Positions 1-64,000 of a stretch of 64,000 nucleotides of DNA are shown here, in pieces (the first letter of the stretch is position 1; each line of letters starts with the position of its first letter). Made by a program: the position numbers and the translations under genes. The DNA comes from Acidobacteriota bacterium (lineage in GTDB: Bacteria > Acidobacteriota > Terriglobia > Bryobacterales > Bryobacteraceae): NCBI GenBank assembly GCA_016185425.1, contig JACPNQ010000034.1:248001-312000 (forward strand). Reading direction: 5' to 3'. The notes beneath the pieces are model-generated. The model was not told the origin of the DNA. It searched no databases and worked only from the letters and a program-made list of their open reading frames with translations.

Positions 1-85
1 TCAATCTAACCAAACGCGAGCGAACCGGCTTGGATGACGTCGCTGCGCCAGGAGGAAGCGGAGCTGTTGGCCAGAGTGGAATTGA

Positions 86-485
86 ATGGCGATCAACGCC
101 GCGAAAACCTCTCTGACAAAGGCTACCTACATTCTGGGCGATACCATTCAATGGCTTGCCGATCTTGCTCCAGATTCCATTCATGCTGTTGTGACCGATC
201 CGCCTTATGGCCTGCGGGAGTATGAAGACAAGGATTACAAAAAACTTCGGTCGGGCCGGGGAGGGGTATGGCGAATTCCGCCGATTCTTTGCTCTCCGAC
301 GCGCGGCGTCGAGAGAAATTGCACCGCATCCGTCTCAAAACTTCAGCGTTTTATGAGGCAGATCGTAAGGGCCGCGCTTCCTCTCGGGATAGGTATCGTC
401 TACGATCGGTTCGCCGGAAGCGGCTCCACCCTTGCCGCCGCGGAATCGCAAGGACTGCATTCTATCGGCACTGACCGTGATCCCG
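86..485 (+). pseudogene. Remnant of a beta-order DNA methyltransferase
   Basis: The reading frame from 86 starts like a DNA adenine/cytosine-N4 methyltransferase. It has the catalytic DPPY motif at residues 38-41, followed by GL and then GGVWRIPP around 59-66. The S-adenosylmethionine-binding motif FAGSGST lies at 109-115. This motif order (DPPY first, FxGxGS last) is that of the beta class. The two motifs are only about 70 residues apart, whereas intact family members carry a much longer target-recognition region between them, so an internal deletion is likely. After GTDRDP (about residue 132) the similarity stops and the frame runs into antisense transposase DNA up to 649. It is probably non-functional. 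A 37-codon open frame at 3-113 upstream shows nothing recognisable. Confidence 0.7.
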
Positions 486-504
486 TGCGGCGCCGCAATG
501 TGCA

Positions 505-1031
505 CATATGCGTTGATGTGATACATGCCTTTGACTCCGTCCCGGTCTCCTTGGTGGACGGTCTCCACGCGAAGCTATCCGGGGGCGTCCTTCCGGCTCC
601 GGGAAACGCCGTTCGCCGATCACCACCGGTGTCGGCTTCGTCTTGGTAAATGTTGCCCGGCGCGTGCGATAGGTCTTATTCTTCCGCAGCCGATACAAAT
701 GGGCCACCGTGATACAGGCCAACCGCTCGTATTCACTCTTGCCGTATTCGCCGAACTTCCGTTCCAGAATCTTCCGGGTTACCGGTCCGCTCATCGTGTC
801 GTACGCCTCGTCCACGGCCGCTAAACAGGCTGCGTCGATGCGGGTGTAGCGTGTCGGGAAACGATGCCGCCGGTAGACCGTTGGGCGGACCTCGCCGGTG
901 GCTATGTACTTGCCGAAGAGTCGCGTGATCTGCGCCCGGCTTTGCCCAGTCATCTTGGCCACGTAGCTCCGCAAGAGCTCTTTGCCTTCCCGGCTTGCTT
1001 CCAGCAACGCCCGGATCTGCTCCAGGCTCAA
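505..1031 (-). pseudogene. Frameshifted, truncated integrase-catalytic-region transposase
   Basis: The start (MSLEQIRALLEAS) and the segment with MTGQSRAQITRLFGKY, FPTRYT, GPVTRKILERKFGEYG and RPTPxxIGERR-like text match the N-terminal DNA-binding part of the common integrase/IS481-like transposases. Compared with that family as I know it, about 35 residues are missing between residues 14 and 16. The frame is lost at a run of five G on the + strand (581-585). The continuing homology (VETVHQGDRDGVKGMYHINA, the first catalytic Asp region) is in another frame, which also has an amber stop at 575-577. Homology ends near 505. Three independent lesions make this a dead gene. Confidence 0.75.
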
Positions 1032-1088
1032 CTTCTCGCCACCTTATGGATGCTGATGATCAATCCCCAGCTTGCGCCACCTCTCCCT

Positions 1089-1145
1089 CTTCAGGCTCAT
1101 CTTGTGTGAGAATCATCCTTTCCTTCAGGCTCATTTTGCATGAGA
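1089..1145. repeat. Two 23-bp direct repeats at the IS end
   Basis: CTTCAGGCTCAT followed by a short variable stretch and TGAGA occurs at 1089-1111 and again at 1123-1145, 34 bp apart. Each copy holds the inverted pair CTCA/TGAG. Their position just upstream of the transposase start fits transposase-binding sites at the element's terminal repeat. Confidence 0.6.
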
Positions 1146-1199
1146 TAAGACTGCCGGGCGTGGGTATAACGAGAGCATGTTAGGATTGAAAAAGAGCCC

Positions 1200-1649
1200 A
1201 TGAAGATAGCGGTAGGCGCTGACCACGCGGGGTACGCCCTTAAAGAGCGTCTGTTAGGGAAACTCAAGGCCGAAGGCCATGAGGTAGTGGATTTTGGCAC
1301 GCATTCGACGGAGTCCACGGACTATCCGGACTTCGCGGCCGCCGTAGGCCGGGCGGTGGGAAAAAAGGAAGCCGAAGCGGGGCTGCTCGTATGTTCCAGC
1401 GGTGTCGGCATGTCCATCGCGGCGAACAAGATTCACGGCGTGCGCGCCGCGCTGGGCACGAATACCGACGAGGTCGGTTACACGCGCCGGCACAACGACG
1501 CGAACATCCTCGCCCTTGGCGCAAAATACACCGACGAAGCCACGGCGGGCGCGCTGTTGGACACGTTTTTGACGACGCCGTTTGAAGGCGGGCGGCACAC
1601 GCGCCGCATTGAAAAGATCAACAAACTGGAGCAGGAAGAGCAGAAATGA
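1200..1649 (+). CDS. rpiB: Ribose-5-phosphate isomerase B
   Basis: This 149-residue cytoplasmic enzyme interconverts ribose-5-phosphate and ribulose-5-phosphate in the pentose phosphate pathway. The family signatures are all present: the N-terminal [11 protein letters not shown] with Asp8-His9, the catalytic cysteine Cys65 in [13 protein letters not shown], and His98-Asn99-Asp100 in RRHNDANIL. The length is typical for RpiB/LacAB proteins. The start at 1200 gives the family's usual N-terminus. Its stop overlaps the start of glyA (ATGA at 1646-1649), so the two are translationally coupled. The C-terminal tail [11 protein letters not shown] is a charged extension. Confidence 0.96.
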
Positions 1650-2935
1650 TGAAGTACCGTACGCTCGCGGAAGCGGATCCGCAGGTATTTGAAGCGATTC
1701 AGCACGAGACGGCGCGGCAGAACTCCCGCCTGGAACTGATCGCGAGCGAGAATTTCACCTCTGAACCCATCCTGGAAGCGGCGGCTAGCGTTTTCACCAA
1801 CAAGTACGCGGAAGGCTATCCCGGCAAGCGCTATTACGGCGGTTGCGAATACGCGGACGTTGTCGAGAACCTCGCCCGTGAGCGCGCGAAAAAACTGTTC
1901 GGCGCGGAGCATGTCAACGTGCAGCCGCACTCCGGGTCGCAGGCCAACGCCGCGGCCTATATGGCCGTGTTGAATCCCGGCGACACGATTCTCGGCATGG
2001 ACCTCGCGCACGGCGGCCACCTGACGCACGGGCACAAACTCAACTTCTCCGGCAAGCTCTATAACGTCGTCGGCTACGGTGTCCGCAAAGAGGACGAGCG
2101 CATCGACTACGATGCCCTGCGCCAGAAAGCCGAAGAGTCCAAGCCGAAGATGATCATCGCCGGCGCCAGTGCCTACCCGCGCATCATCGACTTCGCCAAA
2201 TTCCGCGAAATCGCCGACTCCGTCGGTGCGATCTTCCTGGTCGACATGGCCCATTTCTCGGGGCTGGTGGCGGCGGGGCTTTATCCGAATCCGTGCAATT
2301 GGGCCGACATTGTGACCACCACCACCCACAAGACGCTGCGCGGGCCGCGCTCCGGCATGATACTCTGCCGCGAGCAGTACGCCGCCGCCGTCGACCGCTG
2401 CGTCTTTCCCGGCCAGCAAGGCGGACCGTTGGTGCATATTGTCGCGGCGAAGGCCGTGTGCTTCCTCGAAGCGCTGCAGCCGTCGTTCATCGAATATCAG
2501 AAGCAGGTCATCAAGAACGCGCAGGCTCTGGCGGCATCCATGATCGACACGGGGTATCGCGTTGTCAGCGGCGGCACCGATTCGCACCTCGTGCTCGTCG
2601 ATGTCTTCGCCAAAGGTGTGCGCGGTAAGGATGCCGAGTGGGGCCTGGACGAGGCCTACATTACGGCGAACAAAAACGGCATTCCGTTTGACGTGAATCC
2701 GCCGTTGAACCCGAGCGGGATTCGCCTCGGTAGCCCGGCATGCACCACGCGCGGCTTCGAGGAAGCGGAGTTCACTACCGTTGGCACGCTGATTGCCGAA
2801 GTGCTGGATGCGATTGCCGCGAACGGGCGCGACGGCGCTGGTGACGCACTGGCCGCCGTCCGGACCAAGGTGGGACAGTTAACCAGCCGGTTCCCTCTGT
2901 ACGAGTGGAAACAAGCCGCCACGGCACGAGGCTAA
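1646..2935 (+). CDS. glyA: Serine hydroxymethyltransferase
   Basis: This pyridoxal-phosphate enzyme converts serine plus tetrahydrofolate to glycine plus 5,10-methylenetetrahydrofolate, the main one-carbon source of the cell. The PLP-binding lysine is Lys229 in the signature [15 protein letters not shown]. Asp200 and His203 in DMAHFSG, and the N-terminal LIASENF and [13 protein letters not shown] segments, are also conserved. The length of 429 residues is standard. Two ATG codons are in tandem (1646 and 1649); the first overlaps the rpiB stop. The gene ends at TAA directly followed by the GTG start of the glycosyltransferase. Confidence 0.97.
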
Positions 2936-4066
2936 GTGGCGACAGTCGCGATCGACGTTCGCCATCTCGGTGACTTCGGATACGGAACCTACATCCGGAA
3001 CCTGGTCCGCGCGATGGCGGAGTTGGAACGCGAGCTGCAATTTGTCCTGATCGCACGGCCAGGCGGTGCTGGCGAGCTGGGCTCGCTGCCGGATAACTTC
3101 CGGATGGTGGAGTATGCCCGCGAGGATTCGGCGCGCGTGGAAGACATCGCGTTTCCCTGGTTCGTGCGGAAGCTGGGCGTCGATCTTGTCCATCTGCCGC
3201 TGAACCGCGTGCCGGTGTTCATGCCGCGGCCGTATGTGGTGACCATCCACGATATGAGCAGCCTGGTCTACGGTTATGGCGACGACACCCCCGACCGTCT
3301 GCACCTCTGGAAATTCCGGCGCGGCCTTCTCCGCGCCAGCCGCGTGATCGCGGTGAGCGGCGCCACCCGGCGCGATGTATTGAACCTGATGAATCTCTCG
3401 CCGGACCATGTGCGGCAGATCTACAACGCGCTCGACCCGGGGTTTCTGGCAATCGAAACCGATGCCAGGAAGCGGCAGGAGGTGGTCGACCGGTATCAGA
3501 TCGGCTATCCGTATCTGCTTTATGCCGGATCGGTAAATCCCCGCAAGAACGTGGCGCGGATCGTGGAAGCGTTTGCGCTGCTGCGGCAGGACCTGACCGA
3601 TCACCCGCGATACAAGGATCTGCGGCTTGTGATCATTGGAGATCAGATATCCAAGTACCCGGCGCTGCGGCGCGCGGTACACCAATCCAGGGTGAATGAT
3701 GTGGTGCGGTTCCTGGGATTCGTGAGGCGGGAGGAACTGAAGGTCTTCTATCAGGGCGCGGAGGCGTTCGTATTCCCTTCGTTGTATGAAGGGTTCGGAT
3801 TGCCTCCGCTGGAGGCGATGGCATTGGGGACTCCAGTGGTGACAAGCGGCGTAAGCGCGCTGCCGGAGGTGGTAGGCGACGCGGCGATGATCGTGAAGCC
3901 GGAAAATGTGTTCGACATCGCGCGCGGCATGCGGGAGGTGCTGCTTGACGACAGGCTTCGCGCGGATCTGATCGCACGCGGCCACCAGCAGGTAAAGCGG
4001 TTCAGTTGGTACGATACGGCGCGGCAGGTGCTGGAAACATACCGCGACGCCATGGGCCGCGCTTAG
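2936..4066 (+). CDS. Family 4 glycosyltransferase (GT-B fold)
   Basis: This 376-residue protein is a retaining, nucleotide-sugar-dependent glycosyltransferase. The N-terminal domain opens with VAIDVRHLGDFGYGTYIRNLV, which is typical of GT4 enzymes. The C-terminal donor-binding domain has YAGSVNPRKN near residue 200 and the E-x7-E motif (Glu285 and Glu293) within EGFGLPPLEAMALGTPVV. The start is GTG, placed immediately after the glyA stop (TAAGTG). A later start would cut the first Rossmann strand, so the three genes 1200-4066 form one transcription unit. The acceptor cannot be told from sequence. It meets the leftward regulator gene tail to tail, their stop codons overlapping in TTAG. Confidence 0.9.
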   Translation: MATVAIDVRHLGDFGYGTYIRNLVRAMAELERELQFVLIARPGGAGELGSLPDNFRMVEYAREDSARVEDIAFPWFVRKLGVDLVHLPLNRVPVFMPRPYVVTIHDMSSLVYGYGDDTPDRLHLWKFRRGLLRASRVIAVSGATRRDVLNLMNLSPDHVRQIYNALDPGFLAIETDARKRQEVVDRYQIGYPYLLYAGSVNPRKNVARIVEAFALLRQDLTDHPRYKDLRLVIIGDQISKYPALRRAVHQSRVNDVVRFLGFVRREELKVFYQGAEAFVFPSLYEGFGLPPLEAMALGTPVVTSGVSALPEVVGDAAMIVKPENVFDIARGMREVLLDDRLRADLIARGHQQVKRFSWYDTARQVLETYRDAMGRA

Positions 4067-4779
4067 GCCACGTGGTCCTCCCATCGCCGCCGCCGATTCA
4101 GCCAGATGACGCGCGCCAGCACAATGTCCAGAAGGTCTCGCCCCGCTAGAGTCATACGCTCCCATTGCGACGTTGCCGCGCGATTGCGTTCCGTAATCAG
4201 GTACAGCGTATCTCCGTCCCGCAACAAGGCGCGGACGACTGGCCCCTCGACGGTGCGGACAACATAATAGCCTTCCCGCTGGAAGAGCGTCCGCGCGGTC
4301 TCGGATTGATCGAGCAGCACCAGATCGCGGTCGGCGAAGAGCGGTTCCATTTCCGGATCGGCGGCGAGCGAGGCGACAAGCGGATCGGTGGCCGATTCGG
4401 CGAGGTGGAGCGGCACCGTGTGAACTTCCCGATGCGGTCCCTTACGCGGAATCGGCTGGTTGCGGCCCAACAGCCCGGCCAAAACCGGGACCGCGTAAAA
4501 CCGGGATTCGCGGTGAGAAGTGCTGCGGGCTAGGTAGCGGGCGAGTTCCTCGCGCGTAAAGAGATCCAGGAGGGTCAGGCGGAAGCGGGAGAGGAGGACA
4601 TCGGCGAGGTCGGGTGAAAGCGTGCGCACCCCTTTCAAGACGTTGTGTACGTGAGGCTGGGAGATTCCGGTGAGCCGGGCCAGTCCGCGTTCGGTGATTT
4701 CGCCGTTGCGGATACGCTTGCGGAGGTGTTCGAGGAGTCGAAACTGCAAGCCGTGAAAAGAAGCTGGGGCGATTTCCAT
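4063..4779 (-). CDS. XRE-type helix-turn-helix regulator with C-terminal LexA/CI-like region
   Basis: This 238-residue protein has a helix-turn-helix at about residues 29-52 (ITERGLARLTGIS followed by QPHVHNVLKG), which resembles Cro/CI-type DNA-binding domains. The second half (about 115-205) has the beta-rich pattern of S24/LexA-type sensor domains (FADRDLVLLDQ, GYYVVRTVEGPVVRALLRDGDTLYL). No convincing Ser-Lys protease dyad was identified, so self-cleavage is not claimed. The ATG at 4779 is preferred over one at 4848 because it starts just before the folded part and leaves the AT-rich upstream DNA free. The stop overlaps that of the glycosyltransferase. The tandem TTGCAA sites at 4874-4889 could be its own operator. 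Confidence 0.7.
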   Translation of the reverse strand: MEIAPASFHGLQFRLLEHLRKRIRNGEITERGLARLTGISQPHVHNVLKGVRTLSPDLADVLLSRFRLTLLDLFTREELARYLARSTSHRESRFYAVPVLAGLLGRNQPIPRKGPHREVHTVPLHLAESATDPLVASLAADPEMEPLFADRDLVLLDQSETARTLFQREGYYVVRTVEGPVVRALLRDGDTLYLITERNRAATSQWERMTLAGRDLLDIVLARVIWLNRRRRWEDHVA

Positions 4780-4873
4780 GGGAAATAGGGGTAAAGAAAA
4801 CCTGAACCCGAATACGGGAATTATTTCGGATTGTGTAGGAAAACGCAAGCAGGCAAGAGTAGATGTCGCGCGT

Positions 4874-4906
4874 TTGCAATATGTTGCAACTGTTTACCAT
4901 CGTTTA
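4874..4906. promoter_or_regulatory. Helically phased short repeats, possible operator
   Basis: In the AT-rich gap between the XRE-type regulator and the zinc-ribbon gene, the palindromic hexamer TTGCAA occurs at 4874-4879 and 4884-4889, and GTTTA occurs at 4892-4896 and 4902-4906. Both pairs are spaced 10 bp, one helical turn. This layout suits cooperative binding of a regulator, plausibly the neighbouring helix-turn-helix protein. It is a visual inference only. Confidence 0.35.
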
Positions 4907-4940
4907 TGTTATTTAATCTACTAAACATGCGGGTATTGAG

Positions 4941-4968
4941 TTGACTATTTGTGAGAGTCCATTACAGT
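4941..4968 (+). promoter_or_regulatory. Sigma-70-type promoter
   Basis: TTGACT at 4941-4946 and TACAGT at 4963-4968, with a 16-bp spacer, give a reasonable -35/-10 pair. Transcription would start near 4975, just downstream of a possible GTG start at 4967. This favours translation from the ATG at 5000, which has GAGG 9 bases upstream. Confidence 0.55.
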
Positions 4969-4999
4969 GAGAGAGGAATTGGAATTGAGGCGTCCTTTG

Positions 5000-5593
5000 A
5001 TGGAGACAAAGGACGCTATAGGGAGGTCAACGAGAAAAATGGAATGGACCCGGTCGGAAACCTTAGGGTTGGCAAACGTGCAATGCACCACCTGTCATGG
5101 AATGGGCTTGCGTTTGGGCAGGCGGGGCAAGGAAGTCCCGTGCAACTGCGTTTTGCGAGCGATTTTTCGCGCATGCTTTCGAAAATTCCGGCAATGCGCG
5201 GAGAAGGAAAAGCACTTGTCACAGTGCACAATGCAGTTCACGGGGGGACGTGAACGGAGCATGACCTGGGGCCGCAAGGACGAGGAGTACATCGCCGATT
5301 TTTTGCTGATGGCGCGTCGCGTATTGGACGAGGCTGAGTACCGCATTTTTAGATTTCACTACTTAATGGGTGCCGACTGGAGATTGTGCACTCTTAAACT
5401 CAAGATGGACCGCGGCGATTTCTTTCATTGGCTGTACCGGATAGAGGCCCGCTTGGGCCGCGAGTTCCGCGAGCAGGAACCGTACGGCCTGTTTCCGCTG
5501 GATGAGTATTTCTACGGAGCGACCCGGGACGTCGTGGCCAGGATGCCGGAAAAGAAGGGCCCGAAACCACTACGGCCGCCGATGGCTGCCTGA
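5000..5593 (+). CDS. Zinc-ribbon protein of unknown function
   Basis: I do not recognise this 197-residue protein. Near the N-terminus it has CTTCHGMGLRLG and then CNC (Cys29, Cys32, Cys48, Cys50 from the ATG at 5000), a four-cysteine knuckle of the type seen in DnaJ-like and other zinc ribbons. The CHGMG text could resemble a haem motif, but there is no signal peptide. Three more cysteines follow at about 59, 66 and 75. The C-terminal half (RRVLDEAEYRIFRFHYLMG, then LKMDRGDFFHWLYRIEARLG) looks like a helix-turn-helix similar to sigma region 4. A DNA-binding or small regulatory role is therefore possible. It has its own promoter (4941-4968) and terminator (5609-5646). GTG at 4967 is an alternative start, but it lies inside the -10 element. 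Confidence 0.6.
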   Translation: METKDAIGRSTRKMEWTRSETLGLANVQCTTCHGMGLRLGRRGKEVPCNCVLRAIFRACFRKFRQCAEKEKHLSQCTMQFTGGRERSMTWGRKDEEYIADFLLMARRVLDEAEYRIFRFHYLMGADWRLCTLKLKMDRGDFFHWLYRIEARLGREFREQEPYGLFPLDEYFYGATRDVVARMPEKKGPKPLRPPMAA

Positions 5594-5608
5594 ACCTTGG
5601 CGCGGAGA

Positions 5609-5651
5609 ACGGAAAGGGGACTGGCAGGGACGCCGGCCCCTTCCGTATTTT
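5609..5651 (+). terminator. Intrinsic terminator of the zinc-ribbon gene
   Basis: A long hairpin pairs ACGGAA (5609-5614) with TTCCGT (5641-5646), GGGG (5616-5619) with CCCC (5637-5640), and CTGGC (5621-5625) with GCCGG (5632-5636), leaving single bulged A residues. It is followed by ATTTTAG. It sits between the zinc-ribbon gene and the leftward tadA gene and could serve the former. Confidence 0.75.
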
Positions 5652-6096
5652 AGCGGCGGGTACGGAAGAAGTTCTGGAGGAGCGCGGTCGATTCGGAGGC
5701 GAGGACGCCTTCGACAATCTCGACGCGATGATTGAGCAAATCGGAATCGGCGAGTTGGAATTTGGAGCGGACGCCGCCGAACCGGAGATCCCGGGCCCCG
5801 AAGACCAGGGTCTTTACGCGGGCGTGAACAAGGGCGCCGGCGCACATCACGCACGGTTCCAGCGTGACATAGAGAGTGGTGGTTTCGAGGCGGTAGTTTT
5901 GCAAGCCGCGGGCAGCCTGGCGGAGCAGGTTCATCTCGGCGTGGGCCGTGGGATCGTGCGACTCAATGGGTGTGTTGTGGGCGCGGGCGACGATCTCACC
6001 GCCGGCCACAAGCACCGCGCCGACTGGTACTTCGCCAAGCGACTCGGCAAGGCGGGCTTCCTCAAGCGCTGCGCGCATGTAGTGATCGTGGTCCAA
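5650..6096 (-). CDS. tadA: tRNA-specific adenosine deaminase
   Basis: This 148-residue zinc enzyme deaminates the wobble adenosine of tRNA-Arg(ACG) to inosine. The cytidine-deaminase signature is complete: His52-Ala-Glu54 (zinc ligand and proton shuttle) and Pro81-Cys82-Val-Met-Cys85. N42-T-P and the ARDLRFGG segment after the second motif are typical of TadA rather than of free-nucleoside deaminases. The listed start is a TTG at 6096; an ATG at 6078 would remove only six residues, and which one is used cannot be decided. It is divergent from the PSD1 gene at 6124, so the promoters share a gap of about 30 bp. Confidence 0.92.
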   Translation of the reverse strand: MDHDHYMRAALEEARLAESLGEVPVGAVLVAGGEIVARAHNTPIESHDPTAHAEMNLLRQAARGLQNYRLETTTLYVTLEPCVMCAGALVHARVKTLVFGARDLRFGGVRSKFQLADSDLLNHRVEIVEGVLASESTALLQNFFRTRR

Positions 6097-6123
6097 TTTG
6101 ATATTTTAGAATCACGAGGCGTA

Positions 6124-8835
6124 ATGTCGAAACACTTGTTGATTATGTTGGGCGTAGCGGTGTTTGGTCAAACGCCGGAACAGGTGGAGTTTTTTGAGAA
6201 GAATGTGCGGCCCGTGCTGGCGGCGAAGTGCCAGATGTGCCACAACGCGAAGGCGAAGACATCCGGACTGGATATGTCGACCGGCGCGGGGTTCTTCGCG
6301 GGCGGGGCGAGCGGATCACTCGTCAACGTGGAGACGCCCGAACATAGCTTGCTGCTGAAAGCGCTGAGCTATCAGGGCTCGTTGAAGATGCCGCCGATGG
6401 GGAAGTTGAAGGACGACGAAATCGGCAAGATCCGCGAGTGGATCAAGATGGGTGCGCCGTGGCCTGGATTCGAGAAGAAGGAAGGAGCCGCCACCGTTTC
6501 CAGTAGCGGGACTCGGAAACACGGATCAGCATTCACGGACGCGGAGTGGAAGTTCTGGGCGTTTCAGCCGGTGACGAAGCCTGCGGTGCCCGTCGTGAAG
6601 AATGCGGGTTGGGTGAAATCGCCGGTGGATGCGTTCATTCTACAGAAGCTGGAAGCCCAGGGTTTGAAACCCGCTGCGAAGGCGGACAAATACGCGCTGC
6701 TGCGGCGCGTGACCTATGACCTGCATGGATTGCCGCCCGCCGAACAGGAGATCCGCGATTTTGTTGCCGATCAGTCGCCGGATGCATTTCAGAAAGTGGT
6801 GGAGCGGCTGCTGGCGTCGCCGCGCTATGGCGAGAAGTGGGGCCGGAACTGGCTCGACGTCGCAAGGTACGCCGATTCGACAGGAAACGATGAAGACCAC
6901 CGTTATCCCTATGCGTACAAGTATCGCGACTACGTTATCGAGGCGACGAACAACGATCTGCCGTACAACCAGTTCGTGAAAGAACAAATTGCGGGCGATT
7001 TGTTGCCACCCGAAAAGGGACAGGAAATCAACCGGCGCGGTGTGATTGCCACCGGCTTCCTCGCGCTCGGCGCGAAGGCGATCGCGCAGCAGGACAAGCA
7101 AAAGATGCTCTATGACGTGTGGGACGAGCAGTTGGACACGGTGTCGAAGGCGTTCCTCGGCGTCACGCTCGCGTGCGCGCGCTGCCATGACCACAAATTC
7201 GATCCGCTCACGCAGAAGGACTACTACGGGCTTGTCGGCATGTTCGCGTCGACGCGAAGTTTCAAGACGCCTGAGTCGCATGTGTCGAAACTGCTCTTCA
7301 CGCCGCTTGTGTCGAAGGCCGAGTACGAGGTGTATGAGAAGGCGCAGGCCGTGGTTGCGAACAAAGGCGTCGACATCGATATCGTCATCGACCGCGAACG
7401 GCAAAAGGCGCAGGAAAAGCTGATCGCTCAGTTGCCGGCATATATGATGGCCGCGCGCAAGAAGCAGGAAACTGTTGACGGTCTCGACTCGAAAGTCATC
7501 AAGCGGTGGATCAAGCACTTCAACGAGAGTGAGGTGCCGCGGCCGTGGCTCGATGCATTCCACAAAGCCGGCGAAGCGGGGGCGTTGACGATCGCCGCGA
7601 AGTTCCAGGAGTCGTCGAAGGCGAATCTTGAAGCGTGGAGCAAAAAGATGGCGCGCTATCGTGTCGTCGCGCGCAAACAGATCGAAGAGAAGAACATGCT
7701 CTCCGAGATGCCGAAACTGATCAACGAAAAGGACGGCTTCTTCCGCGACGTTTTCGCTGACAACGGGCCATTCGGGATCAACGCGCGCACCATCGACAAC
7801 CCTGAATTGAAAGCGCTTCGCGCCGAACAGAAAAAGTTGCGCGACGCTCTTCCCCCGGAACCCGAAATGGCCTGCGCGGTGGAAGACGATAAACCCGTGG
7901 TGCAGAGGGTGTTGCTGCGCGGGGATTACAACAATCTCGGCGAGGAAGCGCCGAAGACTTTCCCGCTCGTGATGGCCGGTGCTAATCGACTGATTGTAAA
8001 GGACGGAAGCGGCCGAAGGGAGTTGGCGGAGTGGCTGGCGAGCGAGCAAAACCCGCTCACGGCGCGGGTGATGGTGAATCGCATCTGGCAGGGCCATTTC
8101 GGCGAAGGGATTGTGCGCACTCCCGATAATTTTGGACGGATGGGAGAGCGGCCGACGCACCCGGAACTGCTCGATTATCTGGCGTCGGAATTCGTCGCTA
8201 AAGGCTGGAGTATGAAGGAGATGCATCGGATGATGGTGAACTCTTCGACCTACCAGATGGCGAGCACCGGTGAGGGCGAGAGGTTCCCGCGGCGGCGGTT
8301 ATTGGTGGAGGAGATGCGGGATGGAATGCTCGCTATCAGCGGGAAACTTGATCTCACGGTGGGTGGGACGATGCAGAAGGGGTTCGGGACGGATGGCGAG
8401 AATTCAAACGGCCGTTTAAGCATTAGCCCTGAAGAACAGGTGCGTAGAACGGTGTATTTACCCCTTCGAAGGGCCAATTTACCCGCATTATTGAACCTCT
8501 TCGATTTCGGCGATGCAACGACGCCGAATGGGAAACGAGTGGTCACGAACGTGGCTCCGCAGGCGCTTTTCCTGATGAACGCGAAGTTTGTCTCCGAGCA
8601 GGCCGATGCGGTGGCGAAGAGCGTGTTGACGGATGCCTCGCTTGAACCGAAGCAGAAGGTGGAGCGGATGTATCTGCGAGTGTTGAACAGGTTGCCATCC
8701 GCGGCGGAGGTCGATAACGCGTTGAGCTACGCGGCTAGCTTCCGGCAGAGGTTCCCGAAGGCAGTTGATGGCGATGCATGGCAGAGCATGACGCGTGTGC
8801 TGCTGGCGTCGAATGAATTCATTTACGTGGACTGA
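6124..8835 (+). CDS. PSD1-type c-haem protein (DUF1549/DUF1553)
   Basis: This is a 903-residue exported protein of the planctomycete/acidobacterial PSD1 family. It has a signal peptide (about residues 1-16), an N-terminal cytochrome-type domain with Cys36-Gln-Met-Cys-His40, then DUF1549 (about 160-370) and DUF1553 (about 620-870). Inside DUF1549 lies a second CxxCH, Cys351 to His355, followed by DHKFDPLTQKDYYG, a hallmark of the family. The biochemical role is unknown; covalent haem and a periplasmic redox or degradative function are assumed from the motifs. The open frame extends further upstream, but only the ATG at 6124 gives a signal peptide, and it has GAGG just before it. The gene is 4 bp from the DUF1501 gene, which is its usual partner. 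Confidence 0.9.
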   Translation: MSKHLLIMLGVAVFGQTPEQVEFFEKNVRPVLAAKCQMCHNAKAKTSGLDMSTGAGFFAGGASGSLVNVETPEHSLLLKALSYQGSLKMPPMGKLKDDEIGKIREWIKMGAPWPGFEKKEGAATVSSSGTRKHGSAFTDAEWKFWAFQPVTKPAVPVVKNAGWVKSPVDAFILQKLEAQGLKPAAKADKYALLRRVTYDLHGLPPAEQEIRDFVADQSPDAFQKVVERLLASPRYGEKWGRNWLDVARYADSTGNDEDHRYPYAYKYRDYVIEATNNDLPYNQFVKEQIAGDLLPPEKGQEINRRGVIATGFLALGAKAIAQQDKQKMLYDVWDEQLDTVSKAFLGVTLACARCHDHKFDPLTQKDYYGLVGMFASTRSFKTPESHVSKLLFTPLVSKAEYEVYEKAQAVVANKGVDIDIVIDRERQKAQEKLIAQLPAYMMAARKKQETVDGLDSKVIKRWIKHFNESEVPRPWLDAFHKAGEAGALTIAAKFQESSKANLEAWSKKMARYRVVARKQIEEKNMLSEMPKLINEKDGFFRDVFADNGPFGINARTIDNPELKALRAEQKKLRDALPPEPEMACAVEDDKPVVQRVLLRGDYNNLGEEAPKTFPLVMAGANRLIVKDGSGRRELAEWLASEQNPLTARVMVNRIWQGHFGEGIVRTPDNFGRMGERPTHPELLDYLASEFVAKGWSMKEMHRMMVNSSTYQMASTGEGERFPRRRLLVEEMRDGMLAISGKLDLTVGGTMQKGFGTDGENSNGRLSISPEEQVRRTVYLPLRRANLPALLNLFDFGDATTPNGKRVVTNVAPQALFLMNAKFVSEQADAVAKSVLTDASLEPKQKVERMYLRVLNRLPSAAEVDNALSYAASFRQRFPKAVDGDAWQSMTRVLLASNEFIYVD

Positions 8836-8839
8836 AACG

Positions 8840-10252
8840 ATGACGAATCGAACAAACGGATTATCGCGGCGCGGGGCGTTGCGGGCGGCTGGGTGCGGGA
8901 TGGGGTTCTTGGGCTTGGCGCAGTTGCTGGAAGCGGCGTCGGCCGCCGACAACAATCCGCTGGCGCCGAAGATGCCGCACTATGCGGCGCGGGCGAAGCG
9001 CGTGATCTTCCTGTTTATGCACGGTGGGCCTTCGTCGATTGACACGTTCGATCCGAAGGAGCGGTTGATTCGCGATCACGGGAAGCCGCTGCCGATCAAG
9101 CGGCCGCTCGCGTTCGCGGACGAGGCGCCGGGGCCGCTGATGAAGTCGCCGTGGGCATTCAAGAGTGGCGGGCAGAGCGGCATTCCGGTGAGTGATTTGT
9201 TCCCGCATGTGCGGGAGATGGTGGACGAGTTGTGCGTGATCCGTTCGCTGGTTGGCGAAGGCGTGGATCACGGCGCGGCGTTGTTGCAGACGTTTACGGG
9301 GTCGTCGACATTCGTGCGTCCGAGCATCGGCGCTTGGACGGTGTATGGATTGGGCACGGAGAATCAGGATCTGCCGGGCTACATTACGATCAAGCCGACG
9401 CTGTCGCACGGCGGCGCGAAGAATTTTGGTTCGGCGTTTTTGCCGGGCGCGTATCAGGGCACGCCGATCGGCCATAGCGGCATGAAGGTCGATGAGATCA
9501 AGAGCGAGCCGATTCAGTACCTGGTGAATAAAGGGCTGACGCCGGAGCAGCAGCGGTTTGAGCTCGACATGATCCAGAACATCAACCGGAAGCATCAAGA
9601 GGTGCGGACGGTGGATCCGAATCTGGAGGCGCGGATTCAGGCGTTTGAGTTGGCATTCCGTATGCAGACGCAGGCGCCGGAGATCTTCGCGGTCGACCGT
9701 GAGAGCGATGCGACGAAGAAGCTGTATGGGCTTGACGATCCGAAGACGGCGGATTTCGGCTGGCAGTGTTTGCTGGCGCGGAGGCTTTGTGAGAAGGGCG
9801 TGCGGTTTGTGCAGTGCACGCACAGCTACAAGTGGGATCAGCACGGCGACCTGTTCGCGAAGCATACGGAGAACGCGCTCGAGGTAGACAAGCCGATCGC
9901 GGGGTTGCTGAAGGATTTGAAGGCTCGCGGGCTGTTGAAAGACACGCTGGTGATTTGGGCTGGCGAGTTTGGGCGGACGCCGATCAGCCAAGGCGGGAAC
10001 GGGCGCGACCATAATCCGTACGGGTACACCGTGTGGATGGCGGGTGGCGGTGTGAAGCCTGGGTTCATCTACGGCGCGACCGACGAGATCGGGTATCACG
10101 CGACGGAGAATCGCATGCACATTCACGATTGGCACGCGACGATTCTGCATATTCTCGGGATGCAGCACGACAAGTTGACGTACCGTTACAGCGGGCGCGA
10201 TTTCCGGCTGACGGATGTAGCGGGCGTGATTCACGATAAGATTCTCGTTTGA
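8840..10252 (+). CDS. DUF1501 protein, Tat-exported
   Basis: This 470-residue protein of the DUF1501 family has a fold related to alkaline phosphatases/sulfatases. It starts with a twin-arginine signal (SRRGALRAAGCGMGFLG), predicting folded export to the periplasm. Typical segments include FLFMHGGPSSIDTFDPK near residue 55 and, near the C-terminus, GEFGRTPISQGGNGRDHNP and HDWHATILHILG. Members are encoded almost invariably beside PSD1 genes, as here. The pair probably works together, but no reaction has been assigned. The stop TGA overlaps the TTG start of the following ctaA gene. Confidence 0.9.
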   Translation: MTNRTNGLSRRGALRAAGCGMGFLGLAQLLEAASAADNNPLAPKMPHYAARAKRVIFLFMHGGPSSIDTFDPKERLIRDHGKPLPIKRPLAFADEAPGPLMKSPWAFKSGGQSGIPVSDLFPHVREMVDELCVIRSLVGEGVDHGAALLQTFTGSSTFVRPSIGAWTVYGLGTENQDLPGYITIKPTLSHGGAKNFGSAFLPGAYQGTPIGHSGMKVDEIKSEPIQYLVNKGLTPEQQRFELDMIQNINRKHQEVRTVDPNLEARIQAFELAFRMQTQAPEIFAVDRESDATKKLYGLDDPKTADFGWQCLLARRLCEKGVRFVQCTHSYKWDQHGDLFAKHTENALEVDKPIAGLLKDLKARGLLKDTLVIWAGEFGRTPISQGGNGRDHNPYGYTVWMAGGGVKPGFIYGATDEIGYHATENRMHIHDWHATILHILGMQHDKLTYRYSGRDFRLTDVAGVIHDKILV

Positions 10253-11160
10253 GACACACATTCTCGCGGCTGGCCTGGTGGTTTGTTGCGTACCTGATTG
10301 CAGTCATCCTATTCGGGGCGTGGGTGCGTATTGCGGGCGCGGGCGCGGGGTGCGGGAATCATTGGCCGCTGTGCGATGGCGAGGTGCTGCCGACGGCACC
10401 ACAGACGAAGAAGCTGATTGAGTTTACGCACCGTGTGACGAGCGGGTTGTGCGGCGTGTTTGGATTGGCGTTTGTGTACGCGGCGTGGCGGATGCGGGAC
10501 AGGGTATTGCTGCGGGCGGCGTTAGCGACGCTGTTGTTTGTGCTGCTGGAAGGGTTTATCGGCGCAGTGCTGGTGAAGAAAGAGTTAGTGGCCAACGACG
10601 CGTCGATGAGCCGGGCCGTGGTAATTGGGCTGCACCTGGTGAATACGATGTTGCTGGTGGCGGCCGCGACATTGATGGCCTGGCGGGCGGCGCCATTTGT
10701 GGTTGCGTCGAAGATTGTGTCGCGGGGACTGTTAGCGGCGGCGATTGGAGTATTGGTGGTGACGAATATGGCCGGCGCAGTGACTGCGCTGGGCGATACG
10801 CTCTTTCCGATTCAGCCGATGCTGGATGGGGCGCTGTTTGGGCGGGTTCGGGATGACCTTACGTCGGGCGAGCATTTTCTGGTGAGACTACGCGTGATCC
10901 ATCCATTCGTGGCGTTTTTTGCGGCGGCGTTTTTGAGCGGCGTCATTGCATCGATCAAACGGCAGTTTCCGGGAGACCCGGCGATGCGAACGCTGCTGCG
11001 GTGGCCGCTGCTATTGGTAGGGCTGCAGGTGATTATTGGATTTTCGAATATCGCCCTGGCCGCACCGGGGTGGATGCAGATTGTCCATCTGCTGATGGCG
11101 CAGGTGCTGTGGGTATCGGTATACTGCGCCTGGCTGGCGACGGAGGAAATAGGGAATTGA
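10249..11160 (+). CDS. ctaA: Haem A synthase (COX15/CtaA family)
   Basis: This 303-residue membrane protein has about eight hydrophobic helices. It is predicted to oxidise haem O to haem A for aa3-type cytochrome oxidases. The four conserved histidines of the family are visible: His61 (EFTHRVTSG), His129 (GLHLVN), His218 (RVIHPFVAF) and His280 (QIVHLLMA). Cys35 and Cys42 sit in the first periplasmic loop (GAGCGNHWPLC), as in the cysteine-containing CtaA types. The start is a TTG at 10249 overlapping the DUF1501 stop (TTGA); no better start keeps the first helix. The last residues EIGN and the stop codon lie inside the dispersed repeat at 11147-11190. Confidence 0.88.
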   Translation: MRHTFSRLAWWFVAYLIAVILFGAWVRIAGAGAGCGNHWPLCDGEVLPTAPQTKKLIEFTHRVTSGLCGVFGLAFVYAAWRMRDRVLLRAALATLLFVLLEGFIGAVLVKKELVANDASMSRAVVIGLHLVNTMLLVAAATLMAWRAAPFVVASKIVSRGLLAAAIGVLVVTNMAGAVTALGDTLFPIQPMLDGALFGRVRDDLTSGEHFLVRLRVIHPFVAFFAAAFLSGVIASIKRQFPGDPAMRTLLRWPLLLVGLQVIIGFSNIALAAPGWMQIVHLLMAQVLWVSVYCAWLATEEIGN

Positions 11161-11190
11161 GTGTACTGTCCCCCTATTCCCCTATTAGAG
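11147..11190. repeat. Dispersed GTGTACTGTCC repeat, copy A
   Basis: AATAGGGAATTGA, then GTGTACTGTCC, then CCCTATT form a short element whose ends (AATAGGG and CCCTATT) can pair as a hairpin. A further CCCCTATT follows. It lies between the converging ctaA and amidohydrolase genes and contains both of their stop codons (TGA at 11158-11160, TTA/TAA at 11185-11187). Other copies are at 16327-16362 and 19388-19419. Confidence 0.8.
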
Positions 11191-12015
11191 TTTGTAGGCG
11201 GCGATGGCGTTTTTTTGGAGGATTTGAGCTTGTTCGGCGGCGGAGTAGCGGCTGACTGCCTGCTTCACCAGGTCGACCCACTGCTTGTACTTGCCGGCTA
11301 CCAGCATCACGGGCCAGTCGCTGCCGAGCATCAACCGCCTGGGGCCGAAAGCTTGGAGGGCTGTGTCGAAGTAGGGGGCGAGGTCGGCGGCGGACCATTT
11401 CTTCCAGTCGGCTTCGGTGACCATGCCGGAGATTTTGCAGTAGACGTTTTGCCGCTTAGCGAGATCCATCATGTTCTCACGCCAGGGGGATAGGATTCGT
11501 TCCTTGATGCGCGGCTTGGCGATGTGGTCGAGGATGAAGATCTGCTTGGGGTGCTTGTCCACAAAGGCGATCGACGGCTTCAGGTGCTTTTCGTAGATCA
11601 GGATGTCGTAGCGGAGATCGTACTTCAACAGCTTATTGATGCCCTCATTGAAAGCCGCGCCGAGGATGAAGTTGTTGTCGGGCTCATCCTGGATGACGTG
11701 GCGGACACCTTTGAACTTTTTATGTTTCGCAAGGCGTTCGAGGTCCTTGTCGACTCCCTTGTTGCGCAGATCTACCCACCCGACCACACCCTTGAGGAAG
11801 TCGTTCTTTTCGGCCATGCCCAGCAGCCAGTCGGACTCTTCGACTGTTTGACGGGCCTGGACGGATACGGCGCCATCGACGCCGGCGGCTCTCATTTCCT
11901 TGTAAAGATCCTCGGGGAGGAAGTCCCGGCGGAGGGCCTTCATATTGTCATTGAGCCAGCCGTATTCTTTCTCGGAATACTTCCAGAAATGGTGATGGGT
12001 GTCGATGATGGGCAT
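11185..12015 (-). CDS. Amidohydrolase 2 family TIM-barrel hydrolase
   Basis: This 276-residue metal-dependent hydrolase starts MPIIDTHHHFW, with the metal-binding His7-x-His9. It continues with LDHIAKP (histidine ligand around residue 170) and ends with LGSDWPV (catalytic/metal aspartate around residue 230). This is the pattern of the amidohydrolase-2 group that includes sugar lactonases such as L-fuconolactonase. There is no signal peptide, so it is cytoplasmic. A lactonase acting on a product of the upstream PQQ dehydrogenase is an inference from position only. It is 4 bp from the DUF4440 gene, the last gene of the leftward unit 16166-11185. Its stop codon lies inside repeat copy A. Confidence 0.85.
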   Translation of the reverse strand: MPIIDTHHHFWKYSEKEYGWLNDNMKALRRDFLPEDLYKEMRAAGVDGAVSVQARQTVEESDWLLGMAEKNDFLKGVVGWVDLRNKGVDKDLERLAKHKKFKGVRHVIQDEPDNNFILGAAFNEGINKLLKYDLRYDILIYEKHLKPSIAFVDKHPKQIFILDHIAKPRIKERILSPWRENMMDLAKRQNVYCKISGMVTEADWKKWSAADLAPYFDTALQAFGPRRLMLGSDWPVMLVAGKYKQWVDLVKQAVSRYSAAEQAQILQKNAIAAYKL

Positions 12016-12019
12016 GGGC

Positions 12020-12445
12020 TTAAGGGAGCTTGTCGACTTTGGTGGTTTGATGGCCGGCGAGTCGCCACGCGTTATTGTGCCTCACCCAGAAGTGGATGAG
12101 CATGATCTTGTCGTCGAAGGCGCCAGCCTGATTGGTTCCTGTCACGCGCACCCACGAGAATGTCACGGCGGAATCCTTGTAAAGATTGACCGTGGGATTC
12201 CGCTGCTCGAATGACTTGTAGATCTGACGGCGCTCCTTGATCTTGGCGATATAGGAGGCCTTCGTGTCGACGATGCCGGTGGCGTGGGCGTAGACGAGAT
12301 CGTCGGCAAGCAACTTTTCCAGCGTCGCGGTGTCGCCTTTGACGATGGCGTCGCTCCACTGCTTGTCGAGTGCAAGGATCGACTCCTTCGTATCGGCCGC
12401 CGCGCACAGGGCGGCAGTTAGCGCAAGCAGACGGAGCAGGAACAT
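12020..12445 (-). CDS. Secreted DUF4440 / NTF2-like protein
   Basis: This 141-residue protein has a signal peptide ending near Ala-Ala-Ala-Asp (residue 17). The mature part follows the SnoaL/NTF2-like DUF4440 pattern: an N-terminal helix with LDKQWSDAIVKGD and TLEKLLADDLVYAH, then a curved sheet ending in IHFWVRHNNAWRLAGHQTT. Such proteins bind small ligands or act as lyases/isomerases; no catalytic residue can be singled out here. It sits between the PQQ dehydrogenase (18 bp) and the amidohydrolase (4 bp), in the same direction. Confidence 0.82.
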   Translation of the reverse strand: MFLLRLLALTAALCAAADTKESILALDKQWSDAIVKGDTATLEKLLADDLVYAHATGIVDTKASYIAKIKERRQIYKSFEQRNPTVNLYKDSAVTFSWVRVTGTNQAGAFDDKIMLIHFWVRHNNAWRLAGHQTTKVDKLP

Positions 12446-12463
12446 CCCAGGGAGTATATCAAC

Positions 12464-14035
12464 TCACTGTACGTGGAAGACGTAGAGAGAATTGCCGATT
12501 GTCATGGCGACGTACTGTTTGCCGTCGCTTGTGTAGGTCATCGGATTGGAGCGGATGGCGCCGCCGCCCTGGAAGCGCCACAAGAGCTTGCCGGTCTTCG
12601 CATTCAGGGCGATCATCTGGCCTTCGGTGGCGCCGAAAACGAGGTTTCCCGCTGTCGATAGTACTCCCGAGTATGGCGGCGCGAAGAGTTTGTACTCCCA
12701 GGCGAGGTCGCCGGAGGTTGGATGGAAGGCGCGAATGGCGCCCCACTCCTCCTCTCCAGGGACGCTGCGGAAGCCGCCACCGTTGAACTGCTCGCCCGCT
12801 TTGAACTCGGCCGATCCGAAAAAGTATACGGAGCCGGATTCGCGTGTCGCTACGTAGAGGAAGCCCGTGTCGGGGCTATAGCTTGGGCTGTACCAGTTGT
12901 TGGCGCCGCCTACCGAGGGCCAGACCGGCGTGCCTTCGACGGTTGGGAACGTGCCGGGAAGGCGGATGGGGCGGCCGCTGTCGTCGAGGCCTTTGGCCCA
13001 GGTCTGCTTGGCGTATGGTTTGCCGAGGAGAAACTGGCCGCTGACGCGGTCGAGCACGTAATAGAATGCATTGCGATTGGGGAAGAGAAGGAGCTTGCGT
13101 TTCTGGCCGCGGAAGTCGGCGTCGATCAGGACCGGCACTTCGGTGGCGTCCCAGTCGTGGACGTCGTGCGGGGTGAACTGGAAGTGCCATTTGAGTTTGC
13201 CGGTGTCGACGTCGAGGGCGATGAGGCAGTCCGAATAGAGATTGTCTCCGGCGCGGACTTCGCCGTTCCAATCGGGACCGGGGTTGCCGGTTCCCCAGTA
13301 GAGGAGATTCGTTTCGGGATCGTAGGCGCCGGTGACCCAGGTGGCGGCAGAGCCGCGGATGTAGCTTTCGCCGGCCCAGGTTTTGGCTTCGGGGTCGCCC
13401 GCGGCCGGGACGGTCCAAAAACGCCAGGCGAGTTTGCCGGTTTTGGCGTCGTAGGCGTCGAGGAAGCCGCGGATTCCATATTCGCCGCCGGCGATGCCGA
13501 TGATGATTTTGTCTTTGACAGCGAGCGGCGCGACGGTGATGGAATGGCCGGTTTTGTTGTCGGCGACGACGGTGTCCCAACGGACGGCGCCGGTCTTTGC
13601 ATCGAGCGCGACGAGGTGGGCGTCCACTGTGCCGACGTAGACGAGATCGCCGAGGATGGCGACGCCGCGGTTGATCTGGCCGCAGCAGACGCGAACGTCA
13701 TCGGGCATTGTGCGGCGGTAGCGCCACAACGTGCGGCCGGTGCGGGTGTCGAGCGCGGTAACGTGGGACGGCGCTTCCGAGATGTACATGACGCCATCGA
13801 CGACGATGGGCGTGGTTTCGAACTTTTGGAGGGAGTTCGACTGGTAGACCCAGGCAGGCTGGAGTTTGGCGACGTTCTGATCGGTGATCTGTTTGAGCGG
13901 GGAGTAGCGATGGCCGGCGAAGTTGCCGGAATAAGTCAGCCAGTTGCCCGGTTCTTTGGCCGCGTTGAGCAGCCGCTGATGAGTGACTTGCGCGAACAGC
14001 GGGATGGCGGCGAGGAGGACGATGGCGCTTTTCAT
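12464..14035 (-). CDS. PQQ-dependent dehydrogenase (eight-bladed propeller)
   Basis: This 523-residue periplasmic quinoprotein oxidises an alcohol or sugar and passes electrons to a cytochrome c. A short signal peptide (about 1-16) is followed by the WLTYSGNFAGHRYSPL start typical of methanol/ethanol-dehydrogenase-like proteins. Adjacent cysteines Cys117-Cys118 (the vicinal disulfide stacked on PQQ) are present. Calcium/PQQ-site segments GGEYGIRG and WGTGNPGPDWNG follow, and the catalytic aspartate lies in HDVHDWD. Tryptophan-docking repeats of the form DAKTGKLxWRF occur along the chain. Its start overlaps the stop of the dihaem cytochrome gene by 4 bp, so the two make a donor-acceptor pair. 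The substrate is unknown. Confidence 0.9.
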   Translation of the reverse strand: MKSAIVLLAAIPLFAQVTHQRLLNAAKEPGNWLTYSGNFAGHRYSPLKQITDQNVAKLQPAWVYQSNSLQKFETTPIVVDGVMYISEAPSHVTALDTRTGRTLWRYRRTMPDDVRVCCGQINRGVAILGDLVYVGTVDAHLVALDAKTGAVRWDTVVADNKTGHSITVAPLAVKDKIIIGIAGGEYGIRGFLDAYDAKTGKLAWRFWTVPAAGDPEAKTWAGESYIRGSAATWVTGAYDPETNLLYWGTGNPGPDWNGEVRAGDNLYSDCLIALDVDTGKLKWHFQFTPHDVHDWDATEVPVLIDADFRGQKRKLLLFPNRNAFYYVLDRVSGQFLLGKPYAKQTWAKGLDDSGRPIRLPGTFPTVEGTPVWPSVGGANNWYSPSYSPDTGFLYVATRESGSVYFFGSAEFKAGEQFNGGGFRSVPGEEEWGAIRAFHPTSGDLAWEYKLFAPPYSGVLSTAGNLVFGATEGQMIALNAKTGKLLWRFQGGGAIRSNPMTYTSDGKQYVAMTIGNSLYVFHVQ

Positions 14036-14790
14036 TGGTCACCTTTCTGGCCGGAGAGGAAGGCGACGAGGTCGTTGATCTGTTCGTCGGAGAGGCGGCC
14101 TTTGTATGCGGGCATGTTGGTTTTCTTTTCGCTGACTAGTTTGGCAATCTCGTCCTTCCAGACCGACTGGAAATTGCCATTGGCGTCGCGGAGTTGAATG
14201 GAGAAGGTGTCCTCGTTGACGCGAATACCACGAAGGGATTTGCCGGCCTTGGTGGTGATTTGGACGAGTCGGAACTGGTCGGGGACGCTGCTTGCGGGAT
14301 CGAGGATTTTGGCTTTCAGGTGAGCGCTACTACGGCGCGCGCCGATGCCGGTGAGAGTGGGGCCGATGTTGCCGCCCTGGCTGCCTAGCGCGTGGCAATT
14401 GAGGCATCCGCCGGTGGTTTTGAAGATCTTTTCGCCGGCCTGCGCGTTGCCGGTGACGGGCGCGGATTCAAGGCGGCCGAGTGTCCGAACGAACGCGGCT
14501 GTCTGCCAAAGCTCGTGATTGTCCATCAGCGAGCCGGGCATCTCGGTGTCGGGTATGCCGAAGCGGATGATGCGATAGAGCGCGCGGTCCTCGGAGGCGC
14601 GAGGGAGTTTGGGCACGGCGAGGTTGGCGCCCTTGCCACCGTCGCCTGTGGGGCCGTGGCAACCGGCGCAGCGGCCCATGTAGAGCCGCTTGCCTTGGGC
14701 GATGTCGTTGGCGGACGAATAGGGGTTCTTGTCCGGAATATCTACGAGCGGTTGTAGTTGAAAGAGCAGGAACGGCGCCCACCAAAACAT
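14032..14790 (-). CDS. Dihaem cytochrome c, partner of the PQQ dehydrogenase
   Basis: This 252-residue exported protein has a hydrophobic N-terminal segment (signal or anchor) and two haem c sites, Cys41-Ala-Gly-Cys-His45 and Cys129-Leu-Asn-Cys-His133. MPGS and DTEMPG-type segments supply methionine ligands. The second half resembles the haem-binding domain found beside sugar and alcohol quinoproteins (SLRGIRVNEDTFSIQLRDANG, and a C-terminal MPAYKGRLSDEQINDLVAFL). The ATG at 14790 is preferred over the TTG at 14796 because AGGAA lies 7-8 bases upstream. The 4-bp overlap with the dehydrogenase supports direct electron transfer between them. Confidence 0.88.
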   Translation of the reverse strand: MFWWAPFLLFQLQPLVDIPDKNPYSSANDIAQGKRLYMGRCAGCHGPTGDGGKGANLAVPKLPRASEDRALYRIIRFGIPDTEMPGSLMDNHELWQTAAFVRTLGRLESAPVTGNAQAGEKIFKTTGGCLNCHALGSQGGNIGPTLTGIGARRSSAHLKAKILDPASSVPDQFRLVQITTKAGKSLRGIRVNEDTFSIQLRDANGNFQSVWKDEIAKLVSEKKTNMPAYKGRLSDEQINDLVAFLSGQKGDQ

Positions 14791-14819
14791 GATCAAATTC
14801 CTTCGATGAGAATTGCCGC

Positions 14820-16166
14820 TTAGTATATAGTTTTTCGGGCTTGGTTGAGAAGAGACTCGACGGCGGCGTAGTCGCCTCCGGGCTCGCCGCAGTTCTCCCG
14901 GCCGTGGTCAAGCCAGCCGGCAGGATCGGCGTGGAACTGTTCGTCTTCGATATCGAGCGGGGCTCCGCGCTGGAGGAGGAGTTCGACCAGATCCGCATAC
15001 CCTTTCCAGCAAGCCCAATGGAGGGCGGTGGCGCCGAGTTCGCCACGAGCATCGAGAGGCGCTCCGGCTTCGAGGAGGGCGCGGACAGCGGCGGTTCGGT
15101 GGCTGGCAGTGAGATCGGGGAGGAGGCGGTGGTTGGCCGGGTCGAGTGGAACGCTTTGCGGTATTGGCTCGCCGAGGGCGCGGTCGAGAGCGGAGACTTC
15201 GGTAGCAGCGCCGCGTGTTTCCATGAATTGGACGACATCGGCTTGGCCGGTTTGGACGGCGATGGCATAGGCTGTACGGCCGTCGTCGCGCCTTGTTTGT
15301 GGATTGGCGCCGTGGTCGAGGAGTTTGCCAATGATGGCTGGAGTGCGTTCGCGCCAAGCCGCCCAGTGGAGGGCGGTTTCGTTGCGGCCGTTTACTTCGT
15401 TGGGATCGGCGCCGGCGTTAAGCAAGAGATCCAGGCCCTCCATGTCTTCGCGGTCGAGCATATGTTTGAGGGCGTTGGAGCCGGCCGGCTTCGCGCCGTG
15501 CCGCAGGAGGAGTTTGAGGCAGGTGAGATCGGCGTGTTCGGTGGAGTGGTAGAGCGACTCGCCGTCGTTGGGATTGGCGCCCGCGTTGAGGAGCACATCG
15601 CCGAGCGCGGGATTGTTGTTGAGGCCGGTGGCGGCGTAGAGGCAGGGGAGAGTGTGGCCGTCCTCCTTGTAGACGGTGTTTGGGTCGGCGCCGTGGCTGA
15701 GGAGAATTTGCGCGGTTTGGGCGAGGCCGGGTTTGTTAGCCAGGCGGGAGAAGCAGACGTAGAGAATGGGCTCGCAGTTTTGCGGGCCGCTTTTGGCGGT
15801 GGCGAGTTCGGGCGCGGTTTTCAGCTCGCGCGCGATTTGTTTCGCGTTGCCGAGGACCAGGGCGGCATAGAATCCTGTGTTTGTGGCAAGCTCGGGGTGG
15901 GCGGTGAGGAGTTCTTCGGCGCGTTTTCGACTGGATACCGCCGCGTCGATGAATTCGGTGATGTGATCGACGTTGGAGGAACGGAAACGTGGCCAGCTTG
16001 CGAAGCCCTGTTCGCGAGCTATGGTGAGTTGGGCATGGTGGAGTTGCAGGGGCGTGGTTCGGCCTGTTTGACGGGCGATGCGCTCGAGGGACTCCGCGTT
16101 ACCGGCTTGCGCGGATTTGAGCAGGGCTTTGGCCTGCTTCCGATAGAATTCGAGATTGGTCGACAT
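14820..16166 (-). CDS. Ankyrin-repeat protein
   Basis: This 448-residue protein has no signal peptide and a short N-terminal helical part (MSTNLEFYRKQAKALLKSAQAGN). From about residue 90 onwards there is a row of ankyrin repeats: ILLSHGADPNTVYKEDGHT, LLNAGADPNEVNGRNETALHWAA, LLDHGANPQTRRDDGRTA and LLEAGAPLDARGELGATALHWA. Ankyrin arrays bind other proteins; the partner is unknown. A strong ribosome-binding site (AAAGGAGGT) precedes the ATG at 16166. It is the first gene of the leftward unit, 29 bp upstream of the cytochrome gene, which makes a regulatory or chaperone role towards the PQQ system possible but unproven. Confidence 0.87.
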   Translation of the reverse strand: MSTNLEFYRKQAKALLKSAQAGNAESLERIARQTGRTTPLQLHHAQLTIAREQGFASWPRFRSSNVDHITEFIDAAVSSRKRAEELLTAHPELATNTGFYAALVLGNAKQIARELKTAPELATAKSGPQNCEPILYVCFSRLANKPGLAQTAQILLSHGADPNTVYKEDGHTLPCLYAATGLNNNPALGDVLLNAGANPNDGESLYHSTEHADLTCLKLLLRHGAKPAGSNALKHMLDREDMEGLDLLLNAGADPNEVNGRNETALHWAAWRERTPAIIGKLLDHGANPQTRRDDGRTAYAIAVQTGQADVVQFMETRGAATEVSALDRALGEPIPQSVPLDPANHRLLPDLTASHRTAAVRALLEAGAPLDARGELGATALHWACWKGYADLVELLLQRGAPLDIEDEQFHADPAGWLDHGRENCGEPGGDYAAVESLLNQARKTIY

Positions 16167-16326
16167 ACGACCTCCTTTCCAATTGGGCCCAGTGTCCGCA
16201 TGAAGGGCAGAAAGAAGGTTCGATCAGGTTGGGTGTACTGCCAGGCGGGAAAATCCCTTTCCACGGACCGGAGGCGCCCTGCTGCGCTCAGGTCTAAGAT
16301 AGCAGAGCTCGTTTCCGGAGAGGATT

Positions 16327-16362
16327 GGAAATAGGGAATTGAGTGTACTGTCCCGCTATTAG
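16327..16362. repeat. Dispersed GTGTACTGTCC repeat, copy B
   Basis: AATAGGGAATTGA, GTGTACTGTCC and CGCTATTA follow each other as in copy A, with one change (CCGC for CCCC) that weakens the outer stem. The TTA at 16359-16361 is the stop codon of the leftward permease gene. The rest of the 190-bp gap up to 16166 holds the ankyrin gene's ribosome-binding region and nothing else recognisable. Confidence 0.8.
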
Positions 16363-18974
16363 TGGCGGAGGGCGGTTAGGGGGTCGAGGCGGGCGGCGCG
16401 CCGGGCGGGCAGATAGCAGGCGAGGGTGGAGGTTGCCAGGAGTACGAGGACGACGGCGCCGAGCGAGATCGGATCGGTTGGGGTGACGCCGAAGAGTTGG
16501 CTTCGCAGAAGGCGGGCCATTACGATAGCCGCGGCCAGGCCGACCGTGAGACCGATGAACACAGGTTTCATTCCAGTGGAGATGATCCAGCGGAGTATGT
16601 CGGCGCGCATGGCGCCGAGGGCCATGCGGAGGCCGATTTCGCGTGTGCGGCACTCGACGGAATAGCTGACCACGCCGTAGACTCCGATTGCGCCGAGTAG
16701 GAGCGCGAGGAGTGCGAAGAGAGAGGTGAGGATCAATTGGAAGCGGCGTTGCGAGACCGATTCGAGGACGATCTCACGCATCGTGCGGATGGCGGGGATG
16801 GGGAGGTTGGCATCCATTCCCCGGATTGCTTCGCGGACAGCCGGAGCGAGCGTTGCCGGGTCTTGCGCGGTGCGGATGAAGAGCGTGGCGGGGCCACTCG
16901 CCCATTGGCTGTGCGGGCGGTAGATGACCGGCGGCGATTCGCGGTCCGCCGCGCCGGGGCGCACATCTTCAACAACGCCGGCGATGGTGATGACTGGGCC
17001 AGTGACGTTGCCTTGACGGATGCCGCGCCCGATGACGCTTGGGAGCGGCTCGTTGGGCCAGAGGTTCCTGGCTAGCGATTCGCTGATGAGCGCCGTGGGG
17101 GCCGGTTCTTGCGATTCGAAATGGCGACCGGCACGGAGGGCGGTGCCGCTGGCGGCGAAGTAACCGCTTGTGACGGCGCGGACCATGGCGACGGGGCGCA
17201 TGAACACGGTGTGTTGGAAGTCGGTGTCCGTGGGGTGGAATATCGTCCGGCTGGCGCCGCTGGAGGAGTTGGCGGCGGGGGAGTCGCTAATGGCGCCGGC
17301 GGCTGTTATGCCAGGGATAGCGCGGAGGTTGTCTGTTGCGTCGCGATAGAAGGCAACGCGGCTTGCGGCGGGACCGTAGCGCGGGCCGAAGAGGGAGAGA
17401 TCGACGGAGAGAATGCGTTCGATTTGATAACCGCGATCGGCATTGATGACTTTGACGAAGCTATGAATGAGGAGGCCGGTTGTGGCGAGGAGCGCGGTGC
17501 CGAGGGCCATTTCGACGCCGATGAGGACCTGGCGGAAGCGCGTGGACGTGCCAGTGATACGGGCTGAATCCTGCATGTTCGGTGTGTGCAAGGCCGGAAA
17601 GAGTCCGCAAGCCACACCAGTGACAACGGCGGCGAAGAGAGCGAAGAGGAGCGCGGGTAGATTCAGCGGGGGCGCGGCGAGGAGTTGCAGGTCCTCACCG
17701 GCGAGCTTGGATAGTAGAGCGGCGGAGTTGGTGGCGAGGATGATGCCGAAGGCGGCGCCGGCTAGCGCGAGGACGGTAGTTTCGGTGAGCGTCTGGCTGA
17801 GGAGCCGGGCGCGGCCTGCGCCGAGAGCGACACGAGTCGCGAATTCCGTGGACCGGCTGGCAAGCCGGGCGAGGAAGAGGTTGGCGATGTTGGTGCAGGC
17901 GGTGAGAAGTAGAAGGGCCGCGGCGGCAAGGACGAATAGCAGACGGAGGCGGAGTTTGCCCGCGTAGACTTCGCGGACGGGCAGGAGGTTGATTTTGAAC
18001 GTGATACTCGCGCCGGGCGCGACAGTCCGGTAGAACGCGGTGAGAATGGATTGAAACTGTTGGCGGCCCTGCTCGAGACGGGCGTCCGGGCGGAGGCGGA
18101 CGAAGATTCCGTGGTCCCAGCTTTCATTCTGCAGGTCGCGCGAAGTGGGAGCGATGGGCTTCCAGATGTCGACGCGGGGGGCAAATGCGAGGATTGGGTT
18201 GAGCAGAGTCCCGGTGGGAACAAGGAGTGAGGGGGCGGCGACGCCGATGATTTGGTGGCTCTCGCCGTTGATGTCGATGGACTTGCCGATGACGGCGGGG
18301 CCGGCACCGTAGCGGCGGCGCCATAATGCGTCGCTGATGACGATGACGCGATCGTTGCCGGGCTGTTCTTCCGCGGCGGCAAAGTCGCGGCCGCGCGCGA
18401 CGGGCACGCCTAGGAAACTGAAGAAGTTCGTGGAGACTTTTGCGCCCCCTAGGCGCTCCGGCTCGCCGTCGCCACTAAGGCTGCATTCCCAGGGGCGGAG
18501 AGCGGCGATCGCGCTGAACACGGTTTCGGACTTGCGCCACTCCAGGAATGCCTGCACGGGGACGGGCATGCTGGGACGTTCAGGGAGGGCGACTTCGGCA
18601 CTGTAGATTTGATCGGGAATGGCGTAGGGGAGCGGTTTAATCAAGGCGGCGTAGACAACGCTGAAGATGGCCGTATTGGCACCGATGCCGAGGGCGAATG
18701 TGAGGATCGCGGCGATGGCGAAGCCGGGGTTCCTGCTGAGAGTTCGTGCCGTGTAGCGGATATCGCGGGTGAGGTTGTCGAGCCAGTTAGCAGGTTTTTG
18801 ATCGCGACATTCGTCCTTGGCGAGTTCCATGGCGCCAAAGTCGAGACGGGCTTGTTGTTCGGCCTGTGCCTGGGTGAGGCCCTGGGCTTTGTAATCCGCG
18901 ATGAGGCTTTCGAGGTGGAACTCGAGTTCCTTGTTCATTCGCGCTTCCCAGTTGCGGCGTTTGAACATTTCCAT
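16359..18974 (-). CDS. ADOP-type MacB-like permease
   Basis: This 871-residue membrane protein is of the acidobacterial duplicated orphan permease kind. An N-terminal prefix domain (about 1-75: EARMNKELEFHLESLIADY, TQAQAEQQARLDFG) is followed by two MacB periplasmic-core plus FtsX transmembrane units. The first unit begins near residue 80 with NPGFAIAAILTFALGIGANTAIFSVV. The last FtsX segment (GVVSYSVECRTREIGLRMALGAMRADI, then LACYLPARRAARLDPLTALRH) closes the chain. No ATP-binding protein gene is adjacent, which is characteristic of the group. Its start overlaps the padR stop by one base (TAATG), so it is co-expressed with and probably controlled by that regulator. Its transported substrate is unknown. 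Confidence 0.92.
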   Translation of the reverse strand: MEMFKRRNWEARMNKELEFHLESLIADYKAQGLTQAQAEQQARLDFGAMELAKDECRDQKPANWLDNLTRDIRYTARTLSRNPGFAIAAILTFALGIGANTAIFSVVYAALIKPLPYAIPDQIYSAEVALPERPSMPVPVQAFLEWRKSETVFSAIAALRPWECSLSGDGEPERLGGAKVSTNFFSFLGVPVARGRDFAAAEEQPGNDRVIVISDALWRRRYGAGPAVIGKSIDINGESHQIIGVAAPSLLVPTGTLLNPILAFAPRVDIWKPIAPTSRDLQNESWDHGIFVRLRPDARLEQGRQQFQSILTAFYRTVAPGASITFKINLLPVREVYAGKLRLRLLFVLAAAALLLLTACTNIANLFLARLASRSTEFATRVALGAGRARLLSQTLTETTVLALAGAAFGIILATNSAALLSKLAGEDLQLLAAPPLNLPALLFALFAAVVTGVACGLFPALHTPNMQDSARITGTSTRFRQVLIGVEMALGTALLATTGLLIHSFVKVINADRGYQIERILSVDLSLFGPRYGPAASRVAFYRDATDNLRAIPGITAAGAISDSPAANSSSGASRTIFHPTDTDFQHTVFMRPVAMVRAVTSGYFAASGTALRAGRHFESQEPAPTALISESLARNLWPNEPLPSVIGRGIRQGNVTGPVITIAGVVEDVRPGAADRESPPVIYRPHSQWASGPATLFIRTAQDPATLAPAVREAIRGMDANLPIPAIRTMREIVLESVSQRRFQLILTSLFALLALLLGAIGVYGVVSYSVECRTREIGLRMALGAMRADILRWIISTGMKPVFIGLTVGLAAAIVMARLLRSQLFGVTPTDPISLGAVVLVLLATSTLACYLPARRAARLDPLTALRH

Positions 18975-19327
18975 TACTCCGCGGATTCAAGCACGAGCGA
19001 GACCGCGTCGCAGAGGCGTTTCCAGCCGGCGGTTTCGGCTTCAAAATGTTTTCGGCCGGCCTTCGTGAGGCTGTAGTATTTGGCCTCGCGGCCCGTTTCC
19101 GTCTTGCCCCAATCCGATTTCAGCAGGCCCTGGTTTTCGAGGCGGTAGAGGGCGGGGTAGAGGGAGCCCTGGCGGATTTGGAGCGCTTCGCGGGAGATCT
19201 GCTGGATGCGCTGGACGATGGCGTATCCGTGGATGGGACGGAGAGCGGCGACTTTGAGAATCAACATGTCCAGGGTTCCCTGGAGGAGTTCGGCGTCGCC
19301 GGGCGCCTTTTCTGTATGCCTAGCCAT
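18974..19327 (-). CDS. PadR-family transcriptional regulator
   Basis: This 117-residue winged-helix repressor has the family motifs LQGTLDMLILKVAAL, HGYAIVQRIQQIS and QGSLYPALYRLENQGLL, followed by the wing YYSLTKAGRKHFEAE and a short dimerisation helix. PadR proteins sense small molecules or stress and repress transporter genes beside them. Here the target is most likely the one-base-overlapping ADOP permease and the gene itself. A consensus-like promoter lies 9 bp upstream (19337-19366). Confidence 0.93.
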   Translation of the reverse strand: MARHTEKAPGDAELLQGTLDMLILKVAALRPIHGYAIVQRIQQISREALQIRQGSLYPALYRLENQGLLKSDWGKTETGREAKYYSLTKAGRKHFEAETAGWKRLCDAVSLVLESAE

Positions 19328-19336
19328 TCGAGATGT

Positions 19337-19366
19337 AGTATGCGCCCAGAATGCCTAGGATGTCAA
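19337..19366 (-). promoter_or_regulatory. Promoter of the padR-permease pair 1
   Basis: On the minus strand a perfect TTGACA (19366-19361) and CATACT (19342-19337) are separated by 18 bp. The -10 hexamer ends 9 bp before the padR ATG, so the transcript would have almost no leader. Confidence 0.65.
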
Positions 19367-19387
19367 GGTGTAGCCGGAGTCCGGCCA

Positions 19388-19419
19388 ATTAGGGAATTGA
19401 GTGTACTGTCCCCCTATTA
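19388..19419. repeat. Dispersed GTGTACTGTCC repeat, copy C
   Basis: ATTAGGGAATTGA, GTGTACTGTCC and CCCTATTA, in the same orientation as copies A and B. TTA at 19417-19419 is the stop of the leftward Oar-like gene. Of the 89 bp between this stop and the padR start, the repeat takes about a third. Confidence 0.8.
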
Positions 19420-21978
19420 GAAGGAGAGGCGGAGATGGAAGCGGAAGGCGCGGCCGTCGTTGAGGGTATTGGTGATGAAGGCGAAGTTGGGGGAGGAGAG
19501 CTCACGGAAGGGCTCGGCGAATTGGGGGGTGTTGCCGAGGTTGATGGCTTCGGCGCGGAAGAAGAGCTTGCGATCGCCGCCGGCCGACCAGGAACGCGAG
19601 ATGGAGGCGTTGACGTTGGCGATGCCGGCTTTGCGGAAGGTGTTGCTGCCGATGCTGCCGCGGCTTTCGTTGGGTGTGATGTAGCTGAAGGCGGAGCGGG
19701 GGAGTAGCGCGCGGGAGGTATCTGGATGGCCGACTGTACGGCCGAGGATCGACGGGTCGACGATGTTGGGGCGGTCTCCTTGATCGCCATCGACATTGCC
19801 GAAACCGGGGGCGTCGGAGCCTGTGATGATGCTGAAGGGCGTGCCGGATTTGACGAGCCAGACGCCGCTCAGATCCCACTGGCCGAGCCAGGGGACTTTC
19901 GGAGTGGCATAGCTGCCGCGCGTGAGGAAACCGTGCTTTTGATCGAAGCTGCTAACGCCCTTCACGTCCGCCCAGATGTTCTTTTCGGTTTGCGACTGGC
20001 TTTGGCGGCCGTCGTCGCCGGTGGCGGTGTTGGTGTATCCAGCGCCGTTATCGATGGCCTTTGAGAACCAGTAGGACGTTTCCAAATTGATGCCGCGCAC
20101 TCGCGGGACGACGAGGGTGACGCGACCGGCATCGAAGTAGCCGTGAGATCCATTGACTGCGTCGCGAATGTCGAAGTAGCGGGATTCAGGGCGCCGATCG
20201 TTGATGGTGGCGGTAGTTTGCGGGATTCCGGGGATGGCGATGGAGCGATTGTTGTACTGCAGGAGCAGGAGCTTGTGCGCGCGGCTGCCCACATAGCCCA
20301 CTTGCAGGCGCCAGCCCTTGGCGAGTGTGTTCTCCCAGGAGAGGTTATATAAGTGCGCATAGGGAGTGGCCAGGTCCGGCGAGATGCGTAGGAGCGTGCT
20401 GCGGGCGTTGGGATCGGCGGGGACATTGAGCTGACCGAAGGGCGCTGCGATGTCGGGCGCCTGGATTTCGAACTTGGTGTTGAGCGGCGGGTTGTAGCGG
20501 ATTTGCGAGTAGGTGACGGGGAAGATTTCGCCGAAGTGGACGCTGTAGGCGGCGCGGATGAGGCCTTTGCCGATGCGATAGGCCAGGCCGAAGCGCGGGG
20601 CGAGGTTGTTGGTATCGGAATCGTATGGGATTCGATTGAGGTTATTCACTTCGGTAGGCGCAGTGACGATTTCGTAACGGAGGCCGTAGTTGATAGTGAG
20701 GCGCGAATTGATGCGCCAGTCGTCACCGGCGAAGGCGGCGACTTCGTTATTACGGAAGCCGCGGTGGATGCTGCCGACGGAGCCGCTGAAACGGCTGGGA
20801 ATGCCGAGGAGGAAGTTCTCCATGACGGTTCGGCCGAAATCGTTGCGGAAGTAGAGGTTTCCGCGCGTGCTGGATGCTTCGGTGCCATTGAGCTGGCGGC
20901 GGCTGTAATCGGCGCCGGCGTACCAGTTGTGACGGCCGCGGGTTTGCTTCATGGCGATGCCGTAACGGAAGCGATTCTGCGCGCGGTCGATGGGGATGTT
21001 GGAGCCGGGACCGAGCGTTGTGACGACATTGGAGAAGTTGACTTGCGGACCCACGGCGTTGGGCTCGGGTACCAAGAGGGAGCCGACACGATCGAACATC
21101 GCCGTGGCGTTGATGGCGGTGTTGGCGGTGCGGAGGTAGTTCCAGGAGAGCTGCGCGGTGTGGGCGCGCGTGGTGGTGTCCGGGTTCTGGCCGGCGACGA
21201 GCTGGAAGGCGTCGACGTTTTGCGAGGTGAACTGATAGCGGAGATTCAGGGAGTGTTTTTTCGTGAGCTGCTGATCGAGACGGGTGGAGGCGTTGTTGTC
21301 GTTGATGTTCTGCGCGGCGTTAGTGTTCAGCGCGCGTTCGTTGATGTCGGTGCGGTTAGGAAGTTCCTTTGGGAAAGCATCGAGGAAACGCTGGATGAGA
21401 CGGCGCGCGGCGGGGCTGGTGGTGCGCGGGGTACGCTCATCGGCCTTGGGGACGACGATGTTGCCATTGACGTTGCCGCGGAGTTTCTGCTGGCCGAGAT
21501 CGATGGTCATGGCGGCGCTTTTCCAGGGGCGGAAGACAACGTTGGCGCCGTATTGATTGTCGTGCGCGGGACGAAGGGCGCCGACGGTGAAAAAGCTGCG
21601 GGCGTTGAGGACGCTGTTGCCGTGAGTTTCGAAGAGCGAGCCGTGGAAGTTGGATAGCTTGGCGGGTGCGAGATGGATGGGGCTGAGCGGCTTGTTGCCG
21701 TATTCCGCGCCGAAATAGTTGCGGTCGGCCTTGACGTCATCGATTAACGTGGCGGTAGTGCCGAGGCGGATATTGAGCTCTTTGAGCGCGTTGTTATCGA
21801 TGAGGTTGAACTGAACGTTTTCGTTGCGGCGGCTTTCGCCCGAGGCGGTGTCGGTTTTGTTGAGGAGATTGAGATCCGTACGGCGTTCGGTACTTTGTTC
21901 AGAGGGCGCCTGTTTGGGCTGCTGCGCGTAGACGAGCAGCGGCGCGAAGGCTAACAGGAAGACCCGGAGTAACCGCAT
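19417..21978 (-). CDS. Oar-like TonB-dependent outer-membrane protein, short form
   Basis: This 853-residue outer-membrane beta-barrel protein has a signal peptide (about 1-18, ending YAQ). After it comes a short low-complexity linker rich in Gln, Ser and Glu. Plug-like segments follow (FGAEYGNKPLSPIHLAPAKLSNFHGSLFETHGNSVLNARSFF as a region near 85-130), then a long barrel with typical alternations and a terminal aromatic strand ending RFHLRLSF. The usual N-terminal carboxypeptidase-regulatory domain of Oar proteins is missing. The gene begins 8 bp after the sulfatase stop. A TATAAT (21991-21986) 7 bp before the ATG could allow leaderless transcription, but no -35 is seen. The stop codon is inside repeat copy C. 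Confidence 0.83.
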   Translation of the reverse strand: MRLLRVFLLAFAPLLVYAQQPKQAPSEQSTERRTDLNLLNKTDTASGESRRNENVQFNLIDNNALKELNIRLGTTATLIDDVKADRNYFGAEYGNKPLSPIHLAPAKLSNFHGSLFETHGNSVLNARSFFTVGALRPAHDNQYGANVVFRPWKSAAMTIDLGQQKLRGNVNGNIVVPKADERTPRTTSPAARRLIQRFLDAFPKELPNRTDINERALNTNAAQNINDNNASTRLDQQLTKKHSLNLRYQFTSQNVDAFQLVAGQNPDTTTRAHTAQLSWNYLRTANTAINATAMFDRVGSLLVPEPNAVGPQVNFSNVVTTLGPGSNIPIDRAQNRFRYGIAMKQTRGRHNWYAGADYSRRQLNGTEASSTRGNLYFRNDFGRTVMENFLLGIPSRFSGSVGSIHRGFRNNEVAAFAGDDWRINSRLTINYGLRYEIVTAPTEVNNLNRIPYDSDTNNLAPRFGLAYRIGKGLIRAAYSVHFGEIFPVTYSQIRYNPPLNTKFEIQAPDIAAPFGQLNVPADPNARSTLLRISPDLATPYAHLYNLSWENTLAKGWRLQVGYVGSRAHKLLLLQYNNRSIAIPGIPQTTATINDRRPESRYFDIRDAVNGSHGYFDAGRVTLVVPRVRGINLETSYWFSKAIDNGAGYTNTATGDDGRQSQSQTEKNIWADVKGVSSFDQKHGFLTRGSYATPKVPWLGQWDLSGVWLVKSGTPFSIITGSDAPGFGNVDGDQGDRPNIVDPSILGRTVGHPDTSRALLPRSAFSYITPNESRGSIGSNTFRKAGIANVNASISRSWSAGGDRKLFFRAEAINLGNTPQFAEPFRELSSPNFAFITNTLNDGRAFRFHLRLSF

Positions 21979-21986
21979 TGAATCAA

Positions 21987-23414
21987 TTATACGGGGAGGG
22001 TACCGACCGGCCGGATGTTGGCGCGGAGTGCGGCGAGGAATGAGGCGGCTTGTTTTCTTAGCGAGGCAACGCGGTTCGGGAAGCGGCTGGCGACATTGTG
22101 CGCTTCGCCGATGTCGGATTGAAGGTCGTAGAATTCGCCGGTGTTGAGGTGCAGTTTCCCGCGGCCGGCGCGAATGGCGAGGAGATTGGAGTTGCTGGCG
22201 GGCCGGCCTTGCTGGGGCGTGTATTGCAGGGCGGTGTCGAAGTAATAAAAGAAATCGTGCGGGCTTTTGTTTGATTCGCCGGTGAGGAGGGGGAGAATGT
22301 CGTGGCCGTCGATCACGCGGTCCGTTGGCAGCGGGACGTTGGCGGCGGCGGCGAATGTAGGCAGAAAATCGATTGTGGCGGCGACGGCGGAGACGACTGT
22401 GTTGGCGGGGATGCGGCCGGGCCAGCGAAAAATAGCGGGGACGCGGATGCCGCCTTCCCATACGCCGCCCTTACCGCCGCGGAGAGGGCCGGCGGAACCG
22501 GCATCAATACCGTAGGGGAGCCAGGGACCGTTGTCGGAGGTGTAGATGACCAGGGTGTCGTTTTCGAGGTTGTGCTCGCGGAGCCGGGCGAGGATACGGC
22601 CGGTGCCGGCGTCGAGCTCTTCGACGACGTCGCCGTAGCGCCCACGGAGAGATCGGCCGTCGAAGTCCTTGCCGGGGAAGAGCGGGACATGGGGCATCGC
22701 GTGGGCGAGATAGAGAAAGAAGGGCTTCGACTTGTTGGCGTCAATGAAGCGGAGGGCTTCGGCGGTATAGCGATCGGTGAGTTTGGTTTGATCGGGGTTG
22801 AGCTCGACGACTTCCTCGTTGTGCATGAGCGGGAGGGGTGGGAACCAGTCTGGGGGGTAGTGCTGGCCCTGACCGTCGTAACCGGTGAGCTCGGCACGCT
22901 GGCGAACGAATTTGGCGGTTTCGTTTTCGGCGCCGGTTCGAGTGACTTTGGGATGATATGGCCACATGTCATTGGAGTACGGGAGGCCGAACCACTCATC
23001 GAATCCGTTGCGCGTGGGAAGGAATTCCCTGGCATCGCCGAGGTGCCATTTGCCGATCATCATGGTGGCATAGCCGGCTTTTTTGAGGAGCTCGGGGATG
23101 GTGACTTCGTTTGGGTGGATGCCGGTTCTGGCGCGGGGAAGATGATTGAAATTCAGGCTGTTGCGGGCGGGGTACGAGCCCGTCATCAGCGCGGCGCGGG
23201 AGGGGCCGCAGAGCGGCTGGGCGTAGAAGTCAGTGAGCCGCGCACCCTCGCGGGCCATGCGATCGATGTTCGGCGTGCGGATGTAGGGCGAGCCGTAGCA
23301 GCCGAGGTCGCCATAGCCTTGGTCGTCGGCGAGGATGACGACGATGTTCGGCGGACGTTGCGTTGCTTGCCCGGCGAGGGTTGTTGTCGCCGCGAGGAGT
23401 TGGCGGCGGGTCAT
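21987..23414 (-). CDS. Type I sulfatase
   Basis: This 475-residue formylglycine-dependent sulfatase has the signature Cys69-Gly-Pro-Ser-Arg73 (CGPSRAALMTG), whose cysteine is converted to formylglycine. Metal-binding Asp30-Asp31 lie in VVILADDQGYGDLG. IGKWHLGD around residue 125 and YTSDNGPW around 270 complete the active site. The N-terminus MTRRQLLAATTTLAG looks like a Tat signal, so it acts in the periplasm. The ATG at 23414 overlaps the stop of the enolase-superfamily gene (TGATG). Sulfate esters on a polysaccharide are the probable substrate, given the neighbouring TonB receptors. A formylglycine-generating enzyme is not encoded in the window. Confidence 0.93.
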   Translation of the reverse strand: MTRRQLLAATTTLAGQATQRPPNIVVILADDQGYGDLGCYGSPYIRTPNIDRMAREGARLTDFYAQPLCGPSRAALMTGSYPARNSLNFNHLPRARTGIHPNEVTIPELLKKAGYATMMIGKWHLGDAREFLPTRNGFDEWFGLPYSNDMWPYHPKVTRTGAENETAKFVRQRAELTGYDGQGQHYPPDWFPPLPLMHNEEVVELNPDQTKLTDRYTAEALRFIDANKSKPFFLYLAHAMPHVPLFPGKDFDGRSLRGRYGDVVEELDAGTGRILARLREHNLENDTLVIYTSDNGPWLPYGIDAGSAGPLRGGKGGVWEGGIRVPAIFRWPGRIPANTVVSAVAATIDFLPTFAAAANVPLPTDRVIDGHDILPLLTGESNKSPHDFFYYFDTALQYTPQQGRPASNSNLLAIRAGRGKLHLNTGEFYDLQSDIGEAHNVASRFPNRVASLRKQAASFLAALRANIRPVGTLPV

Positions 23415-24595
23415 CAGCGGCCACCGGGCGGACGGAGGCTGGCGGCTTTGTAGGGGTGGTTCTTTTGCCAGGCGTCCCAATTCATCTCGAGGCCCAGCCC
23501 GGGCGTTTCACTGAGGGTGACTTCTCCTTTTGCGACTTGCGGGAAGGTGCCGTTGGTTAGCGGTCCGAACATCGGGACCGTGCCGGCGTCCCACTCCTGA
23601 ATGAGAAAGTTGCGGATGGCGGCCATGGAGTGGAGAGAGGCGGTATGGGCAACGGGGCCATAGTACATGTGCGGAGAGATTTCGGCGCCGTAGACGTCGC
23701 CGAGCGCGGCGATCTTACGGATCTCAGAGATGCCGCCGCAGTGGATGACGTCGGGCTGGATGATTTGCGCGCCCCTGGCGTCGAGGAGTTGTTTGAACTC
23801 GAAGCGGGAGATGAGGCCTTCGCCGCCGGCAAGAGGGACCGGGCTCTTTGCGGCGAGCTCGCCAAGCGCTTGCGGCATCTCGCGCCAGAAGGGCTCTTCG
23901 ATGAACATGGGCTTGAACGGAGCGACGGCGCGGGCGAATTCGAGGGCGGAGCGAACGGAGAACGTCTCCCACATTTCGAGACCGATCTCCATGTCCGGGC
24001 CACCGCCTTTGCGCGCCGCTTCGACTTCAGCGGTGAGGCGGCGGAGGCGCTCCTGTTCGGTGCCGCCTTTGGGAAGAACCCACTTGATGCAGGTCCAGCC
24101 GGCGTCGCGGGTTTCCCTGGCGAGTGCGGTGATGTTTGCGGGGGAGCGGTCGCGGAGATCGTGACTCCAGTGGCTGAAATAGACGCGCATCGGTTTCGCT
24201 TCGGATGCGCCGAGCAGGCGCCAGACGGGCTGGCCGAGGGATTTGCCGAGGATGTCCCAGAGAGCGATGTCGACGGCGGAGAGGGCCGTCATTAGAACGG
24301 GACCGTTGCGGTAACGGGAGAGTTGGAAATAGTTGCGATTCCAATGTTCTTCGATGCCGGCGGGGTCCTTGCCGGTGAGATAGGGCGAGTAGAACTGGAT
24401 GGCTTGTTCGACGATATCGACGCGGCCGGAGACAGAGCCTTCTCCGATGCCTGTGATGCCGCCATCGGTTTCGATTTCGAGGAAGAGATAGTCGCGATTG
24501 CCGATGGTGTGTTTGCGGGTTGTCAGCCTTTTGATTTTCAGTCGCTGGCCGGCGCGCAACACGGCGAGGCTTGCCAGGAGATGGCGGCGAGTCAT
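23414..24595 (-). CDS. Enolase-superfamily dehydratase/racemase (mandelate-racemase type)
   Basis: This 393-residue enzyme has the superfamily's two-domain layout: an alpha+beta cap (about 20-135) and a barrel with metal ligands Glu207 (EIGLE), Glu233 (FIEEP) and Glu259 (GGEGL). Candidate acid/base residues are Lys171 (CIKW) and His309 (SPHMYYGP), with Asp282 before it. Members abstract a proton alpha to a carboxylate; acid-sugar dehydration such as galactonate or uronate dehydration is the commonest role beside sulfatases. The N-terminus MTRRHLLASLAVLRAG looks like a short Tat-type leader, unusual for a cytoplasmic enzyme of this family. It overlaps the sulfatase start and sits 1 bp from the upstream membrane protein gene. 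Confidence 0.87.
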   Translation of the reverse strand: MTRRHLLASLAVLRAGQRLKIKRLTTRKHTIGNRDYLFLEIETDGGITGIGEGSVSGRVDIVEQAIQFYSPYLTGKDPAGIEEHWNRNYFQLSRYRNGPVLMTALSAVDIALWDILGKSLGQPVWRLLGASEAKPMRVYFSHWSHDLRDRSPANITALARETRDAGWTCIKWVLPKGGTEQERLRRLTAEVEAARKGGGPDMEIGLEMWETFSVRSALEFARAVAPFKPMFIEEPFWREMPQALGELAAKSPVPLAGGEGLISRFEFKQLLDARGAQIIQPDVIHCGGISEIRKIAALGDVYGAEISPHMYYGPVAHTASLHSMAAIRNFLIQEWDAGTVPMFGPLTNGTFPQVAKGEVTLSETPGLGLEMNWDAWQKNHPYKAASLRPPGGR

Positions 24596-24596
24596 G

Positions 24597-25712
24597 TCAG
24601 ACCTTGAAGAATATTTTGCGCTGATAGAGCCAGTAGCAGGCGTACCACATGCAGAGGAGAACCAGGATTTGGTGCGGGATGATGCCCAGGTCGCCGAGGA
24701 AAGAGAATTTGCGGGTGAAGGCAGTGAGGCCGCGGTCGAGCCAGCCTTTGATGCCGATCTGGCCGAGGGAGTAGATGAAGATGGAATTCATTCCGACGAC
24801 GGTAAGGGGGAAGGCCCACTTCCGGTATTCTTTGACCTCGATGATCCAGTAGAAGACGATGAGCATCGCGATAACCCAGCCGGCGCTGAAGAAGGTGAAG
24901 GAGACGGTCCATAGACGCTTGACCATTGGGCTGTAGGGTTGCAGCACGAGGCCGAGGGCGAAGGCGGCGGCGGAACAGGCGGCGAGGATCTTCAGTTTTT
25001 CGACGTGAGTACGGGTGGATTGGACGAGCAGGCCGGTCCAGCAGCCGAAGAGTATGGTGACGGCGTTGCCGGCGGCGTTAAGCGTCGTGTAGTAGCCGGA
25101 GTAGTTGTAGCCGAGCAGATTGAGATCGAGGACGGCGCCGACGTTGCCGGTTTGGGAGAAGGGGCCGTTGGGGCCGGGGAGGATTGCATAGAGCGCCCAG
25201 TAGGCGCCGAGCATTGCGGCGGCCGTGATGGCTTGCTGTTGGAAGGGGAGGCGTGTGATGAGGAAACAGAGGACGTAGCCGATGGCGATCTGGCTGAGGA
25301 CATTGATGAGCTGGAATTTGAGCGGCTGCGTGGTGCCCCAGTTGGAGTAGATGTTGCTGAGGAGGATGAGGAGGAATGCACGCCAGAGAACGTGTTTGAA
25401 GAGCGCGGCGTTGGACGCGCCTTGCTCCATGCGGCGAGCAATGGCGAGAGGCATCGCGACGCCCACCATGAAGGTGAAGGCAGGCTGGATGAGATCCCAG
25501 AACGTGCAGCCTTCCCAGGCAGCGTGGTCAAACTGATACGCGAGCCATGTCCATTGCGGGTAGTTGTTCAATACGGCCAATCCGAAGCCGGAGGAGGCGA
25601 GGATCAGCATGATGAAGCCGCGGAAGGCGTCTAGGCTGATGAGGCGATTCGAGGCGGTTAGAGGCGACCGCTCCGTGGAGGCGGCCGCCGGGTATTGTGC
25701 GATGGTGGCCAT
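24597..25712 (-). CDS. NagX/DUF5009-like membrane acyltransferase
   Basis: This 371-residue integral membrane protein has about ten hydrophobic helices. It begins with the family signature RLISLDAFRGFIMLIL near residue 25. It also has WEGCTFWDLIQPAFTFMVGVAMPLAIA around 65 and QIAIGYVLCFLI near 140. This resembles the bacterial relatives of heparan-alpha-glucosaminide N-acetyltransferase, which transfer acetyl groups across the membrane onto sugars. A role in modifying or demodifying an acylated glycan fits its place between a TonB receptor (7 bp) and an acid-sugar dehydratase (1 bp), but the reaction has not been shown for this group. Confidence 0.82.
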   Translation of the reverse strand: MATIAQYPAAASTERSPLTASNRLISLDAFRGFIMLILASSGFGLAVLNNYPQWTWLAYQFDHAAWEGCTFWDLIQPAFTFMVGVAMPLAIARRMEQGASNAALFKHVLWRAFLLILLSNIYSNWGTTQPLKFQLINVLSQIAIGYVLCFLITRLPFQQQAITAAAMLGAYWALYAILPGPNGPFSQTGNVGAVLDLNLLGYNYSGYYTTLNAAGNAVTILFGCWTGLLVQSTRTHVEKLKILAACSAAAFALGLVLQPYSPMVKRLWTVSFTFFSAGWVIAMLIVFYWIIEVKEYRKWAFPLTVVGMNSIFIYSLGQIGIKGWLDRGLTAFTRKFSFLGDLGIIPHQILVLLCMWYACYWLYQRKIFFKV

Positions 25713-25719
25713 GGCGCCA

Positions 25720-28700
25720 TTAGAATATCAGGCGCAGAACAAGCTCTGTTTGGCGGCTGAGGTTGGCTTGGGCGGTGATGCGGCCGAACTGGCCGAGTGC
25801 GCCGAAGGTGGTGTTGGGCCCGCTGAAGACAGGATGGTTCATGAGGTTGAAGGAGGAGGCGCGCAGACTCGCCTTCAACTTTTCGGTGATGACGAATTGC
25901 TTGGTGAGCGTTAGATTGATGTTGTTCATGCCGGGGTTACGGAGCCAGCCGACGCGGGAACCAACGTTGCCGAAGGTGAAGTCGGGAGGCTGGGCGAATA
26001 CGGAGGTGTTGAAGTAGGCGTTGAGGCGATTGGTGATGCTGCCGCCGATGCCCGCGTTGGGATCGCTGAGGACGTTGGGGCGCTGGCCGCCGGCGCCGGT
26101 GAGGAACAGTGTGTTTTGGTTGACGCCGAAGCTGAGCGGGAAGCCGGATTGGAAGGTGCTGAAGGTCGCCATATTCCACTGACCGATCATCAAGTCGACG
26201 GCCTTGGATGCATTGCCGAAATACTTGCGGCCTTTGCCGACGGGCATATCCCAGGAGGTGGTGACTGTGAGGCGATGGGGGACGTCAAAAGTGGTGACGG
26301 CGCGCTCCACTTGGCGGTTGTAATAGTTCTGATAGGGGCCGATGTCGCCGATGTTTTTTGAGAGTGTGTAGCTGACGATGGTCGTGAGGCCGTGCCAGAG
26401 GCGCTGTTCGAACTTGGCCTGGAAGGAGTGATAGACCGTGTTGCCGAAGGTGGGCAGGTTGCGCGTGATGTTGAGGAATTGGGGATAGGGGCGGAGAAGT
26501 TGCTGGCGTTGCACGGTAGCGCCGGAGAGTTGGCCGACTCGGATAATGCCGGCGAAGGGGTTCGGCACGGAGTCAAGCAGGGCACGGCCCATCGAGAGAT
26601 ATTGGGCGGGGACTTGGTTGATGTTTTCGCTGATGCCGACCTGGGGGTCACTGGTGATGTGTATGCCGCGGCTGCCTACGTAGCCGAGTTGGAGAAGAGA
26701 TTTGGAGAAGACTTCGCGCTGGATGTTGAAGTTCCAGGTGTGGAGGAGAGGTGTGACGTCGCCGGGGTTTACGAACGAGATGTTCTGCCCGGCGAGTGTG
26801 GCGAGGCCAAGGGAATTCCCTGTCGCCGCGGCGAGGCCGGAGGGAAAGGGGCTGCTGAGGCGATCCCTCGGTGTGAAGCCATCGAGTGAGGCGACGACGC
26901 TGGTGGTGGTGGAGTAGCCAACGGGATCGACCGAGCCGACGACGGGCATGTAGTGGATGGCATAGCCACCGCGGAAAACCGTCTTCGCGAAAGGCGTGAA
27001 GGCGAAGCCGAAGCGTGGGGCGATATTGTTGGTGTCGGGAGTGTAGATGCCGCGATCGAGATTGTTGACGCCTGCGTAGAGCAGACCGCCGGTTGGAGTG
27101 AGGCCGGCGGGTTTGATGGGGCTGGCGGCGGCGAAGTCGAAGCCGCGGGTGGCGCGGTTGTAGCGCTCCGTGCGGGGCGTTTCGTACTCGTAGCGGAGGC
27201 CCATGTTGAGAGTGAGCTTCGACGTGACGCGATAGTCGTCCTGGAAGAAGAAGCCATAGTACTTGTTGATGATGGAGACGCCAGTGTTGTTGTCGAGGCT
27301 GCCGCCGCCGAGGCCCATGAGGAACGACGCCATGGGGAAGCCGGTGTTGCCGGCGGGAGTGAGCGCGTTGGGGCCGTTGGACCAGGAGTTGGAATACGAG
27401 AAAGTTCCGCTGGGGCTGGTGTTGCGGAAGAAGTTACCGTAGAGAAGACGTAGATCGGCGCCGGTTTTGAAGACATGCTTGCCGCGCTGATGGGAGATGT
27501 TGGATTGCAGAACGTAGGTGTGTCCGACGTCCTTGATAAGAGGACTGTTGGCCAGGCCGGTGAAGCCGGTGATGCCGATGGTGGGGAATGCGGCGCGCTG
27601 TGTGAGGGCGATGAACTGGGGTGAGAAACCGAGGGAGGCGAGGTCGAAGCCGTCGGACCAGGGAACGTTGTCCTCCATTCCGCGGGCGTAGCCGAGGCGG
27701 ACGTCGAAAGTAGTGCTGGAGCTCAGGAGGAATGTGTTGCCCCAGGAGAAGCCGAGGTTGGGGCGGGTGACGACGTTTCGGCCCTGGGTTGCGATGCCAT
27801 TGAAGTCGTTGGGGAAAATGAGGAGGCCTTTGCCCTTGTTGACGCGGAAGAACGTGTTCCAGGCGTTATTGAAGCGGTGATCAAATTTGGCGACGAACAT
27901 GTCGTAGTTGCGGGGCCATTTGCCGGAGAAGCCGTAGTTGGAGACCCAGGGCTGGGTGGGGGAAGCGGAGGCGCGATTGGGAGTGGGCCAGAAGGGCATG
28001 ATCTTCTGGGCGACGGGGTCCTGGCGGGTGGCGGGGATGATGTTGCCGGTGAACGGAGTGCGGGTGGGAGCGCCGTTGACCATGGCGACGGAGAAGGGAT
28101 CGTAAATGGGTTGGGCTACTTCGGAGAAGTCGCCGGTGCGCATTTTCGCGGTGGGGACGGTGAGTGTGTTGTCCTGGCCGTTGCCTTCGCGCGCGCCTTC
28201 AAAGCTGGTGAACCAGAATGTCTTGTTGCGGCCGTCGTAGAGTTTGGGGAACCAGACGGGGCCTCCGAGAGCGAAGCCATATGTGTTGGCGCTGAATGCG
28301 GCGAGGGGACGACCCTGACCGCGCGCGAAGAAGAGATTGGCATCGAGGACGGAGTTGCGGAAGAAGTGGTATGCCGTGCCATGGAGCGAGTTGGTGCCGC
28401 TCTTGATGACCATGTTGGTGACGCTGCCGCCGCTGCGGCCGTACTCGGCGGACAGTGTTCCCATTTCGAGTTTGAATTCGGCGATGGAATCGACGGCGGG
28501 CACCCATTGTGAGATATTGACGCCGCGATTTACGTTGACAGTGTTGGCGGCTCCATCGACGAAGACGTCGGTTGCGGCGACGGGGGCGCCGTTAGCGGAG
28601 AACAAGATATTCGTGATGGTGTCGTTGGGGCGGGTGTCTTCGCCGTAGCGGTTGTTCACGACGCCGGGGGTGAGGGTGAACATGAAGAGCGAACTGCGGC

Positions 28701-29130
28701 CTTTTAGTGGGAGATTGTCGCGGACTTCGGAACGGATAGCGGTGCCGAGGGATGTGGTGTCGGTCTCGATGACGGCGACGCCGGCGACGACGTTGACGGT
28801 TTCGGCTGTGTCGCCGAGTTGGAGAGAGACGTCCTGGCGGAGAGTTTGGGTGAGGGCAAGCGTGATGCCCTTTTCAACCGAAGTGCGGAAGCCGGTGGAT
28901 TTGATGGTGAGCTCGTAATTACCGGGCGGGAGGAACTGGAATATGTAGAAGCCTTCGGCGTCGGTTGTCGTGGTGCGGTTCTGGCCGGTATCGACATTGC
29001 GGAGAGTGATGGCGGCGTTGGCGACGGAGGCTTGGGTAGGATCGGAGACGGTGCCCTGGAGAGTGGAGCGGAAGTCCTGGGCGCTTAGCAGCGTGGCGAC
29101 GAGGGCGAGGAGATAAAGACGCCTTGACAT
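25720..29130 (-). CDS. Oar-like TonB-dependent receptor with regulatory N-terminal domain
   Basis: This 1136-residue outer-membrane protein has a signal peptide (about 1-18) and a carboxypeptidase-regulatory-like beta-sandwich (about 20-105: LQGTVSDPTQASVANAAITLRN, TTDAEGFYIFQFLPPGNYELTI). A plug region around 120-260 contains AEYGRSGGSVTNMVIKSGTNSLHGTAYHFFRNS, and a large barrel ends LVLRLIF. It is the typical acidobacterial Oar architecture, thought to import or bind large polymers such as oligosaccharides. It is the first gene of the leftward cluster 29130-19417. The 59-bp gap upstream contains an imperfect palindrome TTCAA/TTGAA at 29173-29187. Confidence 0.93.
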   Translation of the reverse strand: MSRRLYLLALVATLLSAQDFRSTLQGTVSDPTQASVANAAITLRNVDTGQNRTTTTDAEGFYIFQFLPPGNYELTIKSTGFRTSVEKGITLALTQTLRQDVSLQLGDTAETVNVVAGVAVIETDTTSLGTAIRSEVRDNLPLKGRSSLFMFTLTPGVVNNRYGEDTRPNDTITNILFSANGAPVAATDVFVDGAANTVNVNRGVNISQWVPAVDSIAEFKLEMGTLSAEYGRSGGSVTNMVIKSGTNSLHGTAYHFFRNSVLDANLFFARGQGRPLAAFSANTYGFALGGPVWFPKLYDGRNKTFWFTSFEGAREGNGQDNTLTVPTAKMRTGDFSEVAQPIYDPFSVAMVNGAPTRTPFTGNIIPATRQDPVAQKIMPFWPTPNRASASPTQPWVSNYGFSGKWPRNYDMFVAKFDHRFNNAWNTFFRVNKGKGLLIFPNDFNGIATQGRNVVTRPNLGFSWGNTFLLSSSTTFDVRLGYARGMEDNVPWSDGFDLASLGFSPQFIALTQRAAFPTIGITGFTGLANSPLIKDVGHTYVLQSNISHQRGKHVFKTGADLRLLYGNFFRNTSPSGTFSYSNSWSNGPNALTPAGNTGFPMASFLMGLGGGSLDNNTGVSIINKYYGFFFQDDYRVTSKLTLNMGLRYEYETPRTERYNRATRGFDFAAASPIKPAGLTPTGGLLYAGVNNLDRGIYTPDTNNIAPRFGFAFTPFAKTVFRGGYAIHYMPVVGSVDPVGYSTTTSVVASLDGFTPRDRLSSPFPSGLAAATGNSLGLATLAGQNISFVNPGDVTPLLHTWNFNIQREVFSKSLLQLGYVGSRGIHITSDPQVGISENINQVPAQYLSMGRALLDSVPNPFAGIIRVGQLSGATVQRQQLLRPYPQFLNITRNLPTFGNTVYHSFQAKFEQRLWHGLTTIVSYTLSKNIGDIGPYQNYYNRQVERAVTTFDVPHRLTVTTSWDMPVGKGRKYFGNASKAVDLMIGQWNMATFSTFQSGFPLSFGVNQNTLFLTGAGGQRPNVLSDPNAGIGGSITNRLNAYFNTSVFAQPPDFTFGNVGSRVGWLRNPGMNNINLTLTKQFVITEKLKASLRASSFNLMNHPVFSGPNTTFGALGQFGRITAQANLSRQTELVLRLIF

Positions 29131-29188
29131 GGCGCGACGGTATCAGAACGGCGTCTCGGAATCGAGGGGGTATTCAAGATATTTGAAC

Positions 29189-30544
29189 TTACGCCAGTAT
29201 GCCTTGGACCACGTGGCCGTGCACGTCGGTGAGGCGGCGGCGGATGCCGTTGTGATAGTAAGTGAGCTTTTCGTGATTGAGGCCGAGCAGATGGAGCGCG
29301 GTGGCGTGGAAGTCGTAAATGGTCACCGGACTCTCGGCGGGTTGATGGCCGAGATCGTCGGACGCGCCATAGGCAATGCCGGGCTTAACGCCGGCGCCGG
29401 CGAGCCAGCAGGTAAAGCAGTTGGGGTGATGATCGCGGCCTTTCTTGCCGGCGCCTTGCGCGACGGGTGTGCGGCCAAATTCTGTGACGCCCATGACGAG
29501 CGTGTCCTTTAGGAGGCCGCGTTCGGCGAGGTCATTGAGCAGCGCGGCGACGGGTTGATCGTATTCGCGGGCCATTTTGCCATGGTTACCGAGGAGGTCG
29601 CCGTGGGCGTCCCAATCGGCACCGGACGCGCCGTGATAGACCTGCACGAAACGAACGCCGCGTTCGATGAGGCGGCGGGCGAGAACGCAGCGGCGCGCCA
29701 TGTGGCTGGTTTCGGTTTGATCGAAGCCGTAACGGCGTTTGGTGTCCTCCGATTCCCCATCGAGGTTTACGGCGTCCGGGACGCTGAGCTGCATCTGTGC
29801 GGCGAGTTCATAGCTGCGGACGCGCGCGTCAAGATCCGATTCGCCCGGGTGCTGTTCGGCGTAGGTGCGGTTCATGGCACCGACCCATTGGCGTGCGCGC
29901 GTTTGATCGGAAGGACTGGTGAGATCCGGCACAGGGTCACCAGTGCTTTTGAATGCCGTGCCCTGAACGGCAGCGGGGAGGAATCCGTTGGACCACTGCA
30001 GGGTGCCGCCCCATGGGTAATTGCGGTGGTCCGGGAGAACGACGAAGGCGGGGAGGTTTTGGTTCTCGGTACCGAGCGCGTAGGTGACCCAGGCGCCCAT
30101 TGCGGGAAAGCCGGAGAGAATGAAGCCTGTGTTCATTTGCGCGACGGCGGGCATATGGTTGGCGCTCTTTGCAACCATGGACCGGATAACGGTAAGTTTG
30201 TCTGCTTGCGTGGCGAGGTGTGGGAGAAGGTCGCTGACGTAGAGGCCGCTCTGGCCGCGTTGTTGGAACTTCCACGGACTTGCGTAGAGGTTGCCGGCCT
30301 GGCCGAAGAAGGTGGGCATGTCGAACGGCTTGCCGTCGCGTATGTTGAGCTCCGGCTTGTAGTCAAAGGAATCCATGTGGCTCATGCCGCCGACGCAGAA
30401 GATCTGAAGGATTCGCCTGGCTTTTGGCGTGAAGTGCGGTGCGGCCTGGAGCAGTGATGATGCGGCAAGCCAGCCGAAACCGAAGCCGGCATCGAGAAGG
30501 AGATGGCGGCGGGAACTATTCGAGTTGCAAGAATTCGCTGGCAT
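29189..30544 (-). CDS. DUF1501 protein, Tat-exported (second copy)
   Basis: This 451-residue DUF1501 protein has a twin-arginine signal (SSRRHLLLDAGFGFGWLA, residues 10-27). It keeps the family segments FCVGGMSHMDSFDYKP near residue 50, GTEFGRTP-like TEFGRTPVAQGAGKKGRDHHPNC near 355, and YDFHATALHLLG near 415. Its start lies 29 bp inside the preceding PSD1 gene in another frame. No Met exists between the start and the Arg pair, so this overlap seems real and implies coupling. It is only about 50% alike by eye to the DUF1501 protein at 8840, so the two pairs are not a recent duplication. Confidence 0.9.
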   Translation of the reverse strand: MPANSCNSNSSRRHLLLDAGFGFGWLAASSLLQAAPHFTPKARRILQIFCVGGMSHMDSFDYKPELNIRDGKPFDMPTFFGQAGNLYASPWKFQQRGQSGLYVSDLLPHLATQADKLTVIRSMVAKSANHMPAVAQMNTGFILSGFPAMGAWVTYALGTENQNLPAFVVLPDHRNYPWGGTLQWSNGFLPAAVQGTAFKSTGDPVPDLTSPSDQTRARQWVGAMNRTYAEQHPGESDLDARVRSYELAAQMQLSVPDAVNLDGESEDTKRRYGFDQTETSHMARRCVLARRLIERGVRFVQVYHGASGADWDAHGDLLGNHGKMAREYDQPVAALLNDLAERGLLKDTLVMGVTEFGRTPVAQGAGKKGRDHHPNCFTCWLAGAGVKPGIAYGASDDLGHQPAESPVTIYDFHATALHLLGLNHEKLTYYHNGIRRRLTDVHGHVVQGILA

Positions 30545-33317
30545 TGAAGAGTCCCCAACAGAGGGCTTCGAGGTTTTGATCCTTGATGAGCATTCGGCTG
30601 GCCTCGCGTTCGTGGTCCTTCGGCGATCGGCCGAGAGCGAGCGCGAAGGCGCGATCGATTTGCGTGTCTACGCTCGTGGTCTCCGCGGCTACTCTTTCGG
30701 CGAAAGCCTTGGCGAGGCGCACGGGAAGCGGGTTGTTCATCAGGCTGAGGGCCTGGAGGGGTGTTGTGGTTGTAGGCCGTTTGGGAGTTTTGACGGCGGG
30801 CACGGGACAATCGAGCGACTCGAGCATGGGGTCGCCGCCGGTGTTGACGTTCATGCGATAGATACTACGGCGCTGGAAGTTGGCGTCGTCGCCATCCAGG
30901 GGTTCGTACTTCACATAGGAGCCGCCGGGTTTGGTGACTTTGAACGGACGGAAGCTCGGGCCGCCGGGTTTGTCGTTCAGTTTCCCCGAGACGGCGAGCA
31001 TAGAGTCGCGGACCGCTTCGCCTTCCAGGCGGCGTGGAGTGTATCGCCAGAGGAGGCGGTTGGAACTGTCTTTGGAGGCGGCCTCCTTGTTGAACGTAGA
31101 GGACTGCCGGTAGGCGGCGGAGAGAACGATTCTCCGGTGGAGGGATTTGAGACTCCAGCGGGACTGGATGAGTTCGACGGCGAGGCTGTCGAGGAGCTCG
31201 GGGTGCGAAGGAGAGCCGCCATTGGCTCCAAAATCGTTGGGATTCTCAACGATGCCGCCGCCGAAGTGGTGGGCCCAGATGCGATTGACGATGACGCGGG
31301 AAAAGAGGGGATTATCGGCGTTGGCGATCCACTCAGCGAGCTTGCGGCGGCGCATTTCGTCGGGGGCGTCAGCGGGGAGATGGAAATCGGAATTAGGAAG
31401 CGCGGAGAGGCCAGCAGGAGCGACGGGATCGGACTTGCGATTCACGTCGCCGCGCAGGAGGAGGCGCGTGATGCCAGGATCGCGCGGAGAGGCAGCGAAC
31501 GCTTTGTCGGGAGCAGGGAGCGATTCGAGCTCTTTATGGAGTGTGAGACGTTCGTCGAAATGCGCGCCTGGCACGGGCTTTTGGGCGGGAGCGGGGCCCG
31601 CGGCGTACGAGGATGCGATTTGGTTTTCGGTGAGGGCGGTGTTGTAGAGACGGGCCTCGTCTATGGAGAGATCGGCGGACGCGTTGAATTTGAGAACGGC
31701 ATCGCCGGCAGCGTAGGTCTGCGTCAAGCCGTTGGCTCCATTGTTGGGGCGGTAGGGTTCGCCATACTTTGTGCCGTTGCGGTAGAGGGTGATGGTGCCG
31801 TTTGCATCGTAAGCGATGGCGAGATGGATGCGTTCGCCAGCGTTGGCCGATTCCTTTGCACCGCCCACGTCGTTTGTACGAAAGCTTGCGGTGCTGAGAT
31901 TGCGCCACTGCTTGTTTGTGCCGCCGGCGTATTGAATTCCGTCGGAAGCTGCGCCGCGGTAACCACTTCGATTGTAGATTTGGAAGACGTTGATCTCCTT
32001 CTCGAGCGGCTTCTGGACGGTAATCCACGCTTCGAGCGTCTTGGCGGTGACGCTGGCGGCGATCGGCGCCGTGATCAGGGATGCAGGTCCGATGAGATGA
32101 CCGTCGCGGAATTCCGTTTTGGAAGTGGTATTGGCGTGGAGGCCGCCGAGCTGATCGTGCGCGTCGACTTCGAATGTCCACTGCGCGATGGGCTTCGGCG
32201 CCGACCAGTCGCGAGTCTGCCGGTGGAGCGCGGCGATGCGCGATTCGACGTCGCGGATGCGGGTTCTTAGCGCGGTGACTTTCGCGTCATAGGAGGGATC
32301 GAGCACTCGGCCATCGGGAAATAACTCGGTCGAGGCGGGATCGGCGAACGGTTGCCAAACCCCGGAAAGCGCGGCCTTGAAACGATAGTAGTCGCGCTGC
32401 GGGATGGGATCGAACTTGTGATCGTGGCAACGGGCGCAGTTTACCGTCATTCCGAGGAAGGTTTGGGAGACAACACCGGCCATTTCCTCCAGTTGATCTT
32501 CCCGGACCGCTTCGCGCTCCCGTTCCACAGCGGAGGTGAGTCCTACGGCGTCCGTCGGGCCGAAGACGAGGAGTCCGGTGGCAATGACGGCATCGCGCGA
32601 GCCAGGGTGGATGAGATCACCCGCGATTTGCTCGCGAGCGAAATCGATGTAGGGCTTGTCCTGATTGAAGCTGCGGATGACGTAATCGCGATAAGGCCAG
32701 GCATGTTCGCGGGGTTCATCCCGCTCGAAACCTTCGCTTTCCGTGAAGCGCACAACATCGAGCCAGTGCCGCGCCCACCGTTCGCCGTAGCGGGGCGAGG
32801 CGAGAAGACGGCCGACTAGCGACTCATAGGCCGCCGGTGATTTGTCGTTGACGAACGCTTCCACTTCCTCGGGCGCGGGAGGCAGGCCGGTGAGGTCGAA
32901 CGTGACGCGGCGAATGAGCGTACGGGGGTCCGCGGGCGGCGACATGGCCAGACCACTTTCGCGGAGCTTGGCGTTGACGAAGGCGTCAATAGTCCCCGGA
33001 GTGTGGCGGAGCGCCTGCAGCGACCACCATTTCTCTGTTTTCCACGGTGCTCCGGCATCGATCCATTTGGCGAGTAGCTGTTGTTCATCCGCGGAGAGAG
33101 CGCCGTCCGGCGGCATCTGGCCGAGTTGGACACGACGTAGTATGCGATCAAAGCCCCGGCTGCGGGCGGTCTCCCGATTTGAGAGATCGAGGCCCGCGGT
33201 CTTGGCTTTGGCGTTATGACAACCTCCGCAACGGCGCGCGAGAAGAGCGGGCGCGTCCACCGAGATGTCGGCGGCGAGCAGGCCGGTGGAGAGCGCGAAT
33301 AGGAACCAGTGGGACAC
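30516..33317 (-). CDS. PSD1-type c-haem protein with internal LamG-like domain
   Basis: This 933-residue exported protein has a signal peptide (about 1-16), an N-terminal c-haem domain with Cys30-Gly-Gly-Cys-His34 and MPPDG, and DUF1549 (about 110-320). DUF1549 contains a second CARCH at about 294-298 followed by DHKFDPIPQRDYY. An inserted concanavalin/LamG-like beta-sandwich spans about 375-530 (WTFEVDAHDQLGGLHAN, TLEAWITVQ, ITLYRNGTKYGEPY, LSIDEARLYNTAL), and DUF1553 runs from about 610 to 900. The LamG insert is absent from the paralogue at 6124 and suggests binding of a carbohydrate. The start is a GTG at 33317, 45 bp from the divergent M20 gene. Confidence 0.9.
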   Translation of the reverse strand: MSHWFLFALSTGLLAADISVDAPALLARRCGGCHNAKAKTAGLDLSNRETARSRGFDRILRRVQLGQMPPDGALSADEQQLLAKWIDAGAPWKTEKWWSLQALRHTPGTIDAFVNAKLRESGLAMSPPADPRTLIRRVTFDLTGLPPAPEEVEAFVNDKSPAAYESLVGRLLASPRYGERWARHWLDVVRFTESEGFERDEPREHAWPYRDYVIRSFNQDKPYIDFAREQIAGDLIHPGSRDAVIATGLLVFGPTDAVGLTSAVEREREAVREDQLEEMAGVVSQTFLGMTVNCARCHDHKFDPIPQRDYYRFKAALSGVWQPFADPASTELFPDGRVLDPSYDAKVTALRTRIRDVESRIAALHRQTRDWSAPKPIAQWTFEVDAHDQLGGLHANTTSKTEFRDGHLIGPASLITAPIAASVTAKTLEAWITVQKPLEKEINVFQIYNRSGYRGAASDGIQYAGGTNKQWRNLSTASFRTNDVGGAKESANAGERIHLAIAYDANGTITLYRNGTKYGEPYRPNNGANGLTQTYAAGDAVLKFNASADLSIDEARLYNTALTENQIASSYAAGPAPAQKPVPGAHFDERLTLHKELESLPAPDKAFAASPRDPGITRLLLRGDVNRKSDPVAPAGLSALPNSDFHLPADAPDEMRRRKLAEWIANADNPLFSRVIVNRIWAHHFGGGIVENPNDFGANGGSPSHPELLDSLAVELIQSRWSLKSLHRRIVLSAAYRQSSTFNKEAASKDSSNRLLWRYTPRRLEGEAVRDSMLAVSGKLNDKPGGPSFRPFKVTKPGGSYVKYEPLDGDDANFQRRSIYRMNVNTGGDPMLESLDCPVPAVKTPKRPTTTTPLQALSLMNNPLPVRLAKAFAERVAAETTSVDTQIDRAFALALGRSPKDHEREASRMLIKDQNLEALCWGLFNASEFLQLE

Positions 33318-33362
33318 GCGATTCGTCCCCGATTATATGCCTGGGCGTGTTTTGATAGACCT

Positions 33363-34760
33363 ATGAGACTCGCCGTTTTGCTGATTGCGCCTCTACTGCA
33401 CGCGGAGGTGGCGGTGCGTGTTGATGCGCATGCAGGACGCCTTGGGGAAGTCTCGCGACAGATCTGGGAACTGGCGGAAGTTGGCTACAAAGAGACGAAG
33501 AGCTCGGCGTTGTTGCAGGCGGAGCTGAAAAGCGCGGGCTTCCGCGTGCAGGCCGGAGTTGCCGGGATTCCGACTTCATTTGTTGCGACGTACGGCGAGG
33601 GGAAGCCGGTGATCGGGCTGATGGCCGAATACGACGCTCTGCCTGGGTTGTCGCAGAGCGACGTGCCGCAGCGGTCGCCACGCGTGCAGGGCGCTCCGGG
33701 GCACGGATGCGGGCACAATCTGCTGGGCGCGGCTTCGGTGCTGGCCGCGATTGCGCTGAAGGAGGAAGGCTTCTCGGGGACGCTGAAGGTGTTTGGGACG
33801 CCGGCCGAAGAGGGCGGCTCGGCAAAGGTGTACATGGTCCGGGAGGGGTTGTTCCAGGGTATTGAAGCGATGCTGGCGTGGCATCCCGCGGATGCGAACG
33901 GCGGCAGCCTAAAGACAATGATGGCCAACATCGGCGCGCGGTTCCGATTCCGCGGCGCACCATCACATGCGGCGCTGGCGCCGGAACAGGGGCGCTCGGC
34001 GTTGGACGCGGTGATGCTGTTCGGCCATGCGGTGGACCTGATGCGCGAGCATGTGCCATCCGATACGCGCATCCACTACATCGTGACGCAGGGCGGGAGC
34101 GCGGTAAATATTGTGCCGGAGTTCGCGGAGGTTTCGATCACGGCGCGCCATGCGTCGATGAAGGTGCTGGATGGTGTTTGGAAGCGGATTGAAAAGGCGG
34201 CTGAGGGCGCGGCGCTAGCCACGGAGACCAAGGCAGAACAACAGTTGATCGGAGGCGTGTATAACATGCTGCCCAATGACGCATTGGCTGCGATGTACGA
34301 CCGCAATCTGCGCAAGACCGGCGGGATTCACTATTCGGCGGAGGAACGGGGGTTTGCGGAGAAGCTGCGCAAGACGCTCTTCACCGATCCGGAGCTCCCG
34401 CTTGGGAGCGAAGCGGAGATTCAGAAGATACAAGAGGGAACGATCGCCGCGTCGACGGATGCGTCAGACGTGTCCTGGGTGGTGCCTACATCGCAATTGG
34501 ACGTGGCAACCTGGGCACCGGGCATATCTCCGCACACGTGGCAATCCACCGCATGCGCCGGGATGTCAATCGGGCGGAAGGGGATGGTGCTCGCGGCCAA
34601 GGTGTTGGCCATGACGGCCATGGATATCTACCAAGATCCGCAGTCGCTGACGGCGATTCGGGAAGCCTTCGACAAGCGCCGGGCCGGCTTCTCCTATCAA
34701 TCGCGCATCCCGGCCGGGGCGAAGCCGCCGCTAAACTACCGCGACGCCAAATTACCCTAA
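33363..34760 (+). CDS. Secreted M20-family amidohydrolase (AbgB-like)
   Basis: This 465-residue zinc hydrolase of the M20D group resembles the p-aminobenzoyl-glutamate hydrolase subunit AbgB and related amidohydrolases. It has a signal peptide MRLAVLLIAPLLHA. Metal-site elements are Asp91 in MAEYDALPG, His114-Gly-Cys-Gly-His118 in the GHGCGHNLLG motif, and Glu149-Glu150 in TPAEEGG. The lid domain begins near 185 (GARFRFRGAPSHAA). The open frame reaches further upstream (33309), but only the ATG at 33363 gives a clean signal peptide. Its last 9 bases overlap the convergent Gfo/Idh gene. The substrate is unknown; an N-acylated amino acid or peptide is most likely. Confidence 0.88.
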   Translation: MRLAVLLIAPLLHAEVAVRVDAHAGRLGEVSRQIWELAEVGYKETKSSALLQAELKSAGFRVQAGVAGIPTSFVATYGEGKPVIGLMAEYDALPGLSQSDVPQRSPRVQGAPGHGCGHNLLGAASVLAAIALKEEGFSGTLKVFGTPAEEGGSAKVYMVREGLFQGIEAMLAWHPADANGGSLKTMMANIGARFRFRGAPSHAALAPEQGRSALDAVMLFGHAVDLMREHVPSDTRIHYIVTQGGSAVNIVPEFAEVSITARHASMKVLDGVWKRIEKAAEGAALATETKAEQQLIGGVYNMLPNDALAAMYDRNLRKTGGIHYSAEERGFAEKLRKTLFTDPELPLGSEAEIQKIQEGTIAASTDASDVSWVVPTSQLDVATWAPGISPHTWQSTACAGMSIGRKGMVLAAKVLAMTAMDIYQDPQSLTAIREAFDKRRAGFSYQSRIPAGAKPPLNYRDAKLP

Positions 34761-36050
34761 ACCCTTTACCTTCCATCCGGTGCGATAGGTGCGCTTGAGG
34801 AAGGCATTCGCCTGCTTTTCATTGCGGAATTGCAGCTTCGCCGAGTTCCATTCCAGCGTTGTCTTCGGGAAGCGCGTGGACAGGCTGCCGAGGAGCACCG
34901 TCTCGCTGAGAGGGCCGGAATAGTGGAAGCCTGTGGACGTCGTTCCCTTGCCGAGGATCGCGTCGACGAATTCGTGATAGTGGTCGTTGGCCTTCACTTC
35001 CGGCAGCTTGAAATCTTTGAATGCCGCCAGCGGAAATAGAGAAGGGAAGGCGACGTGCGGTATCAGCATGACGCCCTTGGTGCCGATAATGATCGACCCC
35101 TGGCCGGGCAAGCGTGCACCTTCGATTAGCGCCTGGATCTCCAGCGGAGGGCGTTCGTCGCCGTCATACCAAGTGACGTTGACCGTCTTGCCATGGGTGT
35201 ACTGGGTTCCGGGAAACGTGTACTGCACGATGGCGTTGATCGCCCAGCTATGCTCACCCGGCGCGGGGCCCTCGGCACGGACCGATAGGGGCGCGGTAAG
35301 CGCCAAAGCGCCGAAGACGGGATCGTAGATGTGGCAGCCCATGTCGCCGAAGGTGCCGGTGCCGAATTCGAGGCGCTTTCGCCAGTTGCCCGGATGGCAG
35401 TATCCCTTGATGTAGCTCTCCAGATGCGCGACGCCGATCCAACCATCCCAGTCGAGGGAATCGGGGACCGGGTCGTTCGCCGCGGGCCGTGGCGCGGTGT
35501 CGCCCCACTTCTTATTGCTCCAGGCATGGACTTCTTTCACCTTGCCGATCACGCCCGTGTGTACGAGTTGAACCGCTGTGCGGTACTCGGCGTTGGAGTG
35601 AACCTGAATGCCCATTTGCGTGACGAGGCGCTTAGACGCTGCATACTTGTTGAGCTGGCGGGCCTCCGCGACGTGCGAGGTGAGCGGCTTCTGGCAGTAG
35701 ACGTGGAGCCCACGGCGCATGGCGCTCATCGCTTGCGGCGCATGCATGTGGTCCGGGGTGCCGACGCAGGCGGCGTCCAGGTTCCTGTACTCCTTGTCGA
35801 GCATCTTCCGCCAATCCTGATACAGGACCGCTTTCGGATAGGCTGTCTTGACGCGTTCGCCGCGGGCGGTATCGATATCGGCGGCGCAGACGAGGTCGAC
35901 GGACTCATGCGTGGCGATACCGCGCAGCGTGGACCAGGCCATTCCATTGGCGCCGAAAGAGGCGAGCCGCACGCGGCCACTTGGCGGAGCGGAGATCAGA
36001 TTACGGATGAAAAATGGAGCCGCAATGGCAGCCCGTCGAGTGATAGACAT
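34752..36050 (-). CDS. Gfo/Idh/MocA-family oxidoreductase, Tat-exported
   Basis: This 432-residue NAD(P)-dependent dehydrogenase-like protein begins with a twin-arginine-type leader (MSITRRAAIAAPFFI). A Rossmann domain follows (RVRLASFGANGMAWSTLRGI, VCAADID), then the diagnostic GTPDHMHAPQAMSAMRRGLHVYCQKPL around residues 98-125, with the catalytic-type lysine in QKPL in place of the usual EKPL. The C-terminal half is the Gfo/Idh dimer domain. Exported members are frequent in Acidobacteria and Planctomycetes and act on sugars or glycosides through bound cofactor. It lies 5 bp after the shorter leucine-rich-repeat gene and is the last gene of the 42099-34752 row. Confidence 0.9.
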   Translation of the reverse strand: MSITRRAAIAAPFFIRNLISAPPSGRVRLASFGANGMAWSTLRGIATHESVDLVCAADIDTARGERVKTAYPKAVLYQDWRKMLDKEYRNLDAACVGTPDHMHAPQAMSAMRRGLHVYCQKPLTSHVAEARQLNKYAASKRLVTQMGIQVHSNAEYRTAVQLVHTGVIGKVKEVHAWSNKKWGDTAPRPAANDPVPDSLDWDGWIGVAHLESYIKGYCHPGNWRKRLEFGTGTFGDMGCHIYDPVFGALALTAPLSVRAEGPAPGEHSWAINAIVQYTFPGTQYTHGKTVNVTWYDGDERPPLEIQALIEGARLPGQGSIIIGTKGVMLIPHVAFPSLFPLAAFKDFKLPEVKANDHYHEFVDAILGKGTTSTGFHYSGPLSETVLLGSLSTRFPKTTLEWNSAKLQFRNEKQANAFLKRTYRTGWKVKGLG

Positions 36051-36055
36051 GTTGG

Positions 36056-36877
36056 TTATCTGCGAACCTGATTCACTTTGCCGGAACGGACTTCGGTTGA
36101 TGGAAGACCCGCGCGGAGACGTTCGACGCCGGCATCGGTGAGATTGGAATTGACTACGTCGAGCCGCTTCAAATTCCTGAGCTTAACGAGGTGATCGACC
36201 GCAACGTCGGTAATCTTGCTGTTGCGCAGGCTCAGCACTTCGAGCTGTGACATGGCGGAGAGCGTTTCGGCGCCGCGGTCGGTAACGGTAACCTGCCACA
36301 GGCCGGAGTCCGTTCGCTGGAGTCCGCCGAGGTCGAGCTCCTTGAGACCGGCGATCAATCGTAAGGGTGTCAGGCCGACATCGGTCATCTTGTTGCCGCC
36401 GAACGCCAGGGAATGCAGATTCGGCATCGTGGTGAAGTATTCCACGCCGTTGTCGGTCATTTCGGCGAAGCCCGCGTCGATCCAAGCCAGTTCGGGATGG
36501 TTTGCGAGGTGCGCCAGCCCGGTATCGGTGAGTTTCGTGCCACGCACATTTAGCCATTGGAGTTTCGGCCATGTTTTCGCTACGGCGAGCGCGCCGTCAC
36601 CGGTGAGCTCGGCGTAATAGAGGTTGAGATGCGTGATGTTCTTCAGGCGTTTGAGATGCGCGAAACCGAGGTCGGTAACCCGGGTGTGGGAGAGGTCCAG
36701 GCGTTCGAGCGTGGGGATCTGGCCGACGCGGCGCAAATCGCCATCCGTGATCCAGGTACGGGAAAGATCGAGGACGACAATCTCGCCCTTGGCGTTTGTT
36801 TGCGCGGTTCCGCCGACTTCTTTCACCCAATCGATGGGCCCTAACGCGGCGGCAAGGAGAAGGGTTGCGGTCCACAT
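36056..36877 (-). CDS. Secreted leucine-rich-repeat protein, short
   Basis: This 273-residue protein has a hydrophobic leader (MWTATLLLAAALG). It consists of about nine leucine-rich repeats of 23-24 residues of the type LERLDLSHTRVTDLGFAHLKRL, LKRLDVVNSNLTDAGVERL. This is the RNI/cysteine-containing-like pattern common in planctomycete and acidobacterial exported proteins. The ATG at 36877 is chosen because GGAGGAAGAG lies 6-7 bases upstream, and because it leaves 2 bp to the stop of the long repeat protein. Leucine-rich repeats mediate protein binding; the partner is unknown. Confidence 0.82.
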   Translation of the reverse strand: MWTATLLLAAALGPIDWVKEVGGTAQTNAKGEIVVLDLSRTWITDGDLRRVGQIPTLERLDLSHTRVTDLGFAHLKRLKNITHLNLYYAELTGDGALAVAKTWPKLQWLNVRGTKLTDTGLAHLANHPELAWIDAGFAEMTDNGVEYFTTMPNLHSLAFGGNKMTDVGLTPLRLIAGLKELDLGGLQRTDSGLWQVTVTDRGAETLSAMSQLEVLSLRNSKITDVAVDHLVKLRNLKRLDVVNSNLTDAGVERLRAGLPSTEVRSGKVNQVRR

Positions 36878-36879
36878 GG

Positions 36880-38847
36880 CTAGCTCTTCCTCCGGGTGGG
36901 CAATGCGGACGCGGCATCGAAGACGATGCGGCATTGCGGCATCGCCTTTTGCAGCTTGCTGTAGGCGCCCTCCGTGATCAGCGTGTGGTAGATATTCAGG
37001 TCGCGAAGCGCGGAGAATTTCGAAAGCGTGTCGACCGCCGCATCGCTGAGATTCGCGGTGTCCATGCGAAGGAGTTCGAGTCTCGGCAGGCTCGGCTGGA
37101 GTTGCGCCAATCCTTTGTCGGATATGGCGGTGTAGTCCAGGTTGAGCTGTGTCAGTGCGGCGAAGTGAGCGAGGTGCGGAATGGCCTCGTCGTCGATTCG
37201 CGTACGCGCGGCTTCGAGATGCGACAGTTTCGTCAAACCGGCGAGGTGGGCAAGGCCCTTCGCTCCGATTTTGTTGTAGCTGATATTGAGGTACTCGAGA
37301 TCCGTGAGTGCGCCGACCGATTTCATTGTGTCGTCGCCAATGTCTGTGCTCAACAGATCCAGTTTACGAAGGCCTTTCAGCGCGGATAGTGACTGGACAC
37401 CGGCGCTGGTGATGTCGGTATAGGCAAGGCGGAGACGATGCAGGTTAGGAAGCTTGGCGATCTCCGCGGCCCCGGCATCGTTGATGGGTGCATTGGCGGC
37501 GTCGAGATCTTCCAAGGTGGGTAGCGCCGCCAAGCCTAGGCCCTTGACCAGCGTGTGATTCACGGTCAGCCGCTGCAACTGTTTCAAAGTGGCGAGGGAC
37601 GCCAGGCCTTTGTCGGATACCATCGTGTGGCCGAGATCGAGATCGCGCAGGCGCGTCAATTTCGCTATATTCGCCATGCCGCCGTCGCCAATCTCCGTGG
37701 TGTTCAGACGGAGCCGTTCGAGTGCAGGAAGCGCGGCGAGATGGGCCAATTGGGCTTCGGCGACCGGTGTTCGGGAGAGATCGACCGAGCGGATCTGGCC
37801 GGCTTCCGAACTGGAGCGGCCGCCAAGGCGTTCGATCCAGGCCGCCATGGCATTCGGAGATTTGGCCGTTGGCGCCGAACTGCGCAACGTGGGATCACCC
37901 GATTGCGGCGCCGAGTCCTGGAACGCGATTTGTACACCCGGCACAGCGGCGCGGAAATCTTCGATGCCGTTCCGGGTGACGCGCGTGTATCGGAGGTCGA
38001 GCGTGGAGAGATTCTTCAGGGTTTTCAGCTTCGCGAGTCCGGCGTTGGTGATCTGCGAACGATAGAGGTTTAGCTCGGTAAGCTGTGTCATGCGGGAGAG
38101 GATGTCCATCGCGTCGTCGGAGAGTTGGGCGCCGAGCAGATTGAGACTGTGAAGATTGGTGAGGCCGCGGAGCTGATCCACGCCACGATCGGTGATCTTG
38201 AGCCCGTAAAGGTCCAGGGCTTCGAGCGTCGTCAATTTCGACAGGTGGCGAAGCCCTTCGTCAGTGACAAAGGTGTCGCGGAGGCCGAGTTGCCGGAGCT
38301 TCCTCATGCCTTCGACGGAGGCCAGGCCGGAATCGGTCAGAGGCGTGTACGCCAGATCCAGCTTCTCCGCGTTAACAAATGGCGCAAGCCCTTCCCCCTT
38401 GACGCGCGTCATGGTGAAGCGGAGTTCGCGCAGTTGGGTGAGGTTCGCAAACTCTTTCAGCCCCTTGTCCTGCACGTTGACATTGGTCAGGAAGTGTAGC
38501 GAAAAGCCAAGCTTTTCGAGCTTGGTCAGAGTCGCCAGCGCCTTCAACTCATCGTTGGCATCGAGTGTGGAACCGGCGCCGGGATTGAAGATGGTGCCGG
38601 GCAGGATCAGTTCTCGGAGCTCGGTACACGGGCTGAGTTTGGCCAAGTCGCGATGGTCGATGATTGTGCCGACAAGATCGATACCTTCGAGACGGAATTC
38701 GCCTTTGGGCAACTCGCTAGGATCGCCGATCCACGTGCTTGCATTCGGCAGGCGCACCCGTCCGCCGAATTGGAGAGCCCAATCAGCCGCCGGACGGTCC
38801 GTCTGCGCGAGAAGCGGCAGAGCAAGGAGGAGAAGCAGGAGTTGCAC
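36880..38847 (-). CDS. Secreted leucine-rich-repeat protein, long, two-array
   Basis: This 655-residue protein has a leucine-rich signal peptide (about 1-14) and two leucine-rich-repeat solenoids. The first (about 75-300) begins LRELILPGTIFNPG. The second (about 345-640) begins with IRSVDLSRTPVAEAQLAHLA and repeats units such as LRDLDLGHTMVSDKGLASLATL. A linker at about 300-340 (SAPQSGDPTLRSSAPTAKS) separates them. The second array is laid out like the following short protein (both open with a segment containing DLSRT), which suggests duplication. The start is GTG at 38847 without an obvious ribosome-binding site. It follows the metallo-beta-lactamase-like gene by 36 bp. Confidence 0.82.
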   Translation of the reverse strand: MQLLLLLLALPLLAQTDRPAADWALQFGGRVRLPNASTWIGDPSELPKGEFRLEGIDLVGTIIDHRDLAKLSPCTELRELILPGTIFNPGAGSTLDANDELKALATLTKLEKLGFSLHFLTNVNVQDKGLKEFANLTQLRELRFTMTRVKGEGLAPFVNAEKLDLAYTPLTDSGLASVEGMRKLRQLGLRDTFVTDEGLRHLSKLTTLEALDLYGLKITDRGVDQLRGLTNLHSLNLLGAQLSDDAMDILSRMTQLTELNLYRSQITNAGLAKLKTLKNLSTLDLRYTRVTRNGIEDFRAAVPGVQIAFQDSAPQSGDPTLRSSAPTAKSPNAMAAWIERLGGRSSSEAGQIRSVDLSRTPVAEAQLAHLAALPALERLRLNTTEIGDGGMANIAKLTRLRDLDLGHTMVSDKGLASLATLKQLQRLTVNHTLVKGLGLAALPTLEDLDAANAPINDAGAAEIAKLPNLHRLRLAYTDITSAGVQSLSALKGLRKLDLLSTDIGDDTMKSVGALTDLEYLNISYNKIGAKGLAHLAGLTKLSHLEAARTRIDDEAIPHLAHFAALTQLNLDYTAISDKGLAQLQPSLPRLELLRMDTANLSDAAVDTLSKFSALRDLNIYHTLITEGAYSKLQKAMPQCRIVFDAASALPTRRKS

Positions 38848-38883
38848 TATTGGTAGCGTATCGCGGGCGGCCGGCGATTGCAG

Positions 38884-39708
38884 CTACTCCTTCTGTTGCT
38901 TTTCCAACGTGTAGAGGTAGTATTGCTCTCGTTCGCTTACATATTCGCGATAACCAGTGGGGTCGATGAACGGGTTGGGAGCGCCAGGCTTGAGCCGCCT
39001 GTACTTCTCCGCCATCCCGTAGTAGTCGCCGTGAGCGCCGAGAAAGATGTCGCATTGGAGCGACTTCAAGACACGGAATGTACGCGCGTAGTCGGCCGCC
39101 ATTTCCGGATAGCCGGCGTTCTTCACCAGGCGGAAGCCGGGATTGACGTTCGGACTGCCGATGATGACGGCATTGAGTCTCCTGCCCTGGTCGGTGACCT
39201 CCATGGTCCAAGTGGTATTGCCGCGTGTGTGGCCGGGGGTGAGGTGCGCATGAAGTTTGGCTTCACCCAGTTCGACCACATCGCCATCCTTCAGAACCTT
39301 GTCTACTTTGCAGGGTTTCCATTCTGCTTTGTAGAGATACTGGCCCTTTCCACCGGAGCTGATTACCTTGTCGTCGCCTTCCATCACAAACACTTTCGCA
39401 CCCGTCAGTTCCTTCATGAGCGCGAGTCCGCCGACGTGGTCATCGTGCGCATGGCTGGAGAGCATGATTTTTATGTCTGTCAATTTGAAGCCGAGCTTTT
39501 CCACGCTGGCGCGGATGATGGGCACGGTGCGCTCAAAGCTCGCGTTGATGAGGATATGGCCTTTGCTGGACGTGACGAGGTAGGTGGACAGCCCTTGAGA
39601 CCCGACGTAATAAAGATTGTCGGCGATGCGGTGCGGCGGGAAGGGGGTATCCCAGTCCTTTTGCGCGAAGAGCGACAGGGCGGCGAGCGGGAGTAATCGA
39701 AGCAGCAT
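38884..39708 (-). CDS. Metallo-beta-lactamase-fold hydrolase, subclass B3-like
   Basis: This 274-residue periplasmic protein has a signal peptide (about 1-16) and a full set of zinc ligands: His86-x-His88-x-Asp90-His91 (HAHDDHVGG), His160 (PGHTRGNT) and His226 (GAHGDYYGM). This spacing, with GHTxGNTTW and a last histidine in AHGDY, is that of subclass B3 beta-lactamases and their non-lactamase relatives. Substrate preference cannot be predicted; environmental B3-like proteins often have weak or no beta-lactam activity, so a resistance role should not be assumed. It lies 2 bp downstream of the glycosyltransferase gene. Confidence 0.85.
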   Translation of the reverse strand: MLLRLLPLAALSLFAQKDWDTPFPPHRIADNLYYVGSQGLSTYLVTSSKGHILINASFERTVPIIRASVEKLGFKLTDIKIMLSSHAHDDHVGGLALMKELTGAKVFVMEGDDKVISSGGKGQYLYKAEWKPCKVDKVLKDGDVVELGEAKLHAHLTPGHTRGNTTWTMEVTDQGRRLNAVIIGSPNVNPGFRLVKNAGYPEMAADYARTFRVLKSLQCDIFLGAHGDYYGMAEKYRRLKPGAPNPFIDPTGYREYVSEREQYYLYTLEKQQKE

Positions 39709-39710
39709 CC

Positions 39711-40910
39711 TTAGGATTGTAGCCGGACGAGGAGGGCGGCGAGTTGGGCTGCCGAGCCGGCAAAAGGATGCTGCCGCGCGTAGGCCTGAGCGGCGCGGCC
39801 TTGCGCGGAGAGATCCGATTGGCTGAGCCGGCGGAGTTCTTGCAGGAAAGTTTGTTGCGAGGCGATTGCACCGAAGCCTGGCTGCATGACGGCGCGAGCA
39901 CCGGCGTGGTCGAGCGTCAGCGCAGGGAGGCCGTATTGGAACGCTTCCATGAGCGTGAGGCCGTAAGATTCGTGTTTCGACGGGAAGACATACAGGTCAG
40001 CGGCGGAGAAATACTGTTGTTTCTGTGCGCCGTGAACGTGACCGGGGAATTCGACCTTCACCTTGCGAAGTTTCGCCGCTTTTGTCCGCAGGAAGGCTTC
40101 GTGCTTCTTCCCATGCATGTACGCGGCACCGCCACATATCACGGTATACACTGGGCGCCGCGGAAAATCGAGTTGCCGCTCCCAGTCCGCCAGCACGTCG
40201 AAAAGGAGCTGCTGATTCTTCTCCGGTGACAGGCGGCTGAGCGTGAGTAGAACGAGCGCGTCCGCGGGGATCCCCAACGCGGCACGCGCCTCCGCCTTGC
40301 CGGCGGGTGGCAGTGAGGGCGGTGCGCCCCAGGGGAGAACGTGAATCTTCGCCGGATCTGTGTCCGGATAACAGCGGAGGATGATCTCCTTCATTTGCGG
40401 CGAAGGCACGGCATGCGCCGCGCTGAAGTGCACGCAGTCCGATTGTTTCTGAAAAATGAGTTGCAAAACATCCGGATACAGCCAGCCGATTCGCCGGTGA
40501 ACCTTCGCGAGGGTCTGCGGGCTGACAATACTTTTGCAATAGATCGCGGCGATGTAGGCGACGACGTCAACATGCCAGATCGTGAGGAGGCGGTACCCGT
40601 CATTGTAGAGGGAGTGAAAGTCGGGACCCTCCGCAATGTCGTTGACAAGGACAGAACAGTTTTTCGGGCTGTGCCGGCGAATTGCGGTTGTCGATGCGGT
40701 CTCGAACTGGCGCGAAAAGCGTGCGTACGACGTTGTGTCGAAGCCAATGATGTCGTGCCCGGTCACTGATTCCGGCGTGCATAGCGATAAGTCGAACGGC
40801 GTCGTTTTTGCCCACTCGGCCGTCAGCATGTCGAATACGGCCGCCCCGCCGCCGAGCGGCGCGTGCTCCCCCGCGAAGCCGCCGTGAGCGGCGGTATAGA
40901 GGACTTTCAC
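39711..40910 (-). CDS. Family 4 glycosyltransferase
   Basis: This 399-residue GT-B enzyme has an N-terminus VKVLYTAAHGGFAGEHAPLGGGA typical of GT4 acceptor domains. A donor domain has LTLSRLSPEKN near 215 and the E-x7-E motif within SKHESYGLTLMEAFQYGLP near 320. The start is the GTG at 40910, chosen because it forms GTGA with the stop of the cupin gene; the open frame from 40970 adds 20 residues that look unstructured. It does not closely resemble the other GT4 at 2936. No polysaccharide-export genes lie nearby. Confidence 0.85.
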   Translation of the reverse strand: MKVLYTAAHGGFAGEHAPLGGGAAVFDMLTAEWAKTTPFDLSLCTPESVTGHDIIGFDTTSYARFSRQFETASTTAIRRHSPKNCSVLVNDIAEGPDFHSLYNDGYRLLTIWHVDVVAYIAAIYCKSIVSPQTLAKVHRRIGWLYPDVLQLIFQKQSDCVHFSAAHAVPSPQMKEIILRCYPDTDPAKIHVLPWGAPPSLPPAGKAEARAALGIPADALVLLTLSRLSPEKNQQLLFDVLADWERQLDFPRRPVYTVICGGAAYMHGKKHEAFLRTKAAKLRKVKVEFPGHVHGAQKQQYFSAADLYVFPSKHESYGLTLMEAFQYGLPALTLDHAGARAVMQPGFGAIASQQTFLQELRRLSQSDLSAQGRAAQAYARQHPFAGSAAQLAALLVRLQS

Positions 40911-41389
40911 CGGACGAATTGGTCCACAAAACTCTCGCCGAGGCCCACCTCGATGTAATGTTTGCGGCACATATCGATTTTGGTGAAGACGTCTTCAAAA
41001 CCAGTGTGCCGGCCCTCCGCATCCACGTAGTACATGCAGCCGGATATGTGGAAGAAGGTGATCATCTCGTCGGCGGATTCCACGGTGAGAGTATGAGTCT
41101 CTCCGGGCGGCTCGAACACATAGTCGCCGGCCCGTGCCACCCAGTCATGCTCCAGGTAGCGCCACGAGCCCTTGATCACATAGCCGTGGACGGGCGCGGG
41201 GTGGCGATGACGGCTAAGGATACCGGCCTTCCGCACGCGCAGCAGGTTGCACCACTGGCCCTGCAGCGTATTCAGCATGAGCGGGCGGAACCAAACGTCA
41301 GGCGCTTGCGGCACCCATACGCGTTCATCGCCGGGCACGGCCGTGGCGACAATCTGATCGGGTGAAAGAGGATGAGTGGATTGGGACAT
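40907..41389 (-). CDS. Cupin-domain dioxygenase-like protein (2,4'-dihydroxyacetophenone dioxygenase family)
   Basis: This 160-residue single cupin has metal-ligand candidates His61, His63 and His68 in SRHRHPAPVHGYVIKG and His99 in PPGETHTL, with YLEHDWVARAGDYVFEP between them. The arrangement resembles the 2,4'-dihydroxyacetophenone dioxygenase family, iron enzymes that cleave an aliphatic C-C bond. Many family members have no known substrate. The ATG at 41389 is preferred over 41464, which would begin inside the SDR gene. It is 5 bp after the SDR stop and overlaps the glycosyltransferase start by 4 bp. Confidence 0.8.
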   Translation of the reverse strand: MSQSTHPLSPDQIVATAVPGDERVWVPQAPDVWFRPLMLNTLQGQWCNLLRVRKAGILSRHRHPAPVHGYVIKGSWRYLEHDWVARAGDYVFEPPGETHTLTVESADEMITFFHISGCMYYVDAEGRHTGFEDVFTKIDMCRKHYIEVGLGESFVDQFVR

Positions 41390-41394
41390 GATGC

Positions 41395-42099
41395 CTACAC
41401 AGCGAGGTAGCCGCCATCGACTGGAAGAATCGCGCCGTTGATGAATGAGGCGGCGCCGGAACACAAGAATAGCACCGGCGGCGCCACCTCTTCCGGCAAT
41501 CCCCAGCGCTTCATCGGGCAGCGCTCCAGGATTGGCGCGGCGCGTACGGGATCATCCTGCAGGGGCTGCGTCAGCGGGGTGGCGATCCATCCGGGCGCCA
41601 CGGCGTTGACGCGGATTCCGTCGGGTGCCCAGGCGACGGCCAGAGACTTCGTCAACTGACCGATTGCGCCTTTCGACGCCGTATAGGCGGGAACGCGGGG
41701 TCCGCCGAAGTAGGTCCACATGGAGGCGATGTTGACGATAGCTCCTTTTGACTCCGCGAGCTTGGGACGCGCTTCGGTACACAACCGCATCGCGCCTGTG
41801 AGATTCACGTCCATTACGTGTTGAAAGACTTCGACGCGAAATTCGTCGTCACGCCGCAGGATGCCGGCTGCGTTAACGAGGAAATCGATACGGGGAATAG
41901 AGGCGACCAACTCGCGGCACGCCGCCGAATCAGTGACATCGAGGGAAGAGAAGCGCATGCGCTCCTCCGCGGATGGCACCGCCCCCAGCCCCACGGCGTG
42001 CACGGACGCACCCGCCGCCGCGAACGCCCGCGCGATGGCGAGCCCAATACCGGAGGTGCCGCCTGAGACGAGTGCCGTTTGGCCAGGGAATGAGAACAT
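41395..42099 (-). CDS. Short-chain dehydrogenase/reductase
   Basis: This 234-residue classical SDR has the cofactor motif Gly13-Gly-Thr-Ser-Gly-Ile-Gly19, NAAG at 77-80 and catalytic residues Asn99, Ser126, Tyr139 and Lys143 (YTASK). PGWIATPLTQPL and the C-terminal INGAILPVDGGY are typical. The substrate is unknown. The ATG at 42099 starts just before the first strand; the upstream codons to 42135 overlap pdxH's promoter region. It is the first gene of the seven-gene leftward row and is divergent from pdxH with 25 bp between the starts. Confidence 0.92.
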   Translation of the reverse strand: MFSFPGQTALVSGGTSGIGLAIARAFAAAGASVHAVGLGAVPSAEERMRFSSLDVTDSAACRELVASIPRIDFLVNAAGILRRDDEFRVEVFQHVMDVNLTGAMRLCTEARPKLAESKGAIVNIASMWTYFGGPRVPAYTASKGAIGQLTKSLAVAWAPDGIRVNAVAPGWIATPLTQPLQDDPVRAAPILERCPMKRWGLPEEVAPPVLFLCSGAASFINGAILPVDGGYLAV

Positions 42100-42124
42100 G
42101 CAATAACAGAGTAGAACGACAGGA

Positions 42125-42763
42125 ATGGATGACAAAATCGCGCAGGTCCGGCGCAGCTATTTGTCTAGCGAACTGACCGAAGAGAACGTAGGGAACGATC
42201 CGATCGCGAAATTCGCGGAGTGGATGAACACGGCGGTTGAAGCGGGCATCGATGAGCCGAACGGCATGGCGCTGGCGACGGCGTCTGCTGACGGTGTGCC
42301 GGCCGTGCGCATCGTGCTGTTGCGCGGCTTCGATGAGCGCGGCTTTGTTTTCTATACGAACTATGAGTCCGCGAAGGGGCAGGACCTGTTGGCAAATCCG
42401 CGGGCAGCGGCGACATTCTGGTGGCAACCGCTGGAGCGGCAGGTGCGGATTAGCGGCCGTGTGGAGAAGGTAGACCGGGAGGAGAGCGAAGCCTACTTCC
42501 AGCAACGGCCTCGCGGGCATCAGGTCTCGGCGTGGGCGTCGCCGCAGAGCCGCATTGTCAAGAGCCGGGAGGAGTTGCAGGAGCGGACGAATGACGTCGA
42601 GGCACTGTTTCCCGGAGAGGTGCCGTTGCCGGATTTTTGGGGTGGCTATCGCATCTTACCGGAGCATGTCGAGTTTTGGCAGGGGCGTGATAATCGGCTG
42701 CATGACCGGTTTGCTTTTGAGAAGCACCAGGGCGAATGGACCCGCGCCCGATTAGCTCCGTAG
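42125..42763 (+). CDS. pdxH: Pyridoxine/pyridoxamine 5'-phosphate oxidase
   Basis: This 212-residue FMN enzyme oxidises pyridoxine- or pyridoxamine-5'-phosphate to pyridoxal phosphate. It carries the family features AMALATASADGVPAVRIVLLRG, YTNYESAKGQDLLANPRAAATFWW, the RQVRISGRVEKV strand and the C-terminal signature region beginning FWQGRDNRLHDR. The start follows AGGA closely. It has no metabolic link to the neighbours, although PLP is needed by several enzymes in the window (glyA, DegT aminotransferase). Confidence 0.95.
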   Translation: MDDKIAQVRRSYLSSELTEENVGNDPIAKFAEWMNTAVEAGIDEPNGMALATASADGVPAVRIVLLRGFDERGFVFYTNYESAKGQDLLANPRAAATFWWQPLERQVRISGRVEKVDREESEAYFQQRPRGHQVSAWASPQSRIVKSREELQERTNDVEALFPGEVPLPDFWGGYRILPEHVEFWQGRDNRLHDRFAFEKHQGEWTRARLAP

Positions 42764-42795
42764 ACAACGAGAATTGCCACAAAACGAGTTATTCC

Positions 42796-45378
42796 TCAGT
42801 CATAACGAAGCGCATGCGCGGGTTCGACTTTGCGCGCGCGCCGGGCGGGCAGCCAACATGCAAACATCGCCGTTAGCGCGAGGATTACCGTGACGCCCGC
42901 AAATACGGCAGGTTCTAACGGCCGTACCTGGAATAACAGCGTCTCCATAAATCTGGTGAGGCCGGCGGCGGCTGTGAGGCCAATCACCGCTCCAATTAAC
43001 GTCAGCCGCACACCACTATTCATCACCAACGAGACCAACTGACGCGGCGTCGCCCCTAGCGCGAGCCGGACACCGAACTCCTGCCGGCGTTGCGCCACGG
43101 CATAGGACAGAACACCGTAGATGCCAAGGCAGGCGAGGAACAAGGCGGTAAGAGCGAAAGCAACGGTGATTGTTGCTTGGATGCGCTGCTGCGCGGACTC
43201 TGACGCCAGGACCTCGTTTACAGGTTTCAGCTTCGCCACGCTTTGGTTGGGATTGACCTCATGAATGATGCGGCGCACAGCGGCCGCCATTGCCGCGGGA
43301 TCGCCGGACGTGCGGGCGACCAGGTAATTGGGTGAGGAGAAGGTGGCTGCGGGATGCTGCGACTCCGGGAGGTAGGTAATTACAGGTGGCTTCGATGCCA
43401 ATCCAAGTTCGTAGACATCGCCAACGACACCGACTACGGTAATCCACGGATTCCCGCTCTGTGGATCGCCCCGGTGAATACGTTTGCCGAGAGGACTTTC
43501 GCCGGGCCAGACTTGCCGCGCGAAGGACTGGTTCACCACGGTCACCATCTCCGACCGTGCGTTATCGTCCGCGGTTAGCAGCCGCCCCTCGAGCAGCGGA
43601 ATCTTCATTGTCCGGAAGTACTCCGGGGTTACCTGCCGCATCATTGCCGAGGAAATTCCCGGCTGAAATGGTTTGTCGGCCGCGGTGTACGCGGAGAATC
43701 CGCCCTTCCATATTGTGGGAACGGCCGAAGTGAATGCCGCGCCGGTGATACCCGGCAACGCTGCCAGCCGCTCCGTAACTTCGGTGTAGAAGAGGGTGCG
43801 TTTCGCGGGGTCGCGGTAGAACTCCCTTGGCAGCACTGTCTGCGCCGAAATTAAATGTTCCGGCTGAAATCCGGGGTTTACTCCGTTTAGATTCTGAAAG
43901 GTCCGAAAGAGCAGCGCGGCGCCGGTCAACAGGAGAATCGCCAATGCGATTTCCCCGGCGATCAGTCCGCTGCGCATCGTCTCATGGTGCCGTCCGCCGA
44001 TCGCCCGCGTAGTTAACGACCCCGCAGCACGAAACGACGGCATCATCCCGCTGGCCAACGTACAAAAAAGTGCAAGTGCGAACTGGATCGCCACCACGCT
44101 CCAATCCAACTGGAGCCTGGTGAACGCCAGCATTCCGGGCGGCACCAACGGCTGTAATATCCGGAACACTGCCGCCGCAACGGCCAGGCTCGCCACTCCC
44201 GCCGTTAAGGCAAGAACCAGCGACTCGGTCAGCAACTGACGAACCAGGCGTCCGCTGCTTGCGCCCAATGCCGTTCGGACCGATAACTCCGCCCCGCGCG
44301 CCACAGCCCGTGTCAACAACAGACTGGCGACATTCGAACAGGCGATCAAGAGCAATCCAAATACCGCGGCGAGCAGGAAATAGAGGCTCGTGCTGCTCTC
44401 CTCCGTCAGGCGGTCATGCAGATCCACTGCCTGGAGTTTCATGACTGAGCATTCACGAGGATAGTCTTTGCGATAGCGGGCGGCTAACGCATCCAACTCC
44501 GCCTGCACCGCCTCCACCGATACAGCGGGAGCCCGGCGTCCGGTCACATAGACATACCGGCTGCCGCGACTCGCCCAGCGCTCCGGTGAGAGGGCGAACG
44601 GCGTCCACAGCTCACCGCGATCCAGATGGTAGCGGAAGTTCGGCGGCAGGACGCCGATCACCGTGTAGAGCGCTTCGCTCAAGTGGATTGTCTGGTTCAG
44701 GATTCTCGTATCGCCGCCGAACCGCCGCTGCCAGAGCTCGTAACTCAGAATCACGACTCCGTCTTTGCCCGGTTCATCCTCCCCTTCGCGGAAGAATCGT
44801 CCGAGGAAGGGTTGCACGCCCACGGTATCGAAGAAATTGGCGCTAGCCAATACGGCGTCCAGGCGCTCCGGTTCGCCGTCGCCGGAGAGATTCATTTCAT
44901 TTGGCTGATAGACGGCCAGTCCGCGCAGCGATTTCATCTCGTTGCGCAGGGCTCGATATGTCGCCGGTGAGGTGTCCCCGCGCACGCGATCCCGGCTCAA
45001 CGTGCCCTCAAAAATGAGCGTTAACTCGTCCGCATTCCGATAAGGCAACGGCCGGAACAGGATTGCTTCGGCAAGGGAAACGATCGCCGTGCCTCCTCCA
45101 ATCGCGACGGCCAGAGTACCGATGGCGATCGCGGCGAATAAGGGGCTCTTCCGAAACCCACGCAGCGTGTAGCGAACGTCCACGGCAATGGACTCGACCA
45201 GCGGCCATCCCCAGACATCGCGGCTTCGCTCCCGCAATAGCGTCACGTTGCCAAAAGACTTCGCTCCGCTCCCTGCGCTCTCCAAATGAAAGCGCATCTC
45301 CTCGTCCAGTTCCCTTTCGTACCGGTCCTGGTTCCGCCAATAGTCCAGCCGGCGCCTCCATTCCGCGAGTAAACCCAT
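42796..45378 (-). CDS. ADOP-type MacB-like permease (second copy)
   Basis: This 860-residue membrane protein has the same plan as the permease at 16359: a prefix domain (YERELDEEMRFHLES), a first MacB-core/FtsX unit starting near residue 70 (FRKSPLFAAIAIGTLAVAIGGGTAIVSL), and a second unit ending with AQRRQEFGVRLALGATPRQLVSLVM and CWLPARRARKVEPAHALRYD. It has no adjacent ATPase gene. It is 1 bp downstream of padR. Its sequence differs widely from the first copy outside the motifs, so the copies are old paralogues. Confidence 0.92.
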   Translation of the reverse strand: MGLLAEWRRRLDYWRNQDRYERELDEEMRFHLESAGSGAKSFGNVTLLRERSRDVWGWPLVESIAVDVRYTLRGFRKSPLFAAIAIGTLAVAIGGGTAIVSLAEAILFRPLPYRNADELTLIFEGTLSRDRVRGDTSPATYRALRNEMKSLRGLAVYQPNEMNLSGDGEPERLDAVLASANFFDTVGVQPFLGRFFREGEDEPGKDGVVILSYELWQRRFGGDTRILNQTIHLSEALYTVIGVLPPNFRYHLDRGELWTPFALSPERWASRGSRYVYVTGRRAPAVSVEAVQAELDALAARYRKDYPRECSVMKLQAVDLHDRLTEESSTSLYFLLAAVFGLLLIACSNVASLLLTRAVARGAELSVRTALGASSGRLVRQLLTESLVLALTAGVASLAVAAAVFRILQPLVPPGMLAFTRLQLDWSVVAIQFALALFCTLASGMMPSFRAAGSLTTRAIGGRHHETMRSGLIAGEIALAILLLTGAALLFRTFQNLNGVNPGFQPEHLISAQTVLPREFYRDPAKRTLFYTEVTERLAALPGITGAAFTSAVPTIWKGGFSAYTAADKPFQPGISSAMMRQVTPEYFRTMKIPLLEGRLLTADDNARSEMVTVVNQSFARQVWPGESPLGKRIHRGDPQSGNPWITVVGVVGDVYELGLASKPPVITYLPESQHPAATFSSPNYLVARTSGDPAAMAAAVRRIIHEVNPNQSVAKLKPVNEVLASESAQQRIQATITVAFALTALFLACLGIYGVLSYAVAQRRQEFGVRLALGATPRQLVSLVMNSGVRLTLIGAVIGLTAAAGLTRFMETLLFQVRPLEPAVFAGVTVILALTAMFACWLPARRARKVEPAHALRYD

Positions 45379-45379
45379 A

Positions 45380-45718
45380 TCAGGCCTCCACAGGATGAAT
45401 GATCTGAGAGATCGCTCGATTGACCTTGTCGAACGAGCTCACTTCCGCTTTCAGCGCCTTTTTTCCGTCGGGCGTGAGCGTGTAATAGCGGGCTCGCCGG
45501 TTGTTCTCCGTCTGGCGCCAATCGGCCGCGACCCACCCTTTCAGCAGCAGCCGCTGGAGCGCGGGGTATAGCGACCCTTCTTCCACCTCCAACACGCCCT
45601 CCGAGGTCTGCTGGAGGAACTGCGCGATGCCATAGCCATGCATAGGCCCCAGGCGCGCAAGGGTCTTCAATATGAGCATGTGCAGCGTGCCGGGCGGGAT
45701 GTTCGGAGCCTCTGCCAT
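45380..45718 (-). CDS. PadR-family transcriptional regulator (second copy)
   Basis: This 112-residue winged-helix protein has PPGTLHMLILKTLARL, HGYGIAQFLQQTSEG, EGSLYPALQRLLLKGWV and the wing ARYYTLTPDGKKALKAE. It pairs with the downstream permease, as at 18974. An 8-bp inverted repeat straddling its ATG and -10 region (45717-45743) is a strong candidate for autoregulation. Confidence 0.93.
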   Translation of the reverse strand: MAEAPNIPPGTLHMLILKTLARLGPMHGYGIAQFLQQTSEGVLEVEEGSLYPALQRLLLKGWVAADWRQTENNRRARYYTLTPDGKKALKAEVSSFDKVNRAISQIIHPVEA

Positions 45719-45743
45719 AGTCTATCTACCCTAGTTAGACTAT
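45717..45743. promoter_or_regulatory. Palindromic operator over the padR start
   Basis: ATAGTCTA (45717-45724) and TAGACTAT (45736-45743) are perfect inverted arms separated by 11 bp. The site covers the padR start codon and the TATAGT -10 hexamer read leftward (45744-45739), so a bound dimer would block both polymerase and ribosome. Confidence 0.7.
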
Positions 45744-45765
45744 ACAAGCAGAGTTCCGTTTGCAA
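45739..45765 (-). promoter_or_regulatory. Promoter of the padR-permease pair 2
   Basis: Leftward TTGCAA (45765-45760) and TATAGT (45744-45739) with a 15-bp spacer, shorter than ideal. The -10 element is embedded in the palindromic operator. Confidence 0.4.
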
Positions 45766-46494
45766 CTATCTTGTGGTCAGGATCGCCTTTTTTGTGGCTT
45801 CCATCAGCGCTTCCAGCGATTCCCGTGGCAAGTCCCGCACAATCGGCTTCACCACCCAGCCCAGTCCGGTGGGTACGTCGCGGGTAAGGCTAACGGAACG
45901 CACTTCCATCCAAAGGCCTTGCGGCGTCTCCTCCAGCGTCCAATATGTTTGCAGCCGCCAGAGGAAACCGTGGTCGTGCCCGGCCGGGAGGCGGTGTTCC
46001 TTCTTCGTACCGGCGTCGCTGACTTCCACGATCTCGGTGGCAATGGACCGGCTTGCATAGCGATTCGCCGGCGATGGCAGCACATCCACCAGGTAACGCG
46101 CCTCGAGATTCACTTCGAGCACCTTTTTCTTTTTCAGCCGATGGAATCCGATCAGGCGCGACCCTTCGCGTTTCTCCACGCGTCCCTCCACGACCTCCGG
46201 ATAGATCGACGAGTGGCGTGCGAAGTCTTCCAGAACGTGCACCGCCTGCGCCTTTTTTACTCCTGGCACGAACGCTACCGCGGACCAGTCATGAACCAGG
46301 CCGTGGCTCACTTCCTTCCCTGAATCGTTGCGAAAAATGCCCGCTGCCTGGCCGGCCAGTGACCCCGCGCGCGTGGCCCGCGCTGTCATCTCCGCGTCAA
46401 CACCCGTCAAATACCCGTCAAAGGCTCGTAGCGTTTTCGGCTCGAGTGTGGCCATGAACTGCGCGGCCACAAACACCGCCCCAAGAAAATGCAT
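45766..46494 (-). CDS. Exported protein of unknown function
   Basis: This 242-residue protein has a short hydrophobic leader (MHFLGAVFVAAQFMA). I do not recognise a named family with confidence. The body alternates beta strands and helices (GVKKAQAVHVLEDFARHSSIYPEVVEGRV, RLIGFHRLKKKKVLEVNLEARY, LWRLQTYWTLEETPQGLWMEVRSVSLTRDVPTGLGWVVKP), which resembles SRPBCC/START-like lipid-binding folds. It is divergent from the TauE/SafE gene and lies 47 bp downstream of the padR promoter on the other side. Confidence 0.6.
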   Translation of the reverse strand: MHFLGAVFVAAQFMATLEPKTLRAFDGYLTGVDAEMTARATRAGSLAGQAAGIFRNDSGKEVSHGLVHDWSAVAFVPGVKKAQAVHVLEDFARHSSIYPEVVEGRVEKREGSRLIGFHRLKKKKVLEVNLEARYLVDVLPSPANRYASRSIATEIVEVSDAGTKKEHRLPAGHDHGFLWRLQTYWTLEETPQGLWMEVRSVSLTRDVPTGLGWVVKPIVRDLPRESLEALMEATKKAILTTR

Positions 46495-46532
46495 CCTTGC
46501 ATGATAGACTCACCACTTCGCTATTTGGTTGC

Positions 46533-47273
46533 ATGCCAGATTTCTCCGTCTATAAATGGCTGCTCGGCGCGTTCTGTGCCTTTAGCGTCGGAGTCGCCAA
46601 AACGGGCGTGCCGGGGCTGGGGATATTAGCGGCGCCGGCGTTCGTACTGCTCGTTGGCGACGCTCGTTTCTCGGCTGCGTGGCTTCTTCCGCTCCTGATC
46701 TGCGCCGATTGCTTCGCCGTCGTCTATTACCGGCGTCACGCGGCGGCTGGCGCGCTCTTTTCTCTGCTCCCCTGGGTGATGCTGGGAATGGCGGCCGGCG
46801 CCGTTATGCTTGGGTACCCGGACCGGCTGATTCGACCGGTAGTCGGCACGATCTCGCTCGTCATGCTTATCCTCTTCCTGTGGCGTCAGCGCAAAACCAC
46901 TGCTCTTCCTCCATCGGACTGGAAGCATGCGGGGTTTTACGGCACGTCGGCGGGTTTTGCGACGATGGTTGCGAACGCGGCCGGACCGGCGATGAACATG
47001 TACCTGCTCAGCAAACAACTGCCCCGTGAGGAGTTTGTCGCGACCGGGGCCTGGTTCTTCTTCATCGTCAATCTCAGCAAGGTTCCGGTATATACGAAAC
47101 TGGGGCTGTTCAGCTCGCAATCCCTTCTATTCAATCTGGCGCTATCTCCGTTTGTCATCGCCGGGGCGCTTACAGGCCGCAAGCTTCTGCTGCTAATGCC
47201 GGAGAAGATTTTTGTGAATAGTGTTGTTGCCCTGGCCTTCCTCGCAACAATGCTTCTCTTTCTGCCGAAGTAG
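46533..47273 (+). CDS. TauE/SafE-family membrane transporter
   Basis: This 246-residue membrane protein has about eight helices. It shows the internal duplication of the family: FSVGVAKTGVPGLGILAAP near residue 20 and GTSAGFATMVANAAGPAMNMYLLS near 140. Such proteins export or import sulfonates, sulfite or related anions. A link with the sulfatase at 47287 (13 bp away, convergent), which would release sulfate, is tempting but only inferred. The open frame begins with a TTG at 46497; the ATG at 46533 gives a normal N-terminus and leaves room for a divergent promoter. Confidence 0.85.
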   Translation: MPDFSVYKWLLGAFCAFSVGVAKTGVPGLGILAAPAFVLLVGDARFSAAWLLPLLICADCFAVVYYRRHAAAGALFSLLPWVMLGMAAGAVMLGYPDRLIRPVVGTISLVMLILFLWRQRKTTALPPSDWKHAGFYGTSAGFATMVANAAGPAMNMYLLSKQLPREEFVATGAWFFFIVNLSKVPVYTKLGLFSSQSLLFNLALSPFVIAGALTGRKLLLLMPEKIFVNSVVALAFLATMLLFLPK

Positions 47274-47286
47274 ATAGATTTTGCCA

Positions 47287-48726
47287 TTAGCCGATCGGGG
47301 GCACCGGCTTTTCCGCGCCCGTCAAGCCCTGGTCGGCGTGTGCCGGATCATAGGACGGATTCGGCCTCGGCATGATCGCGTTCACCGATTTGCGCCACGC
47401 ATCCAGCTTTGTTCGCAACTGTTTTGCGAGACCAGCATGCTTGTTCACCAGATTAAGGCGCTCCGAAGGATCGCTCGGCAGGTGATAGAGCTCCAGCCGG
47501 GCATCCTCGTAGAACTCGATGAGTTTCCACTCTCCGTCACGAACCGCTCCAGCGGGTACGCCGCCCTGGTTGCTGTAATGCGGGTAGTGCCAGAACAGCG
47601 GCGTCTCCGTCATTCGGACGCCCCGTAGAAGCGGCGTCAATGAACGCCCATCGATTGTATTCCTTGGTCGTGCGCCTGCTATGTCCAGGATGGTCGCGAA
47701 CAGATCCGGCGTAGTGACCGGAACCGCGGAAGTACTTCCTCCGCGGGTAGCTCCTGGCCACCGAATGAGTAGCGGTACACGGATTCCGCCTTCGTATAAG
47801 TGACCTTTTCCGTTCCGCGCGGGCGCGTTATCGGTGACCGGTTTCGGCGACTTGCCCTCGAAACGCAGTCCGCCGTTATCGGAAGTAAAAAACCATACAG
47901 TGTCATTTTCCAGTCCCGCTGCCTTCACTTTCTCCCGTAACCTGCCGATAGACTGATCGAGCGTTTCGACCATGGCGGCGTACGTTGGGTTGCCATCAAC
48001 GCCTAACGATGCCATCTTGCGTCGATACTTCTCGGAAAGCGCGTCGGGCGCCTGGATCGGAGTATGGACAGCATAGTGCGGCAAATACAGAAGGAACGGC
48101 TTTCCAGCCGAAGCGTCGATGAACCGAACGGCCTCCTCGGTGAGCCGGTCAGTCAGCAGGTCGGCCTTGGTCCCGCCCTTGAGGTTCACCAGGTCGAATG
48201 GTCCGAAGTAGCCGGGCGGGGAGCCGCGATGGTCCCCGCCGATATTTATGTCGAAACCCTGATTGGCCGGGGAGAACCCCTCCCCGCCGAGATGCCATTT
48301 CCCGATACTTGCGCTGTGGTATCCGAGTGGCTGGAGTATTTCTGGCAGAATTGTTTCGGCGAGGGGGAGTTGTTGTTCAAAGGCTACGGTGAGAAGTTTC
48401 GATGCCGGCCATTGACCCCGGCCGGGGATCCAGTCGGTCAGATGCAACCGAGCGGGATAGCGTCCGGTCATCAACGACGCTCGTGCCGGCGAACAAACCG
48501 GACAAGCGGCGTAGGCCTGGGTGAAGCGTAGGCTCTCCGCCGCAAGCGCGTCCAGATTGGGTGTTTCGTGATAGGGATGGCCATAGCATCCCAGGTCGCG
48601 CCATCCCAGATCGTCCGCCAGGACGACAATAAAATTAGGTCTTCGCCCGGACTGGGAAAAAACCGGCGTTGCTGCAAACGCGGACGAAAGAAATGCGCGG
48701 CGTAACATGAGGGGAGGGTTCGGCAT
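47287..48726 (-). CDS. Type I sulfatase (second copy)
   Basis: This 479-residue formylglycine sulfatase has the consensus Cys-Ser-Pro-Ala-Arg (CSPARASLMTG), at 78-82 from this start. It also has the metal-binding VVLADDLGWRDLG, IGKWHLGG and FTSDNGGL. A leader LRRAFLSSAFAATPVFS indicates export; starts at 48744, 48726 and 48708 are all possible. CSPAR matches the common arylsulfatase signature, unlike CGPSR in the sulfatase at 21987, so the two probably act on different sulfate esters. It stands alone beside the TauE/SafE transporter. Confidence 0.92.
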   Translation of the reverse strand: MPNPPLMLRRAFLSSAFAATPVFSQSGRRPNFIVVLADDLGWRDLGCYGHPYHETPNLDALAAESLRFTQAYAACPVCSPARASLMTGRYPARLHLTDWIPGRGQWPASKLLTVAFEQQLPLAETILPEILQPLGYHSASIGKWHLGGEGFSPANQGFDINIGGDHRGSPPGYFGPFDLVNLKGGTKADLLTDRLTEEAVRFIDASAGKPFLLYLPHYAVHTPIQAPDALSEKYRRKMASLGVDGNPTYAAMVETLDQSIGRLREKVKAAGLENDTVWFFTSDNGGLRFEGKSPKPVTDNAPARNGKGHLYEGGIRVPLLIRWPGATRGGSTSAVPVTTPDLFATILDIAGARPRNTIDGRSLTPLLRGVRMTETPLFWHYPHYSNQGGVPAGAVRDGEWKLIEFYEDARLELYHLPSDPSERLNLVNKHAGLAKQLRTKLDAWRKSVNAIMPRPNPSYDPAHADQGLTGAEKPVPPIG

Positions 48727-48785
48727 CGTACCGGAACTAGGCAATCGTACGTCAAAATCAGAGGAGAAGGAAACTTTAGCATCGA

Positions 48786-50150
48786 ATGACCGTACGTTGG
48801 GCAGCAGCGGCTAGAAGGACAACGGGAAAAGTGTTTGCGCCAGCCGCTCGCCTTTGGCGGCGGTATCTCCGTCTCCCCGCTCTGGCAATCATTGGCGGGT
48901 TCCCGTTCACGCGCACAGGCCTTGCGTTTCTCCTTTTATTCGCCAGCGCGCTTTGGTTTTATGGGGTGCTGGTTCGGGACCTCGTGTTGCTTGTGGCCGG
49001 ATTGGGCGGCGCCGTCGTCCTCTTCGTACTCCTGCTCTGCACAATGCTGATGGCGGTCGTCGCGGGAATTCGAACGGGGAACGCATCGACGCCTGGCGAG
49101 CTCGACCTCGACACGGGTATTCCGCAACCGACGGGTTACCGTCTTCGCCGCCCCCGGTGGATACCGTTCGCGGTCCTCGACTGGCAATGGGTGAATGACG
49201 GCGGTGGCGAAACGGCGGCACGCGTGGAACTGGAGCAGCAAGGCACGGATCTAGTTGAAATGGCGTCGCCGGGCCGGCGGTGCATCGTCAAGCGAGTTGT
49301 TCGCCGCTTTGCCGTGCGCGACCTGTTCGGCCTGACGGAGATATCGTGGCGAAGGACCGAAGAAGTGATGCTGCGGGTGCTCCCCTATCGGGGCATGCTC
49401 GGGCAGATGCCGCCTCCGGCTGGCATGGCCGAGGGAGACGACCTTTCGGATCCCTATGCTGAACCGAAGGGTGACCGCGTTGAGATGCGGCAGTACGCCC
49501 CCGGCGATCCGTTGCGGATGGTGCTTTGGAAAGTCTATGCTCGCAGCGGAAAGATGATGGTGCGCACGCCCGAACGAAGCGTGGCGGAACGCAAGCGCGG
49601 CTGCGCTTATCTTGTCACCAGCCCGCATGACGACGCCACGTCCGCCGCCGCTCGCGTGACTATTGAGCGGGGATTGTTGGGAGACGACTGGTCGTTCGCC
49701 GCGGACGGTGTGCTAAACGAAGCGAACGACGATCGCGAAGCCGCGTTTGAAATCATTGCCCGTAGCGGTGAGGCGCACGCGGAGGAACGCGCGGCCGGCC
49801 TTGCCTCTTATCTCACACGCCGGGAGGCCGAGGGCTATCAGTTTTGCCTTCTCTTCATTCCGCCGGACCAGGAAGCCTGGGATGCGGTGGCCGCACAGTC
49901 CGCGGCTACGCAAACGATGCGCGTTCAGATTCTCACCGCCGCCGGTGAAATTGTGCCCGATCAGACGCCTCCGAAGGGATTTCGAGAGGCGGCTAGCCGT
50001 TGGTTGCTGAAACCTGGCCATCCCGACGGCATCTCATTAGCAGAGATTCGCTCCCGGGCGGCGGCCGTGCGCGGGCTAGCCAACGAATTAATCGCGGTGG
50101 AGCGAAGTTCTGGACGCAGCTTGAGCGATATGCTTGGATATAAGGGCTAA
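48786..50150 (+). CDS. DUF58 membrane protein
   Basis: This 454-residue protein has two close transmembrane helices at about 43-90 (GLAFLLLFASALWFYGVLV, LVLLVAGLGGAVVLFVLLL) and a periplasm- or cytosol-facing sandwich domain. The diagnostic DUF58 stretch EMRQYAPGDPLRMVLWKVYARSGKMMVR lies near residues 230-260. DUF58 proteins occur with MoxR ATPases and transglutaminase-like proteins, as here, and are thought to help assemble or activate envelope complexes. It is the first gene of the 48786-55411 operon and divergent from a sulfatase. Confidence 0.9.
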   Translation: MTVRWAAAARRTTGKVFAPAARLWRRYLRLPALAIIGGFPFTRTGLAFLLLFASALWFYGVLVRDLVLLVAGLGGAVVLFVLLLCTMLMAVVAGIRTGNASTPGELDLDTGIPQPTGYRLRRPRWIPFAVLDWQWVNDGGGETAARVELEQQGTDLVEMASPGRRCIVKRVVRRFAVRDLFGLTEISWRRTEEVMLRVLPYRGMLGQMPPPAGMAEGDDLSDPYAEPKGDRVEMRQYAPGDPLRMVLWKVYARSGKMMVRTPERSVAERKRGCAYLVTSPHDDATSAAARVTIERGLLGDDWSFAADGVLNEANDDREAAFEIIARSGEAHAEERAAGLASYLTRREAEGYQFCLLFIPPDQEAWDAVAAQSAATQTMRVQILTAAGEIVPDQTPPKGFREAASRWLLKPGHPDGISLAEIRSRAAAVRGLANELIAVERSSGRSLSDMLGYKG

Positions 50151-50155
50151 CCGGA

Positions 50156-52381
50156 GTGGGGCAAACTAGATCCATCTGGTGGAAGATCCCCGGCATCCTG
50201 ATTTGGATGGCGGCTGCCGGTCTCGCGGCGTATAACTTCACCTCGTCCGTGGGGCTCCTAGCCGTCCTGCTCGGCGTTCTGGCTGCGTTCGCCATTGCCG
50301 GCCAGTTGGACCGGCTTCCGATTCGCCTCCCTCGTCTTTGGCTGATCTCCGGAGCGACGCTCGGCGCTGTCATCCTGTTGGGCATCCTCCTTCGATCGAG
50401 TGATACCGCGGCGAAACTGCTGGGTAGCGCAGGAGTCTACACGGCCGCCGAGTTTTCGCTGTGGCTTGCCTTACCGGCCACATTACTCACGGCACTGCTG
50501 CTATCCACGACGCGCTATTCGCTCTTTCTCTCCATTGAAGCCTCGCTGCTGGTTGGCATCTTTGCAAGCGTCTTTGCCGCGCACCGGGAAGGTTCGCTGC
50601 ACCGTCCGTACTTCATCACGGACCGGTTGCTTGAACGCAACTGGGATCCGCTTCCGTTCTTCCTTGGCTTCGGCGCGGCGCTCGGTGTGCTGCTCGTTAT
50701 CTGGCTGCTCAGCCGCCGTTCCGCAAAACGCACGCTTCTCGATCCGCTGATTCTGATGGCCATCATCATCGGCATGTTCCTGGCCCTGCCTGACGGCAAG
50801 GTCCGCCAGTTGAATGCGTGGGCCGCGTCCGGCAGCGGTGACGAAAAACGCAAAGCGGAACAGGAAAAAGGCGGTGGGGGTGGAAGTGGGAAGGGCGGCC
50901 AAAAGCAGCAGGAGAAGGAGCAGAACGGCGGTCGAAACCAGGACCCGGATCCTTCGAATGGCTCGGGTGGGAAAAACTTCCCTGTCGCCGTCGTCAATCT
51001 CCACGACGATTACACTCCGCCCTACGGGATGTTCTATTTCCGCCAGGACGCGCTGAGTACTTGGAACGGGAAGCGTCTGATTCGGGACGCTAGCCAGAAG
51101 CTCGACACGGATGTTGGCGTGCCCTTTCCGGCGGAAGCGGTCGAGGTGCCGATGCGGGACCGAGCCGATACGGAGCGTCAGCCGAATGGGAAACGGCTCG
51201 CGCATCGCATGCGCACTACCGTGGCGCTGATGACACCCCATTCCAAACCCTTTGCGCTCATTGACGCAGCCAAGTTCGAACCGGCCACAAACCCGGATCC
51301 CAAGCGGTTCGAGCGCGCGTACAAAACCGAATCCATCGTTCTCGACACCGACTTCAGCGATCTGCTGCACCGTCCCGTGGGCAGTGAAAAATGGAGCCCC
51401 GAGGTCTGGCAGCATTACACCCAGGTGCCGGATGATCCCCGGTATCGCAAAATCGCAGACGAGGCCCGGCAACTGCTGCCTCCACATCTCCGCGGCATGG
51501 TCCTGGCACAGGCGCTGGCCATCAAGTTCTGGCTGGACAAGAACACGACGTATGATCTTGGCGTCGCGCGGCCGAACGATGAGGCCGATCCCGTTGCGGG
51601 ATTCCTTTTCGGGGATCGTCGCGGCTACTGTGTGCATCTCGCTCACTCCGCCGCCTACCTTTTTCGGACCATCGGCCTGCCCTCGCGGGTAAGCGTCGGA
51701 TACGCGGTTGACGCCCGGCAGCGCGGAAGCGGTTCGGCTGTTCTTATCCGCAACGGCGACGCGCATGCCTGGCCGGAGATTTACGTGAAGGGGCTGGGCT
51801 GGGTTGTACTCGATATAACCCCGGAAAAGGTAGCTACGCCTCCGCAACAGGACAAGGCCGACCCTGAACTCCAGCGCATGCTTGGGGAAATGGCGCGACA
51901 AACACCGGGATCGCCGAAAGAAGAAAACCCGCCGCCCGGTGATGGCGATGTGCGCAAGGCCATCGTGGAGACGCTGCAGGCAATGGGCCGGATGCTGCTT
52001 CCGCTTGCGGCAATGACGCTTGTGGCGCTGTACATGATGAAGATCTGGCGCCGCATGGAGCCGCGTTTCTGCACGGAAGCCCGCCTACCGGTATCCGCCT
52101 ACCGCTCGGCGCTCGACAGTCTCGCTGACCTCGGGTTCCGACGCGGATTTGGCGCCTCACGCGAACATTTCGCCGAGTCGATTGCCGCGAGCGCGCCGGA
52201 ATTCGACGAACTCACTCAAATTCACCTGCGCCATTCCCTCGGCGCAGGTAACAAACCCCGCAGCCGTGCGGTCTACCTTGCCCTTTCTCGCGCAGTGGCG
52301 CGCAAGGTAGCCAACGGCGTTCCCTTCTGGCGCCGTGCCGCTGGCGCCCTCCATCCCCTGTCCTGGTGGAAAGTGAGCTGA
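50156..52381 (+). CDS. Transglutaminase-like membrane protein
   Basis: This 741-residue protein has an N-terminal block of about six helices (1-220), a Gly/Lys/Gln-rich flexible linker (about 225-275) and an extracytoplasmic transglutaminase-like domain. The catalytic triad is Cys492 (GYCVHLAH), His537 (DAHAWPEIY) and Asp553 (VLDITP). A further helix lies near 620 and a cytoplasmic tail follows. The start is GTG at 50156, 5 bp after the DUF58 stop. The domain may act as a protease or cross-linking enzyme on envelope proteins. Partners are DUF58 and MoxR encoded on either side. Confidence 0.9.
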   Translation: MGQTRSIWWKIPGILIWMAAAGLAAYNFTSSVGLLAVLLGVLAAFAIAGQLDRLPIRLPRLWLISGATLGAVILLGILLRSSDTAAKLLGSAGVYTAAEFSLWLALPATLLTALLLSTTRYSLFLSIEASLLVGIFASVFAAHREGSLHRPYFITDRLLERNWDPLPFFLGFGAALGVLLVIWLLSRRSAKRTLLDPLILMAIIIGMFLALPDGKVRQLNAWAASGSGDEKRKAEQEKGGGGGSGKGGQKQQEKEQNGGRNQDPDPSNGSGGKNFPVAVVNLHDDYTPPYGMFYFRQDALSTWNGKRLIRDASQKLDTDVGVPFPAEAVEVPMRDRADTERQPNGKRLAHRMRTTVALMTPHSKPFALIDAAKFEPATNPDPKRFERAYKTESIVLDTDFSDLLHRPVGSEKWSPEVWQHYTQVPDDPRYRKIADEARQLLPPHLRGMVLAQALAIKFWLDKNTTYDLGVARPNDEADPVAGFLFGDRRGYCVHLAHSAAYLFRTIGLPSRVSVGYAVDARQRGSGSAVLIRNGDAHAWPEIYVKGLGWVVLDITPEKVATPPQQDKADPELQRMLGEMARQTPGSPKEENPPPGDGDVRKAIVETLQAMGRMLLPLAAMTLVALYMMKIWRRMEPRFCTEARLPVSAYRSALDSLADLGFRRGFGASREHFAESIAASAPEFDELTQIHLRHSLGAGNKPRSRAVYLALSRAVARKVANGVPFWRRAAGALHPLSWWKVS

Positions 52382-52400
52382 GAAGATCGAAAGGAATCCA

Positions 52401-53489
52401 ATGGCATCCTATCCACAAACGCCTGTCACACCAGAGCCGCAATCCCAGGCTATACACCCGCTCGCGGCGCCGTACGAGACGGCCCAAATCCTTCGCCGCA
52501 GACTGCGCGTCGCCATTAAGGGGCGCGACGAAGTGATCGATCTCATTATCACCGCCCTCTTCGCCGACGGCCACGTTCTCCTCGAGGACTATCCTGGGTC
52601 TGGCAAGACTACGCTGGCCAAGGCGCTCGGCGAGTCCGTGACCGACGCGGAGGGACAGCACATCGCGCCTTTTCGCCGTGTCCAGTTCACGCCCGATCTT
52701 TTGCCGAGCGATGTCTCGGGCGTGTCGATCTTCGATGTCTCCACAAGCCGGTTCGAGTTTCGCCCTGGGCCGATCTTTGCGCACGTGCTGCTGGCGGACG
52801 AAATCAACCGCACGTCGCCGAAGGTCCAATCGGCGATGCTCGAAGCAATGGCTGAGAAGCAGGTGACGGTCGACAATCACACCTACCCGCTCGACGCCTT
52901 CTTCTTCGTCGTCGCCACGCAAAATCCGCGCGATCTGGCGGGAACTTATCCGCTTCCGGTCGCGCAACTGGACCGCTTCCTGTTCAAAATCAACATGGAT
53001 TACATCGCGCGAGAAGCCGAGATCGACGTGCTCGCCACACGTAAGGTTCGCCGCTCCCCGCCCGCGGAACGCCTGGTGACGCGGGACGAAGTCGTCGATG
53101 CCCGCGCGGCGATGGAAGAGCACGTTCGCGTCGATCCCCGCGTTCATACGTGTCTGGTCGATACCGCCCGCAATCTCCGTGCTCACAAGAAGGTTCTGCA
53201 AGGCCTCAGTACACGAAGTCTTGTCTTGATGATTCCGGCGCTGCAGGCTGTGGCTCTGTTGAATGGACGCGACTTCGTCTCCTCGCAGGATATCGAGTAT
53301 CTGGCGCCGTTTGTTTTCAGTCACCGTCTGGTCATCGCACCGGGCGCGGGCGACACGCGGACGGTTGTGCTGGAGTGTCTGAAGGGCCCGCTCGAAATTC
53401 TCACGCGCTCGACCATGGCAAATGTCGCGCCCGCCCAGTCGCCGCCGGCGCTGCCCTCCCAGCCTCTTGGGAACGGACAGAACTGGTAA
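52401..53489 (+). CDS. MoxR-family AAA+ ATPase
   Basis: This 362-residue AAA+ chaperone-like ATPase has Walker A Gly66-Ser-Gly-Lys69-Thr (DYPGSGKTTLAKALG), Walker B Asp133-Glu134 (LLADEINR), sensor 1 in FFFVVATQNPRD near 170 and LDRFLFKINMDY near 195. A lid domain completes the chain. MoxR proteins remodel or activate partner complexes, often ones with von Willebrand or DUF58 domains. Ribosome-binding AAGGA precedes the ATG. The stop overlaps the TPR gene start (TAATG). Confidence 0.94.
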   Translation: MASYPQTPVTPEPQSQAIHPLAAPYETAQILRRRLRVAIKGRDEVIDLIITALFADGHVLLEDYPGSGKTTLAKALGESVTDAEGQHIAPFRRVQFTPDLLPSDVSGVSIFDVSTSRFEFRPGPIFAHVLLADEINRTSPKVQSAMLEAMAEKQVTVDNHTYPLDAFFFVVATQNPRDLAGTYPLPVAQLDRFLFKINMDYIAREAEIDVLATRKVRRSPPAERLVTRDEVVDARAAMEEHVRVDPRVHTCLVDTARNLRAHKKVLQGLSTRSLVLMIPALQAVALLNGRDFVSSQDIEYLAPFVFSHRLVIAPGAGDTRTVVLECLKGPLEILTRSTMANVAPAQSPPALPSQPLGNGQNW

Positions 53490-55411
53490 TGTTTCTCCGC
53501 GCTACAATTTGGCTTGCCGCCGGGCTGGCTCTGTTTTCTCAGCAGACCCAGCAGCAACCACCCGACCTCGCCACTGTGCGTCAATGGATCGATAGCGGAC
53601 GGTTCATCCGCGTCCGCGAAATGGGCGAGGCAATCCTCCGGCAGAACAAGAATTCACCGCTCGGCAACTACCTCCTCGGGGTGGCGATGCAGCGCGGTGA
53701 GGGAAATCTTCCATTGGCGCGCTACTATCTTGGCCGCGCGCGCACTCTGGTCGAACTCAGTCCGTCCGTAAACGACCAAACCAACGATCTGCACGCGCAC
53801 ATTCTATTTGAAATGCTTCTTGTTGCCGGGTTGACCGAAAAGCACGAAGAGCAGATCCAATTGGTGAGTGAGTACGGCCGCCTGTTCGGCGTGGACATGG
53901 GCGAACGGAGCGGCTGGTCGCTGATGAAGCTCGGGCGGCACAATGAGGCCCGCCAGTTGATGCAAAAGTATCTCAAGTCGAAAGATCCGGATACTCGCCG
54001 CGGCGCGCTGAATACCCTCGGCTCCATCGAAATGTCCCTCGGTAATTACGAGGAAGCGTTCCGCTGGTTCACCATTCTGAAGAATGAACTGACCGAGCGC
54101 GATGCGGTGAATATCGCGACCCTCGTCCGGAACCGCGCTGAGGTAGCCAATGTGCTTCTCCAGTTCGATGTCGCGGAAAGCGACACACTGCTCGCCACGA
54201 AGTATTTCCATCCATCGAGCTACTCGAATCCCTGGACTTCGCTGTCGGTTCTCTACACGTCGGAAGGCCGGTTGGCCGAGGCTGTATCGGCAATCAGCAG
54301 CATGCACGCATGGGATCGGCGCTCCGACCCGACTCTCGAACAACAGCGCTGGAATGACGGCCAGCAGGCGACGGCGATTGTTCTCCTTGCCACCGGGTAT
54401 CCGGAGGCGGCGCTGCAGATTGTCCGCCGCATTCGCAGTAAGCCGGATCGCCGCGGCACCACATCCGGAACGATGGAACAGGCGGAAATCGGGCTATTGT
54501 ACCTCTGGCGGGAGACTCTGCGGATGCAGCGCCAGTTGTTGCGGGAACAGATGGTCTGGGAGCCCTGGAACGAATGGACGCAGTCCGGATGGGAGCGGCT
54601 GAAGACAGAACGGGAACTCTGGGCGGCGAACAGCCGTCTGAACGCACTGCTCGTTCCCGAGAAACGTCTACCGTGGATTCTGCGGCCGTATGCGCCCGAT
54701 TCCCCGATCACGGAGTGGATGCGTCCTGGTTTGTCCGCCGCCGTTGGGGGCGGGTTGATCCGCACGGAGTTGGAAAAGCTGATCAACCGGACGGGCAAGT
54801 TGGCTGACCGCGAACGCCCCTACCTGCAAGCGGCGATGGGCGAGTCGCTCGTTCTATCGGGCGACTGGGAACGAGGATTGACGGCGTTGACTGCCGCGCG
54901 AGAAAAGCTGCCGCAAGAAGAGGTGCTTCTCCGGACGCGCATGGAGGCGCTCGCGGCCCACGCGCTGGAACGGAGCGGTCAATTGGATCGCGCGGCCGTC
55001 GCTTGGCGCAATGCAATGGAGAGAAATGCCGGCTTGATCCGGCTGTTGGACCTATCGATTCCGGTGACTCTGTCGAGCGACAATTCTCCGGGGGCAAACG
55101 AAGCGGTGAGTTGGCTCGAGAAATCGCCGCGATTTCACCGGGGCCGGGGCTTCGCCCTCTCGGTGTCGACGGGGGGCGGCCGGCTCTATGCACAGCTACG
55201 CGGCCGTGACGGCGCGGTTCTCGCCCAGACGAGCGCAGCGGTATTGCCGGATCTGAAGGACTCGGCGCGAATGGTTTGCAAGCAGATCCATCAAAAGGCG
55301 TTCGCGACCAAGATTGATCTATCGCAGATGGATATCAATTCGCTGGATGGGTCGGTAACGTCGGGCGACTCCAGCCAGATCGGACTCAAAGAGCTATTCG
55401 GCAACAAGTAA
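53489..55411 (+). CDS. Exported TPR-repeat protein of the MoxR cluster
   Basis: This 640-residue protein has a signal peptide (about 1-20) and helical pairs resembling tetratricopeptide repeats, for example LGNYEEAFRWFTIL near 190, TSEGRLAEAVSAI near 250 and ERGLTALTAAREKL around 465. The C-terminal 100 residues are different (GFALSVSTGGGRLYAQLRGRDGAVLAQTSA), a small beta-rich domain. Its role is unknown; scaffolding of the transglutaminase/DUF58 complex is plausible. The long open frame begins at 53150, but the ATG at 53489 overlapping the moxR stop is the convincing start. It is followed by a strong terminator. Confidence 0.82.
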   Translation: MFLRATIWLAAGLALFSQQTQQQPPDLATVRQWIDSGRFIRVREMGEAILRQNKNSPLGNYLLGVAMQRGEGNLPLARYYLGRARTLVELSPSVNDQTNDLHAHILFEMLLVAGLTEKHEEQIQLVSEYGRLFGVDMGERSGWSLMKLGRHNEARQLMQKYLKSKDPDTRRGALNTLGSIEMSLGNYEEAFRWFTILKNELTERDAVNIATLVRNRAEVANVLLQFDVAESDTLLATKYFHPSSYSNPWTSLSVLYTSEGRLAEAVSAISSMHAWDRRSDPTLEQQRWNDGQQATAIVLLATGYPEAALQIVRRIRSKPDRRGTTSGTMEQAEIGLLYLWRETLRMQRQLLREQMVWEPWNEWTQSGWERLKTERELWAANSRLNALLVPEKRLPWILRPYAPDSPITEWMRPGLSAAVGGGLIRTELEKLINRTGKLADRERPYLQAAMGESLVLSGDWERGLTALTAAREKLPQEEVLLRTRMEALAAHALERSGQLDRAAVAWRNAMERNAGLIRLLDLSIPVTLSSDNSPGANEAVSWLEKSPRFHRGRGFALSVSTGGGRLYAQLRGRDGAVLAQTSAAVLPDLKDSARMVCKQIHQKAFATKIDLSQMDINSLDGSVTSGDSSQIGLKELFGNK

Positions 55412-55424
55412 GGTGTCCTAATGC

Positions 55425-55466
55425 AAAGTGCCGTTCCAGTCGCCCGGCTGGAACGGCACTTTATGT
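55425..55466. terminator. Bidirectional hairpin terminator
   Basis: A perfect 15-bp stem, AAAGTGCCGTTCCAG (55425-55439) with its complement (55448-55462), and an 8-base loop. Followed rightward by ATGTT and leftward by GCATTAG. It lies between the converging TPR gene and the small secreted protein gene and can end both transcripts. Confidence 0.85.
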
Positions 55467-55481
55467 TAGTCTGGCGCTGCG

Positions 55482-55799
55482 TTAATCTTTGATATCGATG
55501 ATCTTGGCGATGTGCAGCGTGTCGCCCTTCAACTCGCCGGTGACTTGGACCTTGCCCTTCAGATGCTGTTTGGCCAGGTCGGCGTTATTCACCTTGTAAA
55601 CGTTCTGCTCTTTTTCGGAGACGAAAACTGGCGCGGCTCCGCCTTTAATGCACCGCTCGGCACATTCGCGCGCGGCGGTATTGGAGCCCGCGTTACCGGC
55701 GCCGCAGGACGAATCGCTGATCCAACCCTTGAATTCGGCAGCCGGAACGGCGCCTGCCAGCGCAATCGCGGCAAAGGCGGTAAAGAGAGCTTGTTTCAT
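55482..55799 (-). CDS. Small secreted cysteine-containing protein
   Basis: This 105-residue protein has a clear signal peptide (MKQALFTAFAAIALAGAVPAAE). The mature domain contains GWISDSSCGAG (Cys32), a CAERC pair (Cys46, Cys50), then APVFVSEKEQNVYKVNN and a closing strand KVQVTGELKGDTLHIAKI. I recall similar small exported proteins from acidobacteria with the same ISD-x-x-C start, but no function is known to me. The C-terminal part looks like an OB-like small barrel. The ATG at 55799 is chosen because upstream codons carry no signal. It is divergent from fliD with about 118 bp between starts. Confidence 0.75.
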   Translation of the reverse strand: MKQALFTAFAAIALAGAVPAAEFKGWISDSSCGAGNAGSNTAARECAERCIKGGAAPVFVSEKEQNVYKVNNADLAKQHLKGKVQVTGELKGDTLHIAKIIDIKD

Positions 55800-55856
55800 T
55801 TGGATGGACACCTCGCCCACATTGTCCCACGTTCGGGTGCACTCGGGAAAATCCTC

Positions 55857-55884
55857 TAAAAGACTTGGGCGCCGTGGTCGATAG
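55857..55884 (+). promoter_or_regulatory. Possible sigma-28-type promoter of fliD
   Basis: TAAA (55857-55860) and GTCGATAG (55877-55884) resemble the flagellar sigma-28 pattern TAAA, 15 bp, GCCGATAA, with one extra base between. It ends 32 bp before the fliD ATG. A small GGGGA/TCCCC hairpin (55893-55907) follows where a ribosome-binding site would be expected. Confidence 0.4.
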
Positions 55885-55916
55885 GAGAGTGTGGGGAATA
55901 CGTCCCCGCCGCTCCC

Positions 55917-57275
55917 ATGGCCATCGCACCACTTACATTTACCGGCGTCAGCACCTACTCCACGGATTTCCAAAAGATCCTGGACCGTACCGTGGCGATT
56001 GCATCGCAGCCAATTTCGCAATTGCAATCCGAACAAGCGAAGATTGTCCAACAGAAGGCCATCGCGAGTGGATTGCAAACAGTGGTGGCCGGCCTTGCCT
56101 CGTCGCTTAGCTCTCTCGGCGAGTTGGGGAAGTCAAAAGCACTCGGTGGGAGCTCATCCAATTCTTCGAAAGTCAGCATCGGCACGGTGACCGCCAATAA
56201 TCCGGCCACTTACTCCATCACGGACATCACATCGGTCGCCCGCGCCGCTTCGGCCACTTCCTCCGGATTCGCCGACGGCGGCTCGACGCCAGTGTCAGCT
56301 ACGGGAACCATTAAGCTCTCCTTCAATGGAACGGATCACACAATCACACTGGGCTCGAGCGACAACACGTTGACCGGGTTGCGCGACAAGATCAACGGCT
56401 TGGCGTCCGGCGTCACTGCGTCCATCCTCACAACGGGAACCGGCGCGACACCCTACTACCTGTCGATTACGTCGAACACAACCGGCGAGAAGCCAATCGC
56501 CGTGATTGACGATCCCGACGGAACGGCGACGACGCTTCTAGCGTCCGCTGATGACGGGGCGAACACGAATTTCAAGATCAACGGGGTCCCTGTTTCTAAA
56601 CCGTCAAACCTCATTAACGACGTGGTGGGCGGCGTAACCTTTTCCATACTCGGAACGACCAGCGGAACGGAAAGTGTAACGCTGTCGCTCGCTACCAATC
56701 GCTCGACTCTGTCGAGCCGCTTGCAGTCCTTCGTCTCGGCTTATAACGCAGTTCTCGACAGCACCGATGCGCAGATCGGCGAATCGGCGGGCCTCTTGAC
56801 GGGCGACTTCCTTGTCCGCGAGACGAAAGATGCATTGCGTGGCGTCAGCGGATTTCAGGGAACGGGCGATATTACCTCGCTTGCCCAGCTTGGAGTAACC
56901 TTTGGCAGCGACGGCAAAGCCTCCTTCGAGGCTGACACTTTCAACGCACTGTCTGATTCCCAGATACAAGACGCTTTCACATTTCTGGGTTCCGGATCGA
57001 CGGGATTCAGCGGATTGCAATCCCGGCTCAATCAGATCTCGGATCCGATCACCGGCCTAATCGCAGTTCAGAACACGAAGTACGACGAAAGCGACAAGCG
57101 CATTGCGGATCGCGTCACGGAATTGTCGAATCGCCTGGTTGCGCTCCAAAAGGCGACGGCTGAACGGCTGCAGACGGTCGATGCTCTTCTCGGCTCGCTG
57201 CAATCGCAGCAGACGATCATCGACGCGAGCTACAAGAGCGTCCTGGTCGGAATTTATGGAAAGAACAACGATTAG
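55917..57275 (+). CDS. fliD: Flagellar hook-associated protein 2 (filament cap)
   Basis: This 452-residue protein forms the cap under which flagellin folds at the filament tip. The N-terminal FliD_N region (about 8-105: STDFQKILDRTVAIASQPISQLQSEQAKI) and the C-terminal FliD_C region (about 220-435: NFKINGVPVSKPSNLINDVVGGVTFSIL, LQSFVSAYNAVLDSTDAQIG, the last helix ending QSQQTIIDASYKSVLVGIYG) are typical. The length matches the family. No Shine-Dalgarno sequence is evident; a small hairpin lies there instead. Its last 20 bases overlap the next small gene. It is exported by the flagellar type III system, without a signal peptide. Confidence 0.9.
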   Translation: MAIAPLTFTGVSTYSTDFQKILDRTVAIASQPISQLQSEQAKIVQQKAIASGLQTVVAGLASSLSSLGELGKSKALGGSSSNSSKVSIGTVTANNPATYSITDITSVARAASATSSGFADGGSTPVSATGTIKLSFNGTDHTITLGSSDNTLTGLRDKINGLASGVTASILTTGTGATPYYLSITSNTTGEKPIAVIDDPDGTATTLLASADDGANTNFKINGVPVSKPSNLINDVVGGVTFSILGTTSGTESVTLSLATNRSTLSSRLQSFVSAYNAVLDSTDAQIGESAGLLTGDFLVRETKDALRGVSGFQGTGDITSLAQLGVTFGSDGKASFEADTFNALSDSQIQDAFTFLGSGSTGFSGLQSRLNQISDPITGLIAVQNTKYDESDKRIADRVTELSNRLVALQKATAERLQTVDALLGSLQSQQTIIDASYKSVLVGIYGKNND

Positions 57276-57588
57276 TGTTCGTGACGCGGCGGAGCAACTC
57301 GAAGCCCTCGATGCCATTCTGCTGGCCGCCGTTCCGGGCAGCGAGCCGGAAATTCTCTCGCATCTGCTGCTTCGCCGGGAGCTAATCGATAGATTGGTGC
57401 AATCCTGCCGGCGGCCGGAGAAGCTCCAAGAGATTCAGCGGCGCACCATTCGCCTGGGAGAGAAGTTTCTGCATTGGCGGCGGACAGCAATTATGGATCT
57501 CTCCACCATTGACCAACACCTGCGGTATCTAAACGCGCAAGCGCCTTCGTCATCGGCTCCGCAGGCCGGAATCGATTTTTCAGGCTGA
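57256..57588 (+). CDS. Small helical protein, possible FliT-like chaperone
   Basis: This 110-residue, probably all-helical protein starts with MERTTISVRDAAEQLEALDAILLAA and overlaps the fliD 3' end by 20 bp in another frame. Size, helix content and place directly after fliD match FliT/FliS-type export chaperones, but the sequence does not carry a signature I can recognise, so the name is only a suggestion. It ends 9 bp inside the convergent DegT-family gene (TGA at 57586-57588). Confidence 0.5.
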   Translation: MERTTISVRDAAEQLEALDAILLAAVPGSEPEILSHLLLRRELIDRLVQSCRRPEKLQEIQRRTIRLGEKFLHWRRTAIMDLSTIDQHLRYLNAQAPSSSAPQAGIDFSG

Positions 57589-58716
57589 GAAATCGGCGAT
57601 CGCGCGCAGGACGGCATCCGTGTCGCCGTCGGACAGATAGGGGTGAATTGGCAAGCTGAGCTCCTCCGCAGCCAATCGCTTCGCTTGTTTCAAGGGACCA
57701 AAACAGGCGTAAGAGATGCCGCTCATTGCAGTTTGATCGGGAATTAGGCACGGATAGTGTTCGGCCGGCTGGATACCTTGTCTTCGCAGATGGGTGATCA
57801 GCAGCGGTTTCTTTTCGTGCGACACGCGAGTTGGAAACAGATGCCAGCAGGGCCGCCATTCGCCAGAAGTAGGCTGGTTGGCGGCTATCGGACGAACGGC
57901 CGCCGATGGCCAATTGCTGAGATAGCGTGCGGCGATGTCACAGCGTCTCTCGGTCCATGCGGCTAATCTCGGTAGGAAAACATCTCGCAGCAACGCCGCA
58001 TGGAGTTCATCTAACCGGCTATTGCAACCAATCTCGGTGTGACGGTACTTTTCCGTCTGGCCGTAATCGCGCAAGCATCGCGCTCGGGCAGCCAGAACTG
58101 GGTCGGACGTTAGCACGGCGCCACCATCGCCCATGGTTCCCAGGTTCTTCGTCGGGTAAAAGCTGGTCGCCGCCGCGATCCCAACTGTACCCGTTGGTCT
58201 CCCATTCTCAGTGGCCCCGATCGACTGCGCGCAGTCTTCCACGCAGACCAGCCGGAACTCCCCGATCAGGGCGCGCAGTGATTCACTGTCGAGTGGAAAG
58301 CCATATAAATGCACGGGAAGGAGAAAACGAATCTCGGGCATAGCGCGTAGAGCCGCGCGAGCCTCGTTAAGGTCGATCAGACCAATCTCGGTTGTATCGC
58401 AAAAAACCGGAATACCGCCGGCCCGAATAATCGCCAGCGTCGATGCAAATGCCGACAGCGGCGTTGTCAATACCTTTTCACCTGGACGCAAGCCGGCCGC
58501 GCGTAATGCGATCTCGATTGCATCCAGGCCGCTGGCGACACCCACTGCCTCGGAGAAGCCCCAGTAAGATGCGAGTGCTTGCTCAAACCGGCGGACCCGG
58601 TCGCCCAGGATGTACCATCCACTTCGTCCAACCTCGTCGACAACGCGAAGCGCGTCCGCACGGACATCCTCCCATTGCCGGGCAAAGTCGTTGAAAGGGG
58701 CCGTGTTCGGTGGCAA
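57580..58716 (-). CDS. DegT/DnrJ/EryC1-family sugar aminotransferase
   Basis: This 378-residue PLP enzyme transfers an amino group to a keto-sugar nucleotide. The N-terminus TAPFNDFARQWEDVRADA and GVASGLDAIEIALRAAG near 60, with EDCAQSIGA near 160 and the PLP lysine Lys190 in SFYPTKNLGTMGDGG, identify the family. The listed start is a TTG at 58716; an ATG at 58724 lies in a different frame, so either a TTG is used or a frameshift separates it. Placed between fliD and the flagellins, it may supply an amino sugar for flagellin glycosylation; other genes of such a pathway are not in the window. Confidence 0.88.
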   Translation of the reverse strand: MPPNTAPFNDFARQWEDVRADALRVVDEVGRSGWYILGDRVRRFEQALASYWGFSEAVGVASGLDAIEIALRAAGLRPGEKVLTTPLSAFASTLAIIRAGGIPVFCDTTEIGLIDLNEARAALRAMPEIRFLLPVHLYGFPLDSESLRALIGEFRLVCVEDCAQSIGATENGRPTGTVGIAAATSFYPTKNLGTMGDGGAVLTSDPVLAARARCLRDYGQTEKYRHTEIGCNSRLDELHAALLRDVFLPRLAAWTERRCDIAARYLSNWPSAAVRPIAANQPTSGEWRPCWHLFPTRVSHEKKPLLITHLRRQGIQPAEHYPCLIPDQTAMSGISYACFGPLKQAKRLAAEELSLPIHPYLSDGDTDAVLRAIADFSA

Positions 58717-58731
58717 CGTTCCATTATCGCG

Positions 58732-58766
58732 TGGAAGAAAGGGTCACCGGAATTCCCGGTGACCCT
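58732..58766 (-). terminator. Terminator of flagellin gene 1
   Basis: Stem AGGGTCACCGG (58740-58750) pairs with CCGGTGACCCT (58756-58766) around a 5-base loop. On the minus strand it is followed by TTCTTCC. It lies directly after the leftward flagellin gene and before the DegT gene. Confidence 0.8.
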
Positions 58767-58774
58767 CAGGAGTA

Positions 58775-61162
58775 CTAACCGCGGAGCAACGCGAGTACCT
58801 GCTGCGGCGCCGAGTTGGCCTGGGCGAGCGCGGAGATACCGGCCTGAAGGAGGATCTGAGCCTTGGTCAACGAAGCCGCTTCCTCGGCCAGATCGGCATC
58901 GCGAATTCGGGACTCGGAAGCCGCCAGGTTTGTGAGTTGCGACTGCGCCAGGTTAATGGCGAAGTTGAACTGATTCTGACCGCGGCCAACAACGGCTTGG
59001 GCATTGCCGAGCGTGTTGACGGCCTCGGCCAGCGCCGTGACGGCGCGCTCCGCGCCCGCCTGGCTCGTGATATCGGCTGTTGACCCCGTCCCGACTGTAG
59101 ATGCGGTGACGACGCTACCCTGGCTCCCGATGCCAGTATTGGAACCATTGGTGCCGATGGCCACACGGAAGCTGCCGAGAGTGCTGGCGAACCGGATGCC
59201 CTCCGCGCCGGACGCCGAAGCCTTGTCCTTGACGGCGATCACCTTCTGCAGCGTCGTGTCGTTGGACTGCTTGAGCGCCGTGTTGATCGCGTCGATCGCT
59301 TCGTCGACCGTTCCGGCATTGCGGCTAGTCGTGTCGTTGCGGAGCACAACCGCGATCGAATGCTCGGCACCGCTCGAATCGTTGGCCACAACCGTCACGG
59401 TTTGGTCGTCAGCGCCGCCCCGGATGCCCGTAAATGACAGAATCCCGGTCTGCTGGGATCCAGCGGAGACAAACGAGTTGATCGCCGTGTTGCCCGCCTG
59501 CGCCTCGGCAGCGTCAGCGACGCCGGTCACCGTTGTGGAGCCAAAGCCGAAGACGTTGGAGTTGCCGACCGTATTGATCCGGAACTTGCTGCCGTTGGAA
59601 CTGTTGATGGTGATGTCGGTGCCGTCATTGGTTGCAACGAGACCCGCCGCCGCCAGCGTCGAGTTACTGGCAAACGCCGCATTTAGTGCCGTAGTTGCAT
59701 CGCCAATCGTCGCTCCAGCCGGGGTGATCGCCGCAGAGACAGTTGCACCTCCGCCTATCGAGAACTCGAGCGTTTCCGCCGCGGCGGTAAATGCGCCGCC
59801 CGAACCGGTCACGGTCGAGTAGTCGAAGGTGCCGGATGTCCCAGCGGAACTGCGGAACCCGCCGAGGCCAAGCAAGTTGCCGATATCGCCGGAGGCCTGC
59901 ACTTCGAAACGTTCGCCCGATTTGCTTGTGAACTGCAACGCCGAACCGGCGGTAGCAGTCGTAACCGAGATGCCGGCGCTCTGCAGGTTGCTGTTAGAAG
60001 CGACGGCCGACGAGAGGCTGCTCAATGCGGCGTCAATCGTCGTACCGGCTCCGACCGTCAGAGCGACGTCGACAGGGCTGGATAGTCCGGCGCCCTGGAT
60101 ACGGACCGTGACTGTTCCCGCTCCCCCCGCACCGAACGTCGTAGCGGCAGCGGCGGTATTGGATCCACCGGTCACCGTGTTGGCCAAGGCGAGGCCCGTC
60201 GGGTTAGAGGACGAGGTGACATTGCCGACAAGCGCATTCGCCAGACGATCTCCCGCTTCCACCTGGAATGCCGTATTGGAAGAAGTGAAGCCGAGCGATT
60301 TCTTGCCGTCGGCCGACGTGACGACGGCCGCCTTGATACCGGCGTTCTTAAACGCCGTGGCGTTGGAAGAGGCAGCGTTCCCGGCGTTGTCTATCGCGCT
60401 GTTGATCGCGGAAACCAGCGTATCGGTGTCGGTTACGCCCGACAGGTTGACGGAAACCTTCACCCGTTCGTTATCGGAGAACCCGGCACCGCGGAAGGAA
60501 AAGTCCGTATAGCCGGACGTGCCGACCGATCCGAGGTTGGTGGCGTCATTCACAATGGCGGAAACACTGGTGCTAGCCGAACCGGTTCCGATGTCGGTGG
60601 AGGTAACTCCCTGCGCTTGCACGCCCTGAAGCCCGAGGCTCTTCGAATCGACCGTGGAATTGGAAAGGTTCACGCCGACCGAGCCGTTTGTGGTCGACGA
60701 AATCCCGCCGGACGTGCGCCCGCCGCCGATGAATACGGAAAGCGACTTGGCAAAGGTGCCGCCGGAGTTCAGGCCGATCGCCTGCGCCTGCCGGTCAATT
60801 TCCGTAATAACGCTCTGGAATTCGCTGTTCAGCACAGTACGGCTGCCGGAAAACGCGCCGGACGCCGACTGGGTGGCCAGAGTGCGGGCGCGGTCGAGAA
60901 GCTTGCTGATGTTATTGATGCCGCCGTCGATGGTCTGCAACGAGCTTAGGCCGTCGTTTGCGTTGCGGATACCTTGTGAAAGGACCGCTTGGTCGCTGCG
61001 GAAAGTATTGGCGATGGACAGACCGGCGGCGTCGTCGCCACTGGACTGGATGCGAAGGCCGGAAGTGACGCGGCCGATGGTCTTGCCCTGGGCCTCGGAG
61101 GTCTGACGCAGGTATTCCTGCGCTTGCAGCGAGGCGACGTTCGTGTTGATGCGAAAAGACAT
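58775..61162 (-). CDS. fliC: Flagellin, large form, copy 1
   Basis: This 795-residue filament protein has a conserved N-terminal D0/D1 part (1 to about 165: MSFRINTNVASLQAQEYL, SGLRIQSSGDDAAGLSIAN, EIDRQAQ). The C-terminal D1/D0 part (about 700-795) ends QILLQAGISALAQANSAPQQVLALLRG. The central region is roughly 535 residues, much longer than in enteric flagellins. It contains four degenerate modules of about 85-100 residues (about 218-313, 348-434, 459-541, 573-672). The ATG at 61162 has AAGGAGAG upstream; a longer reading frame from 61225 lacks the conserved start. It has its own terminator and a sigma-28-like element. The same length as copy 2 points to a tandem duplication. Confidence 0.95.
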   Translation of the reverse strand: MSFRINTNVASLQAQEYLRQTSEAQGKTIGRVTSGLRIQSSGDDAAGLSIANTFRSDQAVLSQGIRNANDGLSSLQTIDGGINNISKLLDRARTLATQSASGAFSGSRTVLNSEFQSVITEIDRQAQAIGLNSGGTFAKSLSVFIGGGRTSGGISSTTNGSVGVNLSNSTVDSKSLGLQGVQAQGVTSTDIGTGSASTSVSAIVNDATNLGSVGTSGYTDFSFRGAGFSDNERVKVSVNLSGVTDTDTLVSAINSAIDNAGNAASSNATAFKNAGIKAAVVTSADGKKSLGFTSSNTAFQVEAGDRLANALVGNVTSSSNPTGLALANTVTGGSNTAAAATTFGAGGAGTVTVRIQGAGLSSPVDVALTVGAGTTIDAALSSLSSAVASNSNLQSAGISVTTATAGSALQFTSKSGERFEVQASGDIGNLLGLGGFRSSAGTSGTFDYSTVTGSGGAFTAAAETLEFSIGGGATVSAAITPAGATIGDATTALNAAFASNSTLAAAGLVATNDGTDITINSSNGSKFRINTVGNSNVFGFGSTTVTGVADAAEAQAGNTAINSFVSAGSQQTGILSFTGIRGGADDQTVTVVANDSSGAEHSIAVVLRNDTTSRNAGTVDEAIDAINTALKQSNDTTLQKVIAVKDKASASGAEGIRFASTLGSFRVAIGTNGSNTGIGSQGSVVTASTVGTGSTADITSQAGAERAVTALAEAVNTLGNAQAVVGRGQNQFNFAINLAQSQLTNLAASESRIRDADLAEEAASLTKAQILLQAGISALAQANSAPQQVLALLRG

Positions 61163-61269
61163 GTTTCTCTCCTTGAAACAGAGTCCCGGATGGTGTTTCC
61201 GGAGCCGCTCGCTCCGCTGCCCCAAAGTCCTTTTTGGGGAAAGTCACGCGCGATTGGCGTTCAATGCTC

Positions 61270-61277
61270 ATATCGGG
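61270..61277 (-). promoter_or_regulatory. Sigma-28-like -10 element of flagellin gene 1
   Basis: CCCGATAT on the minus strand matches the element upstream of flagellin gene 2 (ACCGATAT, 63937-63944) and the sigma-28 -10 GCCGATAA. No good -35 is seen 15 bp further upstream. It would give a leader of about 100 bases. Confidence 0.35.
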
Positions 61278-61349
61278 GGACGGTGGGATGCCGAGAGGGA
61301 TAGGGGAAGAAAAACAATGGGATAGGTGCAGAAGGAGCAGTCTAGATCG

Positions 61350-61397
61350 CATGACTAAAAAGCGAACAGCCACCTGCGTGGAGCGGGTGGCTGTTCG
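61350..61397 (-). terminator. Intrinsic terminator of flagellin gene 2
   Basis: Stem CGAACAGCCACC (61363-61374) pairs with GGTGGCTGTTCG (61386-61397) around an 11-base loop. Read leftward it is followed by GCTTTTTAG, a good U-tract. It separates the two flagellin transcription units. Confidence 0.88.
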
Positions 61398-61420
61398 AAG
61401 GCGGCGGATTGAGCTTGTGA

Positions 61421-63808
61421 CTAGCCTTTCAGCAATGACAGAACCTGCTGCGGTGCCGAGTTTGCCTGCGCCAGCGCCGAAATCCCCGCTTGCAGCAGAA
61501 TCTGTGCTTTCGTCAGGTTTGCGGCCTCCTCGGCGAGGTCGGCATCGCGAATCCGGGATTCAGCCGCCGCGATATTGGTCAACTGGCTGGATGCTAGATT
61601 AACCGCGAAGGAAAACTGATTCTGGCCGCGGCCAACTACAGCCTGCGCGTCGCCAAGCTTGGTCACCGCATTGGCGAGCGCGTTGACAGCCGCCTCAGCG
61701 CCGGCCTGGGTGCTGATGTCGGCGGTTGAGCCATTTCCAGCAGCGTCAGAGCTCACCACCGTGCCCTGATCGCCCAAACCGGTGCCTGACGCATTGGTGC
61801 CGACCGCAATCTTGAAGCCGCGCAGCGTTGAGATGAACCGGATACCTTCAGGCCCCGACGGGGACGCCTTGTCCTTTACAGCCGCGATCGCCTGAATCGT
61901 CGGGTCGTTCGACTGCTTCAGTGCTGTGTTGATGGCGGAAATAGCCTCGTCGACCGTCCCGGCGTTGCGCAAGCCGGAATCATTGCGGAGAATAACCGCG
62001 ACCGAGTGCTCGCCGCCCCCGGTGTCGTTTGCCGAAACTGTAATCGTCTGATCGTCGCCGCCATTGCGGATCCCCGTGAAGGGGATGATGGATGACTGCT
62101 GCACGCCGCCGGCATTGAAGGCATTTACGTCGGTGTTGCCTGCCTGGGTCTCGGCCGTGTCCGCGACCCCCGTCGCCGTGGCCGCATTAAAGCCAAACAC
62201 ATTGCCGGCGCCAATCGTGGCGATCCGGAATTTGCTGCCGGTGGAACTGGTGATGGAGATGTCGGTGCCGTCATTGGTGGCGACGAGCCCGGCGGCAGCG
62301 AGCGTCGCGTTTGCCGCAAACTGTGCATTCAGGGCGATGGTGGCGTCGGCGATGGTGGCCGCAGCCGGTGTCACGCTCACCGAGACCGTCGGCCCTCCGC
62401 CGATAGAAAACTCCAATGTCTCGGCCGAAGCGGCGAAACTTCCGCCGGAACCGGTCACCGTCGAATAGTCAAAGGTACCGGCAGCGCCACCAGAGCCGCG
62501 GAAGCTACCAAGGCCCAGAATGTTGTTGAGATCGCCGGATGAAGCTACTTCGAAACGCTCGCCGCGGGCGCTGGTGAATACGAGCGGCGCCCCGGGCGTA
62601 GCCGCTGTCAACGTAATCCCGGCCGCCTGCAGATTGCCGTTTCCGCTGATTGCCGTCGCAAGGCTGGCGAGAGCCTGGTCGACGGTTGTCGCAGCAGCGA
62701 CATTGACGCTGATATCGACCGGCGTGGCAAGGCCGGCGCCCTGGAGGCGAACTTGCACAACTCCGGCGCCGGACGCGCCGAACGTTGTTGCCGCGGCGGC
62801 GGTATTGGACCCGCCCGTCACCGTGTTGACGAGCGCCCTTCCAGTAGGATTCGAAGACGAAATCACGTTTCCCAGCAGCGCATTCGCGAGCCGGTCACCC
62901 GCTTCGACCTGAAACGCGGTGTTGCTGGAACTGAACGCCAACGACTTCCTGCCGTCCGGCGACGTGACCACCGAAGCACTAATATTGGCGTTGTGGAAGG
63001 CGGTGGCCTCCGGGCTGACGACGGTTCCCGAGGAGGCGATCGCGTTGTTAATTGCGGTCACCAGATTGTCCACATTGGTGACGCCGGACAAATTGACGGC
63101 GACCTTGATACGCTTCGCATCTCCGAAGCCCGGTCCGCGGAAAAAGAACTCGGTGAAACCGGACGCGTTCTGCGATGCTGTATTCGCCGGGTCATTTACG
63201 ATGGCGGAGACGCTCGTCGAAGGCGACCCCGTGCCGATGTCCGTTGTTGTGATGCCTTGGGCCTGTGCGCCTTTGAGACCAAGACTCTTGGCGTCGACGG
63301 TGGAGTTGCTGAGGTCGACCTGCGACGCGCCGTTTTGGATCGAGGTGATCCCGCCCGAAGACTTGCCGCCGCCGATAAATACCGACAACGCCCGCGCGAA
63401 TTCGCCGCCAGCGTTCAGCCCGATGGCCTGCGCCTGCCGATCGATTTCCGTGATCACGCTGCCGAACTCCGAGTTGAGGACGCTTCGGCTTCCAATAAAG
63501 GTCCCCGATGCCGACTGCGTGGCAAGGGTTCGGGCCCGGTCCAGAAGCTTGCTGATGTTGTTGATTCCGCCATCGATGGTCTGCAGGGTGCTAAGTCCGT
63601 CGTTGGCATTGCGGATGCCTTGCTGCAGCACTGCCTGATCGCTACGGAAGCTGTTGGCGATGGAAAGCCCGGCGGCGTCGTCGCCACTGGAGAGGATACG
63701 CAACCCCGAGGTCACCCGGCCGATTGTCTTCGACTGGACTTCACTCGTATTCCTTAAATACTCCTGAGACTGCAGGGAGGCGATGTTGGTATTGATGCGG
63801 AAGGACAT
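61421..63808 (-). CDS. fliC: Flagellin, large form, copy 2
   Basis: This 795-residue flagellin is of exactly the same length as copy 1 and very similar at both ends: MSFRINTNIASLQSQEYL, GLRILSSGDDAAGLSIAN, and the C-terminus NSAPQQVLSLLKG. The central part has the same four-module plan (for example FTEFFFRGPGFGDAKRIKVAVNLSGV, LQGAGLATPVDISVNVAAATTVDQAL, ETLEFSIGGGPTVSVSVTPAAATI, IPFTGIRNGGDDQTITVSAND). Differences are scattered through the copies, more so in the modules. Ribosome-binding AAGGAG lies 7 bases before the ATG. A matching sigma-28-type promoter and a long leader of about 125 bases precede it. Confidence 0.95.
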   Translation of the reverse strand: MSFRINTNIASLQSQEYLRNTSEVQSKTIGRVTSGLRILSSGDDAAGLSIANSFRSDQAVLQQGIRNANDGLSTLQTIDGGINNISKLLDRARTLATQSASGTFIGSRSVLNSEFGSVITEIDRQAQAIGLNAGGEFARALSVFIGGGKSSGGITSIQNGASQVDLSNSTVDAKSLGLKGAQAQGITTTDIGTGSPSTSVSAIVNDPANTASQNASGFTEFFFRGPGFGDAKRIKVAVNLSGVTNVDNLVTAINNAIASSGTVVSPEATAFHNANISASVVTSPDGRKSLAFSSSNTAFQVEAGDRLANALLGNVISSSNPTGRALVNTVTGGSNTAAAATTFGASGAGVVQVRLQGAGLATPVDISVNVAAATTVDQALASLATAISGNGNLQAAGITLTAATPGAPLVFTSARGERFEVASSGDLNNILGLGSFRGSGGAAGTFDYSTVTGSGGSFAASAETLEFSIGGGPTVSVSVTPAAATIADATIALNAQFAANATLAAAGLVATNDGTDISITSSTGSKFRIATIGAGNVFGFNAATATGVADTAETQAGNTDVNAFNAGGVQQSSIIPFTGIRNGGDDQTITVSANDTGGGEHSVAVILRNDSGLRNAGTVDEAISAINTALKQSNDPTIQAIAAVKDKASPSGPEGIRFISTLRGFKIAVGTNASGTGLGDQGTVVSSDAAGNGSTADISTQAGAEAAVNALANAVTKLGDAQAVVGRGQNQFSFAVNLASSQLTNIAAAESRIRDADLAEEAANLTKAQILLQAGISALAQANSAPQQVLSLLKG

Positions 63809-63901
63809 GATTTCACTCCTTGTGAGACACGGGTACCTGTGCGTGACCGGAAACGGGCGCGCGGCAGGCTGCCGATGGGATGGTGGGTGTTTCTGGCGAA
63901 A

Positions 63902-63935
63902 GCCTCAAGAGGGAGTAGCCTCAGCCTCAAGAGGG
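63902..63935. repeat. Direct repeat in the flagellin 2 leader
   Basis: GCCTCAAGAGGG occurs at 63902-63913 and 63924-63935, spaced 22 bp (two helical turns). Each copy has CCTC/GAGG complementary halves. It lies just downstream of the sigma-28-like promoter, in the untranslated leader. It is absent from the flagellin 1 leader. Confidence 0.5.
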
Positions 63936-63936
63936 C

Positions 63937-63963
63937 ATATCGGTGGTAGGTGGGGTTGTGTTA
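63937..63963 (-). promoter_or_regulatory. Sigma-28-type promoter of flagellin gene 2
   Basis: Read leftward: TAAC (63963-63960), 15 bp, ACCGATAT (63944-63937). This matches the flagellar sigma-28 arrangement TAAA, 15 bp, GCCGATAA at most positions. It lies 129 bp upstream of the start codon. The remaining DNA to 64000 shows no gene. Confidence 0.6.
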
Positions 63964-64000
63964 GGGGGTATTAGACTTTTCGTCGTTGGGGGATACTGCT

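Follow-up and report, generated by a model that had tools for sequence, protein, structure and literature searches.

Tandem flagellin genes and their surroundings

The window analysed here, a 64,000-nucleotide stretch of DNA from an Acidobacteriota bacterium (Bryobacteraceae), carries two tandem flagellin genes on its minus strand: copy 1 (P0001, 58775..61162) and, upstream of it, copy 2 (P0002, 61421..63808). A sequence-only reading of the window had placed two flagellins of 795 residues at 58775-63808, and both open reading frames bear out the place and the length. Flagellin_N and Flagellin_C were the only Pfam families above cut-off, at the two ends of each protein (94.8 and 71.8 bits in copy 1; 88.4 and 74.3 bits in copy 2), with nothing in the centre. 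The FlgL model TIGR02550 (flgL) scored 55.0 and 61.5 bits against a cut-off of 127.2, so that neither copy is the junction protein FlgL. The predicted helical core matched the solved filament 9hpz (Z 18.1, 218 residues aligned, rmsd 3.8). The nearest named records were acidobacterial, with labels including Bryobacteraceae, Bryobacterales and Candidatus Sulfopaludibacter. We then aligned 57 flagellins, comprising the two window copies and relatives of 760-815 residues, and Flagellin_N and Flagellin_C were matched in 57/57 of these members. Both copies are bacterial flagellin (FliC) with ordinary ends. The reading had called them 'giant', a label that does not hold at 795 residues against the definition of more than 1,000 residues in PMC6248924. 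One further Flagellin_N gene was detected genome-wide, on a separate contig (C29).

The two copies are 74% identical in a gapless alignment. Between them dN/dS was ~0.12, with 0.05 in the ends and 0.11-0.27 in the modules described below, all at synonymous sites near saturation; this looks like purifying selection on both copies, strongest in the ends and weaker in the modules. In a phylogenetic tree each copy grouped with its counterparts from other genomes (support was good for copy 2 and weaker for copy 1), and the split of the two copies is read from this tree as predating the separation from the nearest relatives. In themselves the window genes are ordinary, two intact-looking large flagellins.

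Between the two genes lies a terminator-like perfect inverted repeat with an 11-nt loop and a T-run (61356..61396, minus strand). It was read by eye and is not listed by a hairpin scanner that allows loops of up to 8; the hairpin suggests that the two flagellin genes may be transcribed separately. A sigma-70 promoter scan found nothing. Upstream of copy 2 lie csrA, whose 3' end falls in the window (63961..64000, minus strand; CsrA 69.7 bits) and which continues past it to 64269, and fliW, which precedes csrA beyond the window (64269-64781, minus strand; FliW 79.2 bits). In B. subtilis, and in other bacteria too, FliW and CsrA are described as a brake on the synthesis of flagellin, and the pair encoded here, just upstream of the flagellins, probably holds their expression in check.

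Adjoining the flagellin genes on the other side is a DegT/DnrJ aminotransferase (57580-58716, minus strand), the best NCBIfam match of which was PseC at 175 bits against a cut-off of 423.5; this neighbour hints at a possible sugar modification of the flagellin. The FliD cap protein is encoded on the plus strand (55917-57275; FliD_C 115 bits, FliD_N 29 bits) and is followed by a short frame without a Pfam match (57250-57588), which could be a FliD partner.

Four related modules in the central region

The centre of copy 1 is divided into four modules, all given here on the minus strand: module 1 at residues 213-320 (60203..60526), module 2 at 340-440 (59843..60145), module 3 at 450-547 (59522..59815) and module 4 at 565-680 (59123..59470). 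The structural elements predicted by AlphaFold2 run from 218 to 303, 349 to 424, 463 to 533 and 587 to 669, respectively. In copy 2 the modules occupy the same residues, placed by the gapless alignment to copy 1 and by the module HMMs: 62849..63172 (module 1, 213-320), 62489..62791 (module 2, 340-440), 62168..62461 (module 3, 450-547) and 61769..62116 (module 4, 565-680), again on the minus strand.

Using the 57 sequences as input (mean pLDDT 79.0, pTM 0.64), AlphaFold2 returned the element order b-b-a-b-b-b in all four modules, modules 1 to 3 having a second, shorter helix. The same order came back when modules 2 and 3 were predicted on their own (mean pLDDT 82.7). Structure prediction had been named beforehand as the test of the proposed four-part repeat, with unrelated folds counting against it; the same fold was predicted in all four stretches. 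The stretches first proposed by eye (218-313, 348-434, 459-541 and 573-672) agree with the predicted modules, only the fourth starting ~14 residues early. The shared motifs proposed for them fared less evenly: 11/16 motif-by-stretch cells were filled in each copy, a count reached by none of 2000 shuffled centres (mean 4.0), and all four motifs occur together in the first stretch only.

To relate the modules to each other we compared their profiles, built from the 57 flagellins, with hhalign. The closest pair was modules 2 and 3 (profile probability 97.2%, E 2.8e-11), followed by modules 1 and 4 (92.1%, E 6.2e-7) and modules 1 and 2 (59.5%, E 9e-5). The remaining pairs were weak (16.3% for 2-4, 11.8% for 1-3 and 3.1% for 3-4). 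When columns were shuffled 60 times per pair, the observed score was reached in 0/60 shuffles for five pairs and in 1/60 for the pair 3-4. Internal repeat detection, which had also been proposed as a check, likewise returned a repeat: the profile aligned to itself one module out of register, residues 216-509 pairing with 346-619 (E 6.7e-10). As judged from these profiles, the four modules are related, strongly for 2-3 and 1-4, moderately for 1-2, and not clearly for 3-4 by direct comparison. No family of DNA-level repeats of 40 nt or more was found inside the window flagellin genes, and the duplication of their modules is therefore old.

Module number across the family

We surveyed 237 genomes of the family, 216 of which had a Flagellin_N match, and chose 80 loci by hand to span genera and lengths, so that the class frequencies given below are no census. 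With the window locus included, these yielded 90 open reading frames with a flagellin end; after 8 truncated or incomplete frames were dropped, 82 full-length flagellins remained. They span 274 to 1453 residues and cluster in steps of ~120-130: about 280 residues (5 proteins), 417 (2), 488-573 (27), 672 (1), 778-822 (26), 887-919 (10), 1034-1045 (2), 1117-1129 (6), and 1232, 1268 and 1453 (one each). The best length period was 129 residues (power 22.0), a power reached by 0/2000 blurred sets; this comparison used the 73 of 82 proteins left after removal of near-copies and a null of lengths blurred by 60 residues, which ignores kinship, and it is weakened further by the choice of genes.

The module HMMs, derived from the 57 aligned flagellins, followed these length classes. 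No module was matched in 5/5 proteins of ~280 residues, and module 1 alone was matched in both proteins of ~417. Among the 27 proteins of 488-573 residues, modules 1 then 4 were found in 11, single or partial matches in 4 and none in 12; the sole protein of 672 residues matched modules 1 and 4. Modules 1-2-3-4 were found in this order in 25/26 proteins of 778-822 residues, some of which overlap with the sequences from which the HMMs were built. All 10 proteins of 887-919 residues had the four modules plus ~110 extra residues, located between modules 3 and 4 in seven and between 2 and 3 in three. In 11/11 of the longer flagellins modules 1 and 4 were outermost, with 2 and 3 inside. Overall the family carries about 0 to ~10 modules per flagellin, where the upper count is by length; length alone likewise gives the module count for 12 + 4 of the 27 two-module-size proteins and for the gaps of the longest ones, where the HMMs miss. 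In sequence, modules 1 and 4 form an outer frame, with the extra modules placed between them. A comparison with flagellins of related acidobacteria had been suggested at the outset, and it revealed a ladder of module numbers across the family.

The ~672-residue size, equivalent to three modules, occurred in 1/82 flagellins, while two and four modules were common. A preference for even numbers would fit an out-and-back chain, yet it is not rare to find five or seven modules.

We also followed module number in a tree built from both ends (N and C) of 133 flagellins. Length class has to change 26 times or more on this tree, the branch support of which is modest; its well-supported branches force fewer changes. 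One clear change separates a protein of 1045 residues (L207) from its neighbour of 803 (L023). Three proteins of 912, 1034 and 1268 residues (L148, L155 and L156) come from one genus and have nearly identical ends. The longest of these, L156 from genome G227, contains at residues 614-947 a 167-residue unit twice in tandem, with 119/167 positions identical and the two units 501 nt apart in the DNA. The repeat was found by a DNA repeat search and by eye; a blastp self-comparison of the three proteins returned only the trivial diagonal. By its sequence, the repeat is taken to be a recent duplication inside the flagellin gene. Together with the length changes in the tree, this tandem unit indicates that within-gene duplication continues in the family.

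At loci with at least two full-length flagellins, the neighbours belonged to the same length class in 18/18 cases, 16 of which are four-module loci and many close relatives. Other classes can occur elsewhere in the same genome, as in G126, with open frames of 808, 812, 280 and 276 residues. We put forward tentatively, and with more doubt than confidence, that these flagellins behave as accordion genes, in which an outer-domain unit would be gained or lost in whole steps between fixed end modules, filament bulk would change stepwise, and flagellins encoded side by side would keep an equal module number for register in a mixed filament.

Origin of the modules and the predicted filament

The Pfam family Flagellin_IN (PF07196) reached 13.8 bits in the window proteins and did not pass its cut-off of 22.7. 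This match, the only one to Flagellin_IN in the genome among those listed (E up to 10), coincides with module 1 of copy 1. The family was matched in 0/57 aligned members at E up to 1. Across the family survey, Flagellin_IN was found in 71/237 genomes at E up to 0.001, mostly in frames of FliD-like length. Five matches fall in frames of 906-934 residues (G062, G063, G166, G167 and G253), and in G062, G166, G167 and G253 the match is above cut-off and lies at the extra module, as positioned by arithmetic from the coordinates. A profile of the extra module from 8 flagellins matched module 3 (95.6%) and module 2 (68.5%), with no significant match to module 1 or 4. The window modules are thus linked to Flagellin_IN by way of relatives from their own taxonomic family.

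Comparison with solved structures gave fold matches of modest strength. The module fold aligned with residues 177-273 of P. aeruginosa FliC (4nx9; Z 7.7, rmsd 2.5, 89 aligned), with residues 234-322 of the C. jejuni flagellin (6x80; Z 6.1, rmsd 3.1, 84 aligned) and with 8erm (Z 5.0), all under the tool's safe Z of 8. Fold matches of modules 2 and 3 also include parts of Vibrio flagellin, FliD and FlgK, most of them at Z below 8, a range that the tool calls common. A Foldseek search with modules 2 and 3 gave no match at E up to 0.001. The predicted fold link to solved flagellin outer domains is supportive, not proof.

The top fold matches of modules 2 and 3 (59504-60169), above the flagellins, were phage tail proteins of PhiTE, A-1(L) and Sf14 (Z 9.4, 8.7 and 8.1).

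The most fitting reading of the modules is that they are diverged outer domains of flagellin, which would have been multiplied by within-gene duplication. We consider it probable that the window encodes two filament proteins in which one flagellin outer domain, repeated four times in a row by such duplication, makes up the surface part. The pairing of modules 2 with 3 and 1 with 4, the strongest relationships among the four, would also be expected if the paired modules combined, each physical domain then being assembled from stretches far apart in the chain, as happens in Salmonella D2; the protein would have two large outer layers in place of four separate domains. The 11/27 two-module-size relatives with modules 1 and 4 fit this arrangement too, and the same alternative is drawn for the duplicated region in the Fig 3 legend of PMC6248924. 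We regard it as unlikely here, given that each module alone has the full strand-helix-strand order and that one-module and five-module forms exist.

Much less credible still is that the four stretches share no ancestor and arrived at similar strand-helix-strand patterns by convergence. This could account for modules 3 and 4, whose direct similarity does not stand out from shuffles (1/60 reach it), but it is largely refuted for the pairs 2-3 and 1-4, which lie far above their shuffles; modules 1 and 2 join these two pairs (59.5%, 0/60 shuffles), and the self-alignment shifted by one module speaks against convergence as well. We also think it very improbable that the modules serve attachment as adhesive or binding domains, with motility secondary. 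Module 2 does weakly match a domain of the colonisation factor GbpA (2xwx, Z 5.3, in the range that the tool calls common), but adhesin or enzyme families above cut-off are absent from the two copies, and domains of flagellin, FliD and phage tails match as well or better.

If the surface part is a string of four outer domains, the chain would leave the filament core, pass through the modules and return, so that the modules would protrude from the core in each subunit. Protruding modules would widen the filament, and contact between the outer domains of adjacent subunits could stiffen it. A wider and stiffer filament would help swimming in viscous or porous surroundings, a benefit that rests on other species: P. 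aeruginosa PAO1 needs its outer domains to be motile and gains from them when the medium is viscous (PMC10256154). That the filament is thick is plausible from the example of flagellins of 1,020 and 1,190 residues, which form filaments at least 30 nm wide (PMC6248924), the reference being the 24 nm Salmonella filament (PMC6248924). The further suggestion of the sequence-only reading, a 'sheathed' or 'adhesive' filament, is unsupported, with only Flagellin_N and Flagellin_C passing the Pfam cut-off in both copies.

Readings of the proteins as adhesin, enzyme or membrane sheath were dropped, since no supporting family was found in the two copies or in the 57 aligned members. In E. coli O157:H7 the outer domains form an outer-domain sheath, not a membrane sheath (PMC8931119).

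Enlargement of flagellins by internal duplication is already known. Flagellins of more than 1,000 residues are reported from several phyla; in two marine species the filaments measure at least 30 nm, and in marine gamma-proteobacteria the flagellins grew when a region was duplicated and insertions followed (PMC6248924). The Oceanospirillales giant flagellins, with tandem Domain-Extension (DE) regions, resemble the window proteins in that an internally duplicated surface region enlarges the centre, and in that later growth was inserted between the duplicated parts, the inserts lying between conserved D0/D1 ends (PMC6248924). Likened here by description, they have two DE regions plus a DX insert that lacks internal repeats (PMC6248924), whereas the window proteins have four related modules; unlike this two-DE pattern, the present flagellins range from 0 to ~10 modules (by length) within one bacterial family. 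Acidobacteria are not mentioned in the main text of PMC6248924, and a literature search, with subscription papers mostly outside its reach, found no paper on acidobacterial flagellin modules.

P. aeruginosa PAO1 and C. jejuni have ridged filaments (PMC10256154) with outer domains weakly similar in fold to modules 2 and 3. Those filaments carry two or three outer domains without a ladder; the modules here are known from sequence and predicted fold. Flagellins of the Helicobacter/Campylobacter type matched Flagellin_IN twice in the three epsilon-proteobacterial proteins scanned, a family that the extra modules of the window's relatives also pass, and their centre repeats itself too (91.2%, E 1e-6). 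In direct profile comparisons with the centre of 34 such flagellins, the window modules gave nothing significant (best 2.1%).

Among solved whole proteins the Geovibrio thiophilus flagellin 9au6 (792-793 residues) comes closest; it has the same size as the window copies, and a literature search found no paper on it. It was the only chain among the matches listed with an end-to-end sequence match (E 9e-33, residues 1-793), and it ranked first in Foldseek (E 2.4e-12); at 16% identity and a TM-score of 0.23, the shared signal may be mostly core.

The more unusual of these results is the regular ladder of lengths. The family forms a natural series from a bare core of ~280 residues to 1453, apparently by one repeated unit, and would let the dependence of filament width and stiffness on the number of outer domains be asked within one lineage.
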